From assembly GCA_019912885.1 (NCBI GenBank), contig JAIOHV010000006.1, forward strand, positions 62,001-126,000: a stretch of 64,000 nt of DNA. Direction: 5' to 3'. Numbering within the stretch: position 1 is the first letter of the stretch; the number at the start of each line of letters is the position of its first letter. Source of the stretch: a bacterium (GTDB lineage: Bacteria; Lernaellota; Lernaellaia; JACKCT01). Shown piece after piece: positions 1 through 64,000 of the stretch. The position numbers and the translations under genes were made by a program. The notes beneath the pieces are model-generated. The model saw only the letters and a list, made by a program, of their open reading frames with translations, was not told the origin of the DNA and ran no database searches.

Positions 1-226
1 CGCGGTAGCCCGCGAGATCGAAATCCAGGCTCGCCAAAAGCGCGCGAGAGCGCGTGGCGGCCTCTTCGCGCGAGATGCGAAAGTCGATCGACGCCTCCGG
101 AAAGGCGTCGTTGTAATAGGCGAGGAAGGCGACAAAGCCCGCGAACCCGGCGGCAAGAAACGCGATGATCGCGCGCCGGGACGGCGGCGCGGACGAGACC
201 CACGAACGATTCGAAAGAGCGCGCAC
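1..226 (-). CDS. Membrane-anchored protein, N-terminal part only
   Basis: The gene runs off the left edge, so only about 75 N-terminal residues are visible. It starts with GTG at 226, preceded by AAGGGGAG about 11 bases upstream. A basic stretch (SRRAIIAF) leads into one hydrophobic segment at about residues 17-36. This is followed by PEASIDFRISREEAATRSRA, a juxtamembrane pattern I associate with the N-terminal extension of some CPBP-type intramembrane proteases. That family call is only a guess, because the catalytic part lies outside the window. It is divergent from the cytochrome gene that starts at 365. Confidence 0.55.
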   Translation of the reverse strand, partial: MRALSNRSWVSSAPPSRRAIIAFLAAGFAGFVAFLAYYNDAFPEASIDFRISREEAATRSRALLASLDFDLAGYR

Positions 227-364
227 GATCGTTTCGTCTCCCCTTGCATTCAGGGATAGGCGCGTAACGCGACGATCAAGATTCAACGAGAAAGCATTAT
301 CACAAAACGCGCAGGCGCGATGCCCGCCTTTGCCCGGACGCCGGATTTCGATTAATCAACATGC

Positions 365-1159
365 GTGAGCGATACGCCCAATAGCGCCGCGACGCCGGCC
401 GCCGCGAAACGCACCAGGCGCGTGCGCTGGTTTGCCGGCGTGTGGTCGGCGGTAACGCTTGTCGCCGCCGTGCCGATCCTCGCGTCCGTCGCGCTGTCCG
501 CGCACGAGTGGCATGCCTGGCGCACGGACCCGGATTGGGAGCTTTTTCGCGACACGTGTTCGGAGTGCCACGCCGTCAGCCGGCCGCAGCGTTTCGCAAA
601 ATCGCCCGAGCAATGGCGGCGCACCGTTGACACCATGCTCGCAAAAGACCCGGATTACGGAAAGCTCATCACCGAGGAGGAACGCAAGCGGATCGCGGCG
701 CTGCTCATACGCCATCGATCGGCCGGCGCAAAAGAGCTGTTCGAGATCCGCTGCAACGCCTGCCACCAAGCCGGGGTCATCGACGCCTATCGCGACCTCG
801 ACGAGGAGGCGCTGCGCGATTTGCTTGGCCGCCATGTGCTGACGCATAACTACTACGTCCAGACCTGGGAAGGCGATCTGATCTACAACGCGATCCGCGA
901 ACGCTTCGCGGCCATGCCTCGCGGGGAGACCGTGAGTGACGTCGGCAGCCAGCGGCTCTTCGAGCGGCGCTGCAACGTCTGCCATACGGTCGGCTTCCGC
1001 TACCGCACGATGTTCGACCGCCCGCGCACGCCCGCGGAGTGGTACGAGATCATCGAACGCATGCGCCAGAAGGCGCCGGATTTCATTTTGGAGACGGAGA
1101 TCGCCTCCCTGCTCGCGCACATCATGCGCATCGAGGAGACGGGGAGGCCGGTGCCCTGA
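365..1159 (+). CDS. Three-heme c-type cytochrome, membrane-anchored
   Basis: A protein of 264 aa starting with GTG. A hydrophobic segment at about residues 21-45 should export it and probably anchor it. Three heme-attachment motifs follow: CSECH at 65-69, CNACH at 130-134 and CNVCH at 203-207. They sit in three similar modules, each with an FRDTC, FEIRC or FERRC lead-in and a downstream W/M-rich helix. This implies a periplasmic electron-transfer protein. No oxidase or reductase subunit lies beside it, so the redox partner is unknown. No strong ribosome-binding site precedes the GTG. Confidence 0.85.
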   Translation: MSDTPNSAATPAAAKRTRRVRWFAGVWSAVTLVAAVPILASVALSAHEWHAWRTDPDWELFRDTCSECHAVSRPQRFAKSPEQWRRTVDTMLAKDPDYGKLITEEERKRIAALLIRHRSAGAKELFEIRCNACHQAGVIDAYRDLDEEALRDLLGRHVLTHNYYVQTWEGDLIYNAIRERFAAMPRGETVSDVGSQRLFERRCNVCHTVGFRYRTMFDRPRTPAEWYEIIERMRQKAPDFILETEIASLLAHIMRIEETGRPVP

Positions 1160-1165
1160 AGTCAA

Positions 1166-1203
1166 TGCGGAATTGCGAATTGCGAATGTGGAATGCCATC
1201 GCA
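1166..1203 (+). repeat. Interspersed repeat (GAATTGCGAAT / ATGCCATCGC family), core copy
   Basis: The short gap after the cytochrome gene contains two tandem GAATTGCGAAT units, then GTGGAATGCCATCGCAA. A closely related stretch occurs at 60986-61031 inside the mobile element. It has no coding potential of its own and looks like a dispersed intergenic repeat. Confidence 0.55.
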
Positions 1204-1315
1204 ATTTCTCGCGCGGAGGCGCGGGGGGCGCTTTCATCACACCCCTCCTCGCTGCATCTCTCAACAAAATCAGATGACCCCGTCGAAAAAGATCATGCGA
1301 TGACCTTCCTGACTT

Positions 1316-1624
1316 TCAGCCGTTCAGCCTCGTCCTTATTTTCCACCACTTCGCCCAGCCGACGCCGACGACGCCGAAGACGAGCGGCATCACAAGGCCG
1401 AACGCGATGCGAAGCGCGACGATGCGCATGTTCAGCGCCATCTCGTCGGCGCCGCTGTGAAGCCAGACGAGATGTCCCGCGCGCGTCATGGCGTAATGGC
1501 CGATGGCCGACCAAAGAGCGAGATAAAGCACGACCGACGCGATGAAGGCGGCGGGGTAATAGACGACGGCCGGCCAGTGGACGACGCCCGCAAGGCGGCG
1601 CAGGGCGCCGGGCCGTGGTTTCAT
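1316..1624 (-). CDS. Small membrane protein of unknown function
   Basis: A protein of 102 aa with two clear hydrophobic segments (about 21-44 and 70-92) and basic ends, so probably a two-pass inner-membrane protein. Its ATG overlaps the last codons of the large upstream lipoprotein gene by 4 bases, so the two are translationally coupled and probably work together. I recognise no family. Confidence 0.7.
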   Translation of the reverse strand: MKPRPGALRRLAGVVHWPAVVYYPAAFIASVVLYLALWSAIGHYAMTRAGHLVWLHSGADEMALNMRIVALRIAFGLVMPLVFGVVGVGWAKWWKIRTRLNG

Positions 1625-4600
1625 CCGCGCCCCGGTCCGGCGCTGTCGTCGCGGAACGCCGCGGGAATCAGAACGCGCCCGCCGCGCAGCGCCATCTTGC
1701 CGCCGGCGGTCGCCTTTTCACCGTCGGGGCCAACGCCTTCGATGAAAACGCCGATCTCGATCGTGTCGGACAGGCCCGGTTCGGCATAACCGCCGAATAG
1801 TCCGGCGATGCCGCGGCGAAACGCCTCGGCGAGTGAGCGCGGCGAATCGAGCGGATGCGCCGGGTGACTTTTCACATTCGGAAACTCGTCGCCGAACTGA
1901 TGCGGAAAAAATCGCAGGCGGAATTCGTCGCCGTCCATCGTTTGTTGTCCTTCATCCATCAGGATGCCCGGCGTGACGACCGTGTAATAGGCCACCGCGT
2001 CGCGCATCGGCGGATCGACACGGCCCGCGATGGTGAGCGTCTCGCCATAGCGTACCTCGCGCGGCGTGTCCGCATGGAATAGCACGCGATACCTCGTGTT
2101 CGCGTCAACCGAATAAACCTGAAACCACCCCCCGGGCGCGCCGACCGTGGTGCCCGTAAACGCGCCCTCGCGAAACTCCGAGCGTACCCGGTACACGCCC
2201 GCCTGATCGAAAACAAGCGGCCCGCCCGGGCACACGTACAGGCCGAGATCGTTCGCGCGGCCGTCGCATTGGCGCCGGGTGCCATCGGGCGCGACGATGG
2301 TGACGTGCACGTCGTGCGCCACCATCGGCACCGTCATGGTCCCGATGCCCTTGACCGCGCCGGTCTCGTACATCGTGCCGGGCGAGGGACCCATGCCCGC
2401 GTAGAGATCGAGTTCGCGTCCCTTGAACGTCGTCACCGGGCGCACGAACGGCGGTTCGGTGAAGTTGGTGTCGTCGCCGCGCGGTTGAACGACGGCGCCC
2501 GTGCCGTATTGCCCGGCGAACGCCTCGCCCGATTCCTCATCCGCGTACAGCGCGCCGGCGACCGACCAATAAACGTCGCCCGGTTGATCGCCGCGCGTCG
2601 ACGCGCCGATCGTTCGCAGATACGAGCCGACGCCGGTGTTCCAGTAATTCTCCGCGATCGTCGAGTCGGCCACGACGTAGAAGACGGGGAAGCCCGGCCG
2701 CGAGGTGGCGATGTAGAAATATCCCCGTTGACGCACGCGGTCCGGGTGCGTCGCGGGATTGAGATTGCGCTCGGCGAACGACAATAGGGGGAGGAACCCG
2801 CCGTCCTTGCCCTTGCGCGCGAAGATGCGGAACGGCTCCTGGTTGCCGGGAAAGTTGATCTGATTGTGCACGAACGCCGTCGCCGCGCGTTCCTCCGCGC
2901 CAAGACGCACGAGCGGCCACGGCGCGTTTTTTTCGATCGCGGACGCGATCGCGCCGCTCGGTTCGTCCACCATCAACACCGCTTGCAGCGCCTGCGGCAG
3001 CGGCGCGTTGCCGGGAAAAAACATCTGGTCGCCGGAATTTTCGGGGAAGAAAAGGTTGCCGAGATTCTCCGACCGCTTGCCGTCCAGCGCCTGCGAAACC
3101 TCCTTCCGCAATTCGCCGTATCCGTCCGGATAACCTTTCACCGTCAGATTCGGTTCCGCGGGCAACACGACGGACGCGTTCTTTTGCGAACCCATGTACA
3201 GGCGGCCGGTCTCGTCGGTCCAGGTCGCGAAAATCTCGAAGACGTATTCGCCCGCCTCCGGGAAACGCAGGAGTTGTTCGTCGGTGCGCGGGTAGTAGTA
3301 GCCGAATTTCTGCGCCTGGCCTGCGTACCGCGCGACGAGTTCGTCGCCGGGGTGCGTCGCGGGGTAGAAACGCACGGTGGCTCGCACGTCCGCGGGCACC
3401 GGCGGATTGATTGACGCGGCCGGCGAATAGAAGCCGCCGGCGGCCGACGGCGTACCGGGTTTCATGCCCGTCGAGAACGTGAGCGGATACGCCACCCACA
3501 CCTCATAAGTGCCGCCGGCCTCGAATCGGTTGCCGAAGCGGTCGAACATGTGACCAGCCATGACGATCTCATAGCGGCCGAACTCATCGAAAGCGTAGTC
3601 GAGCGCCCGGCCGAAGGTTTTCGGCCCGTAAAGTCCCGGCGCGACGAAGCCGTGCGTCCCAAGATCGTCCTTCGTTCCGTCCGGTTTGGTGACGACAACG
3701 CTTACCTCGCCGGCGTTCCAATCCGGCTCGAATAGCGAAGACGGATAGAGCTTGCCGCGGAAAAGCGCGGTGCGGTTCGGCGCGACCGTCGGCAACTCGG
3801 GTTCCAGCCGGAAGACGCACTCGTCCCGGTCGGGCGTGCAGGGCAGGGTGTATTTGGCTTGCGGCTTCACGCGGTTCGAAATGGCGAAGTACGGGCGATC
3901 CTCCTTCGCGACGACGCCGCTCATGCCGAAGTTGGGGCTCGACGTCAAAAGCGTCCACACGATGCGCGGTTGCGCGATGGCTCCGACGCGCGCCGGCGGC
4001 ATGAAAAGGCGCGAATAGTAGAGGTACTCGTAGTCCACATCGCAGCCGACGATCTCGCCATCGACGCCACGCATCATCGGCAGCTTCATCCAGATGCCCT
4101 TGATCGCGGCGAAAAACGCGATCTCGAATCGGTACAGTCCGGGCGGGAAATCGTCGGCGAGCATCGCCTTGAGGTTTGCCGAAAAACTCAGGCGGTCGTC
4201 GGAATAGGTCACGTCATCCAGCGGGACGCGGATCACCTCGTCGAATGGCGTGCGGTACGGGCCGCCGACCTGGCTGTTCGGGATAAGGTACTGGAACGTC
4301 TCGATGGGCATGCCGCCCGGAGTGAGGAAGGTCGAATAGTTGAGGTTGTCGGGATCGCGATAGCGGCCGTTCTCGTCGTTCATGCGGATGGCGGCGAAGG
4401 CGACCAGGATCTCGCTCACGTCGCTCATGGCGTCGCGGAAACCATGGCCCTTCATGCGGAAGTCGACCGACCAGTCAATCGCCTCGCCGGGCTCCAGTTC
4501 GGGATCGAATCCCTTTATGACGGCCTTGAACGATCCGTCGGGATAGCCGTCGCCGGAGAACACGACACGGTCGCCGTCCACCTTCGCGGGCATTCCGCTC

Positions 4601-4677
4601 GCACAGGAGCTTGCCGCAAGCCCCATCGCGAAGACCAACGCGCAAAACAAAAAGGCATGGCGGGAAGGCCGCTTCAT
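1621..4677 (-). CDS. Large exported lipoprotein of unknown function
   Basis: About 1018 aa when started at MKRPSRHAF (ATG at 4677); an in-frame start 21 bases upstream is less likely because it adds residues before the signal peptide. The signal peptide ends in a lipobox (GLAASSC), so the protein should be lipidated and exported. The body is rich in Asp, Gly, Pro and aromatic residues and has repeated beta-strand-like blocks (for example YEVWVAYPL and YVFEIFATW), suggesting several Ig-like or beta-sandwich domains. No catalytic motif is visible. It lies downstream of, and in the same direction as, the PHP lipoprotein gene, and its stop overlaps the small membrane protein gene. Confidence 0.8.
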   Translation of the reverse strand: MKRPSRHAFLFCALVFAMGLAASSCASGMPAKVDGDRVVFSGDGYPDGSFKAVIKGFDPELEPGEAIDWSVDFRMKGHGFRDAMSDVSEILVAFAAIRMNDENGRYRDPDNLNYSTFLTPGGMPIETFQYLIPNSQVGGPYRTPFDEVIRVPLDDVTYSDDRLSFSANLKAMLADDFPPGLYRFEIAFFAAIKGIWMKLPMMRGVDGEIVGCDVDYEYLYYSRLFMPPARVGAIAQPRIVWTLLTSSPNFGMSGVVAKEDRPYFAISNRVKPQAKYTLPCTPDRDECVFRLEPELPTVAPNRTALFRGKLYPSSLFEPDWNAGEVSVVVTKPDGTKDDLGTHGFVAPGLYGPKTFGRALDYAFDEFGRYEIVMAGHMFDRFGNRFEAGGTYEVWVAYPLTFSTGMKPGTPSAAGGFYSPAASINPPVPADVRATVRFYPATHPGDELVARYAGQAQKFGYYYPRTDEQLLRFPEAGEYVFEIFATWTDETGRLYMGSQKNASVVLPAEPNLTVKGYPDGYGELRKEVSQALDGKRSENLGNLFFPENSGDQMFFPGNAPLPQALQAVLMVDEPSGAIASAIEKNAPWPLVRLGAEERAATAFVHNQINFPGNQEPFRIFARKGKDGGFLPLLSFAERNLNPATHPDRVRQRGYFYIATSRPGFPVFYVVADSTIAENYWNTGVGSYLRTIGASTRGDQPGDVYWSVAGALYADEESGEAFAGQYGTGAVVQPRGDDTNFTEPPFVRPVTTFKGRELDLYAGMGPSPGTMYETGAVKGIGTMTVPMVAHDVHVTIVAPDGTRRQCDGRANDLGLYVCPGGPLVFDQAGVYRVRSEFREGAFTGTTVGAPGGWFQVYSVDANTRYRVLFHADTPREVRYGETLTIAGRVDPPMRDAVAYYTVVTPGILMDEGQQTMDGDEFRLRFFPHQFGDEFPNVKSHPAHPLDSPRSLAEAFRRGIAGLFGGYAEPGLSDTIEIGVFIEGVGPDGEKATAGGKMALRGGRVLIPAAFRDDSAGPGRG

Positions 4678-4694
4678 GCCTTGATGATAAGGGA

Positions 4695-4725
4695 GCACCC
4701 GCCGCCCTCACAAGGCGGCGGGTGC
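4695..4725 (-). terminator. Strong hairpin between two lipoprotein genes
   Basis: A perfect 12-bp stem (GCACCCGCCGCC paired with GGCGGCGGGTGC) with a 7-base loop fills the 54-bp gap between two minus-strand lipoprotein genes. There is no U-tract on the minus-strand 3' side, so it may be a weak or factor-assisted terminator, or an mRNA-stabilising hairpin that separates expression of the two genes. Confidence 0.5.
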
Positions 4726-4731
4726 GTTGCG

Positions 4732-7416
4732 TCAGGGAAGTCCGGGCGCGTCGAACACGTCGTTCATGTCCACATCGACGAAGATCGGGTTCGTCATCGC
4801 GAAGATGTTCTCGCCCGGCGCGACGGGCCCGAGGCGCCCCGTCGTGTGGCCGGCCTCGATGACGAAATACGAGTCCTCCGAAATCGGGCCGACGCTGAGC
4901 GTATCGTCGTAACGCACGACCCCGGTGGATGGAATTGCCATGTCCACGATCACGTCGCCGTGGTTCGTGTAGACCTTCAGGAAGTTTGTCTCCACCCACT
5001 CCGGCGCCTGGACGCGGATATCCAGATCGACCATGCCGGCGCCGTGGTCGGGCACGGTTCCGCCAAGGCCGACGCCTTCGATGGAAAAATCGATGAACAC
5101 GCCGGCGCTCACCACGTTTTTCTGCCCGAGCATGGCCGCGGTCAGATCGGCCTCGCTCGCCGCGGCGGGATCGTCGGTCGGCATCTGGACATAGTTCCGC
5201 GGGTTGCCGAGTTCCGACGTCGACGTGTGCGAATCGGAATTGCCGTTCATCGTGTAAATGAGGCCTTGGTCAAGGAAACTGAACCAGTCGATGAGCGTGC
5301 CCTGGTCGCTCTTGCCGCCGTTCCACACCTCGATGGCGTCGAAATCCGTGCCCCAGCGATGCGGGACCGTGCTTGAAACGCCGGACGCCGGATCGTATTG
5401 CACGTAATCGAACCAGCCGGTCGAATCGCGCGGATGATTGATCTGGACGACACCGGCGCCGAAATCGTTGCGCACGATGCCCCAAAGATCCGGGAACTGA
5501 AGCCACGCGGTGGCCACGTCGTTCGCGTCGTATTCCATGAGCGGAATCGCGTAATACCGCGGGCTGCCCGGCGGGGGCGTGAGCGGCCACGCGTTCATGT
5601 GCCCAATGATGGGGCTGACCTCGCAACCCGCCACCGGCTTGATGAACGCCTCCATCCCCGCTTCCGCGACCAGCGCCGTGTAATCGGAGATGTGATCGTG
5701 GTCGGTGATGACCGGAATCTCCAGGCCCTCGGCGACCAGTTCGCGCACGCGCGTGCGCGCGGGCACTTGCGAGTCCACGGAGAATTGCGTGTGGATGTGG
5801 AAATCGCCGGAGAGGTAACCGGCCGTATCGACCACGCGGTCAAGCGAAGCGGTGAACGGCGTCGTCTGTCCGGCGACGATGGTGATGTCCTCGGTGACGA
5901 TCTCGTATTCGAAACCGCGTGACGCGGTTGCGGTGTAGGCGCCCGGCGCGACCTTGACCGCTTCGCTGCCCGTCGCCGAGTAAATCAGGCGCGCCACGCC
6001 GGATTCGGGTCCCGCGCCATGGCCGTTCTGGAGTGTGATCTTCGCGGGAATCGCCAGCGCGTCGCCGTCCGTCACGTCAAAATCCAGAAGGCCCGCCTCT
6101 TCGATTTCGACAAGCGGCGTGATGGTGTTGCCGGCGGTCACCGTGACCTCGACCGTGGCGCCGTCGTTGCGTCCCTCGCCGATCGCCTGCAGCCGGTATT
6201 TGGCCGCGGGCAGGGCGATACCGAAATTGCCGGAATCGTCCGGGCGCAGCGCGGCGACGAAGTTTTGCCCCGCCGGCCGCGTCTTGTCCGTCACGATCAC
6301 CGTCACCTCGTCGGGAAGACCGCCCTTGTCTTCATTGATCGAGCCCTCGATCGTGCCCAGGTTCGCCGTCTGGTCCACGGCGTCCGCGGCCGCCTGAATG
6401 AGGCGCGTGTCACCGTCGCCGACGATGAATAGGCGCTCGACCCAGGCTTCGCCGCCCGCGGGAAGATCGGGCGTGCCCATCATCAGGGGTACGATGTCGC
6501 CGTCCACGTAAGGCGCGTAAACGTTCGCCCCGGGCGTGGATGGCGCGATGCCGTACGAAACGGGATGAAACTCGCGGCTGACCGCGCCCATCCAGCGGAG
6601 TTGCGCGAGCAGATCGGCGTCGCCCATGTTGAAGCCCGCGCGCGGCGAGAACGTCGCCATGTCGTCCGCCCACATGGGGAAGTCGGCGACGAAGACCTGC
6701 CGGTTGCGCGTCTGGTTCTTATTGATGAGATGCGTCGTGACGATCAGGTGATCCGAATCCGGATGCAGCGTGTAGATCATTTCGACGGTCAGGTTGTAAT
6801 TCCAGGTCTTGGCCGCGTTGTCGATGATGTCGAGCCCGGCGTCCTTGCCGACGACGCGCACAACGGCCGGGCCGTTGTGACCGTCTTCGAGGACCTCCGC
6901 GGTCAATCCCTTGAACACGCGGGCCAGGCCGAAAATGTGGCTAAGGCCGGCCAGGCCGTCAAAGCCCGACGCGCCCGGTTGCGCCCGGTCCGCGTCGATC
7001 AGGTTGCCGCCGTATTTGGTCCAGACGACGCCGGGATTGTCCGGATGGCGGACGATGAACTCGGCGTTCGCGTTGTACAACTTGATGTCGCCAAGCTCGC
7101 CCGCGGCCGCGGGTCCGCCGATCAGCTCGTCCGGGGCGGTGACGATGCCCGCACGGACCTCGCCAGCGCCAAGCGTATCCGAAAGGTTCGGCCACGCGTC
7201 GTCGTCATCGTCCGCATCATCGTCATCATCCGCGTCGTCGTCGTCGTCGGTGTCGTCATCGTCGCCACCGGTATCGTCGTCGTCCGCGTCGTCATCCGAC
7301 ACGTCATCGTCGCCGACACCGCCGCCGTCATCGTCGTCGTCGTCGCCGCAAGAGCAGGCGATGGGGGCAAACGCCAAAAGCGCGCAAAGCGCGAGGAATG
7401 GAAGAATTTTGTTCAT
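4732..7416 (-). CDS. PHP-domain (CehA/McbA-type) metallohydrolase lipoprotein with Asp-rich linker
   Basis: 894 aa from the ATG at 7416, which has AGGA just upstream; a TTG 12 bases further up is less likely. The signal peptide ends with a lipobox-like APIACSC. A linker of about 50 residues made almost only of Asp, with a few Gly, Ala, Val and Thr, follows at once. The middle contains beta-rich carbohydrate-binding-like blocks. A PHP domain starts near residue 535 with GDFHIHTQFSVDS, followed by ITDHDHIS, GCEVSP, INHPRD and NGNSDSH, which supply the usual metal ligands. PHP proteins of this type hydrolyse phosphoesters or related bonds; the substrate is unknown. It should act on the cell surface or in the periplasm. 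Confidence 0.82.
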   Translation of the reverse strand: MNKILPFLALCALLAFAPIACSCGDDDDDDGGGVGDDDVSDDDADDDDTGGDDDDTDDDDDADDDDDADDDDDAWPNLSDTLGAGEVRAGIVTAPDELIGGPAAAGELGDIKLYNANAEFIVRHPDNPGVVWTKYGGNLIDADRAQPGASGFDGLAGLSHIFGLARVFKGLTAEVLEDGHNGPAVVRVVGKDAGLDIIDNAAKTWNYNLTVEMIYTLHPDSDHLIVTTHLINKNQTRNRQVFVADFPMWADDMATFSPRAGFNMGDADLLAQLRWMGAVSREFHPVSYGIAPSTPGANVYAPYVDGDIVPLMMGTPDLPAGGEAWVERLFIVGDGDTRLIQAAADAVDQTANLGTIEGSINEDKGGLPDEVTVIVTDKTRPAGQNFVAALRPDDSGNFGIALPAAKYRLQAIGEGRNDGATVEVTVTAGNTITPLVEIEEAGLLDFDVTDGDALAIPAKITLQNGHGAGPESGVARLIYSATGSEAVKVAPGAYTATASRGFEYEIVTEDITIVAGQTTPFTASLDRVVDTAGYLSGDFHIHTQFSVDSQVPARTRVRELVAEGLEIPVITDHDHISDYTALVAEAGMEAFIKPVAGCEVSPIIGHMNAWPLTPPPGSPRYYAIPLMEYDANDVATAWLQFPDLWGIVRNDFGAGVVQINHPRDSTGWFDYVQYDPASGVSSTVPHRWGTDFDAIEVWNGGKSDQGTLIDWFSFLDQGLIYTMNGNSDSHTSTSELGNPRNYVQMPTDDPAAASEADLTAAMLGQKNVVSAGVFIDFSIEGVGLGGTVPDHGAGMVDLDIRVQAPEWVETNFLKVYTNHGDVIVDMAIPSTGVVRYDDTLSVGPISEDSYFVIEAGHTTGRLGPVAPGENIFAMTNPIFVDVDMNDVFDAPGLP

Positions 7417-7811
7417 GGTCCTACCCAATGGCTAAGGTATGTCGCAAAAAAGACACGAAAATTTAACACAACCGTCCTCTCCCGGCCATATGTCGCGTCC
7501 CCGCGGCGACAAATTTCGCGACCGTGCCTTCAGGCGAATTTTTTTCGGGAGTCGATCCCGCATTTCAGATTCTCGTGGTCCGCGCCGATGTAAGGAGAAG
7601 GAACGCGAAAGCCTTGCCACCCGCGGTGAGGCCCGCGCCCGCCAGGACGAACCGGGAAACCCGGTTTGTGAACCGTATCGCCACGTTGCGGCGAGAGGGG
7701 CGAGGACTTCGATCCGCGAGCCGATGAAATGGCGACGCCGCGGAATCGAGGCGGTCGCGAGAGGTGGAGTCGCGTATCCGCGCGCCATGGCGCGAGGGGA
7801 GACCCGGTCGA
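7417..7811. other. 395-bp divergent intergenic region
   Basis: It separates the minus-strand PHP lipoprotein gene from the plus-strand phosphatase gene, so it should hold both promoters. A hairpin at 7650-7666 (AACCGGG, AAA loop, CCCGGTT) lies in the leader of the phosphatase gene without a U-tract. The stretch next to the lipoprotein gene is A/T-richer (around 7441-7475). No convincing -35/-10 pair or named riboswitch was found. Confidence 0.4.
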
Positions 7812-8963
7812 ATGATTCTGATCGTCGACGACGAAACGCTCAATCGCAAGGTCATTCAGTGGTCCCTGAAGCGCCTGGGCGTCGAATTCCTGCACGCCAA
7901 AAACGGGCGCGAAGCGATGGACCTGCTTGCCGAACGCGACGATATCCATCTGGTCGTCCTTGACCTTATGATGCCGGTCATCGACGGATTCGGCGTGCTG
8001 GAATGGCTTGGCGGCTCCGAGCGCCACGCCGATATCCCGGTTGTTGTCAATTCCGCGCTGACCGATATCGATTCGGTCAAGCGCGCGCTCAGCATGGGCG
8101 CGTACGACTATTTCCTGAAACCGTTGTCGAGCGACACCCTCGAGGTGCTCCTGCCGACCAAGGCGAAAAACGCGATGGAGCGGTCGCAGCTCATGCGCGA
8201 GGTGCGCCGGCGGCGGGACGCATTGCAGGCCGAACTCGCCTCCGCCGTGCGTTTCCAGTCCTCCATGCTACCCAAACGCGAGGATTTCCTTCCGCTGCAT
8301 ATCGACTACGTTTACCAGCCGAGTTCGGGCGTGGGGGGCGACTTTTTCGACGCGCTTCGCCTTGATGAGTCGCGCATCGCGCTTTTTATCGGGGACGTTA
8401 CCGGGCACGGGTTGAAAGCCGGCATGATGTCCCTGATGGTGAAATCCGTGTTTCGCGAACTGATCGTCCGGCACCCGGATCCTGCGACGCTCGTGCATCG
8501 AATGAATCGCACGCTGCTTTCGGTTTTTGAACTTGGGCACTACATCACGGGTGTCTACGCGCTGTTTGACCTGAAACGCGGCACGATGACCTACGCGAAT
8601 TGCGGGCACCCCAGCCCCGTGCGCCGCATGGCGGACGGATCGACGGAGCTTCTGCCGGGTTCCGGCAATTTTCTTGGCATGCTCGATGACATTCAGGTCG
8701 ATATCAACGAGGCGCCGCTGACGCACGGGACGCGGCTTCTGCTTTTCACCGACGGCGTCAGCGAAGCGACCGACGGCGAGGGGCGCGACCTCGAAGTCGA
8801 AGGCCTGTGCCGCGCGTTCGGCGAAACCGACGTGAATGCCGAAGAACCCAGCCGGGATCTTTGCGACAAGGTGGTCGCCTGGCAGGGATCGAACGAATTT
8901 CGCGACGACGTCCTGCTTGTCACGTGCTGGCTCGACGGCGAGGCCGTGGCGATGGCGGGTTGA
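7812..8963 (+). CDS. Response regulator with PP2C/SpoIIE-type phosphatase output domain
   Basis: 383 aa from the ATG at 7812, preceded by GAGGGGAG. Residues 1-115 form a receiver domain with acidic DD at 6-7, phospho-acceptor Asp51 (VVLDLMMP) and Lys103 (FLKPL). A short coiled linker follows, then a SpoIIE/RsbU-type phosphatase with SGVGGDFFD, LFIGDVTGHG, NCGHPSPV and LLLFTDGVSEA as the metal-binding motifs. Such proteins dephosphorylate a STAS-domain antagonist when the receiver is phosphorylated. The next gene encodes a STAS protein, so the pair forms a partner-switching module. The anti-sigma kinase and target sigma factor are not in the window. Confidence 0.93.
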   Translation: MILIVDDETLNRKVIQWSLKRLGVEFLHAKNGREAMDLLAERDDIHLVVLDLMMPVIDGFGVLEWLGGSERHADIPVVVNSALTDIDSVKRALSMGAYDYFLKPLSSDTLEVLLPTKAKNAMERSQLMREVRRRRDALQAELASAVRFQSSMLPKREDFLPLHIDYVYQPSSGVGGDFFDALRLDESRIALFIGDVTGHGLKAGMMSLMVKSVFRELIVRHPDPATLVHRMNRTLLSVFELGHYITGVYALFDLKRGTMTYANCGHPSPVRRMADGSTELLPGSGNFLGMLDDIQVDINEAPLTHGTRLLLFTDGVSEATDGEGRDLEVEGLCRAFGETDVNAEEPSRDLCDKVVAWQGSNEFRDDVLLVTCWLDGEAVAMAG

Positions 8964-9030
8964 CCTTTCCGTTGGGATAGGCGAAGGCGTAGGATATGAG
9001 CTTCAGGTTAAATTTGTTTGGAGTTATTCA

Positions 9031-9327
9031 ATGAAGGTCGAAACGAAGGCCGAAGGCGATACGACGCACGTCATTTTTCACGGGAACATGGATCTTGGCA
9101 GCGTCGAAGAGGTCCGGCGCGAACTCGACAAGGTCGGCGAGCTCGATTCGGAACGGTTTGTCCTCGATTTTCAAAACGTCGGCTACGTTGACAGCGCGGG
9201 GCTTGGCGCGCTTGTCGTCTTTCACAAAACGCGGCAGGGCAAAAGCATCGTCCTGAAGAACGTCAACGATCGCGTGCGCAAGCTGTTCCAGATCACCCGT
9301 CTCGACTCGGTATTCAAGATCGAATAG
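9031..9327 (+). CDS. STAS-domain anti-sigma factor antagonist
   Basis: 98 aa starting at MKVETK, with GGAG 8 bases upstream. It is a single STAS domain with the conserved block VGYVDSAGLGAL, in which Ser55 is the expected phosphorylation site. When dephosphorylated, proteins of this family sequester an anti-sigma factor or related kinase. The phosphatase encoded 67 bp upstream is the obvious partner. Confidence 0.9.
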   Translation: MKVETKAEGDTTHVIFHGNMDLGSVEEVRRELDKVGELDSERFVLDFQNVGYVDSAGLGALVVFHKTRQGKSIVLKNVNDRVRKLFQITRLDSVFKIE

Positions 9328-9342
9328 CCGCCGGAGCCCCCC

Positions 9343-10053
9343 ATGAGCGCGTGCGTCGCCATGACGTTCGCCGAGATGTGCCGGCGCGAAGGCCTTTATG
9401 TTCAGCGCGGCATGTATTGGCGCGCCCGGCCCGGGCGCTCGCTCGTGTTCATTTCCAGCCGCGGGCGCTCCGGGTACACCGACCACACCGCGCTAAACGG
9501 CGCCTTCATCGTGTACGAAGGCCACAACGCCATGCGGCACCGCGCGGCGCCCCTGCCGCAACTTGTCGATCAGCCGATCCGGACGCGGTCGGGAAATCCA
9601 ACGGTCAATGGGCGATTTCTCGATGCGGCTAGCGCCTATCGCTCCGGCCTCGCACCCGCGGAGACGATTCACGTCTATCGCAAGCTTGGCGGCGGGGTAT
9701 GGCTGTTTCTCGGTCCGCACCTGCTTGTGGACGGATGGACCGAGTCGGACGGGCGGCGGCTTGTCTGCAAATTCAAGCTGAAACCGGCGACGGGGTACGC
9801 CGGGCGCGACACGGTTGACCTCGTGCGGTCCGATGCCGCCTCGGTGGCTGCCCCCCGCGCGATCCCCGCCGGCGTCCGGGCGCGCGTCTGGAACCGCGAC
9901 GGCGGCCGCTGCGTCGTCTGCGGCGCGACGGAAAATCTGCACTTCGATCACATCGTCCCGGCGTCGAAGGGCGGATCGTCAGCGACCGCGAAGAACGTCC
10001 GCCTGCTCTGCGCCGCGCACAATCTGGCCAAATCCGACCGCCTCGATCGGTGA
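9343..10053 (+). CDS. HNH endonuclease with a possible SRA-like N-terminal domain
   Basis: 236 aa with GGAG before the ATG. The C-terminal third is a classical HNH nuclease: RARVWNRDGGRCVVCG (Cys190, Cys193), LHFDHIVPASKGG (His203 region) and NVRLLCAAHN, forming the beta-beta-alpha-metal fold. The N-terminal 170 residues contain SGYTDHTALNGAFIVYEGHNA and HVYRKLGGGVWLFLG, which resemble SRA/YDG-type modified-base readers of McrA-like restriction enzymes. That makes a modification-dependent DNase plausible but unproven. No methyltransferase is adjacent. Confidence 0.8.
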   Translation: MSACVAMTFAEMCRREGLYVQRGMYWRARPGRSLVFISSRGRSGYTDHTALNGAFIVYEGHNAMRHRAAPLPQLVDQPIRTRSGNPTVNGRFLDAASAYRSGLAPAETIHVYRKLGGGVWLFLGPHLLVDGWTESDGRRLVCKFKLKPATGYAGRDTVDLVRSDAASVAAPRAIPAGVRARVWNRDGGRCVVCGATENLHFDHIVPASKGGSSATAKNVRLLCAAHNLAKSDRLDR

Positions 10054-10119
10054 ACCCGGCGTGTCGGCCGCATGCCGCCGGGTGGGGTTGGGGCGGCGCC
10101 AATGACCGCCCGGCGTTGC

Positions 10120-10570
<451 letters not shown>

Positions 10571-10649
10571 CGGCCTTGGTTTTCGTCAACCGGCAGCCTG
10601 GGATTCCAGCGCGGCCCCGTATCCGAAAGGTTAAGGAGGAACAGGAGCG

Positions 10650-12062
10650 ATGACGCCGAAAGAGGTCTTGGAATTCGCGAAAAAGCATGGGGCGGTCATG
10701 GTCGATCTCAAGTTCATGGACTTCCCCGGAATGTGGCAACACTTCGGTGTGCCGATCGCCCATCTGAACGAAGGAAGCTTCGAGGACGGTTTCGGTTTCG
10801 ACGGCAGCTCGATCCGCGGCTGGCAGCCGATCCACGCTTCGGACATGCTCGTCGTGCCCGATCCGTCCACGGCGGTGATGGATCCGTTTTCCGCCTATCC
10901 GACGCTCTCCCTCATCTGCAGCATTTCCGACCCGATCACGCACGAGGAATACAGCCGCGATCCGCGCAACATCGCCGCGAAGGCCGAGCGCCACATGAAG
11001 GCCGCCGGCTTCGCCGACACGGCGTTTTTCGGGCCGGAAGCCGAGTTTTTCATTCTGGATGACGTGCGTTTCGACCAGACGGCCAACCAGGCGTTCTACT
11101 TCATCGACTCGGTCGAGGGCGCGTGGAACACGGGCCGCGCCGAGGGGCCGAACCTGGGCTACAAGCCGCGTTACAAGGAAGGCTACTTCCCCGTCGCGCC
11201 GACCGACAGCATGGCCGACATCCGCGCCGAAATGTGCATGGAGCTGATCAAGATCGGCATCGACGTCGAGGCGCAGCATCACGAGGTCGCCACCGGAGGC
11301 CAGGCCGAAATCGACATGAAGTTTTCGCCGCTCCTGAAGATGGGCGACCAGCTCATGTGGTTCAAGTACGTACTGAAGAATGTTGCCCGCCGCCACGGCA
11401 AGACGGTCACCTTCATGCCCAAGCCGATCTTCGGCGACAACGGATCGGGCATGCACGTTCACCAGAGCCTGTGGAAAGACGGCAAGCCGCTGTTCGCGGG
11501 CGACGGCTACGGCGGTCTTTCGCAAATGGCGCTGCATTACATTGGCGGAATCGTGAAGCACGCGCGCGCCCTCGCCGCGTTCACGAACCCGACGACCAAC
11601 AGCTACCGCCGACTGGTTCCGGGTTTCGAGGCGCCGATCAACATCGCGTATTCGAGCCGCAACCGCTCGGCCGCGATCCGCATCCCGATGTATTCGGCGT
11701 CGCCCAAGTCCAAGCGCCTGGAGTGCCGCTTCCCGGATCCGTCCTGCAACGGCTACCTCGCGTTCGCCGCGATGCTGATGGCCGGCCTCGACGGCATCAA
11801 GAACAAGATCGATCCGGGACAGCCGCTGGACCGCGACATCTACGGCCTTTCGCCCGAGGAGCTGAAGGACGTGCCGAAGATGCCCGCCGATCTGCCCGAC
11901 GCGCTCGCCGGCTTGCAGGAGGACCACGAATTCCTGCTCGCAGGAGACGTCTTCACGCAGGACGTCATCGATACGTGGGTCGAATACAAGATGGAAAAAG
12001 AGGTCTCGCCGATGCGCCTTCGCCCGACGGCCTACGAGTTCATGCTGTATTACGATTGCTGA
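10650..12062 (+). CDS. glnA: Glutamine synthetase, type I
   Basis: 470 aa, the usual GSI length, with a strong TAAGGAGG ribosome-binding site. Family signatures are clear: [10 protein letters not shown] near the N-terminus, FFGPEAEFF (metal and glutamate site), [12 protein letters not shown] (ATP site) and RSAAIRIP. The adenylylation loop is present as [11 protein letters not shown] with Tyr398, so control by an adenylyltransferase is likely. It makes glutamine from glutamate, ammonia and ATP. A strong terminator follows, so glnB-glnA should be a complete transcription unit. Confidence 0.98.
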
Positions 12063-12086
12063 GCGAAAAAAGAGAAAAGAGAAACG

Positions 12087-12127
12087 CGGCGGCGATCCGG
12101 GCGGGTCGCCGCCGTTTTTTATTTTTT
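12087..12127 (+). terminator. Intrinsic terminator after glnA
   Basis: A 9-bp perfect stem (CGGCGGCGA paired with TCGCCGCCG) with a 10-base loop is followed by TTTTTTATTTTTTT. This is the clearest rho-independent terminator in the window. The U-rich run also lies at the 3' side of the convergent minus-strand gene. Confidence 0.9.
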
Positions 12128-12153
12128 TGATGGCAAAGGTGCGTCGCGCCTTC

Positions 12154-13473
12154 CTACGCCTCGAGCCTCCGCATGGCGAGCGCGCCGAGATCCATGCTGA
12201 GCATGCCGGCGATATCGCGGAACGGTCCGGCCAGGCGCTCCACGCGGTCGCGGCCCAGGCTTTCGAGAAGCGTCGTGTTGAACTCTTCCAGGTTGGACAA
12301 AAGCGTTACGTGTTCGTCGCCGACCTTTTCGGAAAGCAGCGCCGCCGCGTCGGGCGACACGCCGCCCGCGCCGTAGACGAACAGCTTCACGTTCGTCCGC
12401 TTGCCGAGAACCCGCAGGATTTCCTCGGCGCCGCTCTTGTCGAACGGCCGGGAATCGAGCACGAACACCAGTCCTCCGTCCTCCGCGGGAACGAAGGCGA
12501 GGTCGAAGCGTCCGCCATCATCCGAAACCTGAATGGCGTCCGCGGGATAGCCCATCCGGGTCAGCATATTGAGAAGGAAGGTGCGCGCGGCCCAGTTGCC
12601 CGCGATGAAAGGGCGGCTGCGTTCGGGTAGAAGGATCAGGCGGCAGATGCGCTCGTTTTGCAACGACTCGCCGCAAAAGCAACTGATGCCGCGTTCGGCC
12701 AAGGCGTCGAGCGCCGCTCGGTCCTTGGCGCGGATCGTGTATTGACCGGTCTTGCGGCAATGCACGACGACCTCCTCGGTCAGGAAGTCCGCCTCGAACA
12801 GCTTGTCGATGTAATATTCCGTCTCCTCGCGGTTATCCGCCTTCTCCAGAAAATCGTCGAGCACAAGGCTCCCCTTCGCGCCGAGCGTCTCGAACAGCGG
12901 ATTGAGCTTGCCGTCGCGGAAGATCGCGGCGAGCTCCATGCTGTACGCGTCCGGCGCGGTCGCGGGGATTCCGGCAAACGGCGCATCGCCGGCGCCCGCC
13001 GTGCGTTCGGTCCATTTGATGTCCCGCTCGCGCACCTTGAGGGTGCCGTGCAAATACGCGTTCGCGGCGGCGATCAACCGGTCGAGCGCCTCGCCGGGCG
13101 TTCCCGTCAGCGGGCTGACTTCTCCAGCCTCGAACAGAATCGTGGAGTCGGCGCCCGAACGGCCGGGATCTTCCCAGACGTTGTCTTCGGTCACCGGGGC
13201 GTCCGGTCCGCCCGATCCCTCGTGTCGCGCGATAAGGAAAAGCGTCGTTTCCTTGTTCGGCAGGAACAGATCGCCGAAGACACCGCGCGCGCCGGGGTAG
13301 AGAATACCGGGGGCGAGCGCATTGCCGTTGGCGCCGAATCGCTCCAGAAGGTCGTTTTTCGCGCCGTAAACGACGCCGACCTGGCCTGCGGACGCAAGGC
13401 CGCGGCAAAGGGCGGTCCAGTCGAACTTCGAAACGGCAAGCTGGCACGTGCGGCGAATGACGTTCGGAATCAT
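12154..13473 (-). CDS. Conserved-looking protein of unknown function with cysteine cluster
   Basis: 439 aa with no signal peptide or membrane segment. I do not recognise the family. The middle has Cys-containing segments (VVHCRKTGQY, then ISCFCGESLQNERIC) that could bind a metal. The C-terminal third alternates predicted beta strands and helices (FVLDSRPFDKS, VKLFVYGAGG), like a Rossmann-type fold. It is single, convergent with glnA and divergent from rpmE. Confidence 0.7.
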   Translation of the reverse strand: MIPNVIRRTCQLAVSKFDWTALCRGLASAGQVGVVYGAKNDLLERFGANGNALAPGILYPGARGVFGDLFLPNKETTLFLIARHEGSGGPDAPVTEDNVWEDPGRSGADSTILFEAGEVSPLTGTPGEALDRLIAAANAYLHGTLKVRERDIKWTERTAGAGDAPFAGIPATAPDAYSMELAAIFRDGKLNPLFETLGAKGSLVLDDFLEKADNREETEYYIDKLFEADFLTEEVVVHCRKTGQYTIRAKDRAALDALAERGISCFCGESLQNERICRLILLPERSRPFIAGNWAARTFLLNMLTRMGYPADAIQVSDDGGRFDLAFVPAEDGGLVFVLDSRPFDKSGAEEILRVLGKRTNVKLFVYGAGGVSPDAAALLSEKVGDEHVTLLSNLEEFNTTLLESLGRDRVERLAGPFRDIAGMLSMDLGALAMRRLEA

Positions 13474-13712
13474 CTTTAAGGTTCCATTTTTGTTGACGAA
13501 ATCGGACTTTATAGGCTAGTCGCGATGGCGTGCTTCGTCAACCGGATTTTCGTGCCGAAAAGGCGCCCGGACGGCGGCGGCGATTTGACGAACGGCCACG
13601 GCGTGGTCATGCTGATCTTGCCAATCGGGGCGCGGATGGTGTAAAAGTTTGCGCTCGGATTTTTGCGCCGCCGCGGGATGCGGCTTTTGGCGCTGTCCGC
13701 CAAGGAATCAAA

Positions 13713-13934
13713 ATGAAAAAAGACATTCACCCGAAATACGTGGAAACGACCGTCACCTGCGCGTGCGGCCATTCGTTCGTGACCCGTTCGACAACCGGCC
13801 CGGAGATCAAGCTCGATCTTTGCTCCGAGTGCCACCCGTTCTTCACGGGAAAGCAAAAACTTGTCGACACGGCCGGGCGAGTCGAGCGCTTCCGGCGCAA
13901 ATACGCCAACACGCAGGCCGACGCCTCGTCGTAG
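13713..13934 (+). CDS. rpmE: 50S ribosomal protein L31, zinc-binding (C+) form
   Basis: 73 aa starting at [11 protein letters not shown], with AAGGA 6 bases before the ATG. It keeps the Cys set of the zinc form (TCACGH and [14 protein letters not shown]) and the conserved C-terminal [10 protein letters not shown]. It is followed by the DUF1385 and prfA genes, a neighbourhood known from delta-proteobacteria. The 239 bp before it hold no gene and presumably its promoter; I see no convincing -35/-10 pair. Confidence 0.96.
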
Positions 13935-13986
13935 GCGCTGTCTTTCGCCGTGCGTTTGGCGCGGCGAAGGGCGCCCGGCACCCATC

Positions 13987-15045
13987 ATGAGCGTTATTTC
14001 AGCGAATCCGGACGGCACGCCGATGACCGTGGGCGGTCAGGCGGTGATCGAGGGCGTCATGATGCGCTCTCCCAATAGTTTTGCGGTATGCCTGCGCGCG
14101 GCCGACGGCAAGATCGTCGTGCGCGAGGACCGCTGGCAAGGCGTCTGGACGCGCGCGAAATTTCTGCGCAAGCCGTTTCTTCGCGGCGTGGTGGTTCTTG
14201 TCGAGGCGCTTTGGAACGGCATCTCCTCGCTGACGTTTTCCGCCAAGTGGGCGGCGATGGAAGAGGACAAGAAGTCCGACGACACGCTGACCGCGGGCGA
14301 CGGATCGATCAAGCAAGCCTCCGGCCTGACCGACATCGCGCTGATCGTGACGATGCTCGTCAGTTTCGCGTTCGCGATGGGACTTTTCGTCGTGCTGCCG
14401 CACGTGCTCACCGCGCTTTTCGGATTCTCGACCGACACCGTCGCGTTCCACGCGATCGACGGCGTCATCAAGATCGCGTTCCTCATCGCGTACGTCGGGC
14501 TCATCGGGCTTGCGCCGGATATCCGCCGCGTTTTTCAGTACCACGGCGCCGAGCACATGGCGATTTCGACCTACGAGAAAAACCTGCCGTTGACCGTGGA
14601 GCACGCGCGCGGGTTTTCGACCTATCACCCGCGCTGCGGCACGAGCTTTCTGCTCTTCGTGTTGACGGTTTCGATTTTCGTGTTCTCGTTCGTGTTTCCG
14701 TTCCTGCCGGAGCTTGCGGGCGTTCCGAAAATCTTGCGCAACGTGCTTTACATTGGCATCAAGATACCGCTGATGCTTCCGGTTGCCGGCATCAGCTACG
14801 AGATCATCCGCCTCGCGGGCAAAAACGAGAACCACCCGGTACTGAGCCTTATCTCCAAACCCGGCATGTGGCTGCAGCGCCTTACGACGCGGCGCCCGAC
14901 CGACGATCAACTCGAGGTCGCGCTCGTTTCGCTCCGCACGTGCCTGTGGCGCGAGCAGGTCGTTCGCGAGAGCAACGAGACCGAAATCCCCGGTCGCCTA
15001 AGCCTTTACGAGTCCTTCGGCGAGGCGGCCCAGACGATCGCCTAG
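13987..15045 (+). CDS. DUF1385 family integral membrane protein
   Basis: 352 aa from the ATG at 13987. The N-terminus VGGQAVIEGVMMRSP is the DUF1385 signature, and FQYHGAEHMAISTYE and STYHPRCGTSFLL are its other conserved blocks. Several hydrophobic segments follow (about residues 115-142, 158-178, 225-250 and 258-282). The function is unknown; family members usually sit between rpmE and prfA as here. Its His and Cys residues in YHGAEH and HPRCGT could bind metal. Confidence 0.9.
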   Translation: MSVISANPDGTPMTVGGQAVIEGVMMRSPNSFAVCLRAADGKIVVREDRWQGVWTRAKFLRKPFLRGVVVLVEALWNGISSLTFSAKWAAMEEDKKSDDTLTAGDGSIKQASGLTDIALIVTMLVSFAFAMGLFVVLPHVLTALFGFSTDTVAFHAIDGVIKIAFLIAYVGLIGLAPDIRRVFQYHGAEHMAISTYEKNLPLTVEHARGFSTYHPRCGTSFLLFVLTVSIFVFSFVFPFLPELAGVPKILRNVLYIGIKIPLMLPVAGISYEIIRLAGKNENHPVLSLISKPGMWLQRLTTRRPTDDQLEVALVSLRTCLWREQVVRESNETEIPGRLSLYESFGEAAQTIA

Positions 15046-15074
15046 CGCCTCGCGCGCGGGGTTCTTCCGTGTCC

Positions 15075-16157
15075 ATGTTTGCCAAACTTGAAGAGGTCGC
15101 GCGTCGATTCGACGAGATCGACAGCCGCCTTTCCGTGCCCGACGTCGCTTCGAATCAAACCGAATACGTGCGTCTGACCAAGGAGCGCGCGGACCTGGCG
15201 TCGATCGTCGATTCCTGGCGCGAATATCAGAAGATCGAAGCGGAGCTATCGGATTCACGCCAGCTTCTCGAGGACGACGACGAGGAGGTGCGCGCGATGG
15301 CGCACGAGGATGTCGAACGCCTGGAGGTCCGGCAGGAGCAACTGCGCGAGGCGCTGATGCTTCTGCTCCTGCCCAAGGATCCCTACGACGATAAGAACAT
15401 CCTCGTTGAGATCCGCGCGGGCACCGGCGGCGAGGAGGCGGCGCTGTTCGCCGCCTCGCTGTTTCGCATGTACGCGCGTTACGCCGAGTTGCAGCGCTGG
15501 AAGCTCGAGATCATCTCCCAGAACGAAACCGGCCTTGGCGGCTTCAAGGAGATCATCTTCGCCGTCGCGGGCAACAAGGTTTACTCGCGTCTCAAATACG
15601 AATCCGGGGTGCATCGCGTGCAGCGGGTTCCCGAAACCGAGGCCCAGGGGCGCATCCACACCTCCGCGGTCACCGTGGCCGTTTTGCCTGAGCCCGAGGA
15701 GGTGGATGTCCGCGTCGAGGAGAAAGACCTCAAGATCGACGTGTATCGCTCAAGCGGCCCCGGCGGGCAGAGCGTCAATACCACCGACTCGGCGGTCCGC
15801 GTCACGCACTTGCCCACGGGGCTTGTCGTCGCGATCCAGGACGAGAAGAGCCAGCACAAGAACAAGGCCAAGGCGCTGAAGATTCTCAAGGCGCGGCTCC
15901 TCGAGCGGGAGATCGCCGAGCAAAACGCGAAGATCTCGGCGGAGCGCCGCGGGATGGTCGGCACCGGCGATCGGTCCGAACGCATCCGCACCTATAACTT
16001 CCCGCAAAACCGCCTGACGGATCACCGCATCGGGCTCACCCTCTACCAACTCGACCGCGTGATGGAAGGCGATCTCGACGGCTTCATCGATCCGCTCATC
16101 GCGCGGATGCGCGCCGAGCAACTCAACGCCGCGCAGTCGGATCCGCGTGGCGACTGA
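15075..16157 (+). CDS. prfA: Peptide chain release factor 1
   Basis: 360 aa when started at MFAKLEEVARRF; a GTG two codons upstream is also possible. The GGQ peptidyl-hydrolase motif lies in SSGPGGQSVNTTDSA. The stop-codon-reading PxT motif is present as RVPETEAQGRIHTSA. It terminates translation at UAA and UAG. The product's Gln is the substrate of PrmC, whose gene overlaps its 3' end by 11 bases. Confidence 0.97.
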   Translation: MFAKLEEVARRFDEIDSRLSVPDVASNQTEYVRLTKERADLASIVDSWREYQKIEAELSDSRQLLEDDDEEVRAMAHEDVERLEVRQEQLREALMLLLLPKDPYDDKNILVEIRAGTGGEEAALFAASLFRMYARYAELQRWKLEIISQNETGLGGFKEIIFAVAGNKVYSRLKYESGVHRVQRVPETEAQGRIHTSAVTVAVLPEPEEVDVRVEEKDLKIDVYRSSGPGGQSVNTTDSAVRVTHLPTGLVVAIQDEKSQHKNKAKALKILKARLLEREIAEQNAKISAERRGMVGTGDRSERIRTYNFPQNRLTDHRIGLTLYQLDRVMEGDLDGFIDPLIARMRAEQLNAAQSDPRGD

Positions 16158-17055
16158 GACCACCGGCGAGGCGCGTCCCACCGTTCTTTCGCTCATCGGA
16201 AAGGCGACGGGATATCTCGCCGGACAGGGCGTTTCCTCACCCCGGCTGGATACCGAAATCCTGCTGGCGCATGTCTTGTCGCTGGATCGCGTCGGACTGT
16301 ATTGCGCGTTCGAGCGCGAACTGACCGAAGAGGAGGTCGGCGCTTTTCGCGAACTGATCCGCCGGCGCGGCAAGCGCGAGCCGGTGGCGTACATCGTCGG
16401 CGTGCGCGAGTTCTTCAGCCGGCCGTTTGCGGTGACGCCCGCGGTATTGATCCCGCGCCCGGAGACCGAACACGTCGTCGAGGCCGCGCTCGAATGGATC
16501 GGCAAGGACGCACGCGCGCGCGTGCTGGATGTCGGCACGGGCAGCGGCGCGATTGCCGTGACGATCGCGGCCGAGCGGCCGAACGTGCGCGTCGTTGCGA
16601 CGGACGACGCGGCCGAGACGCTTGTCGTCGCCCGGCAGAACGCCGAGCGCCACGGCGTCGGCGAGCGGGTGGAATTCCTGTGCGGCGCGTTTGACGCCGG
16701 CGCGGCGGGGCCGTTTGATCTCGTCGTGTCGAATCCGCCCTACGTCGATCCGGCCACGCGGTCGCAGCTTGCGCCCGATGTGATAGACTTCGAGCCTTCT
16801 CGCGCCTTGTTTGCCGAGTCCGACGGCCTGGCCGTCATTTTTCGGCTCGCCGGGATCGCTCCGGCGCTTCTTGCGCCCGGCGGCCGCCTCGTCGTGGAAA
16901 TCGGGTACGATCAGGGCGAAGCCGTTACAACGCACTTGCAGGCCACGGGCGCGTACGATGCGATCGAGGTGCGCCGTGATCTGGCCGGGAAGCCGCGCGT
17001 CGCTCTCGCGAGAAAAATCGCGGACGCCGCGATGGGGAAATCGATCGATGGATAA
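16147..17055 (+). CDS. prmC: Release factor glutamine methyltransferase
   Basis: 302 aa, GTG start inside the end of prfA. The N-terminal helical domain is followed by an AdoMet-dependent methyltransferase fold ([16 protein letters not shown]) and the catalytic NPPY motif ([10 protein letters not shown]). [12 protein letters not shown] is the family's typical linker. It N5-methylates the Gln of the GGQ motif in release factors. Its 3' end overlaps the murA start by 8 bases. Confidence 0.96.
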
Positions 17056-18298
17056 GATGGTCATCACCGGCGGGGAGCGCCTGATCGGCGAGACGACGGT
17101 CTCGGGTTCGAAGAACGCCGCGCTGCCGCTTCTGGCCGCGACGATTCTCGCGGACGGGCCGTGCACCATCCGCGGCGTCCCGCGCCTGAACGACATCCAC
17201 ACGACGACCGCGCTGCTCGAACACCTGGGCGCGACGATCGAGGGGACGTCCACGCTGATCGTCGATCCGCGCGGCATCAATCGTTCCGAGGCGCCGTACG
17301 ATCTGGTCAAAACGATGCGCGCCTCGACGCTTGTGCTGGGGCCGCTCGTCGCGCGGTACGGCACCGCGCGCGTTTCGCTGCCCGGCGGTTGCGCCATCGG
17401 CGCGAGGCCGATCGACCAGCACCTGAAAGCGCTTTCGGCGCTTGGCGCCCAAATCGATCTCGTGCACGGCTACGTGGAAGCCCGCGCCCAAAAGCTCACC
17501 GGCGCGAAGATCGTGTTCGACATGCCGAGCGTCGGCGCGACGGAAACGGCCATGATGGCGGCGGCGGCGGCCCAGGGCGTAACGACGATCGAACACGCCG
17601 CGCGCGAGCCGGAGATCGGTGCGCTCGCGGATTTTCTGCGCCGCATGGGCGCGACGATCGAGGGCGACGGCACCCGGCAAATTTTCATCGAGGGAAAAAC
17701 GCCCCTTGGCGGCGCGGACATCGATCTCATGCCCGACCGCATCGAGGCCGGAACGCTGATGGTCGCCGCGGGCATCACGCGCGGAAACATCCTGCTGCGC
17801 GGTTGCGCGCTCGAGCATCTGGGCGCGGTCGCGGACAAATTGCGCGCCACGGGCATGACCATCGAGAAAGAAGGCGACGGCGTGCGTTGCGTGGCGCGGA
17901 AAATCCCCCGGGCGGCGGACATCAAGACGCAGCCGTATCCCGGTTTTCCGACCGACATGCAGGCGCAGTTCATGGCGCTGATGTCCGTGGCGGACGGGAT
18001 GAGCGTCATCAACGAATCGATCTTCGAAAACCGCTTCATGCACGTGCTCGAGTTGCAGCGCATGGGCGCGGATATCAAGGTGGACGGCGCGACCGCGATC
18101 GTGCGTGGCGTGCCGCTGTTGTCGGGCGCCGAGGTGATGGCGACCGATCTGCGCGCGAGCGCGAGCCTGATTCTGGGAGGTCTTGCCGCCGAAGGCGAGA
18201 CGGTCGTGCATCGCATCTACCACCTGGACCGCGGCTACGAGGCGATTGAAAACAAGCTTCAAAAGCTCGGGGCGAACATTCGCCGGGAGAAGGAATGA
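17048..18298 (+). CDS. murA: UDP-N-acetylglucosamine 1-carboxyvinyltransferase
   Basis: 416 aa from the ATG at 17048, inside the end of prmC. The catalytic Cys115 is present in [16 protein letters not shown], so it should be fosfomycin-sensitive. The N-terminal [13 protein letters not shown] and later [12 protein letters not shown] are family signatures. It transfers enolpyruvate from PEP to UDP-GlcNAc, the first committed step of peptidoglycan synthesis. Its stop codon overlaps the hisD start (ATGA). Confidence 0.97.
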
Positions 18299-19584
18299 AG
18301 CGCCTGAACACCTCGGAAACGGGTTTCCCCAAGGCGTTCGAGCGCCTGGCGGCCCGCTCTTACTCGGCTTTGCCCGAGGTGAGCGCGTCGGTGGAGGCCA
18401 TCATCGAGCGCGTTCGCGCCGGCGGCGACGAACAACTCGATGCGTGCTGCGCGGAATTCGACGGCCGCGCGTTCGCCGAAATCCCCGCCGAGCGCCTGGC
18501 CGAGGCCGAAACCGCGCTTGACGACAAGCTCGCGCGCGCGCTGCGCCTTGCGGTCGAACGCGTGCGCGACCAGGCCGAGCGCGAACTGCCGCGCAAGGTG
18601 CCGGAGTTCGAGGACGAGATCGGCGTCACGCTGGGGCGCCGGCATTTGCCGCTTCGGCGCGCGGGACTCTACGTCCCCGGCGGGCGCGCGGCGTATCCCA
18701 GCTCGCTCATCATGTCCGCGGTGCCGGCCAAGGTCGCCGGCGTTTCGGAGATCGTGGCAGCCTGCCCGCTCGATCCGGAAACGGAGGGCGCGCGGGCGGT
18801 GATGGCCGCGGCGAGCATTTGTGGCGTCGATCGCTTTTTTGTCATGGGCGGAGCGCACGCGGTCGCGGCGATGGCCTTCGGCACGAAGCGCGTGCCGCGC
18901 GTGGACATCGTCGTGGGCCCGGGCAACGCGTACGTCGCCGAAGCCAAGCGCCGCCTGTACGGCATCGTCAACATCGACGGCATCGCGGGACCGACGGAGG
19001 TCGTCATCCTCGCCGACGCGACATTTCCGCCCGCGCACGCAGCGGCCGACATGCTCGCCCAGGCGGAGCACGGGCCCGACTCGCGTTGCGTGTTGATGAC
19101 GCCGGACGCGGATTGGGCGACGCTCGTCGAAGCCGAGATTACGCGCCAGACGGCCGAGGCGCCGCGAAAGGAAATCATTCGCGAGGCGCTCGAAAATTTC
19201 GGCGCGATCGTCGTTGTCCGGGACATGGAAGAGGGCGCGCGGCTCGCCGACCAGTTCGCGCCCGAACACCTGGAGATCGTCTGCGAGGAGGCCGATCGCG
19301 TGGCGGTCAAGATCCGAAACGCGGGCGCGATTTTTCTTGGCCCCTGGGCGCCGGAGGCGCTGGGCGATTATCTCGCCGGCTCCAATCACATTCTGCCGAC
19401 CAACGGCACGTCGCGCTTTTTGTCGCCCGTGTCCGCGGCGACCTTCTTGCGCGCGACGAATATCATCCGCGCGACGCGAGAGGGGCTGGAAAAGCTCGGC
19501 GACGCCACCATGCTGCTTGCCAGGACCGAGGGCCTGCACGCGCACGCGCGATCGATCGAACTGCGGCTGGCGAAGAAACCGTGA
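18295..19584 (+). CDS. hisD: Histidinol dehydrogenase
   Basis: 429 aa, ATG overlapping the murA stop. Conserved blocks include [59 protein letters not shown] and GSNHILPT, which supply the zinc and catalytic His/Glu residues. It performs the last two oxidations from histidinol to histidine with NAD. Placing hisD before hisG, directly behind murA, puts histidine synthesis in the same run as a cell-wall gene. Confidence 0.97.
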
Positions 19585-19748
19585 GGATTGAGAATTGAGG
19601 ATCGAGGATTGAGAGAAACGCAGAGGCGTTTGGCCGCCGTTTCGAACGTCCATGATGTCCAGGGGTCCATCATTCGGGCGCGGGCACGGGCACGGGCACG
19701 GGCACGGGAAAGGGTTTGACTCAATCCTCAATCCTCTATCCTCACTCC
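19585..19748. repeat. Intergenic repeat cluster between hisD and hisG
   Basis: The gap starts with tandem AGGATTGAG/AGAATTGAGG units (19585-19612) and ends with the same unit inverted (TCAATCCTCAATCCTC, about 19719-19745). Between them lies a perfect hexamer array of GGGCAC (about 19675-19709). The flanking inverted copies could let the region fold as a long hairpin. The AATCCTC unit recurs at about 23474-23500 and 61138-61160. Confidence 0.7.
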
Positions 19749-19828
19749 TCGAATAAAGGGCTGACGCCCGAAATTCGATCTGATATGTTCCCGCGCCCCG
19801 GACTCGGGGATTTTTCGGAGGAAACCTC

Positions 19829-20716
19829 ATGAGCGCGAACGCGCGCCCCACGCTTCGCCTGGGCCTGCCCAAAGGCAGTCTTCAGGAATCGACATTCGAA
19901 CTTTTCGGCCGCGCCGGATGGAAAATCCGCGCGACCGAGCGCGGCTATACGCCCTACATCGACGACGAAGAAATCGACGTGCTTCTGCTTCGCGCGCAGG
20001 AAATGGCGCGTTACGTCGAACTCGGCGTGCTCGACGCGGGCCTGACGGGGCAGGACTGGGTGCGCGAGTCCGGCGCCGACGTCACGGAGGTCGCGGCGTT
20101 CATTTACGCCAAGGCGGGCTTTCGCCCGGTGCGTTGGGTGCTCGCGGTGCCGAACGATTCGCCGGTCCGATCGCCGAAAGACCTCGACAAAAAGCTGATC
20201 GCGACCGAGGTCACGAACATCGCGCGCCAATATTTCCGGGAGCACGGGGTGACGCCGGTGATCGAATTTTCCTGGGGCGCCACGGAGGCCAAGCCGCCCG
20301 AACTGGCGGACGCGATCATCGAGCTGACCGAGACCGGCTCGTCGCTTCGCGCGAACGGCCTTCGCATCGTGGATACGGTGATGTCCTCGACGACGGCGCT
20401 CATCGCGAACAAGACCGCGTTCAAGGATGACTCCAAACGCAGGAAGATCGAGCAGGTGCGCCTGCTTCTTCAGGGCGCGATGGACGCGGCCAGCCGCGTC
20501 GGCCTCAAGATGAACGTGCCCGCCGCGACGCTCGATGCGGTCATCGGGAAACTTCCCGCGCTGCGCAATCCGACCGTCTCGCGTCTATCCGAGTCCGACT
20601 GGTTTTCGGTCGATGTCATCCTCGAGGAAAAGACGGTGCGCGACCTCATCCCCGTCTTGCGCGAGGCCGGCGCGACGGGCCTTGTCGAATATCCGCTCAA
20701 CAAGGTGATATTCTGA
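19829..20716 (+). CDS. hisG: ATP phosphoribosyltransferase, long form
   Basis: 295 aa with a CGGAGGAAACCTC ribosome-binding region. [14 protein letters not shown] is the family N-terminus and [20 protein letters not shown] is the PRPP-binding signature. About 80 extra C-terminal residues form the regulatory ACT-like domain of the long form, so no HisZ is needed and feedback by histidine is expected. It commits ATP and PRPP to histidine synthesis. The AGGA-led start after the repeat gap suggests its own promoter or an internal re-start. Confidence 0.97.
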
Positions 20717-20747
20717 TCGCGCGCCTTTTCGCGCCGGGAGAAAAGCC

Positions 20748-21326
20748 ATGATCCGCGCCGGCGAAGTCGAACGGGAAACGACCGAGACGCGGGTGCGCGT
20801 GCGCGTCGGGCTCGACGGCCCGGCCGCCTCCGACATCGAAACCGGCGTCGGATTTTTCGATCACATGCTCGACCAGATCGCGCGCCACGGGCGCATCGAT
20901 CTTGCCGTGCGCGCCACGGGCGATCTTGTCGTCGATGCGCATCACACGGTCGAGGACGTCGGCCTGGCGCTTGGCGAGGCGATCGACAAGGCGCTTGGCG
21001 ACAAGCGCGGCATCGAGCGCTACGGCCACGCGCGCGTGCCGATGATGGAAACGCTCGGCGAGGCCGTCATCGATTTTTGCGGCCGGCCCTGGCTGACCTA
21101 CGACGGCGAGACCGCCGGTCGCCTTGGCGAGATGGACGTGGAGCTCGTCGAGGAGTTTTTCCGCTCCGTCGCGTTCGCGGGCCGGTTCACGCTGCACCTG
21201 ACGCTCGTGCGCCGGGGCAATCGCCACCACGGCGTGGAGGCGCTGTTCAAGGCGTTCGCCGTTGCGCTGCGCCGCGCCGTCGCCGTCACCGGAACCGACG
21301 TGCCGAGCACCAAGGGCGTGCTGTGA
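20748..21326 (+). CDS. hisB: Imidazoleglycerol-phosphate dehydratase
   Basis: 192 aa, the monofunctional form without the phosphatase domain. The metal-binding motifs are present: GFFDHMLDQIARHG, DAHHTVEDVGLALG, and RRGNRHHGVEALFKAFA near the C-terminus. It dehydrates IGP to imidazole acetol-phosphate. It overlaps hisH through GTGA. Confidence 0.97.
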   Translation: MIRAGEVERETTETRVRVRVGLDGPAASDIETGVGFFDHMLDQIARHGRIDLAVRATGDLVVDAHHTVEDVGLALGEAIDKALGDKRGIERYGHARVPMMETLGEAVIDFCGRPWLTYDGETAGRLGEMDVELVEEFFRSVAFAGRFTLHLTLVRRGNRHHGVEALFKAFAVALRRAVAVTGTDVPSTKGVL

Positions 21327-21976
21327 GCCGCATCGCGATCGTCGATTATCAGGCGGGCAACCTGCGCAGCGTCGCGCGTGCGCTCGAACGCCTGTCGGCC
21401 GACTATTTCGTCGCATCGAGCGCGACGGAAATCGCCAGGGCCGACGCGGTGATCCTGCCGGGGCAGGGCGCGTTTCGCGATTGCGTCGCCAATCTGACCG
21501 ACCGGGGCGTCGATGTGGCGATCCGCGACGCGATCCGCGAGGGCAAGCCGTATCTCGGTATTTGCATCGGCCTCCAGGTGTTGTTCGACGAATCCGAGGA
21601 ATTCGGCAAAACGCGCGGCCTTGGCGTGCTGCCCGGCCGCGTCACGCGATTTTCCGGCGATCCGTTCGAGGGCACGCCGCCGCGACTGAAGGTGCCGCAC
21701 ATGGGCTGGACGCGCGTGCGTCCGGTGGGTCACCACCCGTTGTTCACGGGCATCGAAGAGGGCAGTTACTTCTACTTCGTGCATTCGTATTTCGCGCATC
21801 CGTCCGAGCCGACCGACATCCTGGCGCTTGCCGAGCACGGCCACGCCTTCGCCGCGGCGGCCGGCCGCGGCCGCGTCATGGCCGTGCAGTTTCACCCGGA
21901 AAAAAGTCAGGAGCCCGGGCGCATCTTGCTTGAAAACTTTCTGCGCATCGCGAACGGGGAGCTCGAATGTTCCTGA
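21323..21976 (+). CDS. hisH: Imidazole glycerol phosphate synthase, glutaminase subunit
   Basis: 217 aa with GTG start overlapping the hisB stop. Class I amidotransferase triad: Cys in YLGICIGLQVLFD, and His and Glu in VMAVQFHPEKSQ. PHMGWTRVR is the HisH signature. It supplies ammonia to HisF. Its end overlaps the start of hisA by 10 bases. Confidence 0.97.
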   Translation: MSRIAIVDYQAGNLRSVARALERLSADYFVASSATEIARADAVILPGQGAFRDCVANLTDRGVDVAIRDAIREGKPYLGICIGLQVLFDESEEFGKTRGLGVLPGRVTRFSGDPFEGTPPRLKVPHMGWTRVRPVGHHPLFTGIEEGSYFYFVHSYFAHPSEPTDILALAEHGHAFAAAAGRGRVMAVQFHPEKSQEPGRILLENFLRIANGELECS

Positions 21977-22704
21977 TCCCCGCGATCGACGTGAAGGGCG
22001 GAAAGTGCGTGCGCGTGACGCGCGGCGATCTGGATACGGCGACGGTGTATTACGAGGACCCGCTTGACGCGGCCTTGTGGCTCGCCGACGCGGGAGCCCA
22101 CCTGCTGCACGTCGTGGACCTGGATGCCGCCGTTGAAGGCATACCCGTCAACCGCGCGGCGATCGAACGGATCGCGGTGCGCGCGGGCGTCGTGCTGCAA
22201 ATCGGCGGAGGCGTGCGCGACGAGGCCGCGATTGATGCCTGGCTCGCGTGCGGCGCGGCGCGCGTCATCGTCGGCACCGTGGCGGCCAACGACCCGGACC
22301 GCGCGATGGAATGGATCCGCGCGCGGCCGGGCCGCGTGGGCGTCGCGCTCGACAGCAGGGACGGCGAAGCGGCGACCGACGGCTGGACGCGCGGGTCCGG
22401 CAAGCGCATCGCGGATCTGGCGAAGCGATTCGACGATCCCGCCGTCGCCGTCATCGTTCACACCGATATTGCGCGCGACGGCACCGAGGCCGGCGCGAAC
22501 CTTGCCGCGACGCGCGAGCTTGCGCGCGCGGTTTCCGTGCCCGTCGTCGTGTCCGGCGGGGTGCGTGACATCGACGACATCCGCCGCGCGGCGGCGGCGC
22601 CGGAGCCCAATATCGCCGGCGTCATTTCCGGCCGCGCCGTATACGAAAAGCGCTTCGACATCGCCGAGGCGCTTGGCATCGCGAAGGAGAATCATGCCGG
22701 CTAA
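21967..22704 (+). CDS. hisA: Phosphoribosylformimino-AICAR-phosphate isomerase
   Basis: 245 aa (beta/alpha)8 barrel. The catalytic Asp near the N-terminus ([14 protein letters not shown]), the phosphate-binding LQIGGGVRD and VVSGGVRD loops, and [12 protein letters not shown] in the second half are all present. It opens the ribose ring of ProFAR. Its end overlaps the hisF start by 11 bases. Confidence 0.97.
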
Positions 22705-23473
22705 ACGGATCATCCCCTGCCTGGACGTGCGCGATGGCCGCGTCGTCAAGGGCATCAATTTCGTCGATATCATCGACGCGGGCGATCCGGTCGAGACCGC
22801 GCGCGTCTACGACGCGCAGGGCGCGGACGAGATCGTCTTTCTGGACATCACGGCGAGCCACGAGAAACGCAACGCGATCCTCGACGTGGTTGAACGCACC
22901 GCATCGCAGATTTTCGTGCCGCTCACCGTCGGCGGCGGCGTCAGCGACATCGCGCATATCCGCGAATTGCTTCTGGCGGGCGCGGACAAGGTCAGCATCA
23001 ACACGGCGGGCGTTCGCCGCCCGGAGTTGATCGGCGAGGCGGCGCGGCAGTTTGGCAGCCAATGCGTTGTCGTGGCGATCGACGCGAAAAGGCGCGCGGA
23101 AGGCGGCTTCGAAGTGGTGGTCGTCGGCGGGCGCGAGCGGACCGGCATCGATGCGATCGATTGGGCGAAAAAGGCCGAGCAGCTTGGCGCGGGTGAAATT
23201 CTGCTGACCAGCATGGATCGCGACGGCACCCGGGACGGATACGATCTGGAACTGACGCGCGCCGTCGCGAACGCGGTGCGCATTCCGGTCATCGCCAGCG
23301 GCGGCGCGGGAACTCTGGAGCATTTTTACGAGGCGATCGAAACCGGGGCGGAGGCGGTGCTTGCCGCGAGCCTGTTCCATTTTGGCGCCTATGCGATCGA
23401 GGACGTGAAGGACTATCTCGCGCTGCGCGGCGTCGAGGTGCGGCGGCTGACGGCACACAAGGAGTCGGCGTAG
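22694..23473 (+). CDS. hisF: Imidazole glycerol phosphate synthase, cyclase subunit
   Basis: 259 aa from the ATG with AAGGAGAATC before it. [19 protein letters not shown] has the catalytic Asp, [10 protein letters not shown] and [12 protein letters not shown] bind phosphate, and [15 protein letters not shown] carries the second catalytic Asp. It works with HisH to make IGP and AICAR. Confidence 0.97.
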
Positions 23474-23673
23474 AAGAGGATCGAGGATTGAGGATTGAGC
23501 GAGACGCACGATCGCTCCGTGCGAAGCGAAGTGCGCGGGTTAAACAATCGCGTGACGCGGACCTGCCACGCAATCCGCGACCGTGTGCGAGTCCATCGGC
23601 GTGTTGCGTCCATGTCCATTTTGTCCATCATGTCCATTCGGCCCATTTCGGAGCAGGGAAGGGTTAACACGCC
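23474..23673. repeat. Intergenic repeat cluster between hisF and hisI
   Basis: The 200-bp gap begins with GAGGATCGAGGATTGAGGA (same family as the hisD-hisG gap) and ends with GTCCAT units repeated at about 23609-23645. No ORF or clear promoter was seen. Both gaps inside the his run are therefore filled by the same repeat types, which suggests insertion of repeat cassettes into a once-tighter operon. Confidence 0.6.
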
Positions 23674-24018
23674 ATGGATATTTCCCTCGTGAAATTCGAC
23701 GACAACGGTCTTGTGCCGGCGGTCGCCCAGGACGCGACAACCGGCGAGATTCTCATGGTCGCGTGGGCCAACGAGGAGGCACTGCGGGAAACGGACGCAA
23801 CCGGCCTGGCCACCTGGTGGTCTCGCTCGCGCGATGAGCTCTGGACCAAGGGCAAGACGAGCGGCAACACGCTTGCAGTCGTCGAGGTGCTCATCGATTG
23901 CGACGGGGACACGCTCATCTATAAGGTGAGGGCGACCGGCCCGGCGTGTCACACAGGCCGGCGCACCTGCTTTTTCCGAAAGGACGTGGGCGGAACGTGG
24001 CGCGACGTGGACGAATGA
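23674..24018 (+). CDS. hisI: Phosphoribosyl-AMP cyclohydrolase
   Basis: 114 aa. Zinc and magnesium ligands are in VLIDCDGDTLIYKV and TGPACHTGRRTCFF. WSRSRDELWTKGKTSGN is the conserved N-terminal block. It opens the purine ring of PR-AMP. The hisE-type pyrophosphohydrolase domain is not fused and no separate hisE or hisC is in the window, so these must be encoded elsewhere. The stop overlaps the next start (ATGA). Confidence 0.96.
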   Translation: MDISLVKFDDNGLVPAVAQDATTGEILMVAWANEEALRETDATGLATWWSRSRDELWTKGKTSGNTLAVVEVLIDCDGDTLIYKVRATGPACHTGRRTCFFRKDVGGTWRDVDE

Positions 24019-25319
24019 CCGCCGCGCGATCCCGCGCGTTGATGACGGTGCTCGTGCTTGCGTTTTTCGCGATCGCGCCGCTTTTGGCATGCGATGGCGC
24101 GGACGAAGACGAGACGGACCCCGCCGCGCCCGACGCGGCGGATGACGACGATGGCGCGTCGAACGATGACGACACGGCGGGCGACGTCGATAACCCCGCC
24201 GATGACGATCATGCCGATGACGACGCGGCCGACGATGATGCCGACGACGACGAGCTTCTCCCCTACAGCGACCCCGGCGCATTCGGGCCGTTCGCCGTCG
24301 GCGTGACGACGATCTTTGTGACCGATCCGTCGCGCTACGAAACGTGGGGCAAGATGGACCGCACGTTGCCGATCGAGGTCTGGTATCCGTCAAACGGCGG
24401 GGGCGGCCGTGTCAACACCATGCCCGACATGGTTGGAGGGATGCCGGGTTGGGGCATGGCCGTTTTGCACGCGGTGTATCAGGAAAACTTTGATATCCTT
24501 TGGGCCGTTACGACCGCGGCGCGACGCGATGCCGAGTGGGCCGAATCGCCTTCGCGTTTTCCGGTGATTCTCTTCAGCCACGGCCTCACGGCGATTCGAT
24601 TTCAGAACTACCACCTGTGCGAATACCTTGCGAGCCACGGTTTCGTCGTCGTGGCGCCCGATCACTACGGAAACGCGATCTTTACAAACGTGCCCGGGCC
24701 GGACGTCGTCCTTGTCAATCCATCGGACATCGCGGGATCGCTCATCGACCGGCCAATCGACGTGCGTCTGATTTACGACGCGCTGCGCAATGGCGAGGTT
24801 CCTTCTCCAATCGCCGGCCGCGTGGACGTGACGCGGTTTGGAATCAGCGGCCACAGCTACGGAGGTACGACGGCGTTTCTTTCCGGCATGGCGCACGAGT
24901 TCATCGATGCGGCGGCGCCGTTGAATCCTGGCTGGATCAACCTGATGCTCGATTTCGAAAAGCCGCTTTTTGTCCTGCAAAGCGAGCTTGATTCCGTGGT
25001 CGGATTCGCGCACGACTTCATTGTGAATCTTTATGACAACGCATCGACGCCCCAAAAGGCGTATCTCGAACTCGCCAATGCCGAGCATTACACGGCGACG
25101 GATGCGTGCCTGCTCGTACCGGAATGGCTATCGCTTTACGATGCGGGATGCGCGGACGATCTGCTGCCCAAGGACGAGGCGAACGCGATCGTCTCGCGGC
25201 GGCTGACCGCGTTTTTTCAGGTCACGCTAAACGGCGACAACCGATATCTTGCGTCTCTTGCCGATCCGGACGAACCTGAGGCCGTCACCTATGAGGTCGA
25301 ATGGGATGAAACGCGCTGA
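24015..25319 (+). CDS. Alpha/beta-hydrolase lipoprotein with Asp-rich linker
   Basis: 434 aa from the ATG overlapping the hisI stop. The signal peptide ends in a lipobox (IAPLLAC), then about 50 residues of mainly Asp with Ala/Asn. The catalytic domain shows an esterase/lipase fold: oxyanion region ILFSHGLTAIR, nucleophile elbow GISGHSYGGT with Ser, and a late ANAEHYT that may supply the His. It resembles platelet-activating-factor acetylhydrolase/dienelactone-hydrolase-like enzymes. Substrate unknown; it should be anchored at the outer face of a membrane. Same linker style as the PHP lipoprotein at 4732-7416. Confidence 0.8.
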   Translation: MTAARSRALMTVLVLAFFAIAPLLACDGADEDETDPAAPDAADDDDGASNDDDTAGDVDNPADDDHADDDAADDDADDDELLPYSDPGAFGPFAVGVTTIFVTDPSRYETWGKMDRTLPIEVWYPSNGGGGRVNTMPDMVGGMPGWGMAVLHAVYQENFDILWAVTTAARRDAEWAESPSRFPVILFSHGLTAIRFQNYHLCEYLASHGFVVVAPDHYGNAIFTNVPGPDVVLVNPSDIAGSLIDRPIDVRLIYDALRNGEVPSPIAGRVDVTRFGISGHSYGGTTAFLSGMAHEFIDAAAPLNPGWINLMLDFEKPLFVLQSELDSVVGFAHDFIVNLYDNASTPQKAYLELANAEHYTATDACLLVPEWLSLYDAGCADDLLPKDEANAIVSRRLTAFFQVTLNGDNRYLASLADPDEPEAVTYEVEWDETR

Positions 25320-26742
25320 CGCATCGCGCCTGTGCGCCGTGGCCATCGTTGCCGCTTTTTTCGCTGCGTGCGCGGGCAAACCGTACGTTCCGGTGAGGCA
25401 GGCGGTCGCGCCGTCCGACGATCGCCAACGGCAAACCTTCGCGAACGTCTCCACCGCGGCGCTCAATCTGCACCGACGCGCGATCGACGCCTTCAACGCG
25501 GGCGATTATGAAAACGCCGCGCGGCAGTGGCGCGACGCGCTGCGCGCCGGCGTGCGCGACGACGATTTTCTATTCGAGGTGAACTACAACCTCGGTGTCA
25601 CGTTCCTTCGCATGAACCGGCCGATTCTCGCGGAGCAGCATTTTCGCAAGGCGCTCGCGCTCGACGCGGGGTCCGCCCGTGCCCTGACCGGGCTTGGCGC
25701 CGCGCTCTCGACGCAAGCGCGCGTCGTCGATGCGCAAAATGCTTACGCGCGCGCGATCACGCTGAATCCGGCGTTCGGCGAGGCGCACCTGGGCGTCGCC
25801 CAGCTTTATCTCGGCAACGAAAGACCGGACGCCGCGATCGACACGCTGCGCGCGGCGCGCCATCTGCTTCCGGTCGATGCCAAGATCCGGAGCGCGCTGG
25901 CGGGCGCCTGCGTGACGCAGGCTCGCGTATTCCTTGCGGGCGGGCGTCTTGACCTGGCCGAGCAATATTTCGCGATGGCCGTCGCGGAAGACAACACCGA
26001 AGCCCGTGCGCACATCGGGCTCGCGCGCGTTCAATTCGAGCGCGGCGCGGTCGACGCGGCATGGGCGCACCTGGCGTCGGCGCGCGAGGCGTCGCCGGTC
26101 ATCAAGGCGGAACCCGCGGACCTCTTCGAGGGCGCGGTTCCGGCGGTCGACCCGGCCGAGGCGATCCGCGCGGCGAGCCTGGCCACGACCGCGCGCGATC
26201 GCGGCGATGACGCGGGCGCGGCCCGCGAGTACGAGCGCGCCCTGCGCGTTGATCCGGACAATCGCGACCTGTGGCGCCAACTCGGCGAACTGTCGATCGA
26301 ACGGCTGGGAGACCGAGTCCGTGGCGCGCGCGCGGTGCAGGCCTTGTGGCTTCTGGGCGACCAGCCAGGCGCGACGGCGCTTTCGGAGAAGCTGCGCGCC
26401 GACCTTCCGGACGCGCAGGGGACGCCGTCGGTGGTATCGACGGATGCCGGTCGCGGTCTGGCCGGACCGGAACAAGCGGGAGTCACGAGCGCGTTCGAAA
26501 CGGGATCCCGCGTGTGGCGCCGGGCGAAATTCGCCGGTGTCGCCGGCCGGCACACGTTCGAGGGGCGGCTTGTCGATCCCGCGGGCTCCACCGTTCGCCG
26601 GACCTATTTCACGCTCGACAGCCCGGTCGCCGTGCGCGAGGTGCTGGTTTTCGACACGCTCCACCGCGCCGGCGCCTGGCGGCAGGAATGGACCGTGGAC
26701 GGGCAGCTCCTGGCGCCGCACGACTTCCAGCTTCAGGATTAG
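25306..26742 (+). CDS. TPR-repeat lipoprotein
   Basis: 478 aa from the ATG inside the end of the hydrolase gene. The signal peptide ends with a lipobox (AAFFAACAG). Several tetratricopeptide repeats cover about residues 45-260 (for example HRRAIDAFNAGDYENAARQW and AEQHFRKALALDAGSARAL) and a further one lies near 285-315. The C-terminus after about 380 is not TPR-like and looks beta-rich. It probably scaffolds a protein complex at the outer membrane; the coupling to the hydrolase gene suggests a shared role. Confidence 0.85.
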   Translation: MKRADASRLCAVAIVAAFFAACAGKPYVPVRQAVAPSDDRQRQTFANVSTAALNLHRRAIDAFNAGDYENAARQWRDALRAGVRDDDFLFEVNYNLGVTFLRMNRPILAEQHFRKALALDAGSARALTGLGAALSTQARVVDAQNAYARAITLNPAFGEAHLGVAQLYLGNERPDAAIDTLRAARHLLPVDAKIRSALAGACVTQARVFLAGGRLDLAEQYFAMAVAEDNTEARAHIGLARVQFERGAVDAAWAHLASAREASPVIKAEPADLFEGAVPAVDPAEAIRAASLATTARDRGDDAGAAREYERALRVDPDNRDLWRQLGELSIERLGDRVRGARAVQALWLLGDQPGATALSEKLRADLPDAQGTPSVVSTDAGRGLAGPEQAGVTSAFETGSRVWRRAKFAGVAGRHTFEGRLVDPAGSTVRRTYFTLDSPVAVREVLVFDTLHRAGAWRQEWTVDGQLLAPHDFQLQD

Positions 26743-26802
26743 CGCGATTCGCCGATAAATAAGGGAAACGGCGCGGATCGTACGTCCGCGAGGAGCGTTT
26801 CC

Positions 26803-27441
26803 ATGTCCGTCAACGTCGCCGAATTGCGCTCGCCTTTCGCCGAGCTTGGGATCGATGAAGTCGCGCAGCTTCGCATCGCGCACGCGGCCGCGATCCAGAC
26901 GCTCGTGCGCGCCATCGAAAGCAAGGATCCTTTCACCGCGGGCCACTACGACACGGTTGCGCGCCTGGCGGTGGACGTGGGGCGGCGCATGGAGTTGCTC
27001 TCAGGCGACATTGAACGTTTGCGCATGGGCGCGCTCGTGATGGATGTCGGCAAGATCGCCATACCGACGGAAATCTGGACCAAGCCGGGGCCGCTTGACC
27101 CCAACGAGGAAGCGATCGTCCGCGAGCACGTGGCGATCGGCGCGCGGATCGTGGAGCCGATCGTCGAGCCCTGGGATCTGGCCGAAATCGTTTTTCAGCA
27201 CCACGAGCGCTACGACGGTTCGGGCTATCCGCGCGGGCTGGCCGGCGATGCGATCTCCGTGGAGGCCCGCATCCTCGGCGCTTGCGACAGCTTTGTCGCT
27301 ATGACCTCGGAACGCGCATTCCGGCAGGGGCTGGAACACACCGAGGCGATCGCCCAAATGCGCGAACTCGCGGGGCTGACGTTTGATCCGGCGGTCGTTT
27401 TGGCGCTGATCGAGGCGGCCGGGGCGACGGCGGAGAGTTGA
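26803..27441 (+). CDS. HD-GYP-like protein with altered HD pair
   Basis: 212 aa. The HD-GYP layout is clear: His48 in TAGHYDTVARLA, then LVMDVGKIAIP at about 78-88, REHVAIGARI, FQHHERYDGSGYPRGL (GYP at 141-143) and ILGACDSFVAM. The HD dyad itself reads Met80-Asp81 instead of His-Asp. The His of this pair is a metal ligand in c-di-GMP phosphodiesterases, so activity may be lost or changed. There is no receiver or sensor domain attached. Confidence 0.85.
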   Translation: MSVNVAELRSPFAELGIDEVAQLRIAHAAAIQTLVRAIESKDPFTAGHYDTVARLAVDVGRRMELLSGDIERLRMGALVMDVGKIAIPTEIWTKPGPLDPNEEAIVREHVAIGARIVEPIVEPWDLAEIVFQHHERYDGSGYPRGLAGDAISVEARILGACDSFVAMTSERAFRQGLEHTEAIAQMRELAGLTFDPAVVLALIEAAGATAES

Positions 27442-27525
27442 AACGGTCGATCTCGCCACGTTGCTTGACTTTGATGACCCTCGTTTTCATGATCGATACG
27501 CGAATCGTTCCACCGGGAGGATGAG

Positions 27526-28095
27526 ATGGCCGAGGTCCGTAACAGGCGACGCGGATTGCTCATCGACAAGAAATTGCAGGGGAAGATGATCGGCACGGCG
27601 GTCGTTCTCCTTGTCGCCGCGCTCGTGGGGTTCCTTGTCGTCGGGTATGCGTCCTGGTCCACGAAGGGCGTCATCTCGCAGGCGCCGGCCGGACAGGCGT
27701 CGTCGGCGCCGCTCATCGGTATCGCGGTCGTCGTCCTGATCCTCATCCTGGCGATCGTATGGTACGGGCTTCACTTTTCGCATCGGATCGTCGGCCCCGT
27801 CTTCGCGTTCAATCGCCATCTCAACTGGGTGCGCGAAGGCAATCTGACGCGCGATCTCAAGCTCCGGGACGGAGACGAATTCCAGAGCCTTGCGCAAAGC
27901 TTCAACGCCATGCAGAGCTCCTTGCGCCGCCGGGTGCGCGAGGATCTCGAAGCGGTCGAGCGCGTGCAAAAGCTCGTGACGCAACTCGCCGAGGCCGCGA
28001 AGGCCGGCGATACGAACGCGGCGTCCGTTTTCGAGTCGATGGAAAAGGAGTTGGCCGAGGTCCGGCGCCGGCAGGAAGGGCTGCTCGCCTCCTGA
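27526..28095 (+). CDS. HAMP-domain membrane protein
   Basis: 189 aa, with GGGAGG before the ATG. Two membrane segments (about residues 21-42 and 63-83) bracket a short periplasmic loop. A HAMP domain follows (HRIVGPVFAFNRHLNWVREG, then LRDGDEFQSLAQSFNAM) and the protein ends in a coiled coil rich in Glu, Arg and Ala. There is no kinase or methyl-accepting output domain, so it may signal through its coiled coil or act as an orphan input module. Such short HAMP proteins occur near HD-GYP and chemosensory genes. Confidence 0.85.
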   Translation: MAEVRNRRRGLLIDKKLQGKMIGTAVVLLVAALVGFLVVGYASWSTKGVISQAPAGQASSAPLIGIAVVVLILILAIVWYGLHFSHRIVGPVFAFNRHLNWVREGNLTRDLKLRDGDEFQSLAQSFNAMQSSLRRRVREDLEAVERVQKLVTQLAEAAKAGDTNAASVFESMEKELAEVRRRQEGLLAS

Positions 28096-28108
28096 GCCGC
28101 CGCGCCGC

Positions 28109-29635
28109 GTGACCGGGGACAAACGCCGCCGCGATCCGTCGGCCACGCCGGCCGGGATCGCCGCGCGCCGTGCCGCGATCTGGATCCTCTACGTCCAGGG
28201 CATCGCGTTTTATTATTACTGGGACGGATACGCGCTCGCCATCGATCGCACGATTCTTCTCGTGCTGGGCCTGTGGTTTGCGCGGTATCGCACGGCGTTT
28301 ATCGCGGTCTTTTCCCTTTTGTTTTTGTCGATCCTCCTGCGCGTCGTTTACTACATGACGAACGTCGCACTCTACAATCCGTGGATGCTCGCGGGCATCG
28401 CGGCATTCGCGATCCTCTCCGGCGCGGCGGCCGGCGGCGGGCCATCGGCAGGAAAAGGGCGGCGGCAGCTCGCCGTCACCGGGATGGCCGGCGGGATTGC
28501 GGTGCCGCTTCTGGCCGCGGGATCGTTCGACATCGACCTTCTGGGCGACATCGCGGCGGCGATCGTCACGTTGCCGGCGCTTCTGATCTTCGCGCGCCCC
28601 CCGGGCTCCTGGCGGCGATGGTTCGTGGGCGCTTTCGTCTTTCTGTTCGGCATCCAGTCCGTCTTCATGCTCTACAAATTCAGCCTGCGTCCGGGCCTTT
28701 CCGAGCGCCTCGCCGAAACCCAACCGGAGGTAACGCGACTTTTCGCGCCGGACATGGAGGGGATGATCTACAGCATCGTGGCGATCGTCGACCTCGACCA
28801 CGCGGGGCGCCTTGCGGTCTTGCCCAACAAGGGCTGCGATGAGATCGTCATCCTGCGCAACGGGAAGATCGAGAAAATCATCGAGTTGGGAACGGAGACT
28901 TCCAATGTCGCGTTTTTCCTTGACGGGAAATATTACCTCGACAACGGCGGCATGTTGTCATCGCTCGATCCGCGGACGCTCGAACTAAGGCAGGAAATGC
29001 GGCTTTCCAAAACCGCCGAAGGCGAACCGATGCAATCCTCCTTCATGCATCACGACGATGCGCGCCGGCGTCTTTACGCGTGCGATTACGAGATGTGCAA
29101 TGTCGTGGACACGCGACGATTCGAGGAGATATTCGAGACGCCGATCGCCGGGGGGTTCGGCGTCGCCCTTCCGATCAAGGATGGGGGCGAGTTTCTCGTG
29201 ACGACGCTGGCATGGAAGGGTCGCCGCGTGCGGATCTTCGACGCGGATACGTTCGAGCTTTTGCGCGAGCGCACCTATTTCGATCCGGGTTACGTCGATG
29301 CGGCCGTCAGCCCGAGGAGCGGCCGGATCTATCTTTCTTCGATGCTCCTTGGCCGCGTGATGGCGGTCGATCCCGACACGCTTGAGCCCGTCGAAAAGCG
29401 GTGGCTGTCGCCCGGGCTCTGGAACGCGGTCGTCGATCCGCGGCGACCCTACCTGTATTCGTTCAACTATCACACCGGCGAAATTACCGTGCTGACCGAT
29501 CCGGGCCTCCAGGTCATCAAACAATTTTCCGTCGGCCCGAATCTGCGAGCGATCCACCTGGACGCGGCGGGCGACCGCCTGCTCGCCGGTTCGAAAGCCG
29601 GCGGCTTTGCCATCGATCTGACGGGGCTTCCGTGA
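28109..29635 (+). CDS. Membrane protein with C-terminal beta-propeller-like domain
   Basis: 508 aa, GTG start. The first half has about six hydrophobic segments (residues 22-200). The second half (about 230-505) carries repeated strand blocks typical of YVTN/quinoprotein-like propellers, such as KYYLDNGGMLSSLDPRTLELR, RRLYACDYEMCNVVDTRRFEE and GRIYLSSMLLGRVMAVDPDTLE. Function unknown. It overlaps the glycosyltransferase gene by 4 bases (GTGA), so they probably act together, perhaps in surface glycan or lipid modification. Confidence 0.7.
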   Translation: MTGDKRRRDPSATPAGIAARRAAIWILYVQGIAFYYYWDGYALAIDRTILLVLGLWFARYRTAFIAVFSLLFLSILLRVVYYMTNVALYNPWMLAGIAAFAILSGAAAGGGPSAGKGRRQLAVTGMAGGIAVPLLAAGSFDIDLLGDIAAAIVTLPALLIFARPPGSWRRWFVGAFVFLFGIQSVFMLYKFSLRPGLSERLAETQPEVTRLFAPDMEGMIYSIVAIVDLDHAGRLAVLPNKGCDEIVILRNGKIEKIIELGTETSNVAFFLDGKYYLDNGGMLSSLDPRTLELRQEMRLSKTAEGEPMQSSFMHHDDARRRLYACDYEMCNVVDTRRFEEIFETPIAGGFGVALPIKDGGEFLVTTLAWKGRRVRIFDADTFELLRERTYFDPGYVDAAVSPRSGRIYLSSMLLGRVMAVDPDTLEPVEKRWLSPGLWNAVVDPRRPYLYSFNYHTGEITVLTDPGLQVIKQFSVGPNLRAIHLDAAGDRLLAGSKAGGFAIDLTGLP

Positions 29636-31344
29636 ACGCCACGGAGGAGCGGTTCGTCGCGTCGGACTTCGGGCGGATCGTACGCCTTGCCGCCGCCGTC
29701 GCCATCGTCCTTTCGCTGGGGTTGCGCGCGTATGCCGTTTTCGGAGCGCCGCTCAACGAGGACGAAATCGACGCGCTGTACCACGGCTGGCTGATCGGAC
29801 AGGGCGATCGCATGTATGTCGACTGGATCGACGTTCGCATGCCGCTGACGTTCTACGCAAACGCCATGCTGCTGAAAATGCTGCCCGACTCCTCCGCCGT
29901 GATCGTCGCCGCGCGCGCGGCCTATCAGCTCCTTGTGCTTCTGGCGTTGGCGGCGGTCTTTTCCGCCGGGCGGCGACTCGCGCGCGGCGTGACGGGGGCC
30001 GCGCTCGCGCTTGCCGTGTTCTCTCTATTCGAGTTTCAGGTCGCGCGCACCGCGCAGGTGCGGCCGGATGTTTGGGTGTTGCTTTTCGTCGCGGCGGCAT
30101 TCGCCGTCGCCGCCCGATTCGGATCAGAGCGGCGACGCGCCGGCGACCTGGCGCTCACCGGACTCTGCCTGGCCGGAGCGGTGCTCGCGAAACAAAGCGG
30201 CGTCTTCCCGGCGATTGGGATTGCGGCCTTTGTCGCCGCCGCGCCGCGAGAGGATCGCCGCGCCTCGGCGATCGTCCGCGATCTCGCCATTCTCACCGGA
30301 TCGTCGCTTGCCGCCTTTGGCCTTTTCGTCCTGGCGCTTATCGGATGGAACGCGCCGTCGGCGATCGAGATGATCTACAGCGCGTGGACGGTTTTTGACC
30401 TGAACGAGGCCGACCGATCCAACATCTTCATCCTCTTGCCGCTCGCGTTGCACGCGCGAATCCTGCTTGTCGCGCTTCTGGCGCTTGTCATGATTCATCC
30501 GCGCATTCGCGGCCGGCGACCGCTGTCGGCGCCCGATACTTTTCTCGCCGCGCAGGCATGGTGTGCCGCCGCCTCTATCCTGGTGCGCGGAAAAATATTC
30601 GAGCAGGATCTCATCTATCCGGCGCTCGTCCTTTCGCTTGTCCTTGCCCGGGTCGCCGGGCCGCTGTTCGACGGACTCAACCTGCGACGGCGGGTGGCGG
30701 CGCGAAACCTGACCGCGATCGCGTTTTTCTCGCTCGTGCCGTTCCTCGCGGCGGCCACCTACCATGCGCGTCTTTCAAGCGAGGCGATTCGCCACCATCG
30801 CGTCGCCATCATGAGCTTTTATGGCGACCACGAGGGCATGCACGAAACAAATCTTGATCCCGTCGAGGTCAAGCGATTTTTCGAAGCGACCTACATGAAA
30901 ACTCGCCACCATCCGAGTCAATCGCTGGCGACGCAACGCCGTCAAATGGACTGGTTGCTCGACAACGTCTCGGAGCGCGAATCCGTGATGACAGGGAACA
31001 ACATGCCGATCTTCCGGCATCAGACGCACAACGTCGTGCGCATGGATCCGTTGCGCGCCCTGCTTGGTGTTCGCGATCGCGTGGACGATCCGTCCCGCCT
31101 CCAGGCCGTTTGCCGCGTCGAACCGGCGACGTGCCGCAATGATTTGAATCCCGGTGAACGCGCGGTGCTGGTGCTGGAGATGCGGCCGCCGCGAATCATC
31201 GTCCTTGACTACGCGGTCGCGGATCTGATTTTCGGCGCGCCCGAGGTGTTCAATTGGGTCGCGGAAAACTACCAGTTTCGCTTCCACGGCGAGACGCTCT
31301 CGTTTGTCGCCTACAGAAAAGGCCCGCCTCCGCTGACCGGCTGA
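29632..31344 (+). CDS. GT-C type integral-membrane glycosyltransferase
   Basis: 570 aa, GTG start coupled to the preceding gene. The first periplasmic loop carries NEDEIDALYHGWLIGQGDRMY, the acidic-pair and W/Q pattern of dolichyl/undecaprenyl-phosphate sugar transferases (ArnT/PMT-like, GT39/GT83). Around ten membrane segments span residues 25-420 and a soluble C-terminal domain follows. It should transfer a sugar from a lipid carrier to a lipid or protein on the outer side of the inner membrane; donor and acceptor are unknown. Confidence 0.85.
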   Translation: MNATEERFVASDFGRIVRLAAAVAIVLSLGLRAYAVFGAPLNEDEIDALYHGWLIGQGDRMYVDWIDVRMPLTFYANAMLLKMLPDSSAVIVAARAAYQLLVLLALAAVFSAGRRLARGVTGAALALAVFSLFEFQVARTAQVRPDVWVLLFVAAAFAVAARFGSERRRAGDLALTGLCLAGAVLAKQSGVFPAIGIAAFVAAAPREDRRASAIVRDLAILTGSSLAAFGLFVLALIGWNAPSAIEMIYSAWTVFDLNEADRSNIFILLPLALHARILLVALLALVMIHPRIRGRRPLSAPDTFLAAQAWCAAASILVRGKIFEQDLIYPALVLSLVLARVAGPLFDGLNLRRRVAARNLTAIAFFSLVPFLAAATYHARLSSEAIRHHRVAIMSFYGDHEGMHETNLDPVEVKRFFEATYMKTRHHPSQSLATQRRQMDWLLDNVSERESVMTGNNMPIFRHQTHNVVRMDPLRALLGVRDRVDDPSRLQAVCRVEPATCRNDLNPGERAVLVLEMRPPRIIVLDYAVADLIFGAPEVFNWVAENYQFRFHGETLSFVAYRKGPPPLTG

Positions 31345-31376
31345 CGGACCTTTTCGCGCGGCGCGATGCCGGGCGT

Positions 31377-31940
31377 TCAGAAGTAGTAGCGAATCCCCAT
31401 CACGCCAAACCCGCCGCCGAACGTGCTGATCTGCGCGTAGGTATCGATGTCGATGTATTGCAGGCCGAACTCCACGTCGAACGCCAGGTTCGGCAGACCC
31501 TCGAGAAAGAACTCCATTCCGGCGAATCCCATCAGCAGAAAGCCGGTTTCGTCCACTTCCTTGCGGCCGTAGTCGATGCTCATGGGGATGATCCCCAGCC
31601 CGCCGCCGCCGTAGAAGTTCATGTTCTCTTCCATGATGAGGTTGTAGACGACCTTGGCCGCAATCTGGAGCGCCCAGCCTCCCACGTCGTCGTTCTTGGC
31701 CGTGAAGTAGCCGAACATCGGCTCCACGCCGAGCAGGTCGTTGATCCAGTAGCGGCTCGATATCGCCTGTTGTGTGAAAAACGCGTCGGCGAGCGCGGCG
31801 TTCGGTCCGCCGATATAGCCGAAGTTGATCTGGTTGTTGTAGCCGACGCTGATCCGGTTTGTCAGATCCTTAGCGCCGGCGCCGGACGCCAGGGCAAGCA
31901 CGAGAACAAGGGCGGCGGCGGCGGCGAGCGATTTGTGCAT
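31377..31940 (-). CDS. Small outer-membrane beta-barrel protein
   Basis: 187 aa. An Ala-rich signal peptide ends near residue 23 (ASGAGAKD). The mature part is a succession of amphipathic strands with Gly/aromatic alternation (ISVGYNNQINFGYIGG, NFYGGGGLGIIPMSI) and a C-terminal aromatic (RYYF), the pattern of OmpA-like eight-strand barrels. It is convergent with the glycosyltransferase gene and has a very strong promoter. Function unknown. Confidence 0.82.
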   Translation of the reverse strand: MHKSLAAAAALVLVLALASGAGAKDLTNRISVGYNNQINFGYIGGPNAALADAFFTQQAISSRYWINDLLGVEPMFGYFTAKNDDVGGWALQIAAKVVYNLIMEENMNFYGGGGLGIIPMSIDYGRKEVDETGFLLMGFAGMEFFLEGLPNLAFDVEFGLQYIDIDTYAQISTFGGGFGVMGIRYYF

Positions 31941-31998
31941 GGACAGCCTCCTCGGCAGGCAGATGCTTCATCTGGTAGTACGAATGCGTTCGGACCAC

Positions 31999-32027
31999 TA
32001 TATATAGACACGTTTCGCGCGTGTCAA
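31999..32027 (-). promoter_or_regulatory. Near-perfect sigma-70 promoter with an inverted repeat
   Basis: On the minus strand: TTGACA (32027-32022), a 17-base spacer and TATATA (32004-31999), 59 bp ahead of the beta-barrel ATG. The plus strand shows GACACG (32007-32012), 7 bases, then CGTGTC (32020-32025), a perfect 6-bp inverted repeat lying in the spacer and over the -35. It could be a repressor site. The divergent Ppx/GppA gene starts 48 bp away, so it may share this region. Confidence 0.75.
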
Positions 32028-32074
32028 CGCCGTCCGCGCTTGCCCGAAATCCGGGCCGGTGGTATACACCCGAG

Positions 32075-33019
32075 ATGATCCGCGCCGCGATGGACATCGG
32101 CTCGAACACCGTTCGGGTTTTGTGCCTCGATATCGATGCGGACATCGTGCGCCCGATCCATCGCGACCGCCGCATCACCCGCCTTTCCGGAAAATTCGAC
32201 GGGCGCCTTTCGCCGGATTCCGTGGAGCGGACCGTGGCCGCCGCGCGCGAGCTTGCCGGCGCGGCCCGGGCGCTTGGCGTGGCCGAAATTCGCGTCGGAT
32301 GCACCGGCGTCATCCGGCGCGCGCAAAACGCCGGCGAATTTCTCGCCCGCCTGCGCGTCGAGGCGGGCATCGAGCCCGTCGTGATCGCGGGCGAGATCGA
32401 AGGTGCGCTGTCCGCCGCGGGAACCCGCCACAGCCTCGGCGACGACGGCCACGATTTTCTGATGATCGATATCGGCGGTTTTTCGACCGAACTTGTCGCG
32501 GTGGACGACCGCGTTCGCCGGCGCGCCAGCTTCGATGTCGGCGTCGTCGCGCTGACCGAGCGCCTGCTTCGAGGCGACCCGCCCACCGCGTCGGAAATCG
32601 ACGCGGTTCGCCGCGAGGCGCGCGCGGCGATCGCGCCGTTTTTCGCACAGCCGGTTCCCCCACGTCTTGTCGGCATCGCCGGCACCGCGACGACGCTCGC
32701 GGCGATGGACCTTGCGCTTAACCGCTTTGATCCGGCGCCGATTCATCGCCACGTCATTTCCGCCGCACGCCTTGACGCGCTCTTCGCCGAGGCGGTGTCG
32801 ATGCGCGCCGACGACCGCCTGTCGCGCTGGGGCGGCCTCGAACGCGGGCGCGAGGATCTGATCGTCGCCGGTATGCTCATCATCGAGCAGGTTCTGGCCG
32901 CGGGCGCGTTTTCGGAGGTCACGATCGCGCTCGGAAGTCTGCTTGAAGGTATTGCCTTGGCGGCCATGTGGCCGCCGGATTTCGATTCCAACCGCAAGGA
33001 GGTGGGGCGATGCGCGTAA
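32075..33019 (+). CDS. Ppx/GppA-type phosphatase homologue
   Basis: 314 aa from MIRAAMDIGSNTVR. It has the actin-like phosphate loops: DIGSNTVRVL, then GCTGVIRRAQN (the usual TxAxR region), MIDIGGFSTELV (Phe replaces the usual third Gly) and GIAGTATTLAAM. Family members remove phosphate from polyphosphate or pppGpp. It lacks the C-terminal HD extension of E. coli Ppx, so it is a short form. It overlaps the next gene by 10 bases. Confidence 0.88.
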   Translation: MIRAAMDIGSNTVRVLCLDIDADIVRPIHRDRRITRLSGKFDGRLSPDSVERTVAAARELAGAARALGVAEIRVGCTGVIRRAQNAGEFLARLRVEAGIEPVVIAGEIEGALSAAGTRHSLGDDGHDFLMIDIGGFSTELVAVDDRVRRRASFDVGVVALTERLLRGDPPTASEIDAVRREARAAIAPFFAQPVPPRLVGIAGTATTLAAMDLALNRFDPAPIHRHVISAARLDALFAEAVSMRADDRLSRWGGLERGREDLIVAGMLIIEQVLAAGAFSEVTIALGSLLEGIALAAMWPPDFDSNRKEVGRCA

Positions 33020-33420
33020 GGAACGGATGGGGCGATCGTGGAGGTTTCACCTGGGTTACGGCGCTTCTCTTGCTGATCGTGGGCGGCGGCATCTACACAA
33101 CGTACGCCCTTGCGCCGTCATACGTGGCCGACTGGAAATGGCGGCGCGAGATCAACGGCCAGCTCATCAAGGCGTCCGAGCTGAACGACCAGGAGATCCG
33201 GCAGAATCTGATGAAGCACGCGGAAATGCTGCACATCCCCGTGTCCAGCGGCGAAGGCACCTTCAACATCATGCGCCACGCGAACAACGTCGAGGTCGAG
33301 TACGAATACGAGGTGCCCGTGCCGATGCCGGGCGTGGAAAAACTGAAATTCAAGGACAAGGTCTCGCGCGAGGTGACCGAGGTCAAACATCTGTTCCATC
33401 AGCCGGCGGAACCGAATTAG
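33010..33420 (+). CDS. Single-pass membrane protein of unknown function
   Basis: 136 aa with a very strong AAGGAGGTGGGG site. One membrane helix (about 14-36) near the N-terminus leads to a soluble domain of about 95 residues with RQNLMKHAEMLHIPV and YEYEVPVPMPGVEKLKF. The layout resembles DUF4845-like proteins (one TM plus a short alpha/beta domain), but this is a weak match. It lies between the Ppx/GppA homologue and guaB. Confidence 0.7.
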   Translation: MRVRNGWGDRGGFTWVTALLLLIVGGGIYTTYALAPSYVADWKWRREINGQLIKASELNDQEIRQNLMKHAEMLHIPVSSGEGTFNIMRHANNVEVEYEYEVPVPMPGVEKLKFKDKVSREVTEVKHLFHQPAEPN

Positions 33421-33444
33421 TCAACGCCGGACAGGAAAAATTCC

Positions 33445-34905
33445 ATGTTGAGCGAACGCATGACGAAGGCCCTGACCTTCGACGATGTCCTTCTGTTACC
33501 GGGACGCGCCGATTTTCACCCCCAGGAAGCCGACATCGGCACGAACCTGACGCGGACGATCCGCCTGAAAATTCCGCTGATGTCGGCCGCGATGGACACC
33601 GTGACCGAAAGCGCGACGGCGATCGCCATGGCGCAACAAGGCGGCATCGGCCTTGTCCACAAAAATCTGCCGATCGAAACGCAGGCGCTTGAAATTGACC
33701 GCGTCAAAAAAGCCGTGTCCGGCATGATCCTGCGCCCGATCACCATGAGCCCCACGCAGCGGATCTACGAAGCGCTCGATATCATGGAGCGTTATCGCAT
33801 CTCCGGACTGCCGGTCGTCGAGAGCGGGCGCGTCGTCGGCATCCTGACTAACCGTGACCTGCGTTTTCTGACCGACCGAAACAAGACGGTCGGCGAGCTG
33901 ATGACCAGGGAAAACCTGATCACCGTTCCCCCGGGCACGACACTCGAGGAGGCCAAGGGCATCCTGCACCGGCACCGCATCGAAAAGCTTCTTGTTGTCG
34001 ATGACGAGCGGCGTCTCGTCGGCCTCATCACGATCAAAGACATCGAAAAGAGCGAACAATATCCGCACGCCTGCAAGGACGACCACGGGCGCTACCGCTG
34101 CGGCGGCGCCGTGGGCGTGACCGAAGCCGATCGCGAACGCGTCGCCGCGCTTGTCGAGAAGGAGATCGACGTGGTGTGCGTCGATACGGCGCACGGCCAT
34201 TCGCAACGCGTGCGCGACATGGTGGAGTGGATCAAGGCAAACTACCCGGACACGCAGGTCATCGCCGGCAACGTCGCGACGGTCGAGGGCACGAACGAGC
34301 TTTGCGAGGCCGGCGCGGACGGCGTGAAGGTCGGCATCGGCCCGGGCTCGATCTGCACGACGCGCATCGTCTCGGGCGTCGGCGTTCCGCAGATCACCGC
34401 CGTCAACGAGTGCTCGCGCGCGGCGTCGAAATTCGGCGTGCCCGTCATCGCCGACGGAGGCGTGCGTTTTTCCGGCGACGTCACCAAGGCGCTCGCGGCG
34501 GGCGCGTCGTCGGTGATGATCGGTTCGCTGTTCGCCGGCACGGAGGAGAGCCCCGGCGAGGTGATTCTCTTCCAGGGGCGCAGCTACAAGGTCTATCGAG
34601 GCATGGGCTCTCTCGGCGCGATGGCCGAAGGCAGCGCCGATCGGTACAGCCAGGAGCGGGTGGAGTTGCAAAAATACGTGCCCGAGGGCGTCGAGGGCCG
34701 CGTGCCGTACAAGGGGCCGATCGCCTCGGTCGTCGAGCAGCTCGTCGGTGGTCTGCGCGCGGGCATGGGGTACACCGGCTGCCGCGACATCGAAACGCTG
34801 CGCACGAAAAGCCGCTTTGTCGAAATCACCTCCGCGGGCCTTTCCGAAAGCCACACCCACGACGTTACGATCACGAAGGAGTCCCCGAACTACCAGCGGG
34901 GCTGA
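33445..34905 (+). CDS. guaB: Inosine-5'-monophosphate dehydrogenase
   Basis: 486 aa. [11 protein letters not shown] is the N-terminus, a CBS pair covers about residues 95-205, and the catalytic Cys is in [28 protein letters not shown] carries the flap Arg. It oxidises IMP to XMP with NAD, the rate-limiting step of guanine nucleotide synthesis. guaA follows after 3 bases, so both are one unit. Confidence 0.98.
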
Positions 34906-34908
34906 CGG

Positions 34909-36459
34909 ATGTTCAAGGCCAGGGACGCGATCCTCATTCTCGATTTCGGTTCGCAGTACACACAGCTCATCGCGCGGCGCGTGCGCGAGTTGAAGGTCTA
35001 TTGCGAAATCCATCCGTGCACGCTTGATTTCGCGAAGGTGCGCGAGCTGTCGCCGTCCGGGATCATCCTGTCCGGCGGGCCGTCGAGCATCTACGACGAG
35101 GGCGCGCCGATGGCCGATCCGCGCATCTTCGAATACCCCGCGCCAATTCTTGGGATCTGCTACGGCATGCAGCTCGTGGCGCATGTCTTCGAAGGGAAGG
35201 TCGCGCGTTCCGCGCATCGCGAGTACGGCTTCGCGGAGATTGAAATCGAGGCGACCGACGACTTGTTCGCCGGGTTCTCCACAAGCGAGCCGGAGCCGGT
35301 CTGGATGAGCCACGGCGACCGCGTGGACGCGCTGCCCGCCGGATTCGAGGTCGTGGCGCGCTCGAAGAACTCGCCGTACGCGGCGGTGCGCGACGCGGCG
35401 CGGCGCATCTGGGGCGTGCAGTTTCATCCGGAGGTGGTGCACACGCCGCGTGGCGCGGAGATCCTCGGCAACTTCGTGCACAAGATCTGCGGCTGCGGCG
35501 AAAACTGGACCGCCGCGAATTTCATCGAATCCACCGTGGCGGGTATCCGCGAACAAGTGGGCGAGGGGCGCGTGGTTCTCGGACTGTCCGGCGGCGTCGA
35601 TTCGACCGTCACGGGCGTGTTGCTGGATCGCGCGATCGGTGATCGCCTCGTGGCGATCTTCGTCAACAACGGGTTGCTGCGCAAAAACGAGGCCCAGCAG
35701 GTTCTCGCGGCGTATCGCGAAAATCTTCACCTGAACGTCGTGTATGTCGACGCGTCGGATCGCTTCCTTGGCGCGCTCGCGGGCGTCACGGATCCGGAAA
35801 CCAAGCGCAAGACGATCGGCCGCGTTTTTGTCGACGTGTTCACCGACGAGGCGAGCAAGATCGAGGGCGCTGCGTTTCTCGCGCAGGGAACGCTCTATCC
35901 CGACGTCATCGAATCGGTAAGCTTCAAGGGGCCGTCGGCGACGATCAAGAGCCATCATAACGTCGGCGGGCTTCCGGATACGCTCAACCTGACCCTGGTC
36001 GAACCGCTTCGTGAGCTGTTCAAGGATGAGGTTCGCGCGGTCGGCCGCGAGATGGAGGTGCCCGAGGAATTGATCGGCCGGCACCCGTTCCCCGGTCCGG
36101 GCCTGGCGGTTCGGATTCCCGGCGAGATCACCGCCGAACGTATCCGCATCCTGCAGGACGCGGACGCGGTTTTCATCGAGGAGATTCGCGCCGCCGGCTG
36201 GTACGACCGCATCTGGCAGGCGTTTGCCGTCTTGTTGCCGGTGCGCAGCGTCGGCGTGATGGGCGACGAGCGCAGCTACGACAACACCGTCGCGCTGCGC
36301 GCCGTGCATTCGCGCGACGGCATGACGGCGGATTGGGTGCATCTGCCGTACGATCTGCTGGCGCGGATCTCAAGCCGCATCATCAACGAAGTGCGCGGCG
36401 TCAACCGCGTCGTGTACGACATCTCCAGCAAGCCCCCGGCCACGATCGAATGGGAATGA
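34909..36459 (+). CDS. guaA: GMP synthase (glutamine-hydrolysing)
   Basis: 516 aa. The glutaminase domain has [15 protein letters not shown], the nucleophile Cys in [10 protein letters not shown] and the His/Glu of [14 protein letters not shown]. The ATP-pyrophosphatase part has the PP-loop [12 protein letters not shown], and the protein ends with the dimerisation domain ([11 protein letters not shown]). It converts XMP to GMP. Confidence 0.98.
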
Positions 36460-36461
36460 CG

Positions 36462-36496
36462 CCCGCCGCGCCGCGCCGGACGCGGCGGCGGGTTTT
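36462..36496 (+). terminator. Possible weak terminator after guaA
   Basis: An 8-bp stem, CCCGCCGC (36462-36469) with GCGGCGGG (36485-36492), is followed by TTTT. The U-run is short, so it is a partial terminator at best in front of dnaE. Confidence 0.45.
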
Positions 36497-36517
36497 GACA
36501 ATGGAATCCACGCGGAC

Positions 36518-39500
36518 ATGAACGACTTCACGCATCTGCATCTCCACACGCACTTTTCCTTCCTGGATGCGATGAACCGCATCCCCGACCTCATGGAGGC
36601 CGTCAAGGCGCACGGGCAGCGGGCCGTGGCCGTTACCGAGCACGGCAACCTTTGCAGCGCGCTGCAGTTTTACAAGACGGCAAAAAAACACGGCGTCAAA
36701 CCGATCCTCGGCTGCGAAATCTACGTCACGCCGGGCTCGCGCCGCGATCGCACGGGCGGCCAGAAGCACAACCACCATCTCGTGCTGCTCGCTGAAAACG
36801 AGATCGGTTTCAAAAACCTCATCCGCCTTGTGAACGGTGCGCATCTGGAGGGTTTCTACTACCGGCCGCGCGTCGATCACGAGTTGCTCGAGCGTTATAA
36901 CGAAGGCCTCATCGTCTCGTCGGCGTGCCTCTCGGGCGAGGTGGCGAGCGCCATCCTCGATCATCGCATCGACGAAGCGGAGAAGATCGCCGACTGGTAC
37001 GCGAGCGTTTTCAAGGGGCGCTACTACCTGGAGATTCAGGAAAACGGTATCGAGGACCAGAAGCTCGTCAACGAGGCGATCGTCAAGATGGCCTCGCGCA
37101 TGAATCTGCCGCTTGTCGCCACGAACGATTGCCACTATCTGACGCAAGCCGACGCGGTGCCGCACGACATCCTTCTTTGCGTCGACACCAAAAAGACCGT
37201 CCACGAGCAAAAACGCAAACGCTACGGATCGGACGCATTTTACCTGCGAAGCACGCGCGAGATGGCCGACCTGTTTTACGACCGGCCGCAAGCGATCAAG
37301 AGCACCTCGGAGATCGCGGAGCGCTGCAACCTCGAAATCGAGTTCGGTAAGTTTCTCTTTCCGGGCTTCGACGTCGCACGCGGCGAGACTCTCGAAAGCA
37401 CGCTCGCGCAGATGTCTCGCGGCGGACTCGAGCGGCGCCTGTCGATCGCGGGTCCCGCACCGGAGATGGCGCCGCGCCTATACGAAGATCGGCTCGCGGA
37501 GGAAATCGAACTCATCAGCGGGCGAGGCTTCGCGGGCTACCTGCTCATCGTGCAGGACTTCATGAACTGGGCCCGGCGCGAGGGAATCCCCGTGGGGCCG
37601 GGACGCGGCAGCGCGGCGGGCAGCCTTGTGTGCTACGCGCTCGGCATCACGGACATCGATCCGCTGCGTTACGGCTTGTTGTTCGAGCGCTTCATGAACC
37701 CCGAGCGCCGGGACAACCCGGACATCGATTGCGATTTCTGCGGTGAGAAACGCGACCGCGTCATCGAATACGTCACCGGCAAATACGGCGTCGATAACGT
37801 CAGCCAGATCGGCTCGTACGCGACGATGAAGGCCAAGGCCGTCGTGCGCGATATCGGCCGCGCGCTCGGCTTCCCGCTCGCGGACGTGGACCGCGTGGCC
37901 AAGATGATCCCCGGCGATCTCGACGTCGATCTTACCAACGCGCTCGAACGCAATCCCGACCTGCGCGACTACCTCGAGAACAACGCCTGGGCGCGCGAGC
38001 TTTGGGACGTGGCGCGCTCGCTCGAGGGGCTCTCGCGCCACATCGGCAAGCACGCGGCGGGCGTCGTCATCGCGCCGGAGCCGCTGTTCGATCTGGTGCC
38101 GCTCACGCGCGACAAGGACGGCCGAATCATCACGCAGTGGGACAAGCGGGGCGTGGAGGAAATCGGGCTTATCAAGTTCGACTTTCTGGGCCTGATCACG
38201 CTGACGATCATCGACAAGGCCGTGAAGCTGATCGAGGCGACGCACGGCGTGAAAATCGACCCGGAAACGATTCCGATCGACGACACCAGGACCTTTGAAT
38301 TGCTTGGCACGGGTCAGACGACGGGCGTCTTTCAGCTTTTTTCGCCGCCGATGCGCGACCTGTTGCGCCGGCTCAAGCCCAAGTCGATCCACGGGATCAT
38401 GGCTCTCATCGCACTCTACCGGCCGGGGCCGATGGGTCTCATCCCCGAGTACATCGACTGCGCCAACGGCCGCAAGGAACCGCACTACGCGCTGCCGATC
38501 CTGGAGCCGATCCTGAAGGAGACTTACGGCATCATGGTCTATCAGGAGCAGGTGATGCAGGTCGCCACGGCCGTGGGCGGGTTGTCGCTCGGCGAGTCCG
38601 ACCTGATGCGTCGCGCGATGAGCAAGAAAAGCGCGAAGGACATGGAGACGTTTCGCGGGAAATTCCTGGAAGGCGCCAGGGCGCGGAACATTTCCGGCGA
38701 AACGGCAAAACAAATTTGGGATCATCTGGAAAAATTCGCGGACTACGGTTTCAACAAGAGCCACTCCGCGGCGTACGCCGTCGTCGCGTACCAGACCGCG
38801 TACCTCAAGGCCAACTATCCGATCGAGTTTTTCGCGGCGCTCATGACGGTGGATTCGTCGTCCACCGACAAGCTGCTGCCCGATGTCGCCGAGGCGCGCG
38901 AGATGGACTTCGAGATCCTGCCGCCCGATATCAATCGTTCGAAACGCGATTTCTACGTCGAGAACGGCAATATCCGGTTCGGCCTCGCGGCGATCAAGGG
39001 TGTCGGCGTCGCGACGGTGGACGCGATCATCGCGGCGCGTGAGCGCGTGGGCGGCTTCCGCGGCCTTTTGCACATGCTCGAGGAAACCGAGCACCAGCAC
39101 ATCAACAAGGGCGCGGTCCAAAGCCTGATCCGCGCGGGCTGTTTCGATTCACTGCTGCCGGACCGCGCGCGCCTGTTCGCCGGCGTTGACGTGGCGTTCG
39201 ATCGCGTCAACCGCATCCTGCGCGAAAAACAGACCGGGCAGGCGACGTTGTTCGGTCCATCGACGAGCCCCTCCGAGGCCGCCGGCGACCGCGTGCTGCC
39301 GGAGGTTGCCGCGTGGACAGACAAGGAGCGCCTGGAGAACGAAAAGGAAGCATTGGGTTTTTTCCTTACTGGACACCCGCTTCAGCAGTATGCCAAGATG
39401 ATTAGGAAGTACGCGTCGCATACCTGCGCGGATTTGCGAGAGATTACGGGCCGGCAGGACGCGACCATGGGCATCGTCGCGTCGATCCGAAAGGTGCACG

Positions 39501-39952
39501 ACACCGCTCGTGGCCGCATGGCGGTCCTGGACATTGAAGATTTGACCGGTTCGATGGAAGCGGTCGTTTACGCCGAGCCGTTCGCTCGGCACGAGGCGTT
39601 GATACGGGGGAACGATCCGATCCTCGTGAAGGGGCGGGCGGACTCCACGGAAAAGGGGCCCAAGCTGTATATCGACGAGGCATGGCCGCTCGCCGAGGCG
39701 GATCGTTTGCGGGGCGCGGAGATGCACATCCGCCTTCCGGAAAACGGCATGACCGAAGGTTCCGCGTCGATTCTGCGGAACATTTTGTCCGCGGCCGAGC
39801 GCGGCAAATGCCGGCCGCTCGTCCACTGCCGGGTGCCCGGCGTCGGCATCGCGGTCATGCGGCTTCCGTCCCAATTCCACGTCTCGCCGACGGATGAAAT
39901 CGTTCACCGGCTCCAGGATCTTCTGGGAAGCGACGCGGTGGACTTTTCGTAA
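36518..39952 (+). CDS. dnaE: DNA polymerase III alpha subunit
   Basis: 1144 aa, normal for DnaE1. The PHP domain starts at once (HLHLHTHFSFLDAM, VTEHGNLCSAL). The polymerase core shows GPGRGSAAGSLVCYALGI and the catalytic Asp pair in NPDIDCDFCGEKR, plus HIGKHAAGVVI and FGFNKSH-type DYGFNKSHSAAYA. Helix-hairpin-helix (AIKGVGVATVDAI) and an OB fold follow. The clamp-binding C-terminus is present. It is the replicative polymerase. Confidence 0.97.
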   Translation: MNDFTHLHLHTHFSFLDAMNRIPDLMEAVKAHGQRAVAVTEHGNLCSALQFYKTAKKHGVKPILGCEIYVTPGSRRDRTGGQKHNHHLVLLAENEIGFKNLIRLVNGAHLEGFYYRPRVDHELLERYNEGLIVSSACLSGEVASAILDHRIDEAEKIADWYASVFKGRYYLEIQENGIEDQKLVNEAIVKMASRMNLPLVATNDCHYLTQADAVPHDILLCVDTKKTVHEQKRKRYGSDAFYLRSTREMADLFYDRPQAIKSTSEIAERCNLEIEFGKFLFPGFDVARGETLESTLAQMSRGGLERRLSIAGPAPEMAPRLYEDRLAEEIELISGRGFAGYLLIVQDFMNWARREGIPVGPGRGSAAGSLVCYALGITDIDPLRYGLLFERFMNPERRDNPDIDCDFCGEKRDRVIEYVTGKYGVDNVSQIGSYATMKAKAVVRDIGRALGFPLADVDRVAKMIPGDLDVDLTNALERNPDLRDYLENNAWARELWDVARSLEGLSRHIGKHAAGVVIAPEPLFDLVPLTRDKDGRIITQWDKRGVEEIGLIKFDFLGLITLTIIDKAVKLIEATHGVKIDPETIPIDDTRTFELLGTGQTTGVFQLFSPPMRDLLRRLKPKSIHGIMALIALYRPGPMGLIPEYIDCANGRKEPHYALPILEPILKETYGIMVYQEQVMQVATAVGGLSLGESDLMRRAMSKKSAKDMETFRGKFLEGARARNISGETAKQIWDHLEKFADYGFNKSHSAAYAVVAYQTAYLKANYPIEFFAALMTVDSSSTDKLLPDVAEAREMDFEILPPDINRSKRDFYVENGNIRFGLAAIKGVGVATVDAIIAARERVGGFRGLLHMLEETEHQHINKGAVQSLIRAGCFDSLLPDRARLFAGVDVAFDRVNRILREKQTGQATLFGPSTSPSEAAGDRVLPEVAAWTDKERLENEKEALGFFLTGHPLQQYAKMIRKYASHTCADLREITGRQDATMGIVASIRKVHDTARGRMAVLDIEDLTGSMEAVVYAEPFARHEALIRGNDPILVKGRADSTEKGPKLYIDEAWPLAEADRLRGAEMHIRLPENGMTEGSASILRNILSAAERGKCRPLVHCRVPGVGIAVMRLPSQFHVSPTDEIVHRLQDLLGSDAVDFS

Positions 39953-39990
39953 TCTGCTGATGAATTGCGGATAAAGGAGGCATTGAAATC

Positions 39991-40305
39991 ATGAGACCTC
40001 GAATCAACGTCCAGGACCAGTTTCTCAACCAGGCCCGCCGGGAGCGCATCAAGATCACCATGGAGCTGACCGACGGCCAGAAAATCCATGGCACGATCAA
40101 GAGCTTCGACAACTATTGCGTTGTGCTCGACGGCGACAAATTCCACCTCATTTACAAGCACGCGATCACCAACGTGAACGTCCCGGCCGGAAGCAAGATG
40201 GCGCAGATCTTCGGCGAAGGCGCAAGCCAGAGCTCGTACGATCGCGGCGACCGCCCGGATCCACGGTCCGATCGCGCGCCGAAGGGGCCCTCCCATAGCG
40301 AGTGA
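39991..40305 (+). CDS. hfq: RNA chaperone Hfq
   Basis: 104 aa with a strong AAAGGAGG site. The Sm1 motif spans VQDQFLNQARRERIKI to SFDNYCVVLDGDKF, and Sm2 is YKHAITNVNV. The C-terminal tail (about 35 residues) is polar and ends in acidic/basic repeats. It binds small RNAs and mRNAs. hflX overlaps its end, as in many proteobacteria. Confidence 0.95.
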   Translation: MRPRINVQDQFLNQARRERIKITMELTDGQKIHGTIKSFDNYCVVLDGDKFHLIYKHAITNVNVPAGSKMAQIFGEGASQSSYDRGDRPDPRSDRAPKGPSHSE

Positions 40306-41581
40306 TCGCAAAGTCGAATCGAGCGGCCCCGCCGATGGCCGCGTCAAAAGCGCCCTGCTCGTCGGTTCGCGGCGGCAGGGCGTTCCCGCGTTCGTCGCCG
40401 ACGAGCATCTCGACGAATTGGCCGAACTCGTGCGTTCGGCGGGCGGCGAGGTGGCCGACCGCGTCATGTGCGAGCTGCGCCGCGTTGTGCCCGCGACCTT
40501 CATCGGGCGCGGCAAGGTCGAGCAGATCGCCGCGGACGCCGAGGCGGCCGGGGCGGACTTCGTGGTCTTTGACGACGAGCTTTCCCCGTCCCAGCAACGC
40601 AATCTCGAGGAAAAGCTCGGCCGCATGGTCATGGACCGCACGGGGCTGATCCTCGATATCTTCGCCATGCGCGCGCGCACGACCGAGGGCAAGTTGCAGG
40701 TGGAGCTGGCGCAGCTTGAATATCTGCTGCCGCGATTGCGCGGCATGTGGACGCATCTGTCGCGCCAGGGCGCGGGCATCGGAACGCGCGGCCCTGGCGA
40801 AACCGAGCTCGAAACCGACCGCCGCCGCATCCTCGCGCACATCGCGCACGCCAAGCAGCGCCTCGAGAAGGTTCGCCGCACGCGCGATCTGCATCGCAAG
40901 TCGCGCCGGCGCGTGCCGTACGATTCGGCGAGCCTTGTCGGTTACACGAACGCGGGCAAGACGACGCTGTTCAACGCGCTGACGGGCGCCGAGGCGTTTG
41001 CCGCGGGCGCGCTGTTCGCCACGCTCGACCCGACGGTGCGCGAGTTGCACATCGACGAGGGCCCTCGCGTGCTGCTCTCGGATACGGTCGGTTTCATCCG
41101 CAAGCTCCCGCATCAGCTCGTCGAGGCCTTTCACGCGACGCTCGAGGAGGTGACGACCGCGGATTTTCTCATCCACGTCATCGACGCGTCCCACCCGTTC
41201 GCGGACGATCACATCGAGGCCGTCAACGGCGTGCTTCGCGAGCTCGACGCGGGGGACAAGGACGTCATCCACGTGCTCAACAAGATCGATCTCATCGGCG
41301 GTGCGTCTCTGACGCGCTTGACACGCACGCTTTCGTCCGCGGTGATGGTGTCGGCGCGAACGGGCGAGGGCCTCGATGCGCTTCGCCATCAGATCGCCCG
41401 CCGCGCACGGAGAAACCGCAGCCTGGTGACCTTCGACCTCCCGATTTCGGAAAAGGGCCTGCTTGGGGAGGTGCATCGCGCGGGCGCCGTCGTCAACGAG
41501 ACCTACGGCGAAGGGCGGGTGCGCATCGAGGCGTGGGTGCCGGCGCATCTGGCCGGCCGGCTCGCGGAGTACCGCCGATGA
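40295..41581 (+). CDS. hflX: Ribosome-associated GTPase HflX, start codon unusual
   Basis: About 428 aa if started at 40295. The N-terminal domain (SALLVGSRRQG... FIGRGKVEQIAADA) is the HflX signature, followed by GPGETELETDRRRI, then the G domain with GYTNAGKTTLFN, LSDTVGFIRKLP and NKID. The frame is open from 40178 and has no ATG, GTG or TTG before the conserved N-terminal strand; the best-placed codon is ATA at 40295, which overlaps the hfq stop. The first TTG (40418) would delete the beginning of the HflX domain. It splits stalled ribosomes. Confidence 0.9.
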   Translation: MASDRKVESSGPADGRVKSALLVGSRRQGVPAFVADEHLDELAELVRSAGGEVADRVMCELRRVVPATFIGRGKVEQIAADAEAAGADFVVFDDELSPSQQRNLEEKLGRMVMDRTGLILDIFAMRARTTEGKLQVELAQLEYLLPRLRGMWTHLSRQGAGIGTRGPGETELETDRRRILAHIAHAKQRLEKVRRTRDLHRKSRRRVPYDSASLVGYTNAGKTTLFNALTGAEAFAAGALFATLDPTVRELHIDEGPRVLLSDTVGFIRKLPHQLVEAFHATLEEVTTADFLIHVIDASHPFADDHIEAVNGVLRELDAGDKDVIHVLNKIDLIGGASLTRLTRTLSSAVMVSARTGEGLDALRHQIARRARRNRSLVTFDLPISEKGLLGEVHRAGAVVNETYGEGRVRIEAWVPAHLAGRLAEYRR

Positions 41582-42687
41582 AAATGACCGCCGCCGCCGC
41601 CGGAATATTCACGGCCATCGCCTTCATTTGCGCGACGGCGTTCGCGGGCGGCATCGCGATCCATCCGGGGCTGGGGCGAGCGAAAATCGAGCACCGGAAC
41701 CTGCCCGCCGCGCGCGCCGAGGCCCTACGCCTCGCGATGCGCAACGCGCTCGATGTCGCGATCGCAGGCTCGGTGCCCGGCATCGAATACGAGAAAAAAC
41801 GAAGGCTCGTCGAGAAGAGCCTGTTGCGCCGGCCCGCGCCCTATATCGTTTCGTATGAGACGATCAAGGACGAGCACGACGACGAATTTTACGAAATCGG
41901 CATCGAGGCGCGATTCGACGTGGATCGCCTGCGCCGCGTGGTGGGCGAGCTTGGCGCCCCGGCCACGGCGGATTCCGGCGAGCGGCGCGCGCTGGTTGCG
42001 ATCGAGGCGGAAAAAAACAAGGAGCGGGAGCGCTTTTCGTTTCTCGAAAACGAGCTTGCCGAGCGCCTGGCGCTCGCGGGGTTCGACATCGCATCGGGCG
42101 AGATCGGCAAGGATTTTCTCGCCGACGAAACCCTCCGAACGGCGCTGCGCGGCGATTTCGACGCCGCCGCCGAAAAGCGGGACGTTCTTGGCGTGCGTTT
42201 CCTTCTGATCGGTTCGGGCGATTTTCGCCACCCGACGGATAATTGTCCGCGTGACGTGACGCTGTTTTTCGTCGATCTGCGCGCGCGCGAGGTGCTGCAC
42301 AAGCTGGCCTATCGCCTGAAGCCCGAAGCGCCGTGCGACGAAGCCGCGCGCGAGGCCGCGGCGGAGATATTCGAGGGCCTGGCCCCGGTCATCGGCAAGA
42401 AAAACCTGCTTGCGCCGCTATCGGCCGGCACGACCACCGTGGTCTTCACCGGCGTGCGCGATTTCGCGGATATCGTTCGCCTGCGCGAAGGAATCCGGTC
42501 GATCGCGATCGTCAAGGACGCGCGCATGTCCGCCGTGGCCACGGGCGGCGTCGTGCGTTTCGTGATCGACCACGAAGGGGCGTCCGCGGAGCTCGAACGC
42601 GCCTTCAAGGACGTGAAATTCGCGGGGCTTTCGCTGAAAAAGCGGGAGACCGAGGACGGTCGATTGACATTTCGCGTGAATTACTGA
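41578..42687 (+). CDS. Exported protein of unknown function, FlgT-like layout
   Basis: 369 aa coupled to hflX by ATGA. A signal peptide (MKMTAAAAGIFTAIAFICATAFAGG) ends near residue 23. The first domain (AARAEALRLAMRNALDVAI, then VSYETIKDEHDDEFYEIGIEARFDV) resembles the N-terminal domain of FlgT and LPP20-like proteins. A central domain (LLIGSGDFRH...FVDLRAREVL) resembles the second alpha/beta domain of such proteins. No flagellar genes are near, so the link is structural only. Confidence 0.7.
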   Translation: MKMTAAAAGIFTAIAFICATAFAGGIAIHPGLGRAKIEHRNLPAARAEALRLAMRNALDVAIAGSVPGIEYEKKRRLVEKSLLRRPAPYIVSYETIKDEHDDEFYEIGIEARFDVDRLRRVVGELGAPATADSGERRALVAIEAEKNKERERFSFLENELAERLALAGFDIASGEIGKDFLADETLRTALRGDFDAAAEKRDVLGVRFLLIGSGDFRHPTDNCPRDVTLFFVDLRAREVLHKLAYRLKPEAPCDEAAREAAAEIFEGLAPVIGKKNLLAPLSAGTTTVVFTGVRDFADIVRLREGIRSIAIVKDARMSAVATGGVVRFVIDHEGASAELERAFKDVKFAGLSLKKRETEDGRLTFRVNY

Positions 42688-42699
42688 AATGGACCCCTG

Positions 42700-43029
42700 A
42701 TGCGACGATTCCTTCCGCTGATTTTCCTTTCGATCTTCGCGGCCGGCTGCGCGATGCCGTTTTCAGCGCCGCCTCGGCCGGCCTATGGCAAGCTGTTGCT
42801 CGACGTGGAGCCCGCGTCCGCCAGGGTGTGGCTTGACGGCGATTACATGGGCCGCGTCGAGCGTTTCGCCGGCCGCGGCCTCATGCTGGCGCCCGGCGCG
42901 CACGTGTTGCGTCTTGAGCATGACGATTTCGCGAGCGAAAAGCGCGAGGTCTTCGCGGCGACGGAACCGACCCTCGTCACGATCCGCATGCTGCCGCGCC
43001 CGGTCGCGCCCGAGCCGGCCGAAAAATGA
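42700..43029 (+). CDS. PEGA-domain lipoprotein
   Basis: 109 aa. The signal peptide ends in a lipobox (SIFAAGCA). The rest is a PEGA-type domain: LLLDVEPASARVWLDGDYMG, then GAHVLRLEHDDFASEKREV. Such domains are beta-rich and often bind surface polymers or proteins. It overlaps the next gene (ATGA). Confidence 0.85.
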   Translation: MRRFLPLIFLSIFAAGCAMPFSAPPRPAYGKLLLDVEPASARVWLDGDYMGRVERFAGRGLMLAPGAHVLRLEHDDFASEKREVFAATEPTLVTIRMLPRPVAPEPAEK

Positions 43030-44174
43030 CCGGCATTCCTTCGCGTTCCGCGCTCGGTTTTCTCGCGGAGATTTGGGCGAACCGCTGGATTAAGCTTGTC
43101 GTCTTTCTTTTGGCTCTCGGCGCCGCCGGCTGGGTCGTTCATCTGCTATGGCCGATCGTCAAGCTGTTCGTCATTGCCGTCGTGCTCGCCTATCTCTTTG
43201 ACCCGATGGCCGACAAGCTGCAGCGCGGAAAAATCTCGCGCACGATGTCGACGATCTATATCGCGCTCATCGTGGTTTTGAGCCTTGTCGCGGTGCTCGC
43301 GTGGATCGTGCCGTACATGATCTCAAGCGTGCAGCAGTTCGCGATGAACGTTCCGCGATACGTCGAGGACATTCAGCTCTGGGCGCAGCCTGTGTTGCAG
43401 CGGTTCATGTCCGGGCCGATTCCGCAGAGCCTTGACGAGTGGCGCGAGCGCCTCACGGGTCACGAAGCGCTGATCGGCAACGTCCTTCGCGAGGCGCCCG
43501 GGCAGATCGCGGCATGGATCGGCGGCGCGTTCACCGGCGTCGCGGGCTTCATCACCGCGATCCTCAGCGTCATCGTCGTGCCCGTCGCGTGGTTTTACCT
43601 GCTGCGAGATTTCGATCACCTGAAAATCGGCGCGGTCGGGCTTGTGCCGGAGCACCGGCGAGGGCCCGTCCTTGATATCGCCGGCGAGATCGACACCGTC
43701 ATCTCGAATTTCATGCGCGGGCAGTTCCTCGTGTGCCTGTTTCTGGCCTTCGTTTACGCGGTCGGCTTGCAGTTTGTCGCGGGTATACCGCTTGGTTTTG
43801 TCATCGGCCTTTTCGCGGGGCTGATCAGCTTCGTTCCCTATCTCGGGATGATCCTCGGCATCGGGCCGGCGCTCCTCCTCGCTTTCCTGGAATACAAGGA
43901 CGTCCTGCACCCCGCACTCGTCGTCGCCGTGTTTTCGTTCGGCCAGTTCATGGAGGCCAACGTCGTCACCCCGCGCATCATGGGCGAGAAGCTCGGCTTG
44001 CACCCGGTCACGGTGATCTTCGCCATCCTGATCTGGGGCAATCTGCTCGGCATCACCGGAATGATCATCGCCGTCCCGGTCACCGCGGTCATGAGCGTTT
44101 TCTGGCGCCGCGGTTTCAGGCGTTATCAGGACAGCCGGTTCTATCGCTTCGGAGCCGCGAAACCCGAGACGTGA
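43026..44174 (+). CDS. AI-2E family transporter (PerM-type permease)
   Basis: 382 aa with about seven to eight membrane segments. VVLAYLFDPMADKL near the N-terminus and the C-terminal GLISFVPYLGMILG and LILIWGNLLGITGMIIAVP-like blocks are family signatures. Members are probable ion or small-molecule exporters; the AI-2 role is known for one member only. It is coupled with the PEGA lipoprotein and, by 1 base, with the next gene. Confidence 0.92.
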   Translation: MTGIPSRSALGFLAEIWANRWIKLVVFLLALGAAGWVVHLLWPIVKLFVIAVVLAYLFDPMADKLQRGKISRTMSTIYIALIVVLSLVAVLAWIVPYMISSVQQFAMNVPRYVEDIQLWAQPVLQRFMSGPIPQSLDEWRERLTGHEALIGNVLREAPGQIAAWIGGAFTGVAGFITAILSVIVVPVAWFYLLRDFDHLKIGAVGLVPEHRRGPVLDIAGEIDTVISNFMRGQFLVCLFLAFVYAVGLQFVAGIPLGFVIGLFAGLISFVPYLGMILGIGPALLLAFLEYKDVLHPALVVAVFSFGQFMEANVVTPRIMGEKLGLHPVTVIFAILIWGNLLGITGMIIAVPVTAVMSVFWRRGFRRYQDSRFYRFGAAKPET

Positions 44175-45052
44175 TGCGGGCATTTGTACGAAGAACCGGG
44201 TATCTCCTTTTCGTGTTCGCCGCCGCCGCGGGCACGTTCGCCTGGCTTCAACACCGCGAGCGGGTTTTCGCCTGGGGCTACGACCTTGTGCACCGCTACC
44301 GCGAGAACATCGACGGCGTGCTTGCCGTCGCCGACGCGGGGTATTGGATGCCGCTCGCGCCGGGCGTCGAGCGTCGGGTCGTCCGCGTCACCCGGGGAGA
44401 TCGCTATCCGCTGAGTATTTACGCGGTGCGTTTTCATCCGAAAAAAATCCGCTTTGGCGTCGTCGCGCCGGACAAGGCGCGCATCGACGACGCGCCGATC
44501 GAGGAGCTGGTCGAGTCGGCCCGCGCCGTCGCGATGATCAACGGCCCGTTCTTCGCCAAGGATCGCAAGGCCGTGGGGCTGGTGATCGCGGCGGGCAAAA
44601 CGATCTCCGGATTCGCCCCCGCGAGCGACGACGAAGGCGTTTTTTTCGTGCGCGGCGGCGTCCCCCACCTCGCGCATCGCGACAACTTTCGCGAGCACGG
44701 CGTGACCGAGGCGGTGCAGTCCGGGCCGTGGCTCGTTCGCAACGGCGCGCCGCAAATGGATTTCCGCAACGCGGACCGCGTCACGCGGCGATCCGCCGTC
44801 GGCCGCGACGGGGCGGGGCATATCCTTTTCGTCGCGACCGACACCGTGATTTCCGGCATCACGCTTGGCGACCTCTCGCACCTGCTGGCCCTTCCGATCG
44901 GGCAGGGTGGCTTCGGGTGCGTCGACGCGCTCAACCTGGACGGCGGAACGAGCACGCAGCTTGTGCTCCGCACGCGGGACGACAATCACCTGGTCCGCGG
45001 ATTCGTCAACGTGCCGGTGTATCTCGCGGCATTCGACGCCGGCGCCCGCTAA
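44174..45052 (+). CDS. Phosphodiester glycosidase (NAGPA) family exported protein
   Basis: 292 aa with an N-terminal signal anchor (about residues 8-27). The NAGPA signatures are AVAMINGPFFAKDRKAVGL, EAVQSGPWLVRNG, SAVGRDGAGHILFVATD, and CVDALNLDGGTSTQLVLR near the C-terminus. Family members cleave sugar-1-phosphodiester bonds; in bacteria the usual role is in the periplasm with cell-wall or surface polymers. Membrane-anchored, facing out. Confidence 0.9.
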   Translation: MRAFVRRTGYLLFVFAAAAGTFAWLQHRERVFAWGYDLVHRYRENIDGVLAVADAGYWMPLAPGVERRVVRVTRGDRYPLSIYAVRFHPKKIRFGVVAPDKARIDDAPIEELVESARAVAMINGPFFAKDRKAVGLVIAAGKTISGFAPASDDEGVFFVRGGVPHLAHRDNFREHGVTEAVQSGPWLVRNGAPQMDFRNADRVTRRSAVGRDGAGHILFVATDTVISGITLGDLSHLLALPIGQGGFGCVDALNLDGGTSTQLVLRTRDDNHLVRGFVNVPVYLAAFDAGAR

Positions 45053-45143
45053 GCCCGACAATCGACAATTCGATCGGGAATTCGTTTACACCCGGCCTTC
45101 GATTGTGCTATTTCCGAACGCGCCGAAAGGCGGCGGCGCGCAC

Positions 45144-45836
45144 GTGGAACACCTCGAAATTCTGAAAAACGTGTTCATTTTTTCGGGGTTCGACCTCGAC
45201 GAGCTGGCCCGCATCCAGGCGCTAGCGGTGGAAGAGAGTTTCGCGAAGGGCGCGGCGATCTTTTGGGAGGGAGATCCGCCGACGCACGTCGTCGTCGTCA
45301 TCAAGGGCAAGGTCAAGCTCTTCAAGCAATCGCGCTCGGGCAAGGACACGATCCTGCGCATCGTCGACGCCGGCGAGACGCTCGGTGACGTGGCGGTGTT
45401 TGACGGCCGGCCGTATTCCAGCTCCGCCAAGGCGATGACCGCCGCGACCATCCTGAAGATCCCGCGCGCGGAATACCTCGACATGGTGAAGCGCCGGACC
45501 GATGTCACCTACGAGATCATCCTCGAGTTCGCGCGTCAGATTCGCGAGGCGCAGGAGGTCATCCAGAACCTCGCGGTGGAGCGCGTGGAGCGTCGCATCG
45601 TGCACCTGCTTCTCAAGCTGGGCGACCGCGCTGGCCGCGCCGACGGCGCCAACCGCGTGCGGATTCCGTTCGCGCTGACAAGGCAGGACATCTCCGAGAT
45701 GGTCGGCAGCACCGTGGAGACAACCATCCGCATCCTCTCGCGCATGACCAAGGACGGCCTCATCGAAACGAAAGGCCGATCGATCATCCTGAACGACATC
45801 AACGCGCTCCGGTCGTTACCGGACGACGCGCTCTAG
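45144..45836 (+). CDS. Crp/Fnr family transcriptional regulator
   Basis: 230 aa from a GTG at 45144; an in-frame GTG at 45105 is an alternative. The cyclic-nucleotide-binding fold covers about 1-120 (FWEGDPPTHVVVVIKGKVKLF, GETLGDVAVFDGRPYSSSA). The C-terminal winged helix has LTRQDISEMVGSTVETTIRILSRM. No N-terminal Cys cluster for an FNR iron-sulfur centre is seen, and the Arg/Ser cAMP contacts are not obvious. It precedes a ferritin-like protein by 8 bases, so it may sense redox stress. Confidence 0.93.
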   Translation: MEHLEILKNVFIFSGFDLDELARIQALAVEESFAKGAAIFWEGDPPTHVVVVIKGKVKLFKQSRSGKDTILRIVDAGETLGDVAVFDGRPYSSSAKAMTAATILKIPRAEYLDMVKRRTDVTYEIILEFARQIREAQEVIQNLAVERVERRIVHLLLKLGDRAGRADGANRVRIPFALTRQDISEMVGSTVETTIRILSRMTKDGLIETKGRSIILNDINALRSLPDDAL

Positions 45837-45844
45837 GAGACGGC

Positions 45845-46312
45845 GTGGCCGAGATCTTCGATTTGCCCGCGATGATAAAAAAGTCGATCAACCGCGAGCG
45901 CATTTCGTTCGCCCTTTATCGCGGATGGGAGGGCCGATTCGCCGACGACGCGGCCAATCGCATGGCGCGCATGCTGGCGCGCGAGGAAGAAGGGCACGTG
46001 AAGATGCTCGAGATGACGCTGGCCGACGGCAAGCTCGAACGCCTGGGGAAGCGCGCCGTCAAACCGCGCACCGGGCCGGTGCCGCGCGTGCCGGAGGTCG
46101 ATGAGTTGACGGAAAATTCCACCGCGCGCGAGGTCGTGGCGTACGCGATCGGCCACGAGGATCGCGCGATTCGCTACTACGCCCGCTATCTCGATGTCTT
46201 TCGCGACACGCCGCTCCAGGAGTTCTTCCGGCGCATGGTGCGCGAGGAAGAAACGCACAAGGACCGGCTGGAGAACGTCTTTCTCAAGGAATTCGGCGGC
46301 CGCAGGGCTTGA
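45845..46312 (+). CDS. Rubrerythrin-type ferritin-like protein
   Basis: 155 aa, GTG start. A four-helix ferritin-like fold is suggested by two metal motifs: MLAREEEGHVKMLE and later AIGHEDRAIRYYARY with REEETHKDRLE. No rubredoxin domain is present. Diiron proteins of this kind use peroxide or store iron. It sits behind the Crp/Fnr gene and ends 6 bases before the convergent two-component operon. Confidence 0.88.
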   Translation: MAEIFDLPAMIKKSINRERISFALYRGWEGRFADDAANRMARMLAREEEGHVKMLEMTLADGKLERLGKRAVKPRTGPVPRVPEVDELTENSTAREVVAYAIGHEDRAIRYYARYLDVFRDTPLQEFFRRMVREEETHKDRLENVFLKEFGGRRA

Positions 46313-46318
46313 TCGCCC

Positions 46319-47352
46319 TCAGACCCCCGCCGGTTTCGCGCCCGGAAATTCGATCCGAAACTCGACCCCGCCGCTTTCCGCGACTTGCGTCGATATTGTC
46401 GCGCCGCCTCGCGTCAGAAGTTGGTACGCGATCGCCAGCGACAAATCCAGACGCACCATGTCGCCGCTGTTCTTCCGGGCTACCTCGAGGCGCGGATCGA
46501 ACAGATGCGGCAACTCGTCGGACGTCGCCGCCGCGTCGGGATTCACCGCGCTCAGCCGCACGCGCTTGTCGTCGGCCTCGGCGCTGACCGAAAGGCGCGA
46601 TCGCCGGTCCGCCGAATCCTTCATTTTGGAGAGATAAAGCAGCAGCGCGCAAACGGACGCGCGCAGATCGTCGGGGGAGAACCGGACAAACAGGCCGGCC
46701 GGGATCGACGTGACGACATTCCGGACGCCTTGGCCGCCAAGGGCGTTGACGCACCCGGCGACGAACGGCGCCAGTTCGATCTCGCCGACGTTCCTTGGCG
46801 CTTCAGACTGAGCCAGGCGCGAAAATCCCTTGACGAGGTCGCCGATCCGGCGGACGCCTTCCATGATGTCGTCCACCATGCCGGCGACGTCGTGGATGAG
46901 CCGGTCGATGTCTTTGTGTTCCGTGGGGGGCACGAGCGCATCCGCGACGCCGCCCGCGTCTGGCACCGGCAGGGCGCGAAGGTATTCCGCGGCGCTCTTG
47001 GCGGCGAGCCACAAGCCTCCGATCTTCGAGCTGTAGTCGCGGATGGCGCTGATGTTGCCCATCACGACAAGCAGCGGGTTGTTGATTTCGTGCGCGACAT
47101 ACCCGGCCAGCCGGCTCGCCACGCCGGCCTTTTCCGCGCGGACAAGCCGATCCTGCGTACGCACCAGCTCATCGACCTTCTCGGAGAGCTCCTCGTACAG
47201 GCGCGCGTTGTCGAAGGCGAGCGCGATCTGATTGGCGAAAACGGTCCCGCGTTGCAGTTCGGACGCGAGAAAATCCGGTTGGCTCGCGCGGCGCACGACA
47301 ACGAGCGATCCGATCCGTTGATCGCGGCTGACAAGGGGGTAGGCGAGCCCGA
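46319..47352 (-). pseudogene. 3' part of a frameshifted hybrid regulator: GAF end, histidine-kinase dimerisation domain and degenerate ATPase
   Basis: This reading frame continues the gene that starts at 48018 after a one-base frameshift near 47349. It encodes the end of a GAF domain (GLAYPLVSRDQRIGSLVVV, ANQIALAFDNARLY), a coiled coil and a HisKA helix with the phospho-acceptor His (LAGYVAHEINNPLLVVMG). The catalytic domain is degraded: the N-box reads CALLLYLSKMK and no DxGxG or GxGxG loops are visible. It has no ribosome-binding site of its own here. Confidence 0.75.
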
Positions 47353-48018
47353 ACCGATTTCGCCGAAATCCAGGTCGGCGACGCCGGTCGTCGTCACGCG
47401 CAGCGGCGCGGACGAGTCGGCGGCCAGGTGGTTGAGCGCGGCGAGAGCGGCGCCGGAGATTTCCGGGACCTCGCTTCCGAAATGAATGGTTCGCGGCACG
47501 GCGTCCGCGTCGCCCGGCACAAGCCAGGCCACATCGGCCTTCAGAACCGAAACCGCGAGCCGGATGACGATCGAGACCAGTTCGCCGGTGTCGAGCGTAT
47601 CGAGAATGGCGCGGCTGGCCTCGTACAGCGCGACGACGCCTTGCAGATGGCTTTTTTCCATCGCGCGTTCGAGCAGCGTTTTCAGCTCGTCCAGGTTGAA
47701 CGGCTTCTGGATGTAGTCGTAAGCGCCGCGTTTCATGCACGCGACGGCCGTTTCGACCGTGGCGAATCCCGTCGCGACGATGATCTCGAGATCGGGGTCG
47801 ATCTTGCGCAACGCCTCCACGGTAGCGACGCCGTCCATCCCGTGCATCTTCAGATCGGTGATGGCCAGGTCGAACTTCCGGCGCTTGACGGCCTCGACGG
47901 CGGCATAGCCGCTCTCCGCGGTTTCGACCTCGAAGTTTTCCTGCGTCAACTCGAAGGCGAGCAGGTCGCGGATTCCGGGTTCGTCGTCAATGACAAGAAC
48001 GCTGGCTGTCGTATTCAT
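47062..48018 (-). CDS. 5' part of a frameshifted hybrid regulator: receiver and GAF domains
   Basis: The protein starts at MNTTASVLVIDDE (ATG at 48018, overlapping the stop of the upstream receiver gene). Receiver domain: DD in the first strand, Asp in LAITDLKMHGMDG, Lys in YIQKPFN. A GAF-like domain follows (LYEASRAILDTLDTGELVSI to VADLDFGEIG). After 47350 the frame turns into a nonsense Ser/Arg-rich tail up to 47062. One extra G in the GGG run at 47348-47350 would restore GSGLAYPLV and join it to the kinase part. Confidence 0.8.
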   Translation of the reverse strand: MNTTASVLVIDDEPGIRDLLAFELTQENFEVETAESGYAAVEAVKRRKFDLAITDLKMHGMDGVATVEALRKIDPDLEIIVATGFATVETAVACMKRGAYDYIQKPFNLDELKTLLERAMEKSHLQGVVALYEASRAILDTLDTGELVSIVIRLAVSVLKADVAWLVPGDADAVPRTIHFGSEVPEISGAALAALNHLAADSSAPLRVTTTGVADLDFGEIGSGSPTPLSAAINGSDRSLSCAARANRIFSRPNCNAGPFSPIRSRSPSTTRACTRSSPRRSMSWCVRRIGLSARKRPAWRAGWPGMSRTKSTTRCLS

Positions 48019-48407
48019 GCGGTCGCTCGCTTTTCGGGGGATGTCGCCAGGGCGTCGGCGACAAGTTTGCGGAGATCGCCAAGGACGAACGGCTTGGTGA
48101 GGTAGATGATGTCGGAAATCCCGGCCGGCGCCTGCGCCCGTTGTTCCGGGCACAATCCGCCGCTGACGATGATGATTTTCTGATCGGTGCGCATCTCGAG
48201 AACGTTCTTCAACGTCTCGCGTCCATCCATGCGCGGCATCTGCATGTCGAGGACGACAAGGTCAAACGGCTGCCGTCGAAGCGCTTCGAGAGCCGCAAGC
48301 CCGTCGTGCACCGCGACGATCTCGTACCCCAACGGCGAAAGGACGATACGATACAGCTCCCGGATACCGGCTTCGTCGTCCGCGATCAGGATGCGCCTTG
48401 CCGTCAT
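48015..48407 (-). CDS. Single-domain response regulator
   Basis: 130 aa. A receiver domain only: ILIADDEAGIREL, phospho-acceptor Asp in LVVLDMQMPRMDG, Lys in YLTKPFV. No DNA-binding output. It lies between the sensor kinase (ATGA overlap at 48404-48407) and the hybrid gene (ATGA overlap), so it is probably the phosphate relay or CheY-like output of the kinase. Confidence 0.93.
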   Translation of the reverse strand: MTARRILIADDEAGIRELYRIVLSPLGYEIVAVHDGLAALEALRRQPFDLVVLDMQMPRMDGRETLKNVLEMRTDQKIIIVSGGLCPEQRAQAPAGISDIIYLTKPFVLGDLRKLVADALATSPEKRATA

Positions 48408-50242
48408 GCGGCGCTCCCCTGGATGGCGGGTGCCGGTGCGCCCGGCAAGGAAATTCGGAATGTCGTGCCCCGTCCGATCTCGGTATCGAGGTCGATACGC
48501 CCGCCGTGTTGCTGCACGATTTCGTAAACGAGGGAAAGGCCAAGGCCGGTGCCCTTGCCGACTTCCTTGGTCGTGAAAAAGGGATCGAAGACGTGACGCA
48601 CGACGTCGGACTCGATACCCGTCCCGGTGTCGGAAACCTCGACGACTACCGCGCCGGAATCGTCCGCGAGCGTCCGCAAGATCAGAATCCCGCCGTTCGG
48701 CATGGCGTCAAACGCGTTGGTTCCGAGGTTGACGAGAATCTGCTCGAACTGCGTCCGGTTGGCGTCGACGTGTGGCAGGTCGGCGCCAAATTCCCGGTTT
48801 ATCGCCACGTGCTGCGATTTGGCGCGGGTTTCCAGAAGGATCAGCGACCGCTCGATGATCTCGTTCACGTCGATGCGATCGCGCGTCTTTTTCGCCGTGC
48901 GCGAAAACGTGACGAGTTCCTGGACGAGATTCCGGCATCGCTCGGCTTCCCGCAGGATGGAGTCCACGGGCATGCGAAGCGGGTCGCTCGCCGCGATGCG
49001 GCGATCGAGAACCTGGGCGAAGCCGAAAATGACGGCCAGGGGATTGTTGATCTCATGGGCGACGCCCCCCGCGAGCTGACCGATCGCCGCGAGCTTGTCG
49101 GCCTGGACGAGCTGGGCGCGGGAGTCGGCGAGCCGGCGAACCATCGAATTGAAGGATTCCGCAAGAAGGGCGATCTCGCTTGCGCCGTTGACCGGAACCT
49201 CGACATCCGTGCGCCCGCCCGCGACCGCGTCCGCCGCCCGCGACAGTTCCACGATCGGCCGCGTCACCTTGCGGATATTCCTTAACGTCGCCACAAAAAC
49301 GAAGATCGCCGTGATAAAGGCGACACCGACGATCGTCGCGGCGGAATACCACGCGCCGATCTCCATGAAGACCGACGGAATCGCGAAGGCGATCTTCGCG
49401 CCCGTTTCCGGATGTTCGGAATCGAGATTGTCGATCATGGCGAAGCCCGAAAATCCGGATTCGCCGCGCTCCCAGGCCCCGTGGGACTCCAGATAGCCGC
49501 CATAATCCGGGATGCGGATCGTCAGGCGGTGAAAGATTCGTTCCGGAGAGCCGAGGCCGCGCGCAAGAAATTCCGCCGGAAAGCCGGGTTCGACGCGCTC
49601 GCCCGCGATGTTTTTCGCGCTTGTCGCGACGAGGCGTCCGCCATCGTAGATCGCGATTTCGGTGTTGGTGATCCGCGACATGTCATCGGCGAAGGCGTCG
49701 CCGACGATAAGCCCGATCACGATGATCGATCCCTGATCGCTTCGGGCCGACGCACCGAGGAACAGCGAATCGCCGCAATGAAAAAAGCCGCGGTCATACA
49801 AACGCAGTTCGCGGCGCAACTGAGACGGGTTTTCGCAATCGGGTTGATTGGTCAGCGCCGGCTGGTTTGCCGCCGGCAGAATCACCCAAATGTTGTCGGG
49901 CGACAGAAAAAAGGCCTTGCGTCGAATGCTGTCGAGCGCTCCCTCAAGGTCGCCGGTCTCGACGGCGCTCACGAAATCCGGGTCCATCGCCATCGCATAG
50001 GAATGTTCGTGAAACTCCTCGATCTCCTCGTGCACGACCGCGTCAAGCGAATTTTTCGACGCCGTGAACCACTCGCTTGTCCCGATCTTGGCCCCGTTGA
50101 GGATGATGCCGACGGTCGCCGTGGCGACAACGCTCGTGCCCAAAACGATAAGGACGCCGAGGGTGATGAGGAGCCGCCAGCGGATGGACATGCGCCCGGC
50201 CGGTTTTTTTTCGGGCGTCGAAAGCCTTGATTTGCCGATCAT
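48404..50242 (-). CDS. Membrane sensor histidine kinase
   Basis: 612 aa from MIGKSRLS (ATG at 50242); a later ATG at MSIRWRLL is possible. A membrane helix (about 24-45) is followed by a large periplasmic sensor (about 46-300, with FFHCGDSLFLGASARSDQG and IAIYDGGRLVATS suggesting a double-Cache fold). A second helix (about 300-325) and HAMP come next. The HisKA domain has GGVAHEINNPLAVIFG and the ATPase has NLGTNAFDAM, DTGTGI and GKGTGLGLSL, all intact. It phosphorylates the receiver encoded next. Confidence 0.95.
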   Translation of the reverse strand: MIGKSRLSTPEKKPAGRMSIRWRLLITLGVLIVLGTSVVATATVGIILNGAKIGTSEWFTASKNSLDAVVHEEIEEFHEHSYAMAMDPDFVSAVETGDLEGALDSIRRKAFFLSPDNIWVILPAANQPALTNQPDCENPSQLRRELRLYDRGFFHCGDSLFLGASARSDQGSIIVIGLIVGDAFADDMSRITNTEIAIYDGGRLVATSAKNIAGERVEPGFPAEFLARGLGSPERIFHRLTIRIPDYGGYLESHGAWERGESGFSGFAMIDNLDSEHPETGAKIAFAIPSVFMEIGAWYSAATIVGVAFITAIFVFVATLRNIRKVTRPIVELSRAADAVAGGRTDVEVPVNGASEIALLAESFNSMVRRLADSRAQLVQADKLAAIGQLAGGVAHEINNPLAVIFGFAQVLDRRIAASDPLRMPVDSILREAERCRNLVQELVTFSRTAKKTRDRIDVNEIIERSLILLETRAKSQHVAINREFGADLPHVDANRTQFEQILVNLGTNAFDAMPNGGILILRTLADDSGAVVVEVSDTGTGIESDVVRHVFDPFFTTKEVGKGTGLGLSLVYEIVQQHGGRIDLDTEIGRGTTFRISLPGAPAPAIQGSAA

Positions 50243-50593
50243 GATCGTCCCCACACCCGATAATTGTGTCCGCCCCGAGCGCGCCCTCGCGCTTGCCGAT
50301 CGCCAAGACGCCTGGACGGCTCGGCTCGTTCGGTGGCGTCTATTTGTTACGGATAACGCGCCGGCAGGAACCGTCGCACTACTTCTGTATTATCGGTCAC
50401 TTCGAAATATTCTTTAATTACGACGCGTAGGGGTAGGGAACGCGCAGGCGCAAATGGCAGGGGGGCGCCAAAACGGGCGTCGCGACGCGGGGAGCATGGA
50501 TATTTGGGGGGAAGCCGCCGAGTGGAATCGAACCACCGACCACCTCCTTACCAAGGATCGAGATGCGTAGAAAATATGTCGTTAAATCAATGA
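50243..50593. other. 351-bp junction between the chromosome and the mobile element
   Basis: It holds the upstream region of the sensor kinase, then non-coding sequence, the tRNA-Thr fragment at 50513-50557 and the 3' flank of the integrase gene. The A/T-rich stretch 50338-50425 (TTTGTTACGGATAACG, TATTCTTTAATTACG) could contain the kinase operon promoter, but I cannot place -35/-10 boxes safely. Confidence 0.5.
50513..50557 (-). other. attL-like site: 3' fragment of a tRNA-Thr(GGT) gene
   Basis: On the minus strand the sequence reads as the tRNA 3' half. Anticodon loop TTGGTAA (50554-50548) has anticodon GGT, followed by stem GGAGG, variable TGGTC, T-stem GGTGG, T-loop TTCGATT, T-stem CCACT and acceptor strand CGGCGGC (50520-50514). 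The 5' half (acceptor, D-arm) is absent: after three paired bases of the anticodon stem the sequence diverges. This is the usual footprint of a tyrosine integrase inserting in a tRNA gene. Confidence 0.8.
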
Positions 50594-51688
50594 CTAATGT
50601 GACTGCATAATCGCGTTGACAATAGGTTTGCAGGATGGGAGGACCGAGAGGGCGGCTTTGAGGTCGGCGTCGGTGATGCGGGCGTAGCGCTGCTCCACCG
50701 TGGAGGCGAAGGCCAGGTCCTTCCCCCAGCCGAGAACGACGCGGCGGTATTGGTCATCGACGCCCGCGCGAAGCAGCTCCATGTGGAAGGAAGCGCGCAG
50801 ATCGTGGAGGCGAAAGGGGATGCCGGCTTTTTTCGAGGCGCGCTGGATCGCCTTCCGGATCGAATCGACGGGCACCGGCCTGATTTTCTTGCCGGCCTTG
50901 TAGGTGATGACGCGGCCGGACGCCTTGCGCGGGCCGAAAACCTCAAGGAGTCCCTCGCGGATGGGAATGCGGCCGACCGCCTTGCGGGAGGCCGCCTGCG
51001 TCGCGGTCGGGTAGATCATCCCGTCGTCCGTGATCTGGCTCCAGTCAAGGGCGAGGACGTGGCTGTGCCGAAGCCCGGTGAAGCGGGCGATGAGCATCGC
51101 GCGCTTCACGTGGTCGGCGCGGCCGCGGCAAAGTTTGACGAGCTGCTCGTCGGTGATCTCCCGGTGAACGGGCGACGCCTCGGGCAGGCGGTCCACGTAT
51201 TTGCAGGGGTTGTGCGGAGGGCGGACGCGCCCGCTTTTGACGCCGTAGGTGAACACCGCGGACAGGACCGTGATCTCCCGGTTCACCGTTGCCGGCGCGA
51301 TTTTCTTCCCGTGTTTTGTCTTTTCGTCCTTGCGCGCGCGCCGGTATTTTTCGATGTCGTCGTAATCGATGTCCGCGACGACCCGGCGCCCCCACCGCTC
51401 CTCGAAGCGATCGAGGATCCAGCTCTCGGCCTTTTCAAAACTCGCCTTGGATTCGGCCGCGTGCTTCCGGTACGCCTCGACAAGCGTCGCGAAGGTGATC
51501 GCCCGCCCGTGGCCGGCAAGCCGCTCGGCGAGTTCACCTTGCAATTTGTGCTCGACGTCTTTTGCCTGCCGCATCGAGCCGTAAACGACCTTGTGCCTTC
51601 GGACGAGCCGCCCGTCGATGACGCGGGAGACGTCGACGATGTAGCCCTTCAGGCCGGTGCGGGGATGGGCGTGGGGACGGATGGGCAT
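50594..51688 (-). CDS. int: Tyrosine-family site-specific integrase
   Basis: 364 aa. The N-terminal arm-binding and core-binding regions (TFATLVEAYRKHAAESKASF, TVNREITVLSAVFTYG) are followed by the catalytic domain with Arg in FTGLRHSHVL, HxxR in RLHDLRASFHME and the nucleophile Tyr in TVEQRYARI. The Lys-turn (YPTATQAASRKAVGRIPI) is also recognisable. It should catalyse integration and excision at the adjoining tRNA-Thr site. It is the last gene of the leftward operon, 5 bp after the SIR2 gene. Confidence 0.95.
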   Translation of the reverse strand: MPIRPHAHPRTGLKGYIVDVSRVIDGRLVRRHKVVYGSMRQAKDVEHKLQGELAERLAGHGRAITFATLVEAYRKHAAESKASFEKAESWILDRFEERWGRRVVADIDYDDIEKYRRARKDEKTKHGKKIAPATVNREITVLSAVFTYGVKSGRVRPPHNPCKYVDRLPEASPVHREITDEQLVKLCRGRADHVKRAMLIARFTGLRHSHVLALDWSQITDDGMIYPTATQAASRKAVGRIPIREGLLEVFGPRKASGRVITYKAGKKIRPVPVDSIRKAIQRASKKAGIPFRLHDLRASFHMELLRAGVDDQYRRVVLGWGKDLAFASTVEQRYARITDADLKAALSVLPSCKPIVNAIMQSH

Positions 51689-51693
51689 GGTAG

Positions 51694-53451
51694 CTATGGC
51701 AAGGAGCCAAGCTCATCAAGTTTAACATAATCGAATAAGTATCGAAAATTGAGTCGTTCGAGTTTGCCGATAGCCTCGGTATACTTCTTTTTAAATTCAT
51801 CAGCGCTTGACGCTCCGATTGCAAGAAGCAGCTTCTTAAAAAAAGCGTAACTCGCGGCGCGGCGCAATAAAATTGGCGACTGTTTTAAATAAATGAGCGT
51901 CATTGGGTACCACAATCGACCTTCGTTCATGGCCGATCGCGCAAATAGAAAAAATTCTGCCTCCATGAAATCATCAAATGAAAGTAATCGTGCCAAGCGG
52001 CCGCTTATGTATCGATAATTTATCGTATCTGCAGCTACGGAGACCTGACGCTTTCCAGTCAATCTTGAATTGCGAAGGTCGTCGAGCGAACGAAGGTAAG
52101 ATCGAAATTCCGTAAAATGCTTATACGGGTCGGGGCGTCTATCGTCGGAAAAAATTTGACGAGATAGCAAGCGATTTAATTCTTCCCATCGCTCGAATCG
52201 AATTAAAGCCGCAATGAATGCAACAAACATTTCCCACGCAGCAAACCGGAATCCGTCGAAGTCGGTGTCTGAGAATCTTCCTCCTGGAAAACTCTTTGGC
52301 AGATCGCACAATGGCAGAATGTAACCAAATCCCTCATATATCGCGTCATTGACTTGCGGAATTCCGAACTCGACGGCTTCGATGATCGCTTCGATAAAAG
52401 ACGCCACGATTTCCTCGGCTGATTCGATTTGCGCAACAATCGCATCATCCTCATATTCGTATTTCGAAAAGTCGGGGCGCGTCTTTTCGAGCGCGCCAGC
52501 AACTCCTTTCATATAATTCGTGTATTTTGCGGCGATTGCTGCGTGGTTTTGAGAGCCCAACAGTTTCATTGTTGAATCGCGCAATTCGGCGACGGACGGC
52601 TGTCCCTCAAGCGTCCCGGCAAGTGCATCCAAGCGATCAGCCGCGTCCAAAAACGAACGCAGAAAGTCGGCGGCTCCGATACCCGTGACACAATCAGAAT
52701 TGGTGCGAGTGAGATATTCGTCGACGCTCGGAATTGGGGCATTTGGGTCGATCCAGCAGAGCGGAAAGTGATTCGTCTTGCGTCTCTCTATGATCGACTG
52801 AAGTCCCTTATCAAGGCCCGCGTAGCCAAGGACGATTACGCCGTGCTCGCTAAAGCGTCGTCGCAACTCCGCCGTCATTTTTTTGGGGAGGGCCGCGAGT
52901 TCTGCCGGTGTTACCCTGAGCAAATCACCCCGATCGAGTGATCCGTGCGGTTTGTATATACGAACGCGATAACAGTGCTCCAGCGGCTCGCACCCTTCGA
53001 CGTCCGCGTCCGAAACGATGACTTGCGGTTTCAGATTCTTTGCGTGCAACGCGTTCTCGATGCAGCAATCGAAATTGGTCGTAACAATCGCTCGTAAAAT
53101 GCCGCGTCGCGCGAGTTCGGCAATCAATTGATGGGCTTCGCCTGCCGGTTTGCCGCCGATGTAGTCGTCGAGAAAACTTCGGCGTTGTGCATCCGTCGAA
53201 TAAATCTCCGACGTCAATTCGGAAAAAGATTTTTCGGCATATTCGCTCCCCAAAAACCACGCCTCAAGCATATCGGGATCCGGCCGGCCGGTTCGGCCCT
53301 TTAGGACGTACAGTTTGGCGGCAATTTCCATCATCAGATCCCACGCGGTGTGAATACCGGCGTCTTTGGATACGCCGGCGCCAACGACGAGAATCCACTG
53401 CTTTTTGCCCGGGCGAGCATTAGCGGCGAGGCGGATAATGCTGCGGTCCAT
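51694..53451 (-). CDS. SIR2-domain protein, probable NAD-depleting anti-phage effector
   Basis: 585 aa. The N-terminal SIR2_2-like domain has GAGVSKDAGI at 24-33 (NAD loop), TTNFD at 124-128, KPHGS with the catalytic-type His at 169, and VLGYAGLD at 207-214. The C-terminal 330 residues are helical and unlike any domain I know; they may sense the trigger. SIR2 proteins in Thoeris, DSR and related systems deplete NAD during infection. This one lacks SLOG, APAZ or HerA neighbours. Visibly A+T-rich compared with flanking genes, so probably acquired separately. Confidence 0.88.
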   Translation of the reverse strand: MDRSIIRLAANARPGKKQWILVVGAGVSKDAGIHTAWDLMMEIAAKLYVLKGRTGRPDPDMLEAWFLGSEYAEKSFSELTSEIYSTDAQRRSFLDDYIGGKPAGEAHQLIAELARRGILRAIVTTNFDCCIENALHAKNLKPQVIVSDADVEGCEPLEHCYRVRIYKPHGSLDRGDLLRVTPAELAALPKKMTAELRRRFSEHGVIVLGYAGLDKGLQSIIERRKTNHFPLCWIDPNAPIPSVDEYLTRTNSDCVTGIGAADFLRSFLDAADRLDALAGTLEGQPSVAELRDSTMKLLGSQNHAAIAAKYTNYMKGVAGALEKTRPDFSKYEYEDDAIVAQIESAEEIVASFIEAIIEAVEFGIPQVNDAIYEGFGYILPLCDLPKSFPGGRFSDTDFDGFRFAAWEMFVAFIAALIRFERWEELNRLLSRQIFSDDRRPDPYKHFTEFRSYLRSLDDLRNSRLTGKRQVSVAADTINYRYISGRLARLLSFDDFMEAEFFLFARSAMNEGRLWYPMTLIYLKQSPILLRRAASYAFFKKLLLAIGASSADEFKKKYTEAIGKLERLNFRYLFDYVKLDELGSLP

Positions 53452-53462
53452 TATATTCCCGA

Positions 53463-53972
53463 CTAACCGATTAAGGGCATGCCGTTGATGCCCCAGTTCC
53501 CCATCGGGTAACGCTGAATTGAATTTGCAAGATTAATTTGGGCGTGCGGCACATTTTGTACGGTTGGAAGCCAAGTGCGCGCAGCGTCAACTATATCGCC
53601 GCAAAATATATCTATCCTTAATTGAAGTACAGGGGCACTGGATGCGTGAATAATATTATTGTGTATCGCATCCGGCGGTTCGACAAAAACAATCCTGTGC
53701 CGGCTTTTCCGGTGATTTGTCAGGCCCTGGTGGAGCAGCGAGCAGCGAAAATAATAACAGTCGAAGCCGGTAAGAAAAATTTCTCCTCCCCACCCTGCGT
53801 ATTTAGACGCGACATATCGGTCAAACCAGTCTTGATATTTCATTCCGGTTGCCTGTCCGTCTACGGATTCAATCGCGCCGCAAATATCAGGAACAGAGAG
53901 TGCTGTAAATAGTGCAGCGAAATATGCGTCTTGAGCAATTGCATAATTAATCGCGTTTAAAAGTTCGTTCAT
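53463..53972 (-). CDS. Unknown small protein with R-x4-H motif, partner of the SIR2 gene
   Basis: 169 aa, A+T-rich like the SIR2 gene. The core contains WFDRYVASKYAGWGGEIF and then DCYYFRCSLLHQG, where Arg76 and His81 form an R-x4-H pattern reminiscent of HEPN RNases; this similarity is weak and unverified. The C-terminal half contains HRIVFVEPP and LQLRIDIFCGDIVDAARTW. GGAG for its start lies in the end of the ImmA-like gene. The SIR2 start follows after 11 bp, so the two genes should be made together. Confidence 0.75.
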   Translation of the reverse strand: MNELLNAINYAIAQDAYFAALFTALSVPDICGAIESVDGQATGMKYQDWFDRYVASKYAGWGGEIFLTGFDCYYFRCSLLHQGLTNHRKSRHRIVFVEPPDAIHNNIIHASSAPVLQLRIDIFCGDIVDAARTWLPTVQNVPHAQINLANSIQRYPMGNWGINGMPLIG

Positions 53973-53976
53973 ATTC

Positions 53977-54651
53977 TTACTGCTCCGTTGTTATAAGCAC
54001 AATCCGCAACACCTCCGCCGCCCCAGCCGGCGGTATCCGGTACGCCTCCACCGCCTTTCCCGCGCGGGCGACGGTGACTTTGGACTCCCCCAGGTAGGCG
54101 CGGCCGAGGGCGAGGTATTCGGCGTTGGTCAGGGCGAGGTCCGAGCGGTCGGACTGCTTGGGCCCCATCCGCCATTTCACCCGGCCGTTGTCGACGACGG
54201 TGATGACGAGGTCGTCGCGGAAGTGGAGCAGGCGGCGGGCCAGGGCCTCATGGCTTGCCTCGGGAAAGGCTTTTTTGAGTTCGAAGAGGTCGGCGCCGGC
54301 GCGGACCAGGCGCTGGAATTTCGGGCGCGGGATGAGAAGGGCCGCCGCGCCGCGGTCAAAGAGCTTTTCGTCCTCGTGCGTGACGGTGAAGCCCCGCAGG
54401 CGGACCAGGTGCTCCAGGATCTCGTGCGCGATGACAAACTGCCGGCGCTCGCGGCTGGATTTCGCGTTGACGTGGATCTCCGTCCCCTTGCCGGTGTCGA
54501 CGAGCGCCCCGCCGAACTGCCGGTTGTTGTCGCGGCGAAATCGGACGACAAGGCCCAGGCGGTCGGCGAGCTTGTTCGGGTTCTCTGTCCCGTGCTCGCG
54601 GACCAGGTTGTTGGCGATCTCCTCGACGACGCGGGCCGTCACGCGCGGCAT
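53977..54651 (-). CDS. ImmA/IrrE-like protein with shifted metal motif
   Basis: 224 aa from MPRVTARVV, chosen because GGGAGGGG lies just before it; an ATG 27 bases upstream is also in frame. The layout is that of ImmA/IrrE peptidases (NPNKLADRLGLVVRF, then RRQFVIAHEILEHLV). The metal site reads HEILEH, i.e. H-E-x-x-x-H instead of the usual H-E-x-x-H. ImmA cleaves the element's repressor to release it. The gene lies between the XRE repressor and the SIR2 pair, matching the int-immA-immR order of ICEBs1. Confidence 0.83.
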   Translation of the reverse strand: MPRVTARVVEEIANNLVREHGTENPNKLADRLGLVVRFRRDNNRQFGGALVDTGKGTEIHVNAKSSRERRQFVIAHEILEHLVRLRGFTVTHEDEKLFDRGAAALLIPRPKFQRLVRAGADLFELKKAFPEASHEALARRLLHFRDDLVITVVDNGRVKWRMGPKQSDRSDLALTNAEYLALGRAYLGESKVTVARAGKAVEAYRIPPAGAAEVLRIVLITTEQ

Positions 54652-54735
54652 GTTTTCCCCTCCCGTACTTTCCTTCATTTCGCATCTCGACTTGAGTCGG
54701 TGCCCTGTCTCACGCGGAGACGCGGAGGCCGGGGC

Positions 54736-54797
54736 GAGACCCTTCGCTTCGTTCAGGGTGACAGCCCCCTCCGTGTCCTTGGTGTTCTCCGTGGTGA
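54736..54797 (-). repeat. Interspersed repeats in the repressor-immA gap
   Basis: Two units lie side by side: the inverted form of CCTGAGCGAAGCGAAGGGTC (54736-54763) and the inverted form of TTCACCACGGAGAACACC (54769-54797). The same two units are adjacent again at 61040-61106. Confidence 0.75.
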
Positions 54798-54832
54798 ATG
54801 CGCCGCTGCGTCTTCGCGGTGAGCCTCAGGCT

Positions 54833-55321
54833 TCACAGGTTTTTCCCCATCCGGTACGTCGCCAGAAAGGAATCCAGCAGAAACGGCGTGATCTTCTTGG
54901 CCTGAAAAAGCAGGTTGCGAAGAAACGCGACCTCGTCGGCCTGAAGATGCCGCCTGCGCTCGGCGATGTAGGCCTCGACCTCCGGGTAGCGGGACTGCTC
55001 GCGCGCGGGCGGGGCTTTCGCGGCCCCGGCCGATTTTTGCAGATGCCCCAGTTCCTTGCCGATGACCTGCTTCGCGCGGCCTTCCTCCAGGGCCTCGTAT
55101 TCGTAAACCAGCTCCCAATAATCCGGGTCTTCTTTTATCGCCTCGGCCATCTTGCGCACCAGCTCAAGCGACGGCCCGGGCGCGTCTTCGCGTTCGGCGC
55201 GGGAGATCGTCCCGTAATGAACGTCCATGGCTTTTGCCATTTCGGTCTGCGTAAGGCCGAGCCTCTCCCTTGCGTAAACGGCAAATTGCGCGAGCGTTTT
55301 TGGCCGGGATTCCGGTGACAT
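54833..55321 (-). CDS. XRE-family repressor (ImmR/CI-like)
   Basis: 162 aa from MSPESRPKT; an ATG 9 bases upstream is alternative. The HTH is at about 20-75 (TQTEMAKAMDVHYGTISRAERED). The C-terminal half (EVEAYIAERRRHLQADEV) is helical and could be the oligomerisation or ImmA-cleavage region. It is divergent from the next HTH gene, with 103 bp between, forming the element's lysogeny switch. Leftward it leads the operon with the ImmA-like, SIR2 and integrase genes. Confidence 0.88.
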   Translation of the reverse strand: MSPESRPKTLAQFAVYARERLGLTQTEMAKAMDVHYGTISRAEREDAPGPSLELVRKMAEAIKEDPDYWELVYEYEALEEGRAKQVIGKELGHLQKSAGAAKAPPAREQSRYPEVEAYIAERRRHLQADEVAFLRNLLFQAKKITPFLLDSFLATYRMGKNL

Positions 55322-55388
55322 GGAAGACATTTCCTACCACGGGGGGCGGGCGCGGGAAACCTTTTTTGAGAAAGAATCAAAAAACTTC

Positions 55389-55418
55389 TTGACAGGCAAA
55401 GCAATGCTGTGCTTAGAT
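55389..55418 (+). promoter_or_regulatory. Rightward promoter with overlapping palindrome
   Basis: TTGACA at 55389-55394, an 18-base spacer and TTAGAT at 55413-55418, extended by TGC. The start codon of the next gene is at 55425, 7 bases after the -10, so the mRNA is probably leaderless. The spacer holds AGCA-A-TGCT (55100 series: 55400-55408) and AAGCA...TGCTT (55399-55414), likely repressor-binding sites. Confidence 0.65.
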
Positions 55419-55424
55419 CGGCCC

Positions 55425-55706
55425 ATGCCCGAAACCAACCCCTTCGATTTTGAAAATCTGGCGCGGCTGCGCGAGGAGCGCGAGATGTCCATGGAGGACG
55501 TGCTCCACGGCCTGTCCCACGCGGGCTGCCGCATCTCCCGCCCCACGTACGCCGATATCGAATCCGGCAAGACCGTGCCGCGCCTGGACGTGGTCGACGC
55601 CCTTGTCCGCGTGTTCGACGTTCCGCGCGATTTTTTTTGGCCCGAGACAGAGCAGAGCGGTGATGTGTCGCATGACGGAAGCGACGACCATGCGAGGAGC
55701 GCCTGA
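55425..55706 (+). CDS. XRE-family HTH regulator (Cro-like)
   Basis: 93 aa from MPETNPF. An HTH at about 10-60 (LARLREEREMSMEDVLHGLSHAGCRISRPTYADIESGKT) and a short tail with DFFWPETEQ. It is the first gene of the rightward arm, opposite the repressor, which is the position of Cro. No ribosome-binding site stands before the ATG, in keeping with a leaderless transcript. The next gene overlaps its stop. Confidence 0.85.
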   Translation: MPETNPFDFENLARLREEREMSMEDVLHGLSHAGCRISRPTYADIESGKTVPRLDVVDALVRVFDVPRDFFWPETEQSGDVSHDGSDDHARSA

Positions 55707-55984
55707 TGGCCGCCCGCCGTCCCGTCGCGATCCCCAAGCGGGGCTACACGGTCGAGCAGGCCGCGCACTACCTCGGCGTCGGCAAGTCCGAGGTCTACGG
55801 AGCGATCGAGCGCGGGGAGCTGCGCCACCGGCGGACGGCAAAGGAATTCGACCCCGAACGCTTCACGCGGGGCCGGCGCGGGAAGGGGCGGATCCTCATC
55901 GACGTGCGCGACCTGGACGCCTTTTTTGAACGATTTCCCGTCTACGGCGGCGAGGCCAAAAGCTCGCGCGCGGTGGGCCAATGA
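55706..55984 (+). CDS. Small HTH protein, excisionase-like
   Basis: 92 aa. A MerR/HTH_17-type winged helix: YTVEQAAHYLGVGKSEVYGAIERGEL followed by RILIDVRDLDAFFERF. This type includes excisionases and DNA-bending factors. Its place right behind the Cro-like gene, on the opposite strand from int, suggests Xis. It could also be a plain DNA-binding regulator. Confidence 0.75.
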   Translation: MAARRPVAIPKRGYTVEQAAHYLGVGKSEVYGAIERGELRHRRTAKEFDPERFTRGRRGKGRILIDVRDLDAFFERFPVYGGEAKSSRAVGQ

Positions 55985-56009
55985 AAATTTCATTCCGCAG
56001 GAGTAACCC

Positions 56010-56591
56010 GTGACGCACGACAGGAAAATCAGAAAAACGCTCTCGGATTCTTACGCGGGCGCATTTCCCCACGAGGACCGGCGCGCGTTCTACCAGACGC
56101 TGCAGGACGCCATCCACACGCACCCCGCGCTTTCCATGGCGCAGATCGCCGACCGGGCGGGCAAGGGCGTTTCCACGCTCTACAATGAGCTGAACCCGGA
56201 CGTGGAAAACGCGAAGCTCGGCGTGGACACCTGGCGCGCGATCCTCCGCGCGACGGGCGATCTTTCCACGCTTGGCATCGTCGCCGCGGAAAACGGCTGC
56301 GCGCTCCTTGACCTGCGCGGGATCGACGCCGGCCCCGAGGAGCTTGTCGAGCACCTGTCCGCCTCCGTCCGCGAGTTCGGGGAGGTCATCGAGACCTACG
56401 GCCGCGCCGTCTCCGCGCGGGGCAAGGGCGGCGTCGGAATCACCCCCGAGGAGGCCAAGGCGTTCGACACGGAGGCCCTTCAGGCGATCGCCGCCATCGA
56501 GACCTTTCGCCGCGCCATGCTCGCGCGCGCGGGCGTCTTGCACATCGCCGATGCGAAAGGCGCGAAGGACAAGGACGGCGCCCGTGGCTGA
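56010..56591 (+). CDS. Phage CII-like regulatory protein
   Basis: 193 aa, GTG start behind GCAGGAG. The N-terminal half (RRAFYQTLQDAIHTHP, MAQIADRAGKGVSTLYNELNP, VDTWRAILRATGD) matches the phage CII/CP76-type family (PF06892) by pattern. The C-terminal half is helical (ASVREFGEVIETYGRAV). It should control early element genes. Its end overlaps the next start by 8 bases. Confidence 0.8.
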   Translation: MTHDRKIRKTLSDSYAGAFPHEDRRAFYQTLQDAIHTHPALSMAQIADRAGKGVSTLYNELNPDVENAKLGVDTWRAILRATGDLSTLGIVAAENGCALLDLRGIDAGPEELVEHLSASVREFGEVIETYGRAVSARGKGGVGITPEEAKAFDTEALQAIAAIETFRRAMLARAGVLHIADAKGAKDKDGARG

Positions 56592-56889
56592 GCGCGTCAC
56601 GATCAACCGGGAGGCGCGCCTGCGCGCGGCGAACGCGGGCGATCCGGCGACAAACAGCGCGCCGCGCTCCGACCTGTGGGAGATCGCCCGCAACCTGTTC
56701 TGGGCGGCGCTCGCCGTTTTCCTGCTCGTTCTGGCGCTTAACTGGAACGCGCTGACCGAATTCGGGCGCTTCCTGTTCGCGGTCGCCTTCCTGCTCGCGG
56801 AATCTTCCCTCGGCCTGCTTCTTGTCGAAACGCGAAAGCCCGCGCGGGCAAGCGCAGAGCGGCGCGCGCCGGACGGGGAGGCCGCATGA
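56584..56889 (+). CDS. Small two-pass membrane protein
   Basis: 101 aa, GTG start overlapping the CII-like gene. Two hydrophobic segments (about 35-52 and 60-80) with charged ends. It may be a holin-like or superinfection-exclusion protein, but nothing in the sequence decides this. Confidence 0.6.
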   Translation: MAERVTINREARLRAANAGDPATNSAPRSDLWEIARNLFWAALAVFLLVLALNWNALTEFGRFLFAVAFLLAESSLGLLLVETRKPARASAERRAPDGEAA

Positions 56890-57119
56890 ACGGCCCCGTC
56901 TGCCAGTTTCCGTATTCGATGATGCTCGTCGTGTCGGCGGCGATCGCCTGGCCGATCGCGATCTATTTCCTTCTCGACAAGGCTTTCACGTGGCGGGAGC
57001 GACGCCGGGAACGGCGGGTCTTACCGCCCTTCGACTTCGCTCAGGGCAGGCGCCGGCGCGAAGGAACGCGAAGGAAATTTCACCACGGTGAGCACCGAGG
57101 ACACGGAGGAACGTGGTGA
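56886..57119 (+). CDS. Small membrane protein with repeat-derived C-terminus
   Basis: 77 aa, ATG overlapping the previous stop. One membrane helix (about 11-30). From about residue 49 the translation FDFAQGRRRREGTRRKFHHG is encoded by two interspersed repeats (57027-57047 and from 57078). The original stop has probably been lost, so the native protein was perhaps 45 residues. Confidence 0.55.
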   Translation: MNGPVCQFPYSMMLVVSAAIAWPIAIYFLLDKAFTWRERRRERRVLPPFDFAQGRRRREGTRRKFHHGEHRGHGGTW

Positions 57120-57165
57120 TCCTCTTTTCTCTTTCCTCGTTTCTATTTTCTCGCGACGCGAAGCG
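57078..57165 (+). repeat. 88-bp direct repeat, copy 1
   Basis: It starts TTTCACCACGG, contains ATCCTCTTTTCTCTTTCCT and CTATTTTCTCGCGACGCG and ends AAGCG. About 75 of 88 positions match copy 2 at 57721-57808 with no gap. It lies directly upstream of the gene at 57203. Confidence 0.85.
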
Positions 57166-57202
57166 GCATTTCCGCCGCACCCAACCTCGAAAGGCCTAAC
57201 CC

Positions 57203-57514
57203 ATGCCCGATCCCGTTTTGAATCCCCAAGTCCTGACCGAGTTTTTCAAGACCGTGGGCGATATCCGCACCGCGCTTTCCGACGGCAAGCTCTCCAATGC
57301 CGAGATGGGCCAGGTGATCGACGGCGTCGCGGGCGTCATCGACGCCATCGGCGACAACGTCACCGACCGGAAGACCAAGGCGGGCCTTCTGGGAGCGGCG
57401 CAGATGCTGACCGGCGTCGGCGGCTTCGTCGTGGATCCGGGCAAGGGCGCGGACGACCTGATGATGGGCGCGGCCGGCCTTCTCGAAAACCTCGCCGTGA
57501 TCGTCCGCCAATGA
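57203..57514 (+). CDS. Unknown 103-aa element protein
   Basis: Ala/Gly/Asp-rich helical protein (TEFFKTVGDIRTALSDGKLSN, MGQVIDGVAGVIDAIG, GAAQMLTGVGGF) without signal peptide or clear membrane helix. Similar small proteins stand in front of holins in phages, but I do not recognise the family. Its stop overlaps the following membrane protein gene (ATGA). Confidence 0.65.
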   Translation: MPDPVLNPQVLTEFFKTVGDIRTALSDGKLSNAEMGQVIDGVAGVIDAIGDNVTDRKTKAGLLGAAQMLTGVGGFVVDPGKGADDLMMGAAGLLENLAVIVRQ

Positions 57515-57708
57515 CGCGGCCCACTCCCCTCCTCAATCCGCCGACGAAAGCCTCGTGGTGGGTGTGCGCGGTCATCGCCGGCGCGGGCCTTTTGGGCGCC
57601 GTCTCCGGCGTGATGAAGGCCGACGTCAAGACGGTCGCGGCCGGGGCGTTCGTCCTCGCGGTGTCGTCCATCTGGATGCTCGTCGCCACGCGCGCGAAGG
57701 GCGTGTGA
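57511..57708 (+). CDS. Small membrane protein, holin-like
   Basis: 65 aa with two hydrophobic stretches (about 16-33 and 40-59) and a positive C-terminus (TRAKGV). Size and shape fit a holin, but no endolysin gene is adjacent. Confidence 0.55.
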   Translation: MTRPTPLLNPPTKASWWVCAVIAGAGLLGAVSGVMKADVKTVAAGAFVLAVSSIWMLVATRAKGV

Positions 57709-57720
57709 TGAGAACGAATT

Positions 57721-57808
57721 TTTCACCACGGAGAGTACGGAGAACACGGAGGCGTGTGGCGATCCTCTTTTCTCTTTCCTGTTTTCTATTTTCTCGCGAC
57801 GCGGAGCG
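57721..57808 (+). repeat. 88-bp direct repeat, copy 2
   Basis: Same length and order as copy 1 (57078-57165): TTTCACCACGGAGAG, then GATCCTCTTTTCTCTTTCCT and TTCTCGCGACGCGGAGCG. It lies directly upstream of the gene at 57815. The two copies flank the genes at 57203 and 57511 exactly, so the pair could recombine and delete or amplify them. Confidence 0.85.
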
Positions 57809-57814
57809 TCGTTG

Positions 57815-58006
57815 ATGAGCCATTTCGCCTGCATCAACGACCACCCCAACCGCGCCGGCGCAAGCTCGTGCGAGGTCTGCGGCAGGCCCGTCGCGTACAT
57901 GGACGGTCTCTCCGGGAGCGAATGGGCGATGCGCGAGGCGATCGAAGACGAGAGGGCGGATCAGGACGAGGACACTAACGAAAGGGAAACCGGAGACGAC
58001 GAATGA
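57815..58006 (+). CDS. Small acidic protein with Cys motif
   Basis: 63 aa from the ATG at 57815 (a TTG one codon upstream also fits). FACINDHPNRAGASSCEVCGRP has three Cys plus His in a zinc-ribbon-like spacing, and the C-terminus is very acidic (EDERADQDEDTNERETGDDE). Function unknown. Confidence 0.55.
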   Translation: MSHFACINDHPNRAGASSCEVCGRPVAYMDGLSGSEWAMREAIEDERADQDEDTNERETGDDE

Positions 58007-58043
58007 AAAACCAATCTCCTTCGCGTCCTTCGCGCCCTTTGCG

Positions 58044-58080
58044 CCCCTTCGGCTGCACTCAGGGCATGCTTTGCGGTAAA
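58044..58080 (+). repeat. Interspersed repeats before the Cas4-like gene
   Basis: A diverged copy of the CCTTCG...CTCAGGG unit (58044-58068) is followed by TTTGCGGTAAAAA, the end of the CACCGCGAAGG family. These lie in front of the gene at 58086 and supply no clear ribosome-binding site. Confidence 0.5.
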
Positions 58081-58085
58081 AAATC

Positions 58086-59219
58086 ATGACCGACTCCATC
58101 TTCCGCGAGACCGCGAAAGCCGAAGGCGAGGGGATCAGCTTTCCCGACGAACTGCAGCGCGCCTTCGAGGGCAACGCCGCGGCCTCGCCGCCCGCGCGCC
58201 CCGCCCCCGTGGACGGGAAGGACACGCTCACCTATTCGGCGCTTTCGACCTTCCGGAACTGCCGGAAGAAATTCGAGCTGCGCTACGAGCGACACCTCGC
58301 GCCGCTGGCCCGCGACCGCGCCCTGGTTCTCGGCGACGCGGTTCACGCCGCGCTCGAGGCCTGGCACCGCGACCGCGACATCGGATACGCCCTGGATGCG
58401 ATCGACGAAAAGCATCCGGATTGCCACGCCGACCCGAAAGAAAAATCCCGCTGGCATCTCGCGCGCGCGATCATCCGCAATTACGCGCGGCGATATCCGG
58501 CCGAGGAATTTACCGTCGGCGAGCTTGAGAAGGTCTTCGTCGCGGAGATCGTCAACCCGGCCACGGGGGCGAAGTCCCGGACCTTCAAGATGCGCGGAAA
58601 GATCGACGGGATCGTGAAGCTTGCCGACGGCTGGTACATCCTGGAGCACAAGACCGCCGCGACGATCGACGGCGGCTACATCGAAAAGCTCTGGACCGAT
58701 TTCCAGATCGCGCTTTACGCGCACTACGCGACCGAGGCGCTTGGCGTGCCCATCGCCGGGATCCTCTACAACGTCATCGCCAAGACGCGGATCGAGCAGC
58801 GCGCCGGCGAAACGGAGGAGGAATACCAGGCGCGGTACCACGATCTCGCGGCGAAAAACAAATCGGGCAAATCCACGGCGACGCGCAAGACGCCCGAGAG
58901 CGACGAGGAGTTCGAGGCGCGCCTTGACGAGTGGTACGCGAAGCCCGAGGCCTTCCATCGAGAGAAGCTCTACCTCTCGCCGGACCGCATTCGCCTTCTC
59001 ACCGCGGAGATCTGGGAGCTGACGCAGCAGATCCTCCACGCGCGCCGCGCGGGCGCGTTCTACCAGAACACCGCCTTCTGCTTTCTCTACAACAAGCCGT
59101 GCCCGTTCTGGGCGATCTGTTCCTCGAACGAAAACCCCATCGTCATCGAAAACCAGTTCGAAATCCGCCCGCCGCACGAGGAGCTCGGCGCGGGCGACGA
59201 CAAGGAGACAAACGGATGA
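58086..59219 (+). CDS. PD-(D/E)xK nuclease, Cas4/RecB-like with iron-sulfur cysteines
   Basis: 377 aa. The nuclease core shows His87 (GDAVHAALEAWH), Asp174 (GKIDGIVKL) and Glu187-x-Lys189 (YILEHKTAA). Four Cys (59, 332, 339, 345) are placed as in AddB/Cas4 iron-sulfur clusters, with the last three in CFLYNKPCPFWAIC. Such phage enzymes resect DNA ends to feed the recombinase. The next gene overlaps it by 4 bases. Confidence 0.88.
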   Translation: MTDSIFRETAKAEGEGISFPDELQRAFEGNAAASPPARPAPVDGKDTLTYSALSTFRNCRKKFELRYERHLAPLARDRALVLGDAVHAALEAWHRDRDIGYALDAIDEKHPDCHADPKEKSRWHLARAIIRNYARRYPAEEFTVGELEKVFVAEIVNPATGAKSRTFKMRGKIDGIVKLADGWYILEHKTAATIDGGYIEKLWTDFQIALYAHYATEALGVPIAGILYNVIAKTRIEQRAGETEEEYQARYHDLAAKNKSGKSTATRKTPESDEEFEARLDEWYAKPEAFHREKLYLSPDRIRLLTAEIWELTQQILHARRAGAFYQNTAFCFLYNKPCPFWAICSSNENPIVIENQFEIRPPHEELGAGDDKETNG

Positions 59220-60109
59220 GCCTTTTACCAACGCAAAAGACGCCGCGAAAAACCGATCTTTCCGACACGACGATCATGATCTACGGCCCGCCGAAGATCG
59301 GCAAATCCACGCTCGCCTCCGAGTTTCCCAAGGCGCTGTTCCTGGCGACCGAAGAAGGGCTCGCGCACGTCGAGGTCTTCCAGACGCAGATCGACTCCTG
59401 GGCGAGGTTCAAGGCCGCGTGCGCCGAGCTGGCCGAGGGGAAGCACGACTTCCGCACCGTCGTCATCGACACGATCGACAATCTCTACCGCATGTGCGCG
59501 GACGCGGTCTGCGCGGAGAACAAGGTCAAACACGTCGGCGACATCCCCGGCTTCGGCAAGGGTTACGCGCTCGTGAACAACGAGTTTCATCGCGTCCTCA
59601 CGGCGCTTTCCCGGCTGCCGTACGGCCTCATCCTCGTTTCGCACTCCAAGCAGACGGACGTGGAGACGCCGACCGGCTCGCACACGAAGACGGTCTCGAC
59701 GCTGCCGGAATCCGCGCGCCGCGTTGCGATGGGACTCGTCGATATGATCCTTTACTGCACGCAGATCGCCGTCGAGATCGACGGCGAGAAACAGGAGCGC
59801 CGCGCGATCCTCACCAAGCCCGCGCGCGGGCACGAGGCGGGCGACCGGACCGGCAAGCTCCCCCCGGTCATCCCGATGAACTTCAAGGATTTCAAGGCGG
59901 CCTTCGATGTGGCCGTCGGATCTCCGAATGCGGGGGGCGGGGCCAACGCTCCCTTGAAGGACGGCGCCGTGCCTGCGTCCGCCGCCCGTCAAGGCGCCCC
60001 GGCGAAAGCCTCGTCCCCCGCGAACTCCGATCCCAAAGCCGCGAACAAGCCCGAAGCCAAAACCGAAACGCCGAACCCCGCAGAGGGCGGGGCCGCGGCC
60101 AGCGCCTGA
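59216..60109 (+). CDS. Sak4-like RecA-fold ATPase
   Basis: 297 aa. Walker A is GPPKIGKST (24-32), and VVIDTIDNLYR is the Walker B. The core stops near residue 230; the rest is a low-complexity Ala/Pro/Lys tail. Phage Sak4-type proteins promote single-strand annealing together with an SSB-like partner, here probably the DUF669 protein. This is a functional guess from fold and neighbours. Confidence 0.85.
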   Translation: MSLLPTQKTPRKTDLSDTTIMIYGPPKIGKSTLASEFPKALFLATEEGLAHVEVFQTQIDSWARFKAACAELAEGKHDFRTVVIDTIDNLYRMCADAVCAENKVKHVGDIPGFGKGYALVNNEFHRVLTALSRLPYGLILVSHSKQTDVETPTGSHTKTVSTLPESARRVAMGLVDMILYCTQIAVEIDGEKQERRAILTKPARGHEAGDRTGKLPPVIPMNFKDFKAAFDVAVGSPNAGGGANAPLKDGAVPASAARQGAPAKASSPANSDPKAANKPEAKTETPNPAEGGAAASA

Positions 60110-60139
60110 CAACAACGACAACAAGGAAAGGCAAAACAC

Positions 60140-60652
60140 ATGGCGACCAACGAACACGAAGCGACGACCGACATCGGCGCCGACCTCGCCGACTTCGACG
60201 AGGCGTACGAAACCGCCCCCGTGGAGGAGCGCGGCGAGGTGCCCGACGGGAAGTATCAGGTCCGCGTCGAGCGCGCTGAATTGAAGCGCACCAAGGAAAC
60301 GAGAAAGCCGATGCTTGCGCTCCAGCTTCTCGTCGCCGGCCCGACGCACGCCGGCCGGAAGATCTTCCGCAACTCCGTCATCGGAAGCGAGGACAACGTC
60401 CGGTTTCTCAAGCAGGACCTCCACACGATGGGGGTGAACGTGCCGAAGCTCAGCGCGCTCGGCGAGCACCTCGAGGAGATGGTCGGCCTGGGGCTCGACG
60501 TCCAGGTCAAGACCAAGGACGGGTACACGAACGTCTACATCAACGGGAAGTGCGCCCTGCCGGAGGGCGCGGCCGGCGGCGGGACGGATTTCGGATTCGG
60601 CGCGAACGCGAGCGACGCCGAGATGTCCGCGGCGATGAACCAGTTCAAATAA
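60140..60652 (+). CDS. DUF669-family protein, probable ssDNA-binding partner
   Basis: 170 aa, AAGGAAAGG upstream. GKYQVRVERAELKRTKETRKPMLAL and KIFRNSVIGSEDNVRFLKQDL match the DUF669 pattern of phage recombination operons, which is seen as an SSB-like protein. The tail (GGGTDFGFGANASDAEMSAA) is flexible, as in SSBs. It follows the Sak4-like gene. Confidence 0.85.
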   Translation: MATNEHEATTDIGADLADFDEAYETAPVEERGEVPDGKYQVRVERAELKRTKETRKPMLALQLLVAGPTHAGRKIFRNSVIGSEDNVRFLKQDLHTMGVNVPKLSALGEHLEEMVGLGLDVQVKTKDGYTNVYINGKCALPEGAAGGGTDFGFGANASDAEMSAAMNQFK

Positions 60653-60656
60653 AAAA

Positions 60657-60762
60657 TTCACCGCGAAGGCGCAAAGTGTCAGAGCCGCAAGCGACAGCGC
60701 GCGGTCGCATGGCCGAACTGGTGTTCGGCGTTCCCAGGCTTCGCGCCTCCGCGGTGAAAAAA
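60657..60762. repeat. Interspersed repeats after the DUF669 gene
   Basis: TTCACCGCGAAGGCGCAAAG (60657-60676) is in direct orientation and CTTCGCGCCTCCGCGGTGAAAA (60740-60761) is its inverted mate. They fill the 121-bp gap and could form a long stem. Confidence 0.75.
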
Positions 60763-60773
60763 CGAGGCGGGGC

Positions 60774-60986
60774 ATGCTGATCTTCAAGGTTTTCGTCAAC
60801 AGCAAACCCATCAACGAGATTCACGTCGCCAACATCGGCCGCGTGACGGCGGGCGAGCACGCCTACCGCATCATCCACCCGATGGACTACGCGCACCTGG
60901 GCCCGATCGTCCACGAGCGCCGCGAGGGGCACATGGTCCTGTTCGAGAAGGTCGCCCGCGCGATCAACGAGGCGGACGGGGAATGA
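60774..60986 (+). CDS. Unknown 70-aa element protein
   Basis: A small soluble protein (MLIFKVFVNSKPINEIHVANIG, then HPMDYAHLGPIVHERREGH). The composition and frame look real, but the family is unknown. It lies between two repeat-filled gaps. Confidence 0.6.
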   Translation: MLIFKVFVNSKPINEIHVANIGRVTAGEHAYRIIHPMDYAHLGPIVHERREGHMVLFEKVARAINEADGE

Positions 60987-61191
60987 AAAGGAATTGCGAA
61001 TGGGGAATGCGGAATGCGGATTGCCATCGCAAAGGCGCATTCACCACGGAGAACACCAAGGACACGGAGGAAGTTGTCACCCTGAGCGAAGCGAAGGGTC
61101 TCGCCCGTTTGGAGCGGGGCGGTGAGGCCGTTGCGACGGCTCTCAATCCTCAATCCTCGTCGCGTTTCTTCGCGCCTTTGCGGTGAAAAAT
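60986..61191. repeat. 203-bp repeat block before the ERCC4 gene
   Basis: Five repeat units stand in a row: GAATTGCGAAT/GGATTGCCATCGC (60986-61031, also at 1166), TTCACCACGGAGAACACC (61040-61072), CACCCTGAGCGAAGCGAAGG (61076-61106), TCAATCCTCAATCCTC (61138-61160, also in the his gaps) and CTTCGCGCCTTTGCGGTGAAAA (61169-61191). No gene or promoter seen. Confidence 0.8.
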
Positions 61192-61765
61192 GACGCCCCC
61201 GAATTTCACCATCGTCGTCGACTCCCGCGAGCAGCAGCCCTACGGCTTTGACGGCATGTCCCTGCGCGCGACGCTTCCCGCCGGGGACTATTCCGTCGCC
61301 GGTTTCGAGGATGCGATCGCCGTCGAACGCAAGACGCTTGAGGATTACGTGCGAAGCGTCATCCGCGAGCGCGAGCGCTTCCACAAGGAGATCGCGCGGC
61401 TTTCGAAGATGCGCTTTGCCTGCATCGTCGTGGAAGCGTCCTTGCCGGAGATGACCTCCGGGGCCTACCGCTCTGGGGTCAATTCCTTTTCCGTTTTCGA
61501 AGCCGGCCTCGCCATCGAGATCGGCTTTGGAGTCCCCGTCCATTTCTGCGGCGACCGCCAGCACGGCATCCGCTTCACGAAATCGTATCTGTTCCGAGCC
61601 GCCGAACGTCTTTACCGCGAAGGCGCGGAAGAGGTTCACCGCGAAGGCGCAAAGGACACGAAGGCTTCCCCTTCCGTGCCCGCCGCCGAATCCAACGACA
61701 CAAAGGCTTGTCATCCTGAGCGAAGCGAAGGATCTCGCCGCGCAACCCAAGGAGCATCGTCATGA
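61190..61765 (+). CDS. ERCC4-type nuclease with repeat-derived tail
   Basis: 191 aa. The ERCC4/XPF nuclease core has VVDSREQQP at 10-17 and the VERKTLEDYVRS block with Glu46-Arg47-Lys48. It makes structure-specific cuts in DNA. The part after about residue 140 (YREGAEEVHREGAKDTKAS and CHPERSEGSRRATQG) is translated interspersed repeat. The next gene overlaps (ATGA). Family members occur in phages beside RecD-like helicases. Confidence 0.85.
   Translation: MTPPNFTIVVDSREQQPYGFDGMSLRATLPAGDYSVAGFEDAIAVERKTLEDYVRSVIRERERFHKEIARLSKMRFACIVVEASLPEMTSGAYRSGVNSFSVFEAGLAIEIGFGVPVHFCGDRQHGIRFTKSYLFRAAERLYREGAEEVHREGAKDTKASPSVPAAESNDTKACHPERSEGSRRATQGASS
61710..61740 (+). repeat. Interspersed repeat within the ERCC4 gene
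   Basis: GTCATCCTGAGCGAAGCGAA followed by GGATCTCGCCG, close to the copies at 54736 and 61076. It is read through by the ERCC4 gene and encodes CHPERSEGSRR. Confidence 0.8.
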
Positions 61766-62634
61766 GCAGCATTCCGCATCTGTCGAACGTCGAGATTGAG
61801 GTCGCGGTCAAAGCCGCCGTCGGGAAGACCTACGACGAGTCGCACGAGGCCGCGCTTGGCAATCTGCCCGGCGCGGTCATGGACGCTCTCTGCGAAAACG
61901 TCGGCAAAGAAATCGGCCGCGCGGTCGACGGCATCCGTGATCGCCACATCGCCGTCGAAGGCGCGGTCGGGAACATCGCCATCAAGCCGGGTAAGCCCGC
62001 GAGCATGACCGTGGAGGTCGCCGGCGGGCGTTACACGATGATGAATCTCTGCGACCTGGCCGGGCAGACGGTCATCGTCTTCGGCACGCAGCGCGGCCTG
62101 TTCGCCGACGCCGAGGAAGACGAAAGCGCCGACACCGCCCCCGTGGAGGGTGCGCCCGGCGAGCCCCACGCCCATCCGATCGTCGTCGACAAGAAGGTCG
62201 TCATCAATCCGGCGCCGAACATGATCCTCACGGCTCTCAAGGATATTTCGGCGAAAGGCGAAAAAATCCTCGAGGCCGGGCAGATGATCCAGGTTGCCGA
62301 GGCCGACGAGGAAAAGATCGTCACCACTGACGGCATCACCGTGAAGCGGCGCTCCTGGAAGGCGCTCGGTTTCGACGAGGCGATGCAGCCGGCCCCCGGC
62401 GCGGACGTGCGCGAGGCGCTGGCCGAGGCCATCAAGGCGAACGCCCAGGGTGACGCCGAAAAAGGCGGCGATCCGGCCACGGGGCAGGGCGATGCGGAAG
62501 GCGCCGATCCGATCGTCCCCGCCGTGAACGGTGAGCCCCATGCGGTGAACAGGCCGGACGATGCCGGCACGGAAGATTTTTACCGCGAAGACGCCAAGGA
62601 ACGCGAAGTCGCCGCAAACGAGGCCGGCGCGTGA
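61762..62634 (+). CDS. Unknown element protein, partly repeat-encoded
   Basis: 290 aa, ATG overlapping the ERCC4 stop. The N-terminal 110 residues (EIEVAVKAAVGKTYDESHEAA, GGRYTMMNLCDLAGQTVIVFG) look globular. The region from about 110 is acidic and Ala-rich. The end (EDFYREDAKEREVAANEAGA) comes from the TACCGCGAAGACGCC repeat. I recognise no family. Confidence 0.6.
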   Translation: MSSIPHLSNVEIEVAVKAAVGKTYDESHEAALGNLPGAVMDALCENVGKEIGRAVDGIRDRHIAVEGAVGNIAIKPGKPASMTVEVAGGRYTMMNLCDLAGQTVIVFGTQRGLFADAEEDESADTAPVEGAPGEPHAHPIVVDKKVVINPAPNMILTALKDISAKGEKILEAGQMIQVAEADEEKIVTTDGITVKRRSWKALGFDEAMQPAPGADVREALAEAIKANAQGDAEKGGDPATGQGDAEGADPIVPAVNGEPHAVNRPDDAGTEDFYREDAKEREVAANEAGA

Positions 62635-62648
62635 ACGCCTTTTCTCAT

Positions 62649-62715
62649 AACCCCTTGGCGCACCCTTCGCGCCTTTGCGGTGAAAATTCTTCGCGTCTTC
62701 GCGGTGAAAACGCAT
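62649..62715 (+). repeat. Two CACCGCGAAGG-family units before the helicase gene
   Basis: Two inverted units in tandem, CGCGCCTTTGCGGTGAAAA and TCGCGTCTTCGCGGTGAAAA, end right at the start codon region of the helicase gene and provide no typical ribosome-binding site. Confidence 0.7.
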
Positions 62716-64000
62716 GACCCCCGAAGCCCTCGCGACACCCCCCCTGATTCCGGACGACGCGGCCCAAAGGCCCCCGACCATCCGCGGCCGCGTCGTCCGC
62801 CTTTTTTTCGAGACCCCGGAGTTTTGCGCGGGGCGATTCGAGACCGAACAAAAAGAGACGATTTCTTTTTCCGCGAAATTCCACGTCGGCCCGGGCGAGC
62901 ATCTGGTTCTCACCGGTGCATGGAAGACGCACCCGAAATACGGGATGCAGTTCGAGGCCGAAACCGCGATCCGCAATCTTTCGCTTTCCGGCGAGGGCCT
63001 CGCCTCCTACCTCGCGAACAATCCCGACTTCAAATTCATCGGCCCCGTTCGCGCCCGGAAGATCGCCGAGGCCTGCGGCGAGGATTTTGAACGGACGATC
63101 GTCGAGCGGCCGGAGCACATCGCGCAAATCGCCGGTATCCGGCTTGCCGACGCGCTGAAGATCCAGGAGGTGTGGGAGGCGCGCCGCGCGTTCAACAACG
63201 CCTCCACGCAGCTTTCGGCGTTTGGCCTCACGCACCGGCAGGTCGAGACGCTGCTCGCGAAATACGGCTCGGACGCCGTCTCCATCGTGAAGAACAATCC
63301 CTTCATCCTGGTTCGGGAGCTTGACGGCTACGGCTTCAAGCGCGTGGACGAGATCGCCCGCCGCTCCGGATTCCCGAAGGACCACACCTCCCGCGTCCGC
63401 GCGGGCGTCGTCTGGTGCGTGATGGATGCGCTCGACGCCGGGCACACCTGGATCGAGCTTCGCGAACTGATCGACGCGGCGAACAAGCTGCTCATCCTGG
63501 ATCGTCCGGACGCAAAGGACATCATCGAGGCGGAAATCGACGAGCTGGTCCGGATCGGCGCGCTCGTGATGCACCCGGGCGCGGGGCGCTTCCTCGTGGC
63601 CCTTCCGTCCGTCCGGGAGGCGGAGCTTGCCGTCGGGCGCTTCCTGTCCGCCGGACGGGAGATCGAAGACGGCATCGAGCGGCGAGGGCTGCTCGCCGAC
63701 AACCCCCACGCCCTTTCCATGCTCGGCGCCGAAAAGCGGATCCTCGATCGCGAGGTCGGGGCGGAGCTGAACGACGGGCAAAGGCAGGCGGTCCTGGCCG
63801 TCCTTCGCAACCGCGTCTCCGCGATCGTGGGCGCGGCGGGATCGGGAAAGACGTTCACGGTCCGGACGATCGTCGAGCTATTCGAGTCCTACGATCTTTC
63901 CGTCACGCTCTGTGCCCCCACGGGGAAGGCCGCGCGCCGCATGACCGAATCGACCGGGCGGGAGGCCTCCACGATCCACCGCCTGCTCGGCTACGACGGG
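62714..64000 (+). CDS. RecD-like (RecD2/TraA-type) helicase, N-terminal part
   Basis: 429 residues visible; the gene runs off the right edge. The N-terminal OB-like domain (GRVVRLFFETPEFCAG to YGMQFEAETAIRNLS) and helix-hairpin-helix parts (FIGPVRARKIAEACG, NPFILVRELDGYGFKRVDEIARR) are those of RecD2. The SF1 helicase core starts with LNDGQRQAVLAVLRNRVSAIVGAAGSGKTFT (Walker A at about 373-380) and motif Ia TLCAPTGKAARRM. It would move along single-stranded DNA 5' to 3' in the element's recombination set. Confidence 0.9.
   Translation, partial: MTPEALATPPLIPDDAAQRPPTIRGRVVRLFFETPEFCAGRFETEQKETISFSAKFHVGPGEHLVLTGAWKTHPKYGMQFEAETAIRNLSLSGEGLASYLANNPDFKFIGPVRARKIAEACGEDFERTIVERPEHIAQIAGIRLADALKIQEVWEARRAFNNASTQLSAFGLTHRQVETLLAKYGSDAVSIVKNNPFILVRELDGYGFKRVDEIARRSGFPKDHTSRVRAGVVWCVMDALDAGHTWIELRELIDAANKLLILDRPDAKDIIEAEIDELVRIGALVMHPGAGRFLVALPSVREAELAVGRFLSAGREIEDGIERRGLLADNPHALSMLGAEKRILDREVGAELNDGQRQAVLAVLRNRVSAIVGAAGSGKTFTVRTIVELFESYDLSVTLCAPTGKAARRMTESTGREASTIHRLLGYDG

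Follow-up and report, generated by a model that had tools for sequence, protein, structure and literature searches.

The tRNA-Thr(GGT) fragment and its intact counterpart

Part of a tRNA gene standing beside an integrase gene raises the question of whether it marks the end of an integrated element and, if so, where the other end and the intact tRNA gene are found. The window, that is, the whole stretch of 64,000 nucleotides analysed here, sits on contig C6 of genome G000 (4.8 Mb, 230 contigs). The fragment in it is very probably the displaced 3´ end of the host tRNA-Thr(GGT) gene, marking the integrase end of a tailed-phage prophage of about 80.1 kb. The two features at this boundary are as follows.

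50513..50557, minus strand: 3´ part of tRNA-Thr(GGT), positions 28–72, read as displaced; 45/45 identity to the intact gene on contig C197
50558..64000, plus strand: window part of the ~80.1-kb prophage, which goes on along C6 to 134269 and then along C197 from 67986 down to 9597

The minus-strand letters of 50513–50557 are TCCTTGGTAAGGAGGTGGTCGGTGGTTCGATTCCACTCGGCGGCT. When the genome of the window was searched, a second exact 45-nt copy came up at C197:9552–9596 (E 8.4e-17), contained in an intact 72-nt tRNA-Thr(GGT) gene called by ARAGORN at C197:9525–9596. With the whole tRNA as query, just two places in the genome are recovered, this gene and the fragment, and only one intact tRNA-Thr(GGT) gene was found in G000. 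A first-pass annotation, made from the letters of the window, had recognized the minus-strand match to the tRNA 3´ part and predicted an intact gene with the identical 45 nt to the right of the window; the search for the repeat and the tRNA finder that it proposed bear out the match, the presence of the gene and its orientation, but the gene lies on a different contig, past a contig break.

The identity between the fragment and the intact gene spans positions 28–72 and breaks off abruptly at both edges. The anticodon loop (TTGGTAA) is covered in full, as is the discriminator base T; CCA is not encoded. The reach to the tRNA 3´ end had been read correctly at first, whereas the start had been placed at the anticodon loop; the copy really begins 3 nt earlier, inside the 5´ strand of the anticodon stem (TCC). 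Since ARAGORN calls no tRNA anywhere in the 64-kb window, the fragment lacks the tRNA 5´ half, as had been claimed, and no intact tRNA runs across 50.5 kb. The distance of 36 bp given for the integrase gene is exact, measured to its stop codon.

Joining of two contigs into one element

Only 8,269 bp of C6 remain beyond the right edge of the window, which means that the far end of the element must be sought on a different contig. C6 at its right end and C197 at its right end (reversed) both contain the 14-mer GACCCGCCCCCCCG, once in each stretch. The reading frame stays open through this 14-nt overlap, which splits a single primase–helicase gene between the contigs, with an AEP-primase/PriCT gene (Pfam) on C6 and a helicase-like gene on C197. 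Immediately beyond the 14-mer, three bases of C197 mismatch C6 and are taken as a contig-end error. A protein segment read across the join matches phage proteins in one unbroken alignment, the best match covering residues 8–345 of the 345 in the query.

Gene order points the same way. Three sister prophages were compared, two in the same genome (G000:C150, L091–L092; G000:C57, L093–L094) and one in the same-family genome G002 (G002:C25, L096–L097). In each of them, one contig carries homologues of the C6 genes and, after these, homologues of the C197 genes, their order preserved up to the terminase. On these sequence comparisons, and short of read evidence, the join is taken as established. 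So joined, the element measures 80,088 bp, to which one 45-nt core is added, and it has the intact tRNA and the identical 3´ fragment in direct orientation at its two ends. The second copy would accordingly lie about 80.1 kb from the fragment, inside the range of about 100 kb originally allowed for it.

Gene content of the prophage

The genes of the element that fall in the window begin with the integrase and lead through a lysogeny region into replication functions.

50594..51688, minus strand: tyrosine integrase, 364 aa (Pfam PF00589 and Int_N; PHROG integrase, 3.8e-40)
51694..53451, minus strand: SIR2-domain protein, candidate anti-phage defence cargo (Pfam SIR2_2; PADLOC PDC-S65, 4.6e-57)
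53463..53972, minus strand: protein of unknown function (PHROG 18591)
53977..54678, minus strand: M78 (IrrE-like) peptidase, lysogeny region (Pfam PF06114)
54833..55330, minus strand: repressor-like HTH protein (Pfam HTH_3; PHROG transcriptional repressor)
55320..55706, plus strand: HTH regulator, divergent from the repressor (Pfam HTH_3)
55706..55984, plus strand: HTH_17 protein (Pfam HTH_17, 9.4e-11)
58086..64000 and past the window end, plus strand: replication/recombination genes, namely PD-(D/E)XK nuclease, AAA_24, DUF669, ERCC4 nuclease and RecD2-like helicase (Pfam)

The tyrosine integrase gene lies inside the element. Its product carries the motifs TGLR, HDLR, LGW and EQRY, with the nucleophilic tyrosine at about residue 335, and no solved structure matches it by sequence. 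The HTH_17 protein is excisionase-like by fold family and may act as the excisionase. The order of the replication/recombination block matches that of the sister prophages. On C197, PHROG families identify the terminase large subunit, portal, head maturation protease, major head protein, tail sheath, tape measure and baseplate, and an N-acetylmuramidase gene is found near the tRNA end. The element is a tailed-phage prophage and, judging from these families, its tail is probably contractile. Scans of genome and viral collections found no relatives of the integrase, the terminase, the baseplate protein or the gene upstream of the tRNA.

Some genes stand apart from this core. The SIR2 gene and its small partner (51694–53972), located between the integrase and the repressor, have a GC content of about 50%, compared with 62% for the element; they are likely anti-phage defence cargo, and none of the other six genomes of the phylum contains a close relative of the SIR2 gene. 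Between the terminase and the helicase genes, a 271-aa serine recombinase is encoded at C197:57373–58188 (L013:17373–18188), 29–31% similar to the N-terminal part of the serine integrases of the sister prophages. Several genes read from the sequence as glycosyltransferase-like (C197; L009:10880–14894) separate the tail genes from the muramidase towards the tRNA end of the prophage.

Chromosomal flanks

When an element enters a tRNA gene in its 3´ part, one boundary of the element has to be the 3´ end of the regenerated tRNA, and the other the 5´ end of the displaced fragment. Here the integrase and the phage genes are on the 5´ side of that fragment, at coordinates above 50557, and a histidine kinase gene and chromosomal genes occupy its opposite side. 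At the far end, the C197 sequence upstream of tRNA-Thr is similar to that of G002 up to the tRNA, where the similarity stops. Because the phage genes stand on the 5´ side of the fragment and the similarity to G002 ends at the tRNA, both ends fit the insertion geometry.

The same-family genomes G001 and G002 carry an identical intact 72-nt tRNA-Thr(GGT) without an exact second copy, which lends some support to the prediction that the unoccupied site would be the plain tRNA; the downstream flank of G000 is not conserved there. The G000 counterpart of the gene that follows the tRNA in G002 stands 98 kb from the fragment, so G002 provides no synteny check of the downstream flank. This displacement looks like an ordinary chromosomal rearrangement. 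The genes downstream of the tRNA in G002 (G002:C27:59731–64079; L065, L066) correspond to G000:C6:10–14 kb (L071), with their relative orientation kept.

A second island at C6 14–112 kb was considered and rejected, as no further tRNA-Thr remnant was found near C6:14 kb. The predicted proteins of this stretch read as products of core genes (histidine biosynthesis, DNA polymerase III, guaA/guaB). With such genes, the stretch looks like rearranged chromosome and not an element.

Proposed attachment mechanism

Tyrosine integrases use paired core sites. The phage attP would have carried a 45-nt copy of the tRNA-Thr(GGT) 3´ end, which the integrase would have recombined with the tRNA gene. The crossover most likely took place within the 7-nt anticodon loop TTGGTAA, to judge from the edges of the repeat; the loop is flanked by the stem palindrome CCTCC/GGAGG, which would supply the paired core sites. 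The phage copy would then have rebuilt the tRNA gene at the far end (C197:9525–9596), and the original 3´ end of the host tRNA would have been displaced to 50513–50557. According to this model, the attP circle would read as the integrase-end sequence, the 45-nt core and then AATGAGAAAACCC, and the empty attB as the tRNA followed by TCCCCCCAAATATCC. The element may still be able to excise.

Besides the core, the two element ends have a short word in common.

50620..50632, minus strand: 13-mer TGCAAACCTATTG, putative arm-type site, within the 3´ end of the integrase gene

On C197, TGCAAACCTATTG recurs 130–142 nt past the intact tRNA. It is the longest word common to both ends, and a length of 13 nt was reached in none of 2000 shuffles. 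The word is probably an arm site to which the integrase would bind. A strong terminator-like hairpin, contributed by the element side, stands right behind the regenerated tRNA.

A comparable element and the attachment class

Among the seven genomes of the phylum, the integrase has only one strong relative, in G005, with 63% identity over 79 C-terminal residues. Behind the G005 integrase gene stands an exact 42-nt copy of tRNA-Arg(ACG), starting at the anticodon loop, and since a related integrase thus adjoins a tRNA copy beginning at this point, the anticodon-loop mechanism gains support. The intact tRNA-Arg(ACG) gene of G005 is on another contig than the copy. The 12-mer TCTTGTCAACAG is repeated inside both ends of the G005 element and is probably the arm site of that integrase. 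This element sits in tRNA-Arg(ACG) of G005 (L073 on G005:C7 and L098 on G005:C45).

The repeat takes in the tRNA from the anticodon loop, or shortly before it, through to the 3´ end (positions 28–72 here; 42 nt, from the loop, in G005), and the element belongs to the anticodon-centred attachment class. This is class A in Islander (PMC4383910); the sublocation classes are those of Williams 2002, as relayed in PMC8371274. In the same review (PMC8371274), the anticodon loop corresponds to the 7-bp overlap region and the stem to the core sites. As in other class A elements, the regenerated tRNA is at one end, the displaced 3´ fragment at the other and the integrase gene inside, and the repeat takes in the whole anticodon loop. 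In contrast to them, the integrase gene here adjoins the displaced fragment rather than the regenerated tRNA, and the host comes from a little-sampled group; otherwise there is no substantial difference. The phage is new, while the mechanism is well known and ordinary. The result fixes both ends of a new prophage of 80 kb, apparently complete, from a bacterial phylum that is poorly known, and a tRNA fragment of this kind can help to pair contigs in a fragmented assembly.

Alternative explanations

It would take an extraordinary coincidence for the 45-nt match to be due to chance, or to be a decayed tRNA pseudogene without any tie to a mobile element. Nothing was found in favour of this beyond the bare possibility, and it has to contend with 45/45 identity (E 8.4e-17) ending exactly at the tRNA 3´ end, an integrase gene 36 bp away, phage genes on one side with chromosome on the other, and the comparable case in G005. 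Highly improbable, too, is that the late genes on C197 come from a different prophage also located at the tRNA, C6 and C197 then not forming one element. G000 does harbour at least two other related prophages and its assembly leaves the two contigs unjoined. However, the 14-nt overlap is in frame and in the middle of a gene, the alignment runs across the join in one piece, the gene order is identical in three sister prophages and the 13-mer is common to the two outer ends; moreover, C150 and C57 already have their own copies of the early genes.

The element may also be a defective phage remnant or a non-phage island that is no longer mobile, which we consider unlikely. The foreign composition of some cargo genes, with 50% GC where the element has 62%, would suit such a remnant, but the integrase frame is open with its catalytic motifs present, the 45-nt repeats are identical, and the packaging, head, tail and lysis genes are present with open frames. 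Loss of mobility would alter only the activity of the element, leaving unchanged the reading of the site as a displaced tRNA 3´ end at the boundary of an integrated prophage.

Sister prophages and named relatives

The sister prophages share with this prophage the order of the replication and packaging genes, and their terminases are 43–44% identical to the one here. They differ in having large serine integrases instead of a tyrosine integrase (510 and 700 aa; frame-broken in G002). Among named phages, the best terminase match is Microcystis phage MACPNOA1 (KY697807), with 29.8% identity over 91%; this kinship is only distant, and there is no close named phage.

On balance, we favour the view that this phage lineage of a little-sampled phylum swaps its integration modules as complete units and retains the genes for replication and packaging, and that related tyrosine integrases also change the tRNA (Thr-GGT, Arg-ACG) but keep the anticodon-loop position. 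A tmRNA gene at G000:C150:26691–27049 (L091:6691–7049), a possible target of the C150 prophage, stands about 2.5 kb away from the serine integrase of the latter.

Follow-up and report, generated by a model that had tools for sequence, protein, structure and literature searches.

Two adjacent genes carried by a bacterial prophage raise the question of whether they form one defense module or are separate passengers of the same element. The window, i.e., the whole stretch of 64,000 nucleotides that was analyzed, encodes a 585-aa protein headed by a SIR2 domain and, 11 bp upstream on the same strand, a protein of 169 aa (Table 1). The first-pass annotation had described them as two A+T-rich genes lying this close together between an ImmA-like gene and int, and the open reading frames, the base composition, and the Pfam and PHROG matches agree with that description. 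The G+C content is 0.506 in the SIR2 gene and 0.467 in the 169-aa gene, compared with 0.61-0.68 in the neighboring genes, and the corresponding GC3 values are 0.54 and 0.45 against 0.75-0.91. Because of this low G+C content, both genes look imported into their prophage. The seven genomes of the source phylum yielded no further copy of the two genes, apart from a weak SIR2 match in one of them (G006). Back-translation scans of genome contigs and viral contigs returned no relatives; both proteins are too diverged for this method, which makes the result uninformative.

Table 1. Positions of the features at the SIR2 locus, numbered within the window.
Feature	Position	Strand	Evidence
tRNA-Thr(GGT) 3' half, 45 bp, probable attachment-site copy adjoining int	50513-50557	(-)	identity to intact tRNA gene
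Tyrosine integrase (int)	50594-51688	(-)	Pfam Phage_integrase E 6e-10; phrog_1 E 4e-40
SIR2-headed gene, 585 aa	51694-53451	(-)	ORF
All-helical bSEFIR-type C-terminal region, residues ~266-585, probable sensor/regulatory region	51694-52656	(-)	PADLOC bSEFIR, tblastn, blastp, hhalign
SIR2 (NADase-type) domain, residues ~1-265	52657-53451	(-)	PADLOC PDC-S65, Pfam SIR2_2, motifs, Foldseek
Small gene, 169 aa	53463-53972	(-)	ORF
ImmA/IrrE-type metallopeptidase	53977-54678	(-)	Pfam Peptidase_M78 E 4e-8; PADLOC capP E 7e-14
HTH (Xre/Cro-type) regulator, first gene of the leftward run	54833-55330	(-)	Pfam HTH_3 E 9e-11

The N-terminal part of the 585-aa protein contains the motifs GAGVS (24), TTNFD (N126), KPHG (H169), and GYAG (209) and matches Pfam SIR2_2 with an E value of 3e-11, as expected from the earlier claim that all NAD-binding SIR2 motifs are present. 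The catalytic-type residues N126 and H169 are invariant across eight SIR2 relatives. In the Nezha system, mutations of the active-site N and H of SIR2 abolish immunity (PMC11559045). The PADLOC model PDC-S65 matches the whole protein over residues 4-491 (E 4.6e-57) and residues 1-268 alone with an E value of 6.8e-51. The AF2 model, built from seven sequences with a moderate pLDDT of 72, consists of an α/β SIR2 domain and, behind it, an all-helical region, and a Foldseek search with this model retrieved the SIR2 chains of DSR2, ThsA, SPARSA, and KomC (E 2e-6 to 1e-5). The window protein has the SIR2 fold and the N/H pair in common with these proteins, whereas their C-terminal regions and partners are missing from the window locus. 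A Dsr1 match (E 0.034) is confined to the SIR2 half. The labels Thoeris (ThsA), DSR, and short Argonaute were dropped for the 585-aa protein, since the match is limited to the SIR2 domain. The known SIR2 partners (TIR, HerA, and APAZ/Argonaute) had been reported as missing, and the neighbors are indeed HTH, ImmA, phrog_18591, and int genes.

The C-terminal region of about 330 residues, which the first-pass annotation had considered unassignable, matches a described family. When the last 317 residues were searched alone, PADLOC bSEFIR (PDLC03957) was matched with an E value of 2.7e-8 and PDC-S65 with 0.028; the plain PDC-S65 label for the protein was dropped after this split test. When the last 272 residues were run by tblastn against 7.3 Gb of plasmids, two hits appeared: an Azospirillum SIR2 protein at E 7e-13 and, at E 2e-7, a SEFIR protein of Pseudomonas luteola. 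Querying 386 genomes with the full-length protein yielded a second SEFIR protein (genome G059, locus L043), whose match is limited to residues 313-549. The PADLOC bSEFIR model matches the P. luteola and L043 proteins with E values of 1e-122 and 6e-130, respectively, and blastp comparisons of the C-terminal region yielded E values of 3.6e-18 to 3e-15. In the pairwise alignment to a SEFIR protein at 3e-15, residues 266-578 of the window protein correspond to residues 163-475 of the SEFIR protein, placing the region directly behind each effector domain. A profile comparison by hhalign between the C-terminal regions of the window and Azospirillum proteins and those of the SEFIR proteins gave an E value of 2.6e-16 (probability 98.7), while the equal procedure against the C-terminal regions of five canonical PDC-S65 proteins gave 0.03 (0.029). 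Judged by these sequence comparisons, the region behind the SIR2 domain is the C-terminal region of bSEFIR; its fold is a tentative one, modeled with moderate confidence as stated above.

The 585-aa protein could instead be an ordinary PDC-S65 member with a diverged C-terminal region, its bSEFIR likeness reflecting a region common to both families. The whole-protein match to PDC-S65 is consistent with such a reading, as is a blastp alignment to a Cupriavidus PDC-S65 protein that extends to residue 436 at 25.6% identity. PDC-S65 is a candidate family of SIR2 proteins of ~573-602 aa, which has the SIR2 domain (E 7e-51) and the overall length in common with the window protein. However, its C-terminal region is without detectable homology to that of the window protein, the motif residues are GSG and GW rather than GAG and GY, and both the split test and hhalign place the C-terminal half with bSEFIR. 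We therefore regard this explanation as unlikely.

The window protein and bSEFIR have in common a C-terminal region of ~310 residues, a single-gene layout, and the NAD+-depleting effector class. They differ in the effector itself, which is SEFIR/TIR-like in the bSEFIR proteins of 474-479 aa and SIR2 in the 585-aa window protein, where Pfam returned no SEFIR (PF08357) match. Further plasmid carriers of the C-terminal region have a SEFIR/TIR_2 domain in front according to Pfam, the scanned SEFIR relatives matching PF08357 with E values of 1e-13 to 1e-19, and the carriers in three genomes (G053, G857, and G858) match a SEFIR profile. All other carriers found show the region behind a SEFIR/TIR-like domain, except for the Azospirillum plasmid protein. 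The architecture joining SIR2 to the bSEFIR C-terminal region was thus found in two proteins, that of the window and WP_137118764.1 of Azospirillum argentinense p5, which is 34% identical over residues 5-556 and is also located near a tyrosine recombinase gene. Since the region stands behind SIR2 here and behind SEFIR/TIR-like domains in nearly all other carriers, the effector appears to have been exchanged. Either SIR2 would have taken the place of SEFIR in front of a single sensor, or SEFIR that of SIR2.

SIR2 and TIR domains lead to NAD+ depletion (PMC10952713), and SEFIR is listed as acting by NAD+ depletion with abortive infection and conferred phage resistance in S. thermophilus (PMC12322248). 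NADase activity, infection sensing by the C-terminal region, and defense are predicted for the 585-aa protein. The N-terminal SIR2 domain would serve as the effector. From its conservation behind different effectors, we infer that the all-helical C-terminal region may be the sensor, which most likely detects infection and keeps the enzyme inactive. By analogy with the tested SIR2 and SEFIR systems, when a phage trigger meets this region, the SIR2 domain would hydrolyze NAD+ and the infected cell would stop, resulting in abortive infection.

The leftward run of the prophage starts with the HTH gene, followed after 154 bp by ImmA and, 4 bp further on, by the 169-aa gene; int begins 5 bp past the SIR2 stop codon. 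Rightward, a CII-like regulator (Pfam Phage_CP76, E 3e-16) is found among the prophage early functions, together with genes for an exonuclease, a Sak4-like annealing protein, a single-strand-binding-like protein, an ERCC4-type nuclease, and a RecD-like helicase. Further rightward, outside the window, come genes for a terminase-like ATPase and for a ParB-like protein. The contig (C6) ends 8.3 kb past the window, and the prophage is visible up to that point, with one end in view. A tRNA-gene fragment beside int is what integrases targeting tRNA genes usually leave behind. An intact tRNA-Thr(GGT) gene on a different contig of this genome (C197:9552-9596; L066/L069) contains all 45 bp of the window's tRNA-Thr half at 100% identity, and the half probably marks the prophage attachment site. 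With the integrase on one side and the repressor/ImmA genes on the other, the SIR2 gene is probably carried as cargo; the earlier proposal of a defense-type SIR2 protein in an integrated element is supported.

The same arrangement could be read as a gene that serves the prophage itself, for example by superinfection exclusion, or by controlling NAD+ for prophage maintenance when switched by ImmA/HTH. The position of the gene within the run from HTH to int and the capP match of ImmA would fit such a service, but there is no pointer to an NADase in prophage maintenance, and in molecular terms superinfection exclusion and defense would be one and the same. This makes a role confined to the prophage quite improbable. 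As a separate observation, the capP score of ImmA and the HTH gene suggest that a CapH/CapP-like or ImmR/ImmA-like switch could control the cargo.

The 169-aa protein belongs to phrog_18591, with a match (E 3.7e-35) that covers almost all of its length. Profile searches of the two proteins, proposed at the outset as a check, assigned both parts of the SIR2 protein and placed the small protein in a phage family; Pfam, NCBIfam, and PADLOC returned no match for the latter. Its relatives are found in phages of Escherichia (ECP1), Gordonia (Bowser), and Arthrobacter (Popper; 35 records), on plasmids of Cetobacterium (beside phage genes), Klebsiella (beside phage-like genes), and Sulfitobacter, and in several genomes. 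Of the 386 genomes sampled from across the domain, 4 contain a member of the family, one of them being the genome of the window, and the ECP1 copy has no match in E. coli genomes. W49, Y73, R76, H81, and G83 are invariant in all 16 aligned rows and are shared with the phage family (ECP1, Bowser, and Popper), to which the match is full-length. R76-x4-H81 is therefore more than a chance motif. The AF2 model (pLDDT 85) is mainly helical with a small β insert, and R76 lies in helix 69-80. The motif DxYxxRxxxxHxG presumably resembles that of HEPN proteins, and it is this motif that suggests a HEPN identity; none of the 16 family members matched a Pfam HEPN profile, and neither a PDB sequence nor a PDB fold (Foldseek) was matched. 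Of the original description as a small R-x4-H partner that is HEPN-like at best, the motif has thus held up, while the HEPN likeness found no profile, sequence, or fold to match. In the two Sulfitobacter plasmid copies (L006:4959-5495 and L007:4896-5471), K and Y occupy the two motif positions of R-x4-H, and these copies are possibly inactive or repurposed; a gene for mannose-1-phosphate guanylyltransferase is located upstream of each.

The first-pass annotation had proposed that the SIR2 gene and the small gene form a two-gene module, and had named a lack of co-occurrence elsewhere as the observation that would speak against it. Such a lack was found. None of the 24 distinct phrog_18591 loci outside the window (L004-L010, L014-L016, L021-L028, and L037-L042) has a SIR2, SEFIR, or bSEFIR C-terminal gene in its flanks, and none of the 19 SIR2 or SEFIR/bSEFIR C-terminal loci (L003, L043-L046, L048-L058, and L060-L062) is flanked by a phrog_18591 gene. 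The 24 loci, which come from several bacterial phyla and have flanks of varying length, include some near-identical phage copies and represent fewer independent cases. In phages, the phrog_18591 gene stands alone near lysis or integrase genes, without SIR2, whereas in the window it adjoins the SIR2 gene. The closest SIR2 relative, that of Azospirillum p5, has no phrog_18591 neighbor and is flanked by a different, unknown 294-aa protein and a NACHT protein. The 169-aa gene is a stand-alone member of a phage/prophage accessory family, and probably an independent neighbor rather than an obligate partner of the SIR2 gene.

In a module, the 169-aa R-x4-H protein would be a HEPN-type RNase, toxin, regulator, or second effector working with SIR2. 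The tight spacing on one strand and the shared low G+C content are compatible with such co-function, and the R-x4-H motif is kept throughout the family, but the two co-occurrence surveys, the Azospirillum neighborhood, and the failure of HEPN profile, sequence, and fold searches argue against it, leaving the module improbable. A broader scheme is very doubtful as well. In it, a single conserved phage-sensing region would repeatedly have changed effectors, working with either a SEFIR/TIR-like or a SIR2 NADase, and this prophage would also have recruited the phage-derived R-x4-H (HEPN-like) protein, as regulator or additional effector, into a new SIR2-HEPN operon. The likeliest role of the 169-aa protein is that of a phage-borne accessory protein, possibly an RNase, acting on its own. 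Taken as a whole, the locus is probably best explained by a self-contained, single-gene anti-phage NADase, effector-exchanged and carried as prophage cargo, next to an independent phage accessory gene.

Swaps of the effector ahead of a common module are already known, as in TIR-APAZ and SIR2-APAZ and in NACHT proteins with TIR or SIR2 (PMC10952713), and the joining of SIR2 to the bSEFIR C-terminal region is therefore a variation on this theme. No description of this architecture was found in the literature searched. That literature, with subscription papers mostly outside its scope, contained no paper naming PDC-S65 or bSEFIR or joining SIR2 with bSEFIR, which is weak evidence; a SIR2 domain, a SEFIR domain, and phage were found together in one 2009 Argonaute survey only. 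If the proposed exchange is true, the bSEFIR C-terminal region would be a portable infection sensor, given that it backs two unrelated NADase folds, and the APAZ region in SPARTA/SPARSA offers a parallel. What bSEFIR senses, and by which part, would then become testable, in that domain exchange should keep the phage specificity and change the effector only.

The bSEFIR relatives on plasmids and prophages are single genes with varied neighbors, and several of their loci have features of their own. On Azospirillum p5 (L003:3036-9534), the genes for the 294-aa protein, the SIR2-bSEFIR protein, the NACHT protein, and an integrase form one run beside TniB/Mu-type transposition genes, which looks like a small mobile defense island. 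In Sinorhizobium medicae pSymA (L054:821-3591), a bSEFIR-type gene is split by an IS3-family transposase gene, and a similarly split match occurs in four records. On a Paenibacillus larvae plasmid (L057:2522-3963), the annotation assigns the SEFIR domain and the bSEFIR C-terminal region to separate genes with a 4-bp overlap, reflecting either a frameshift or a split system.
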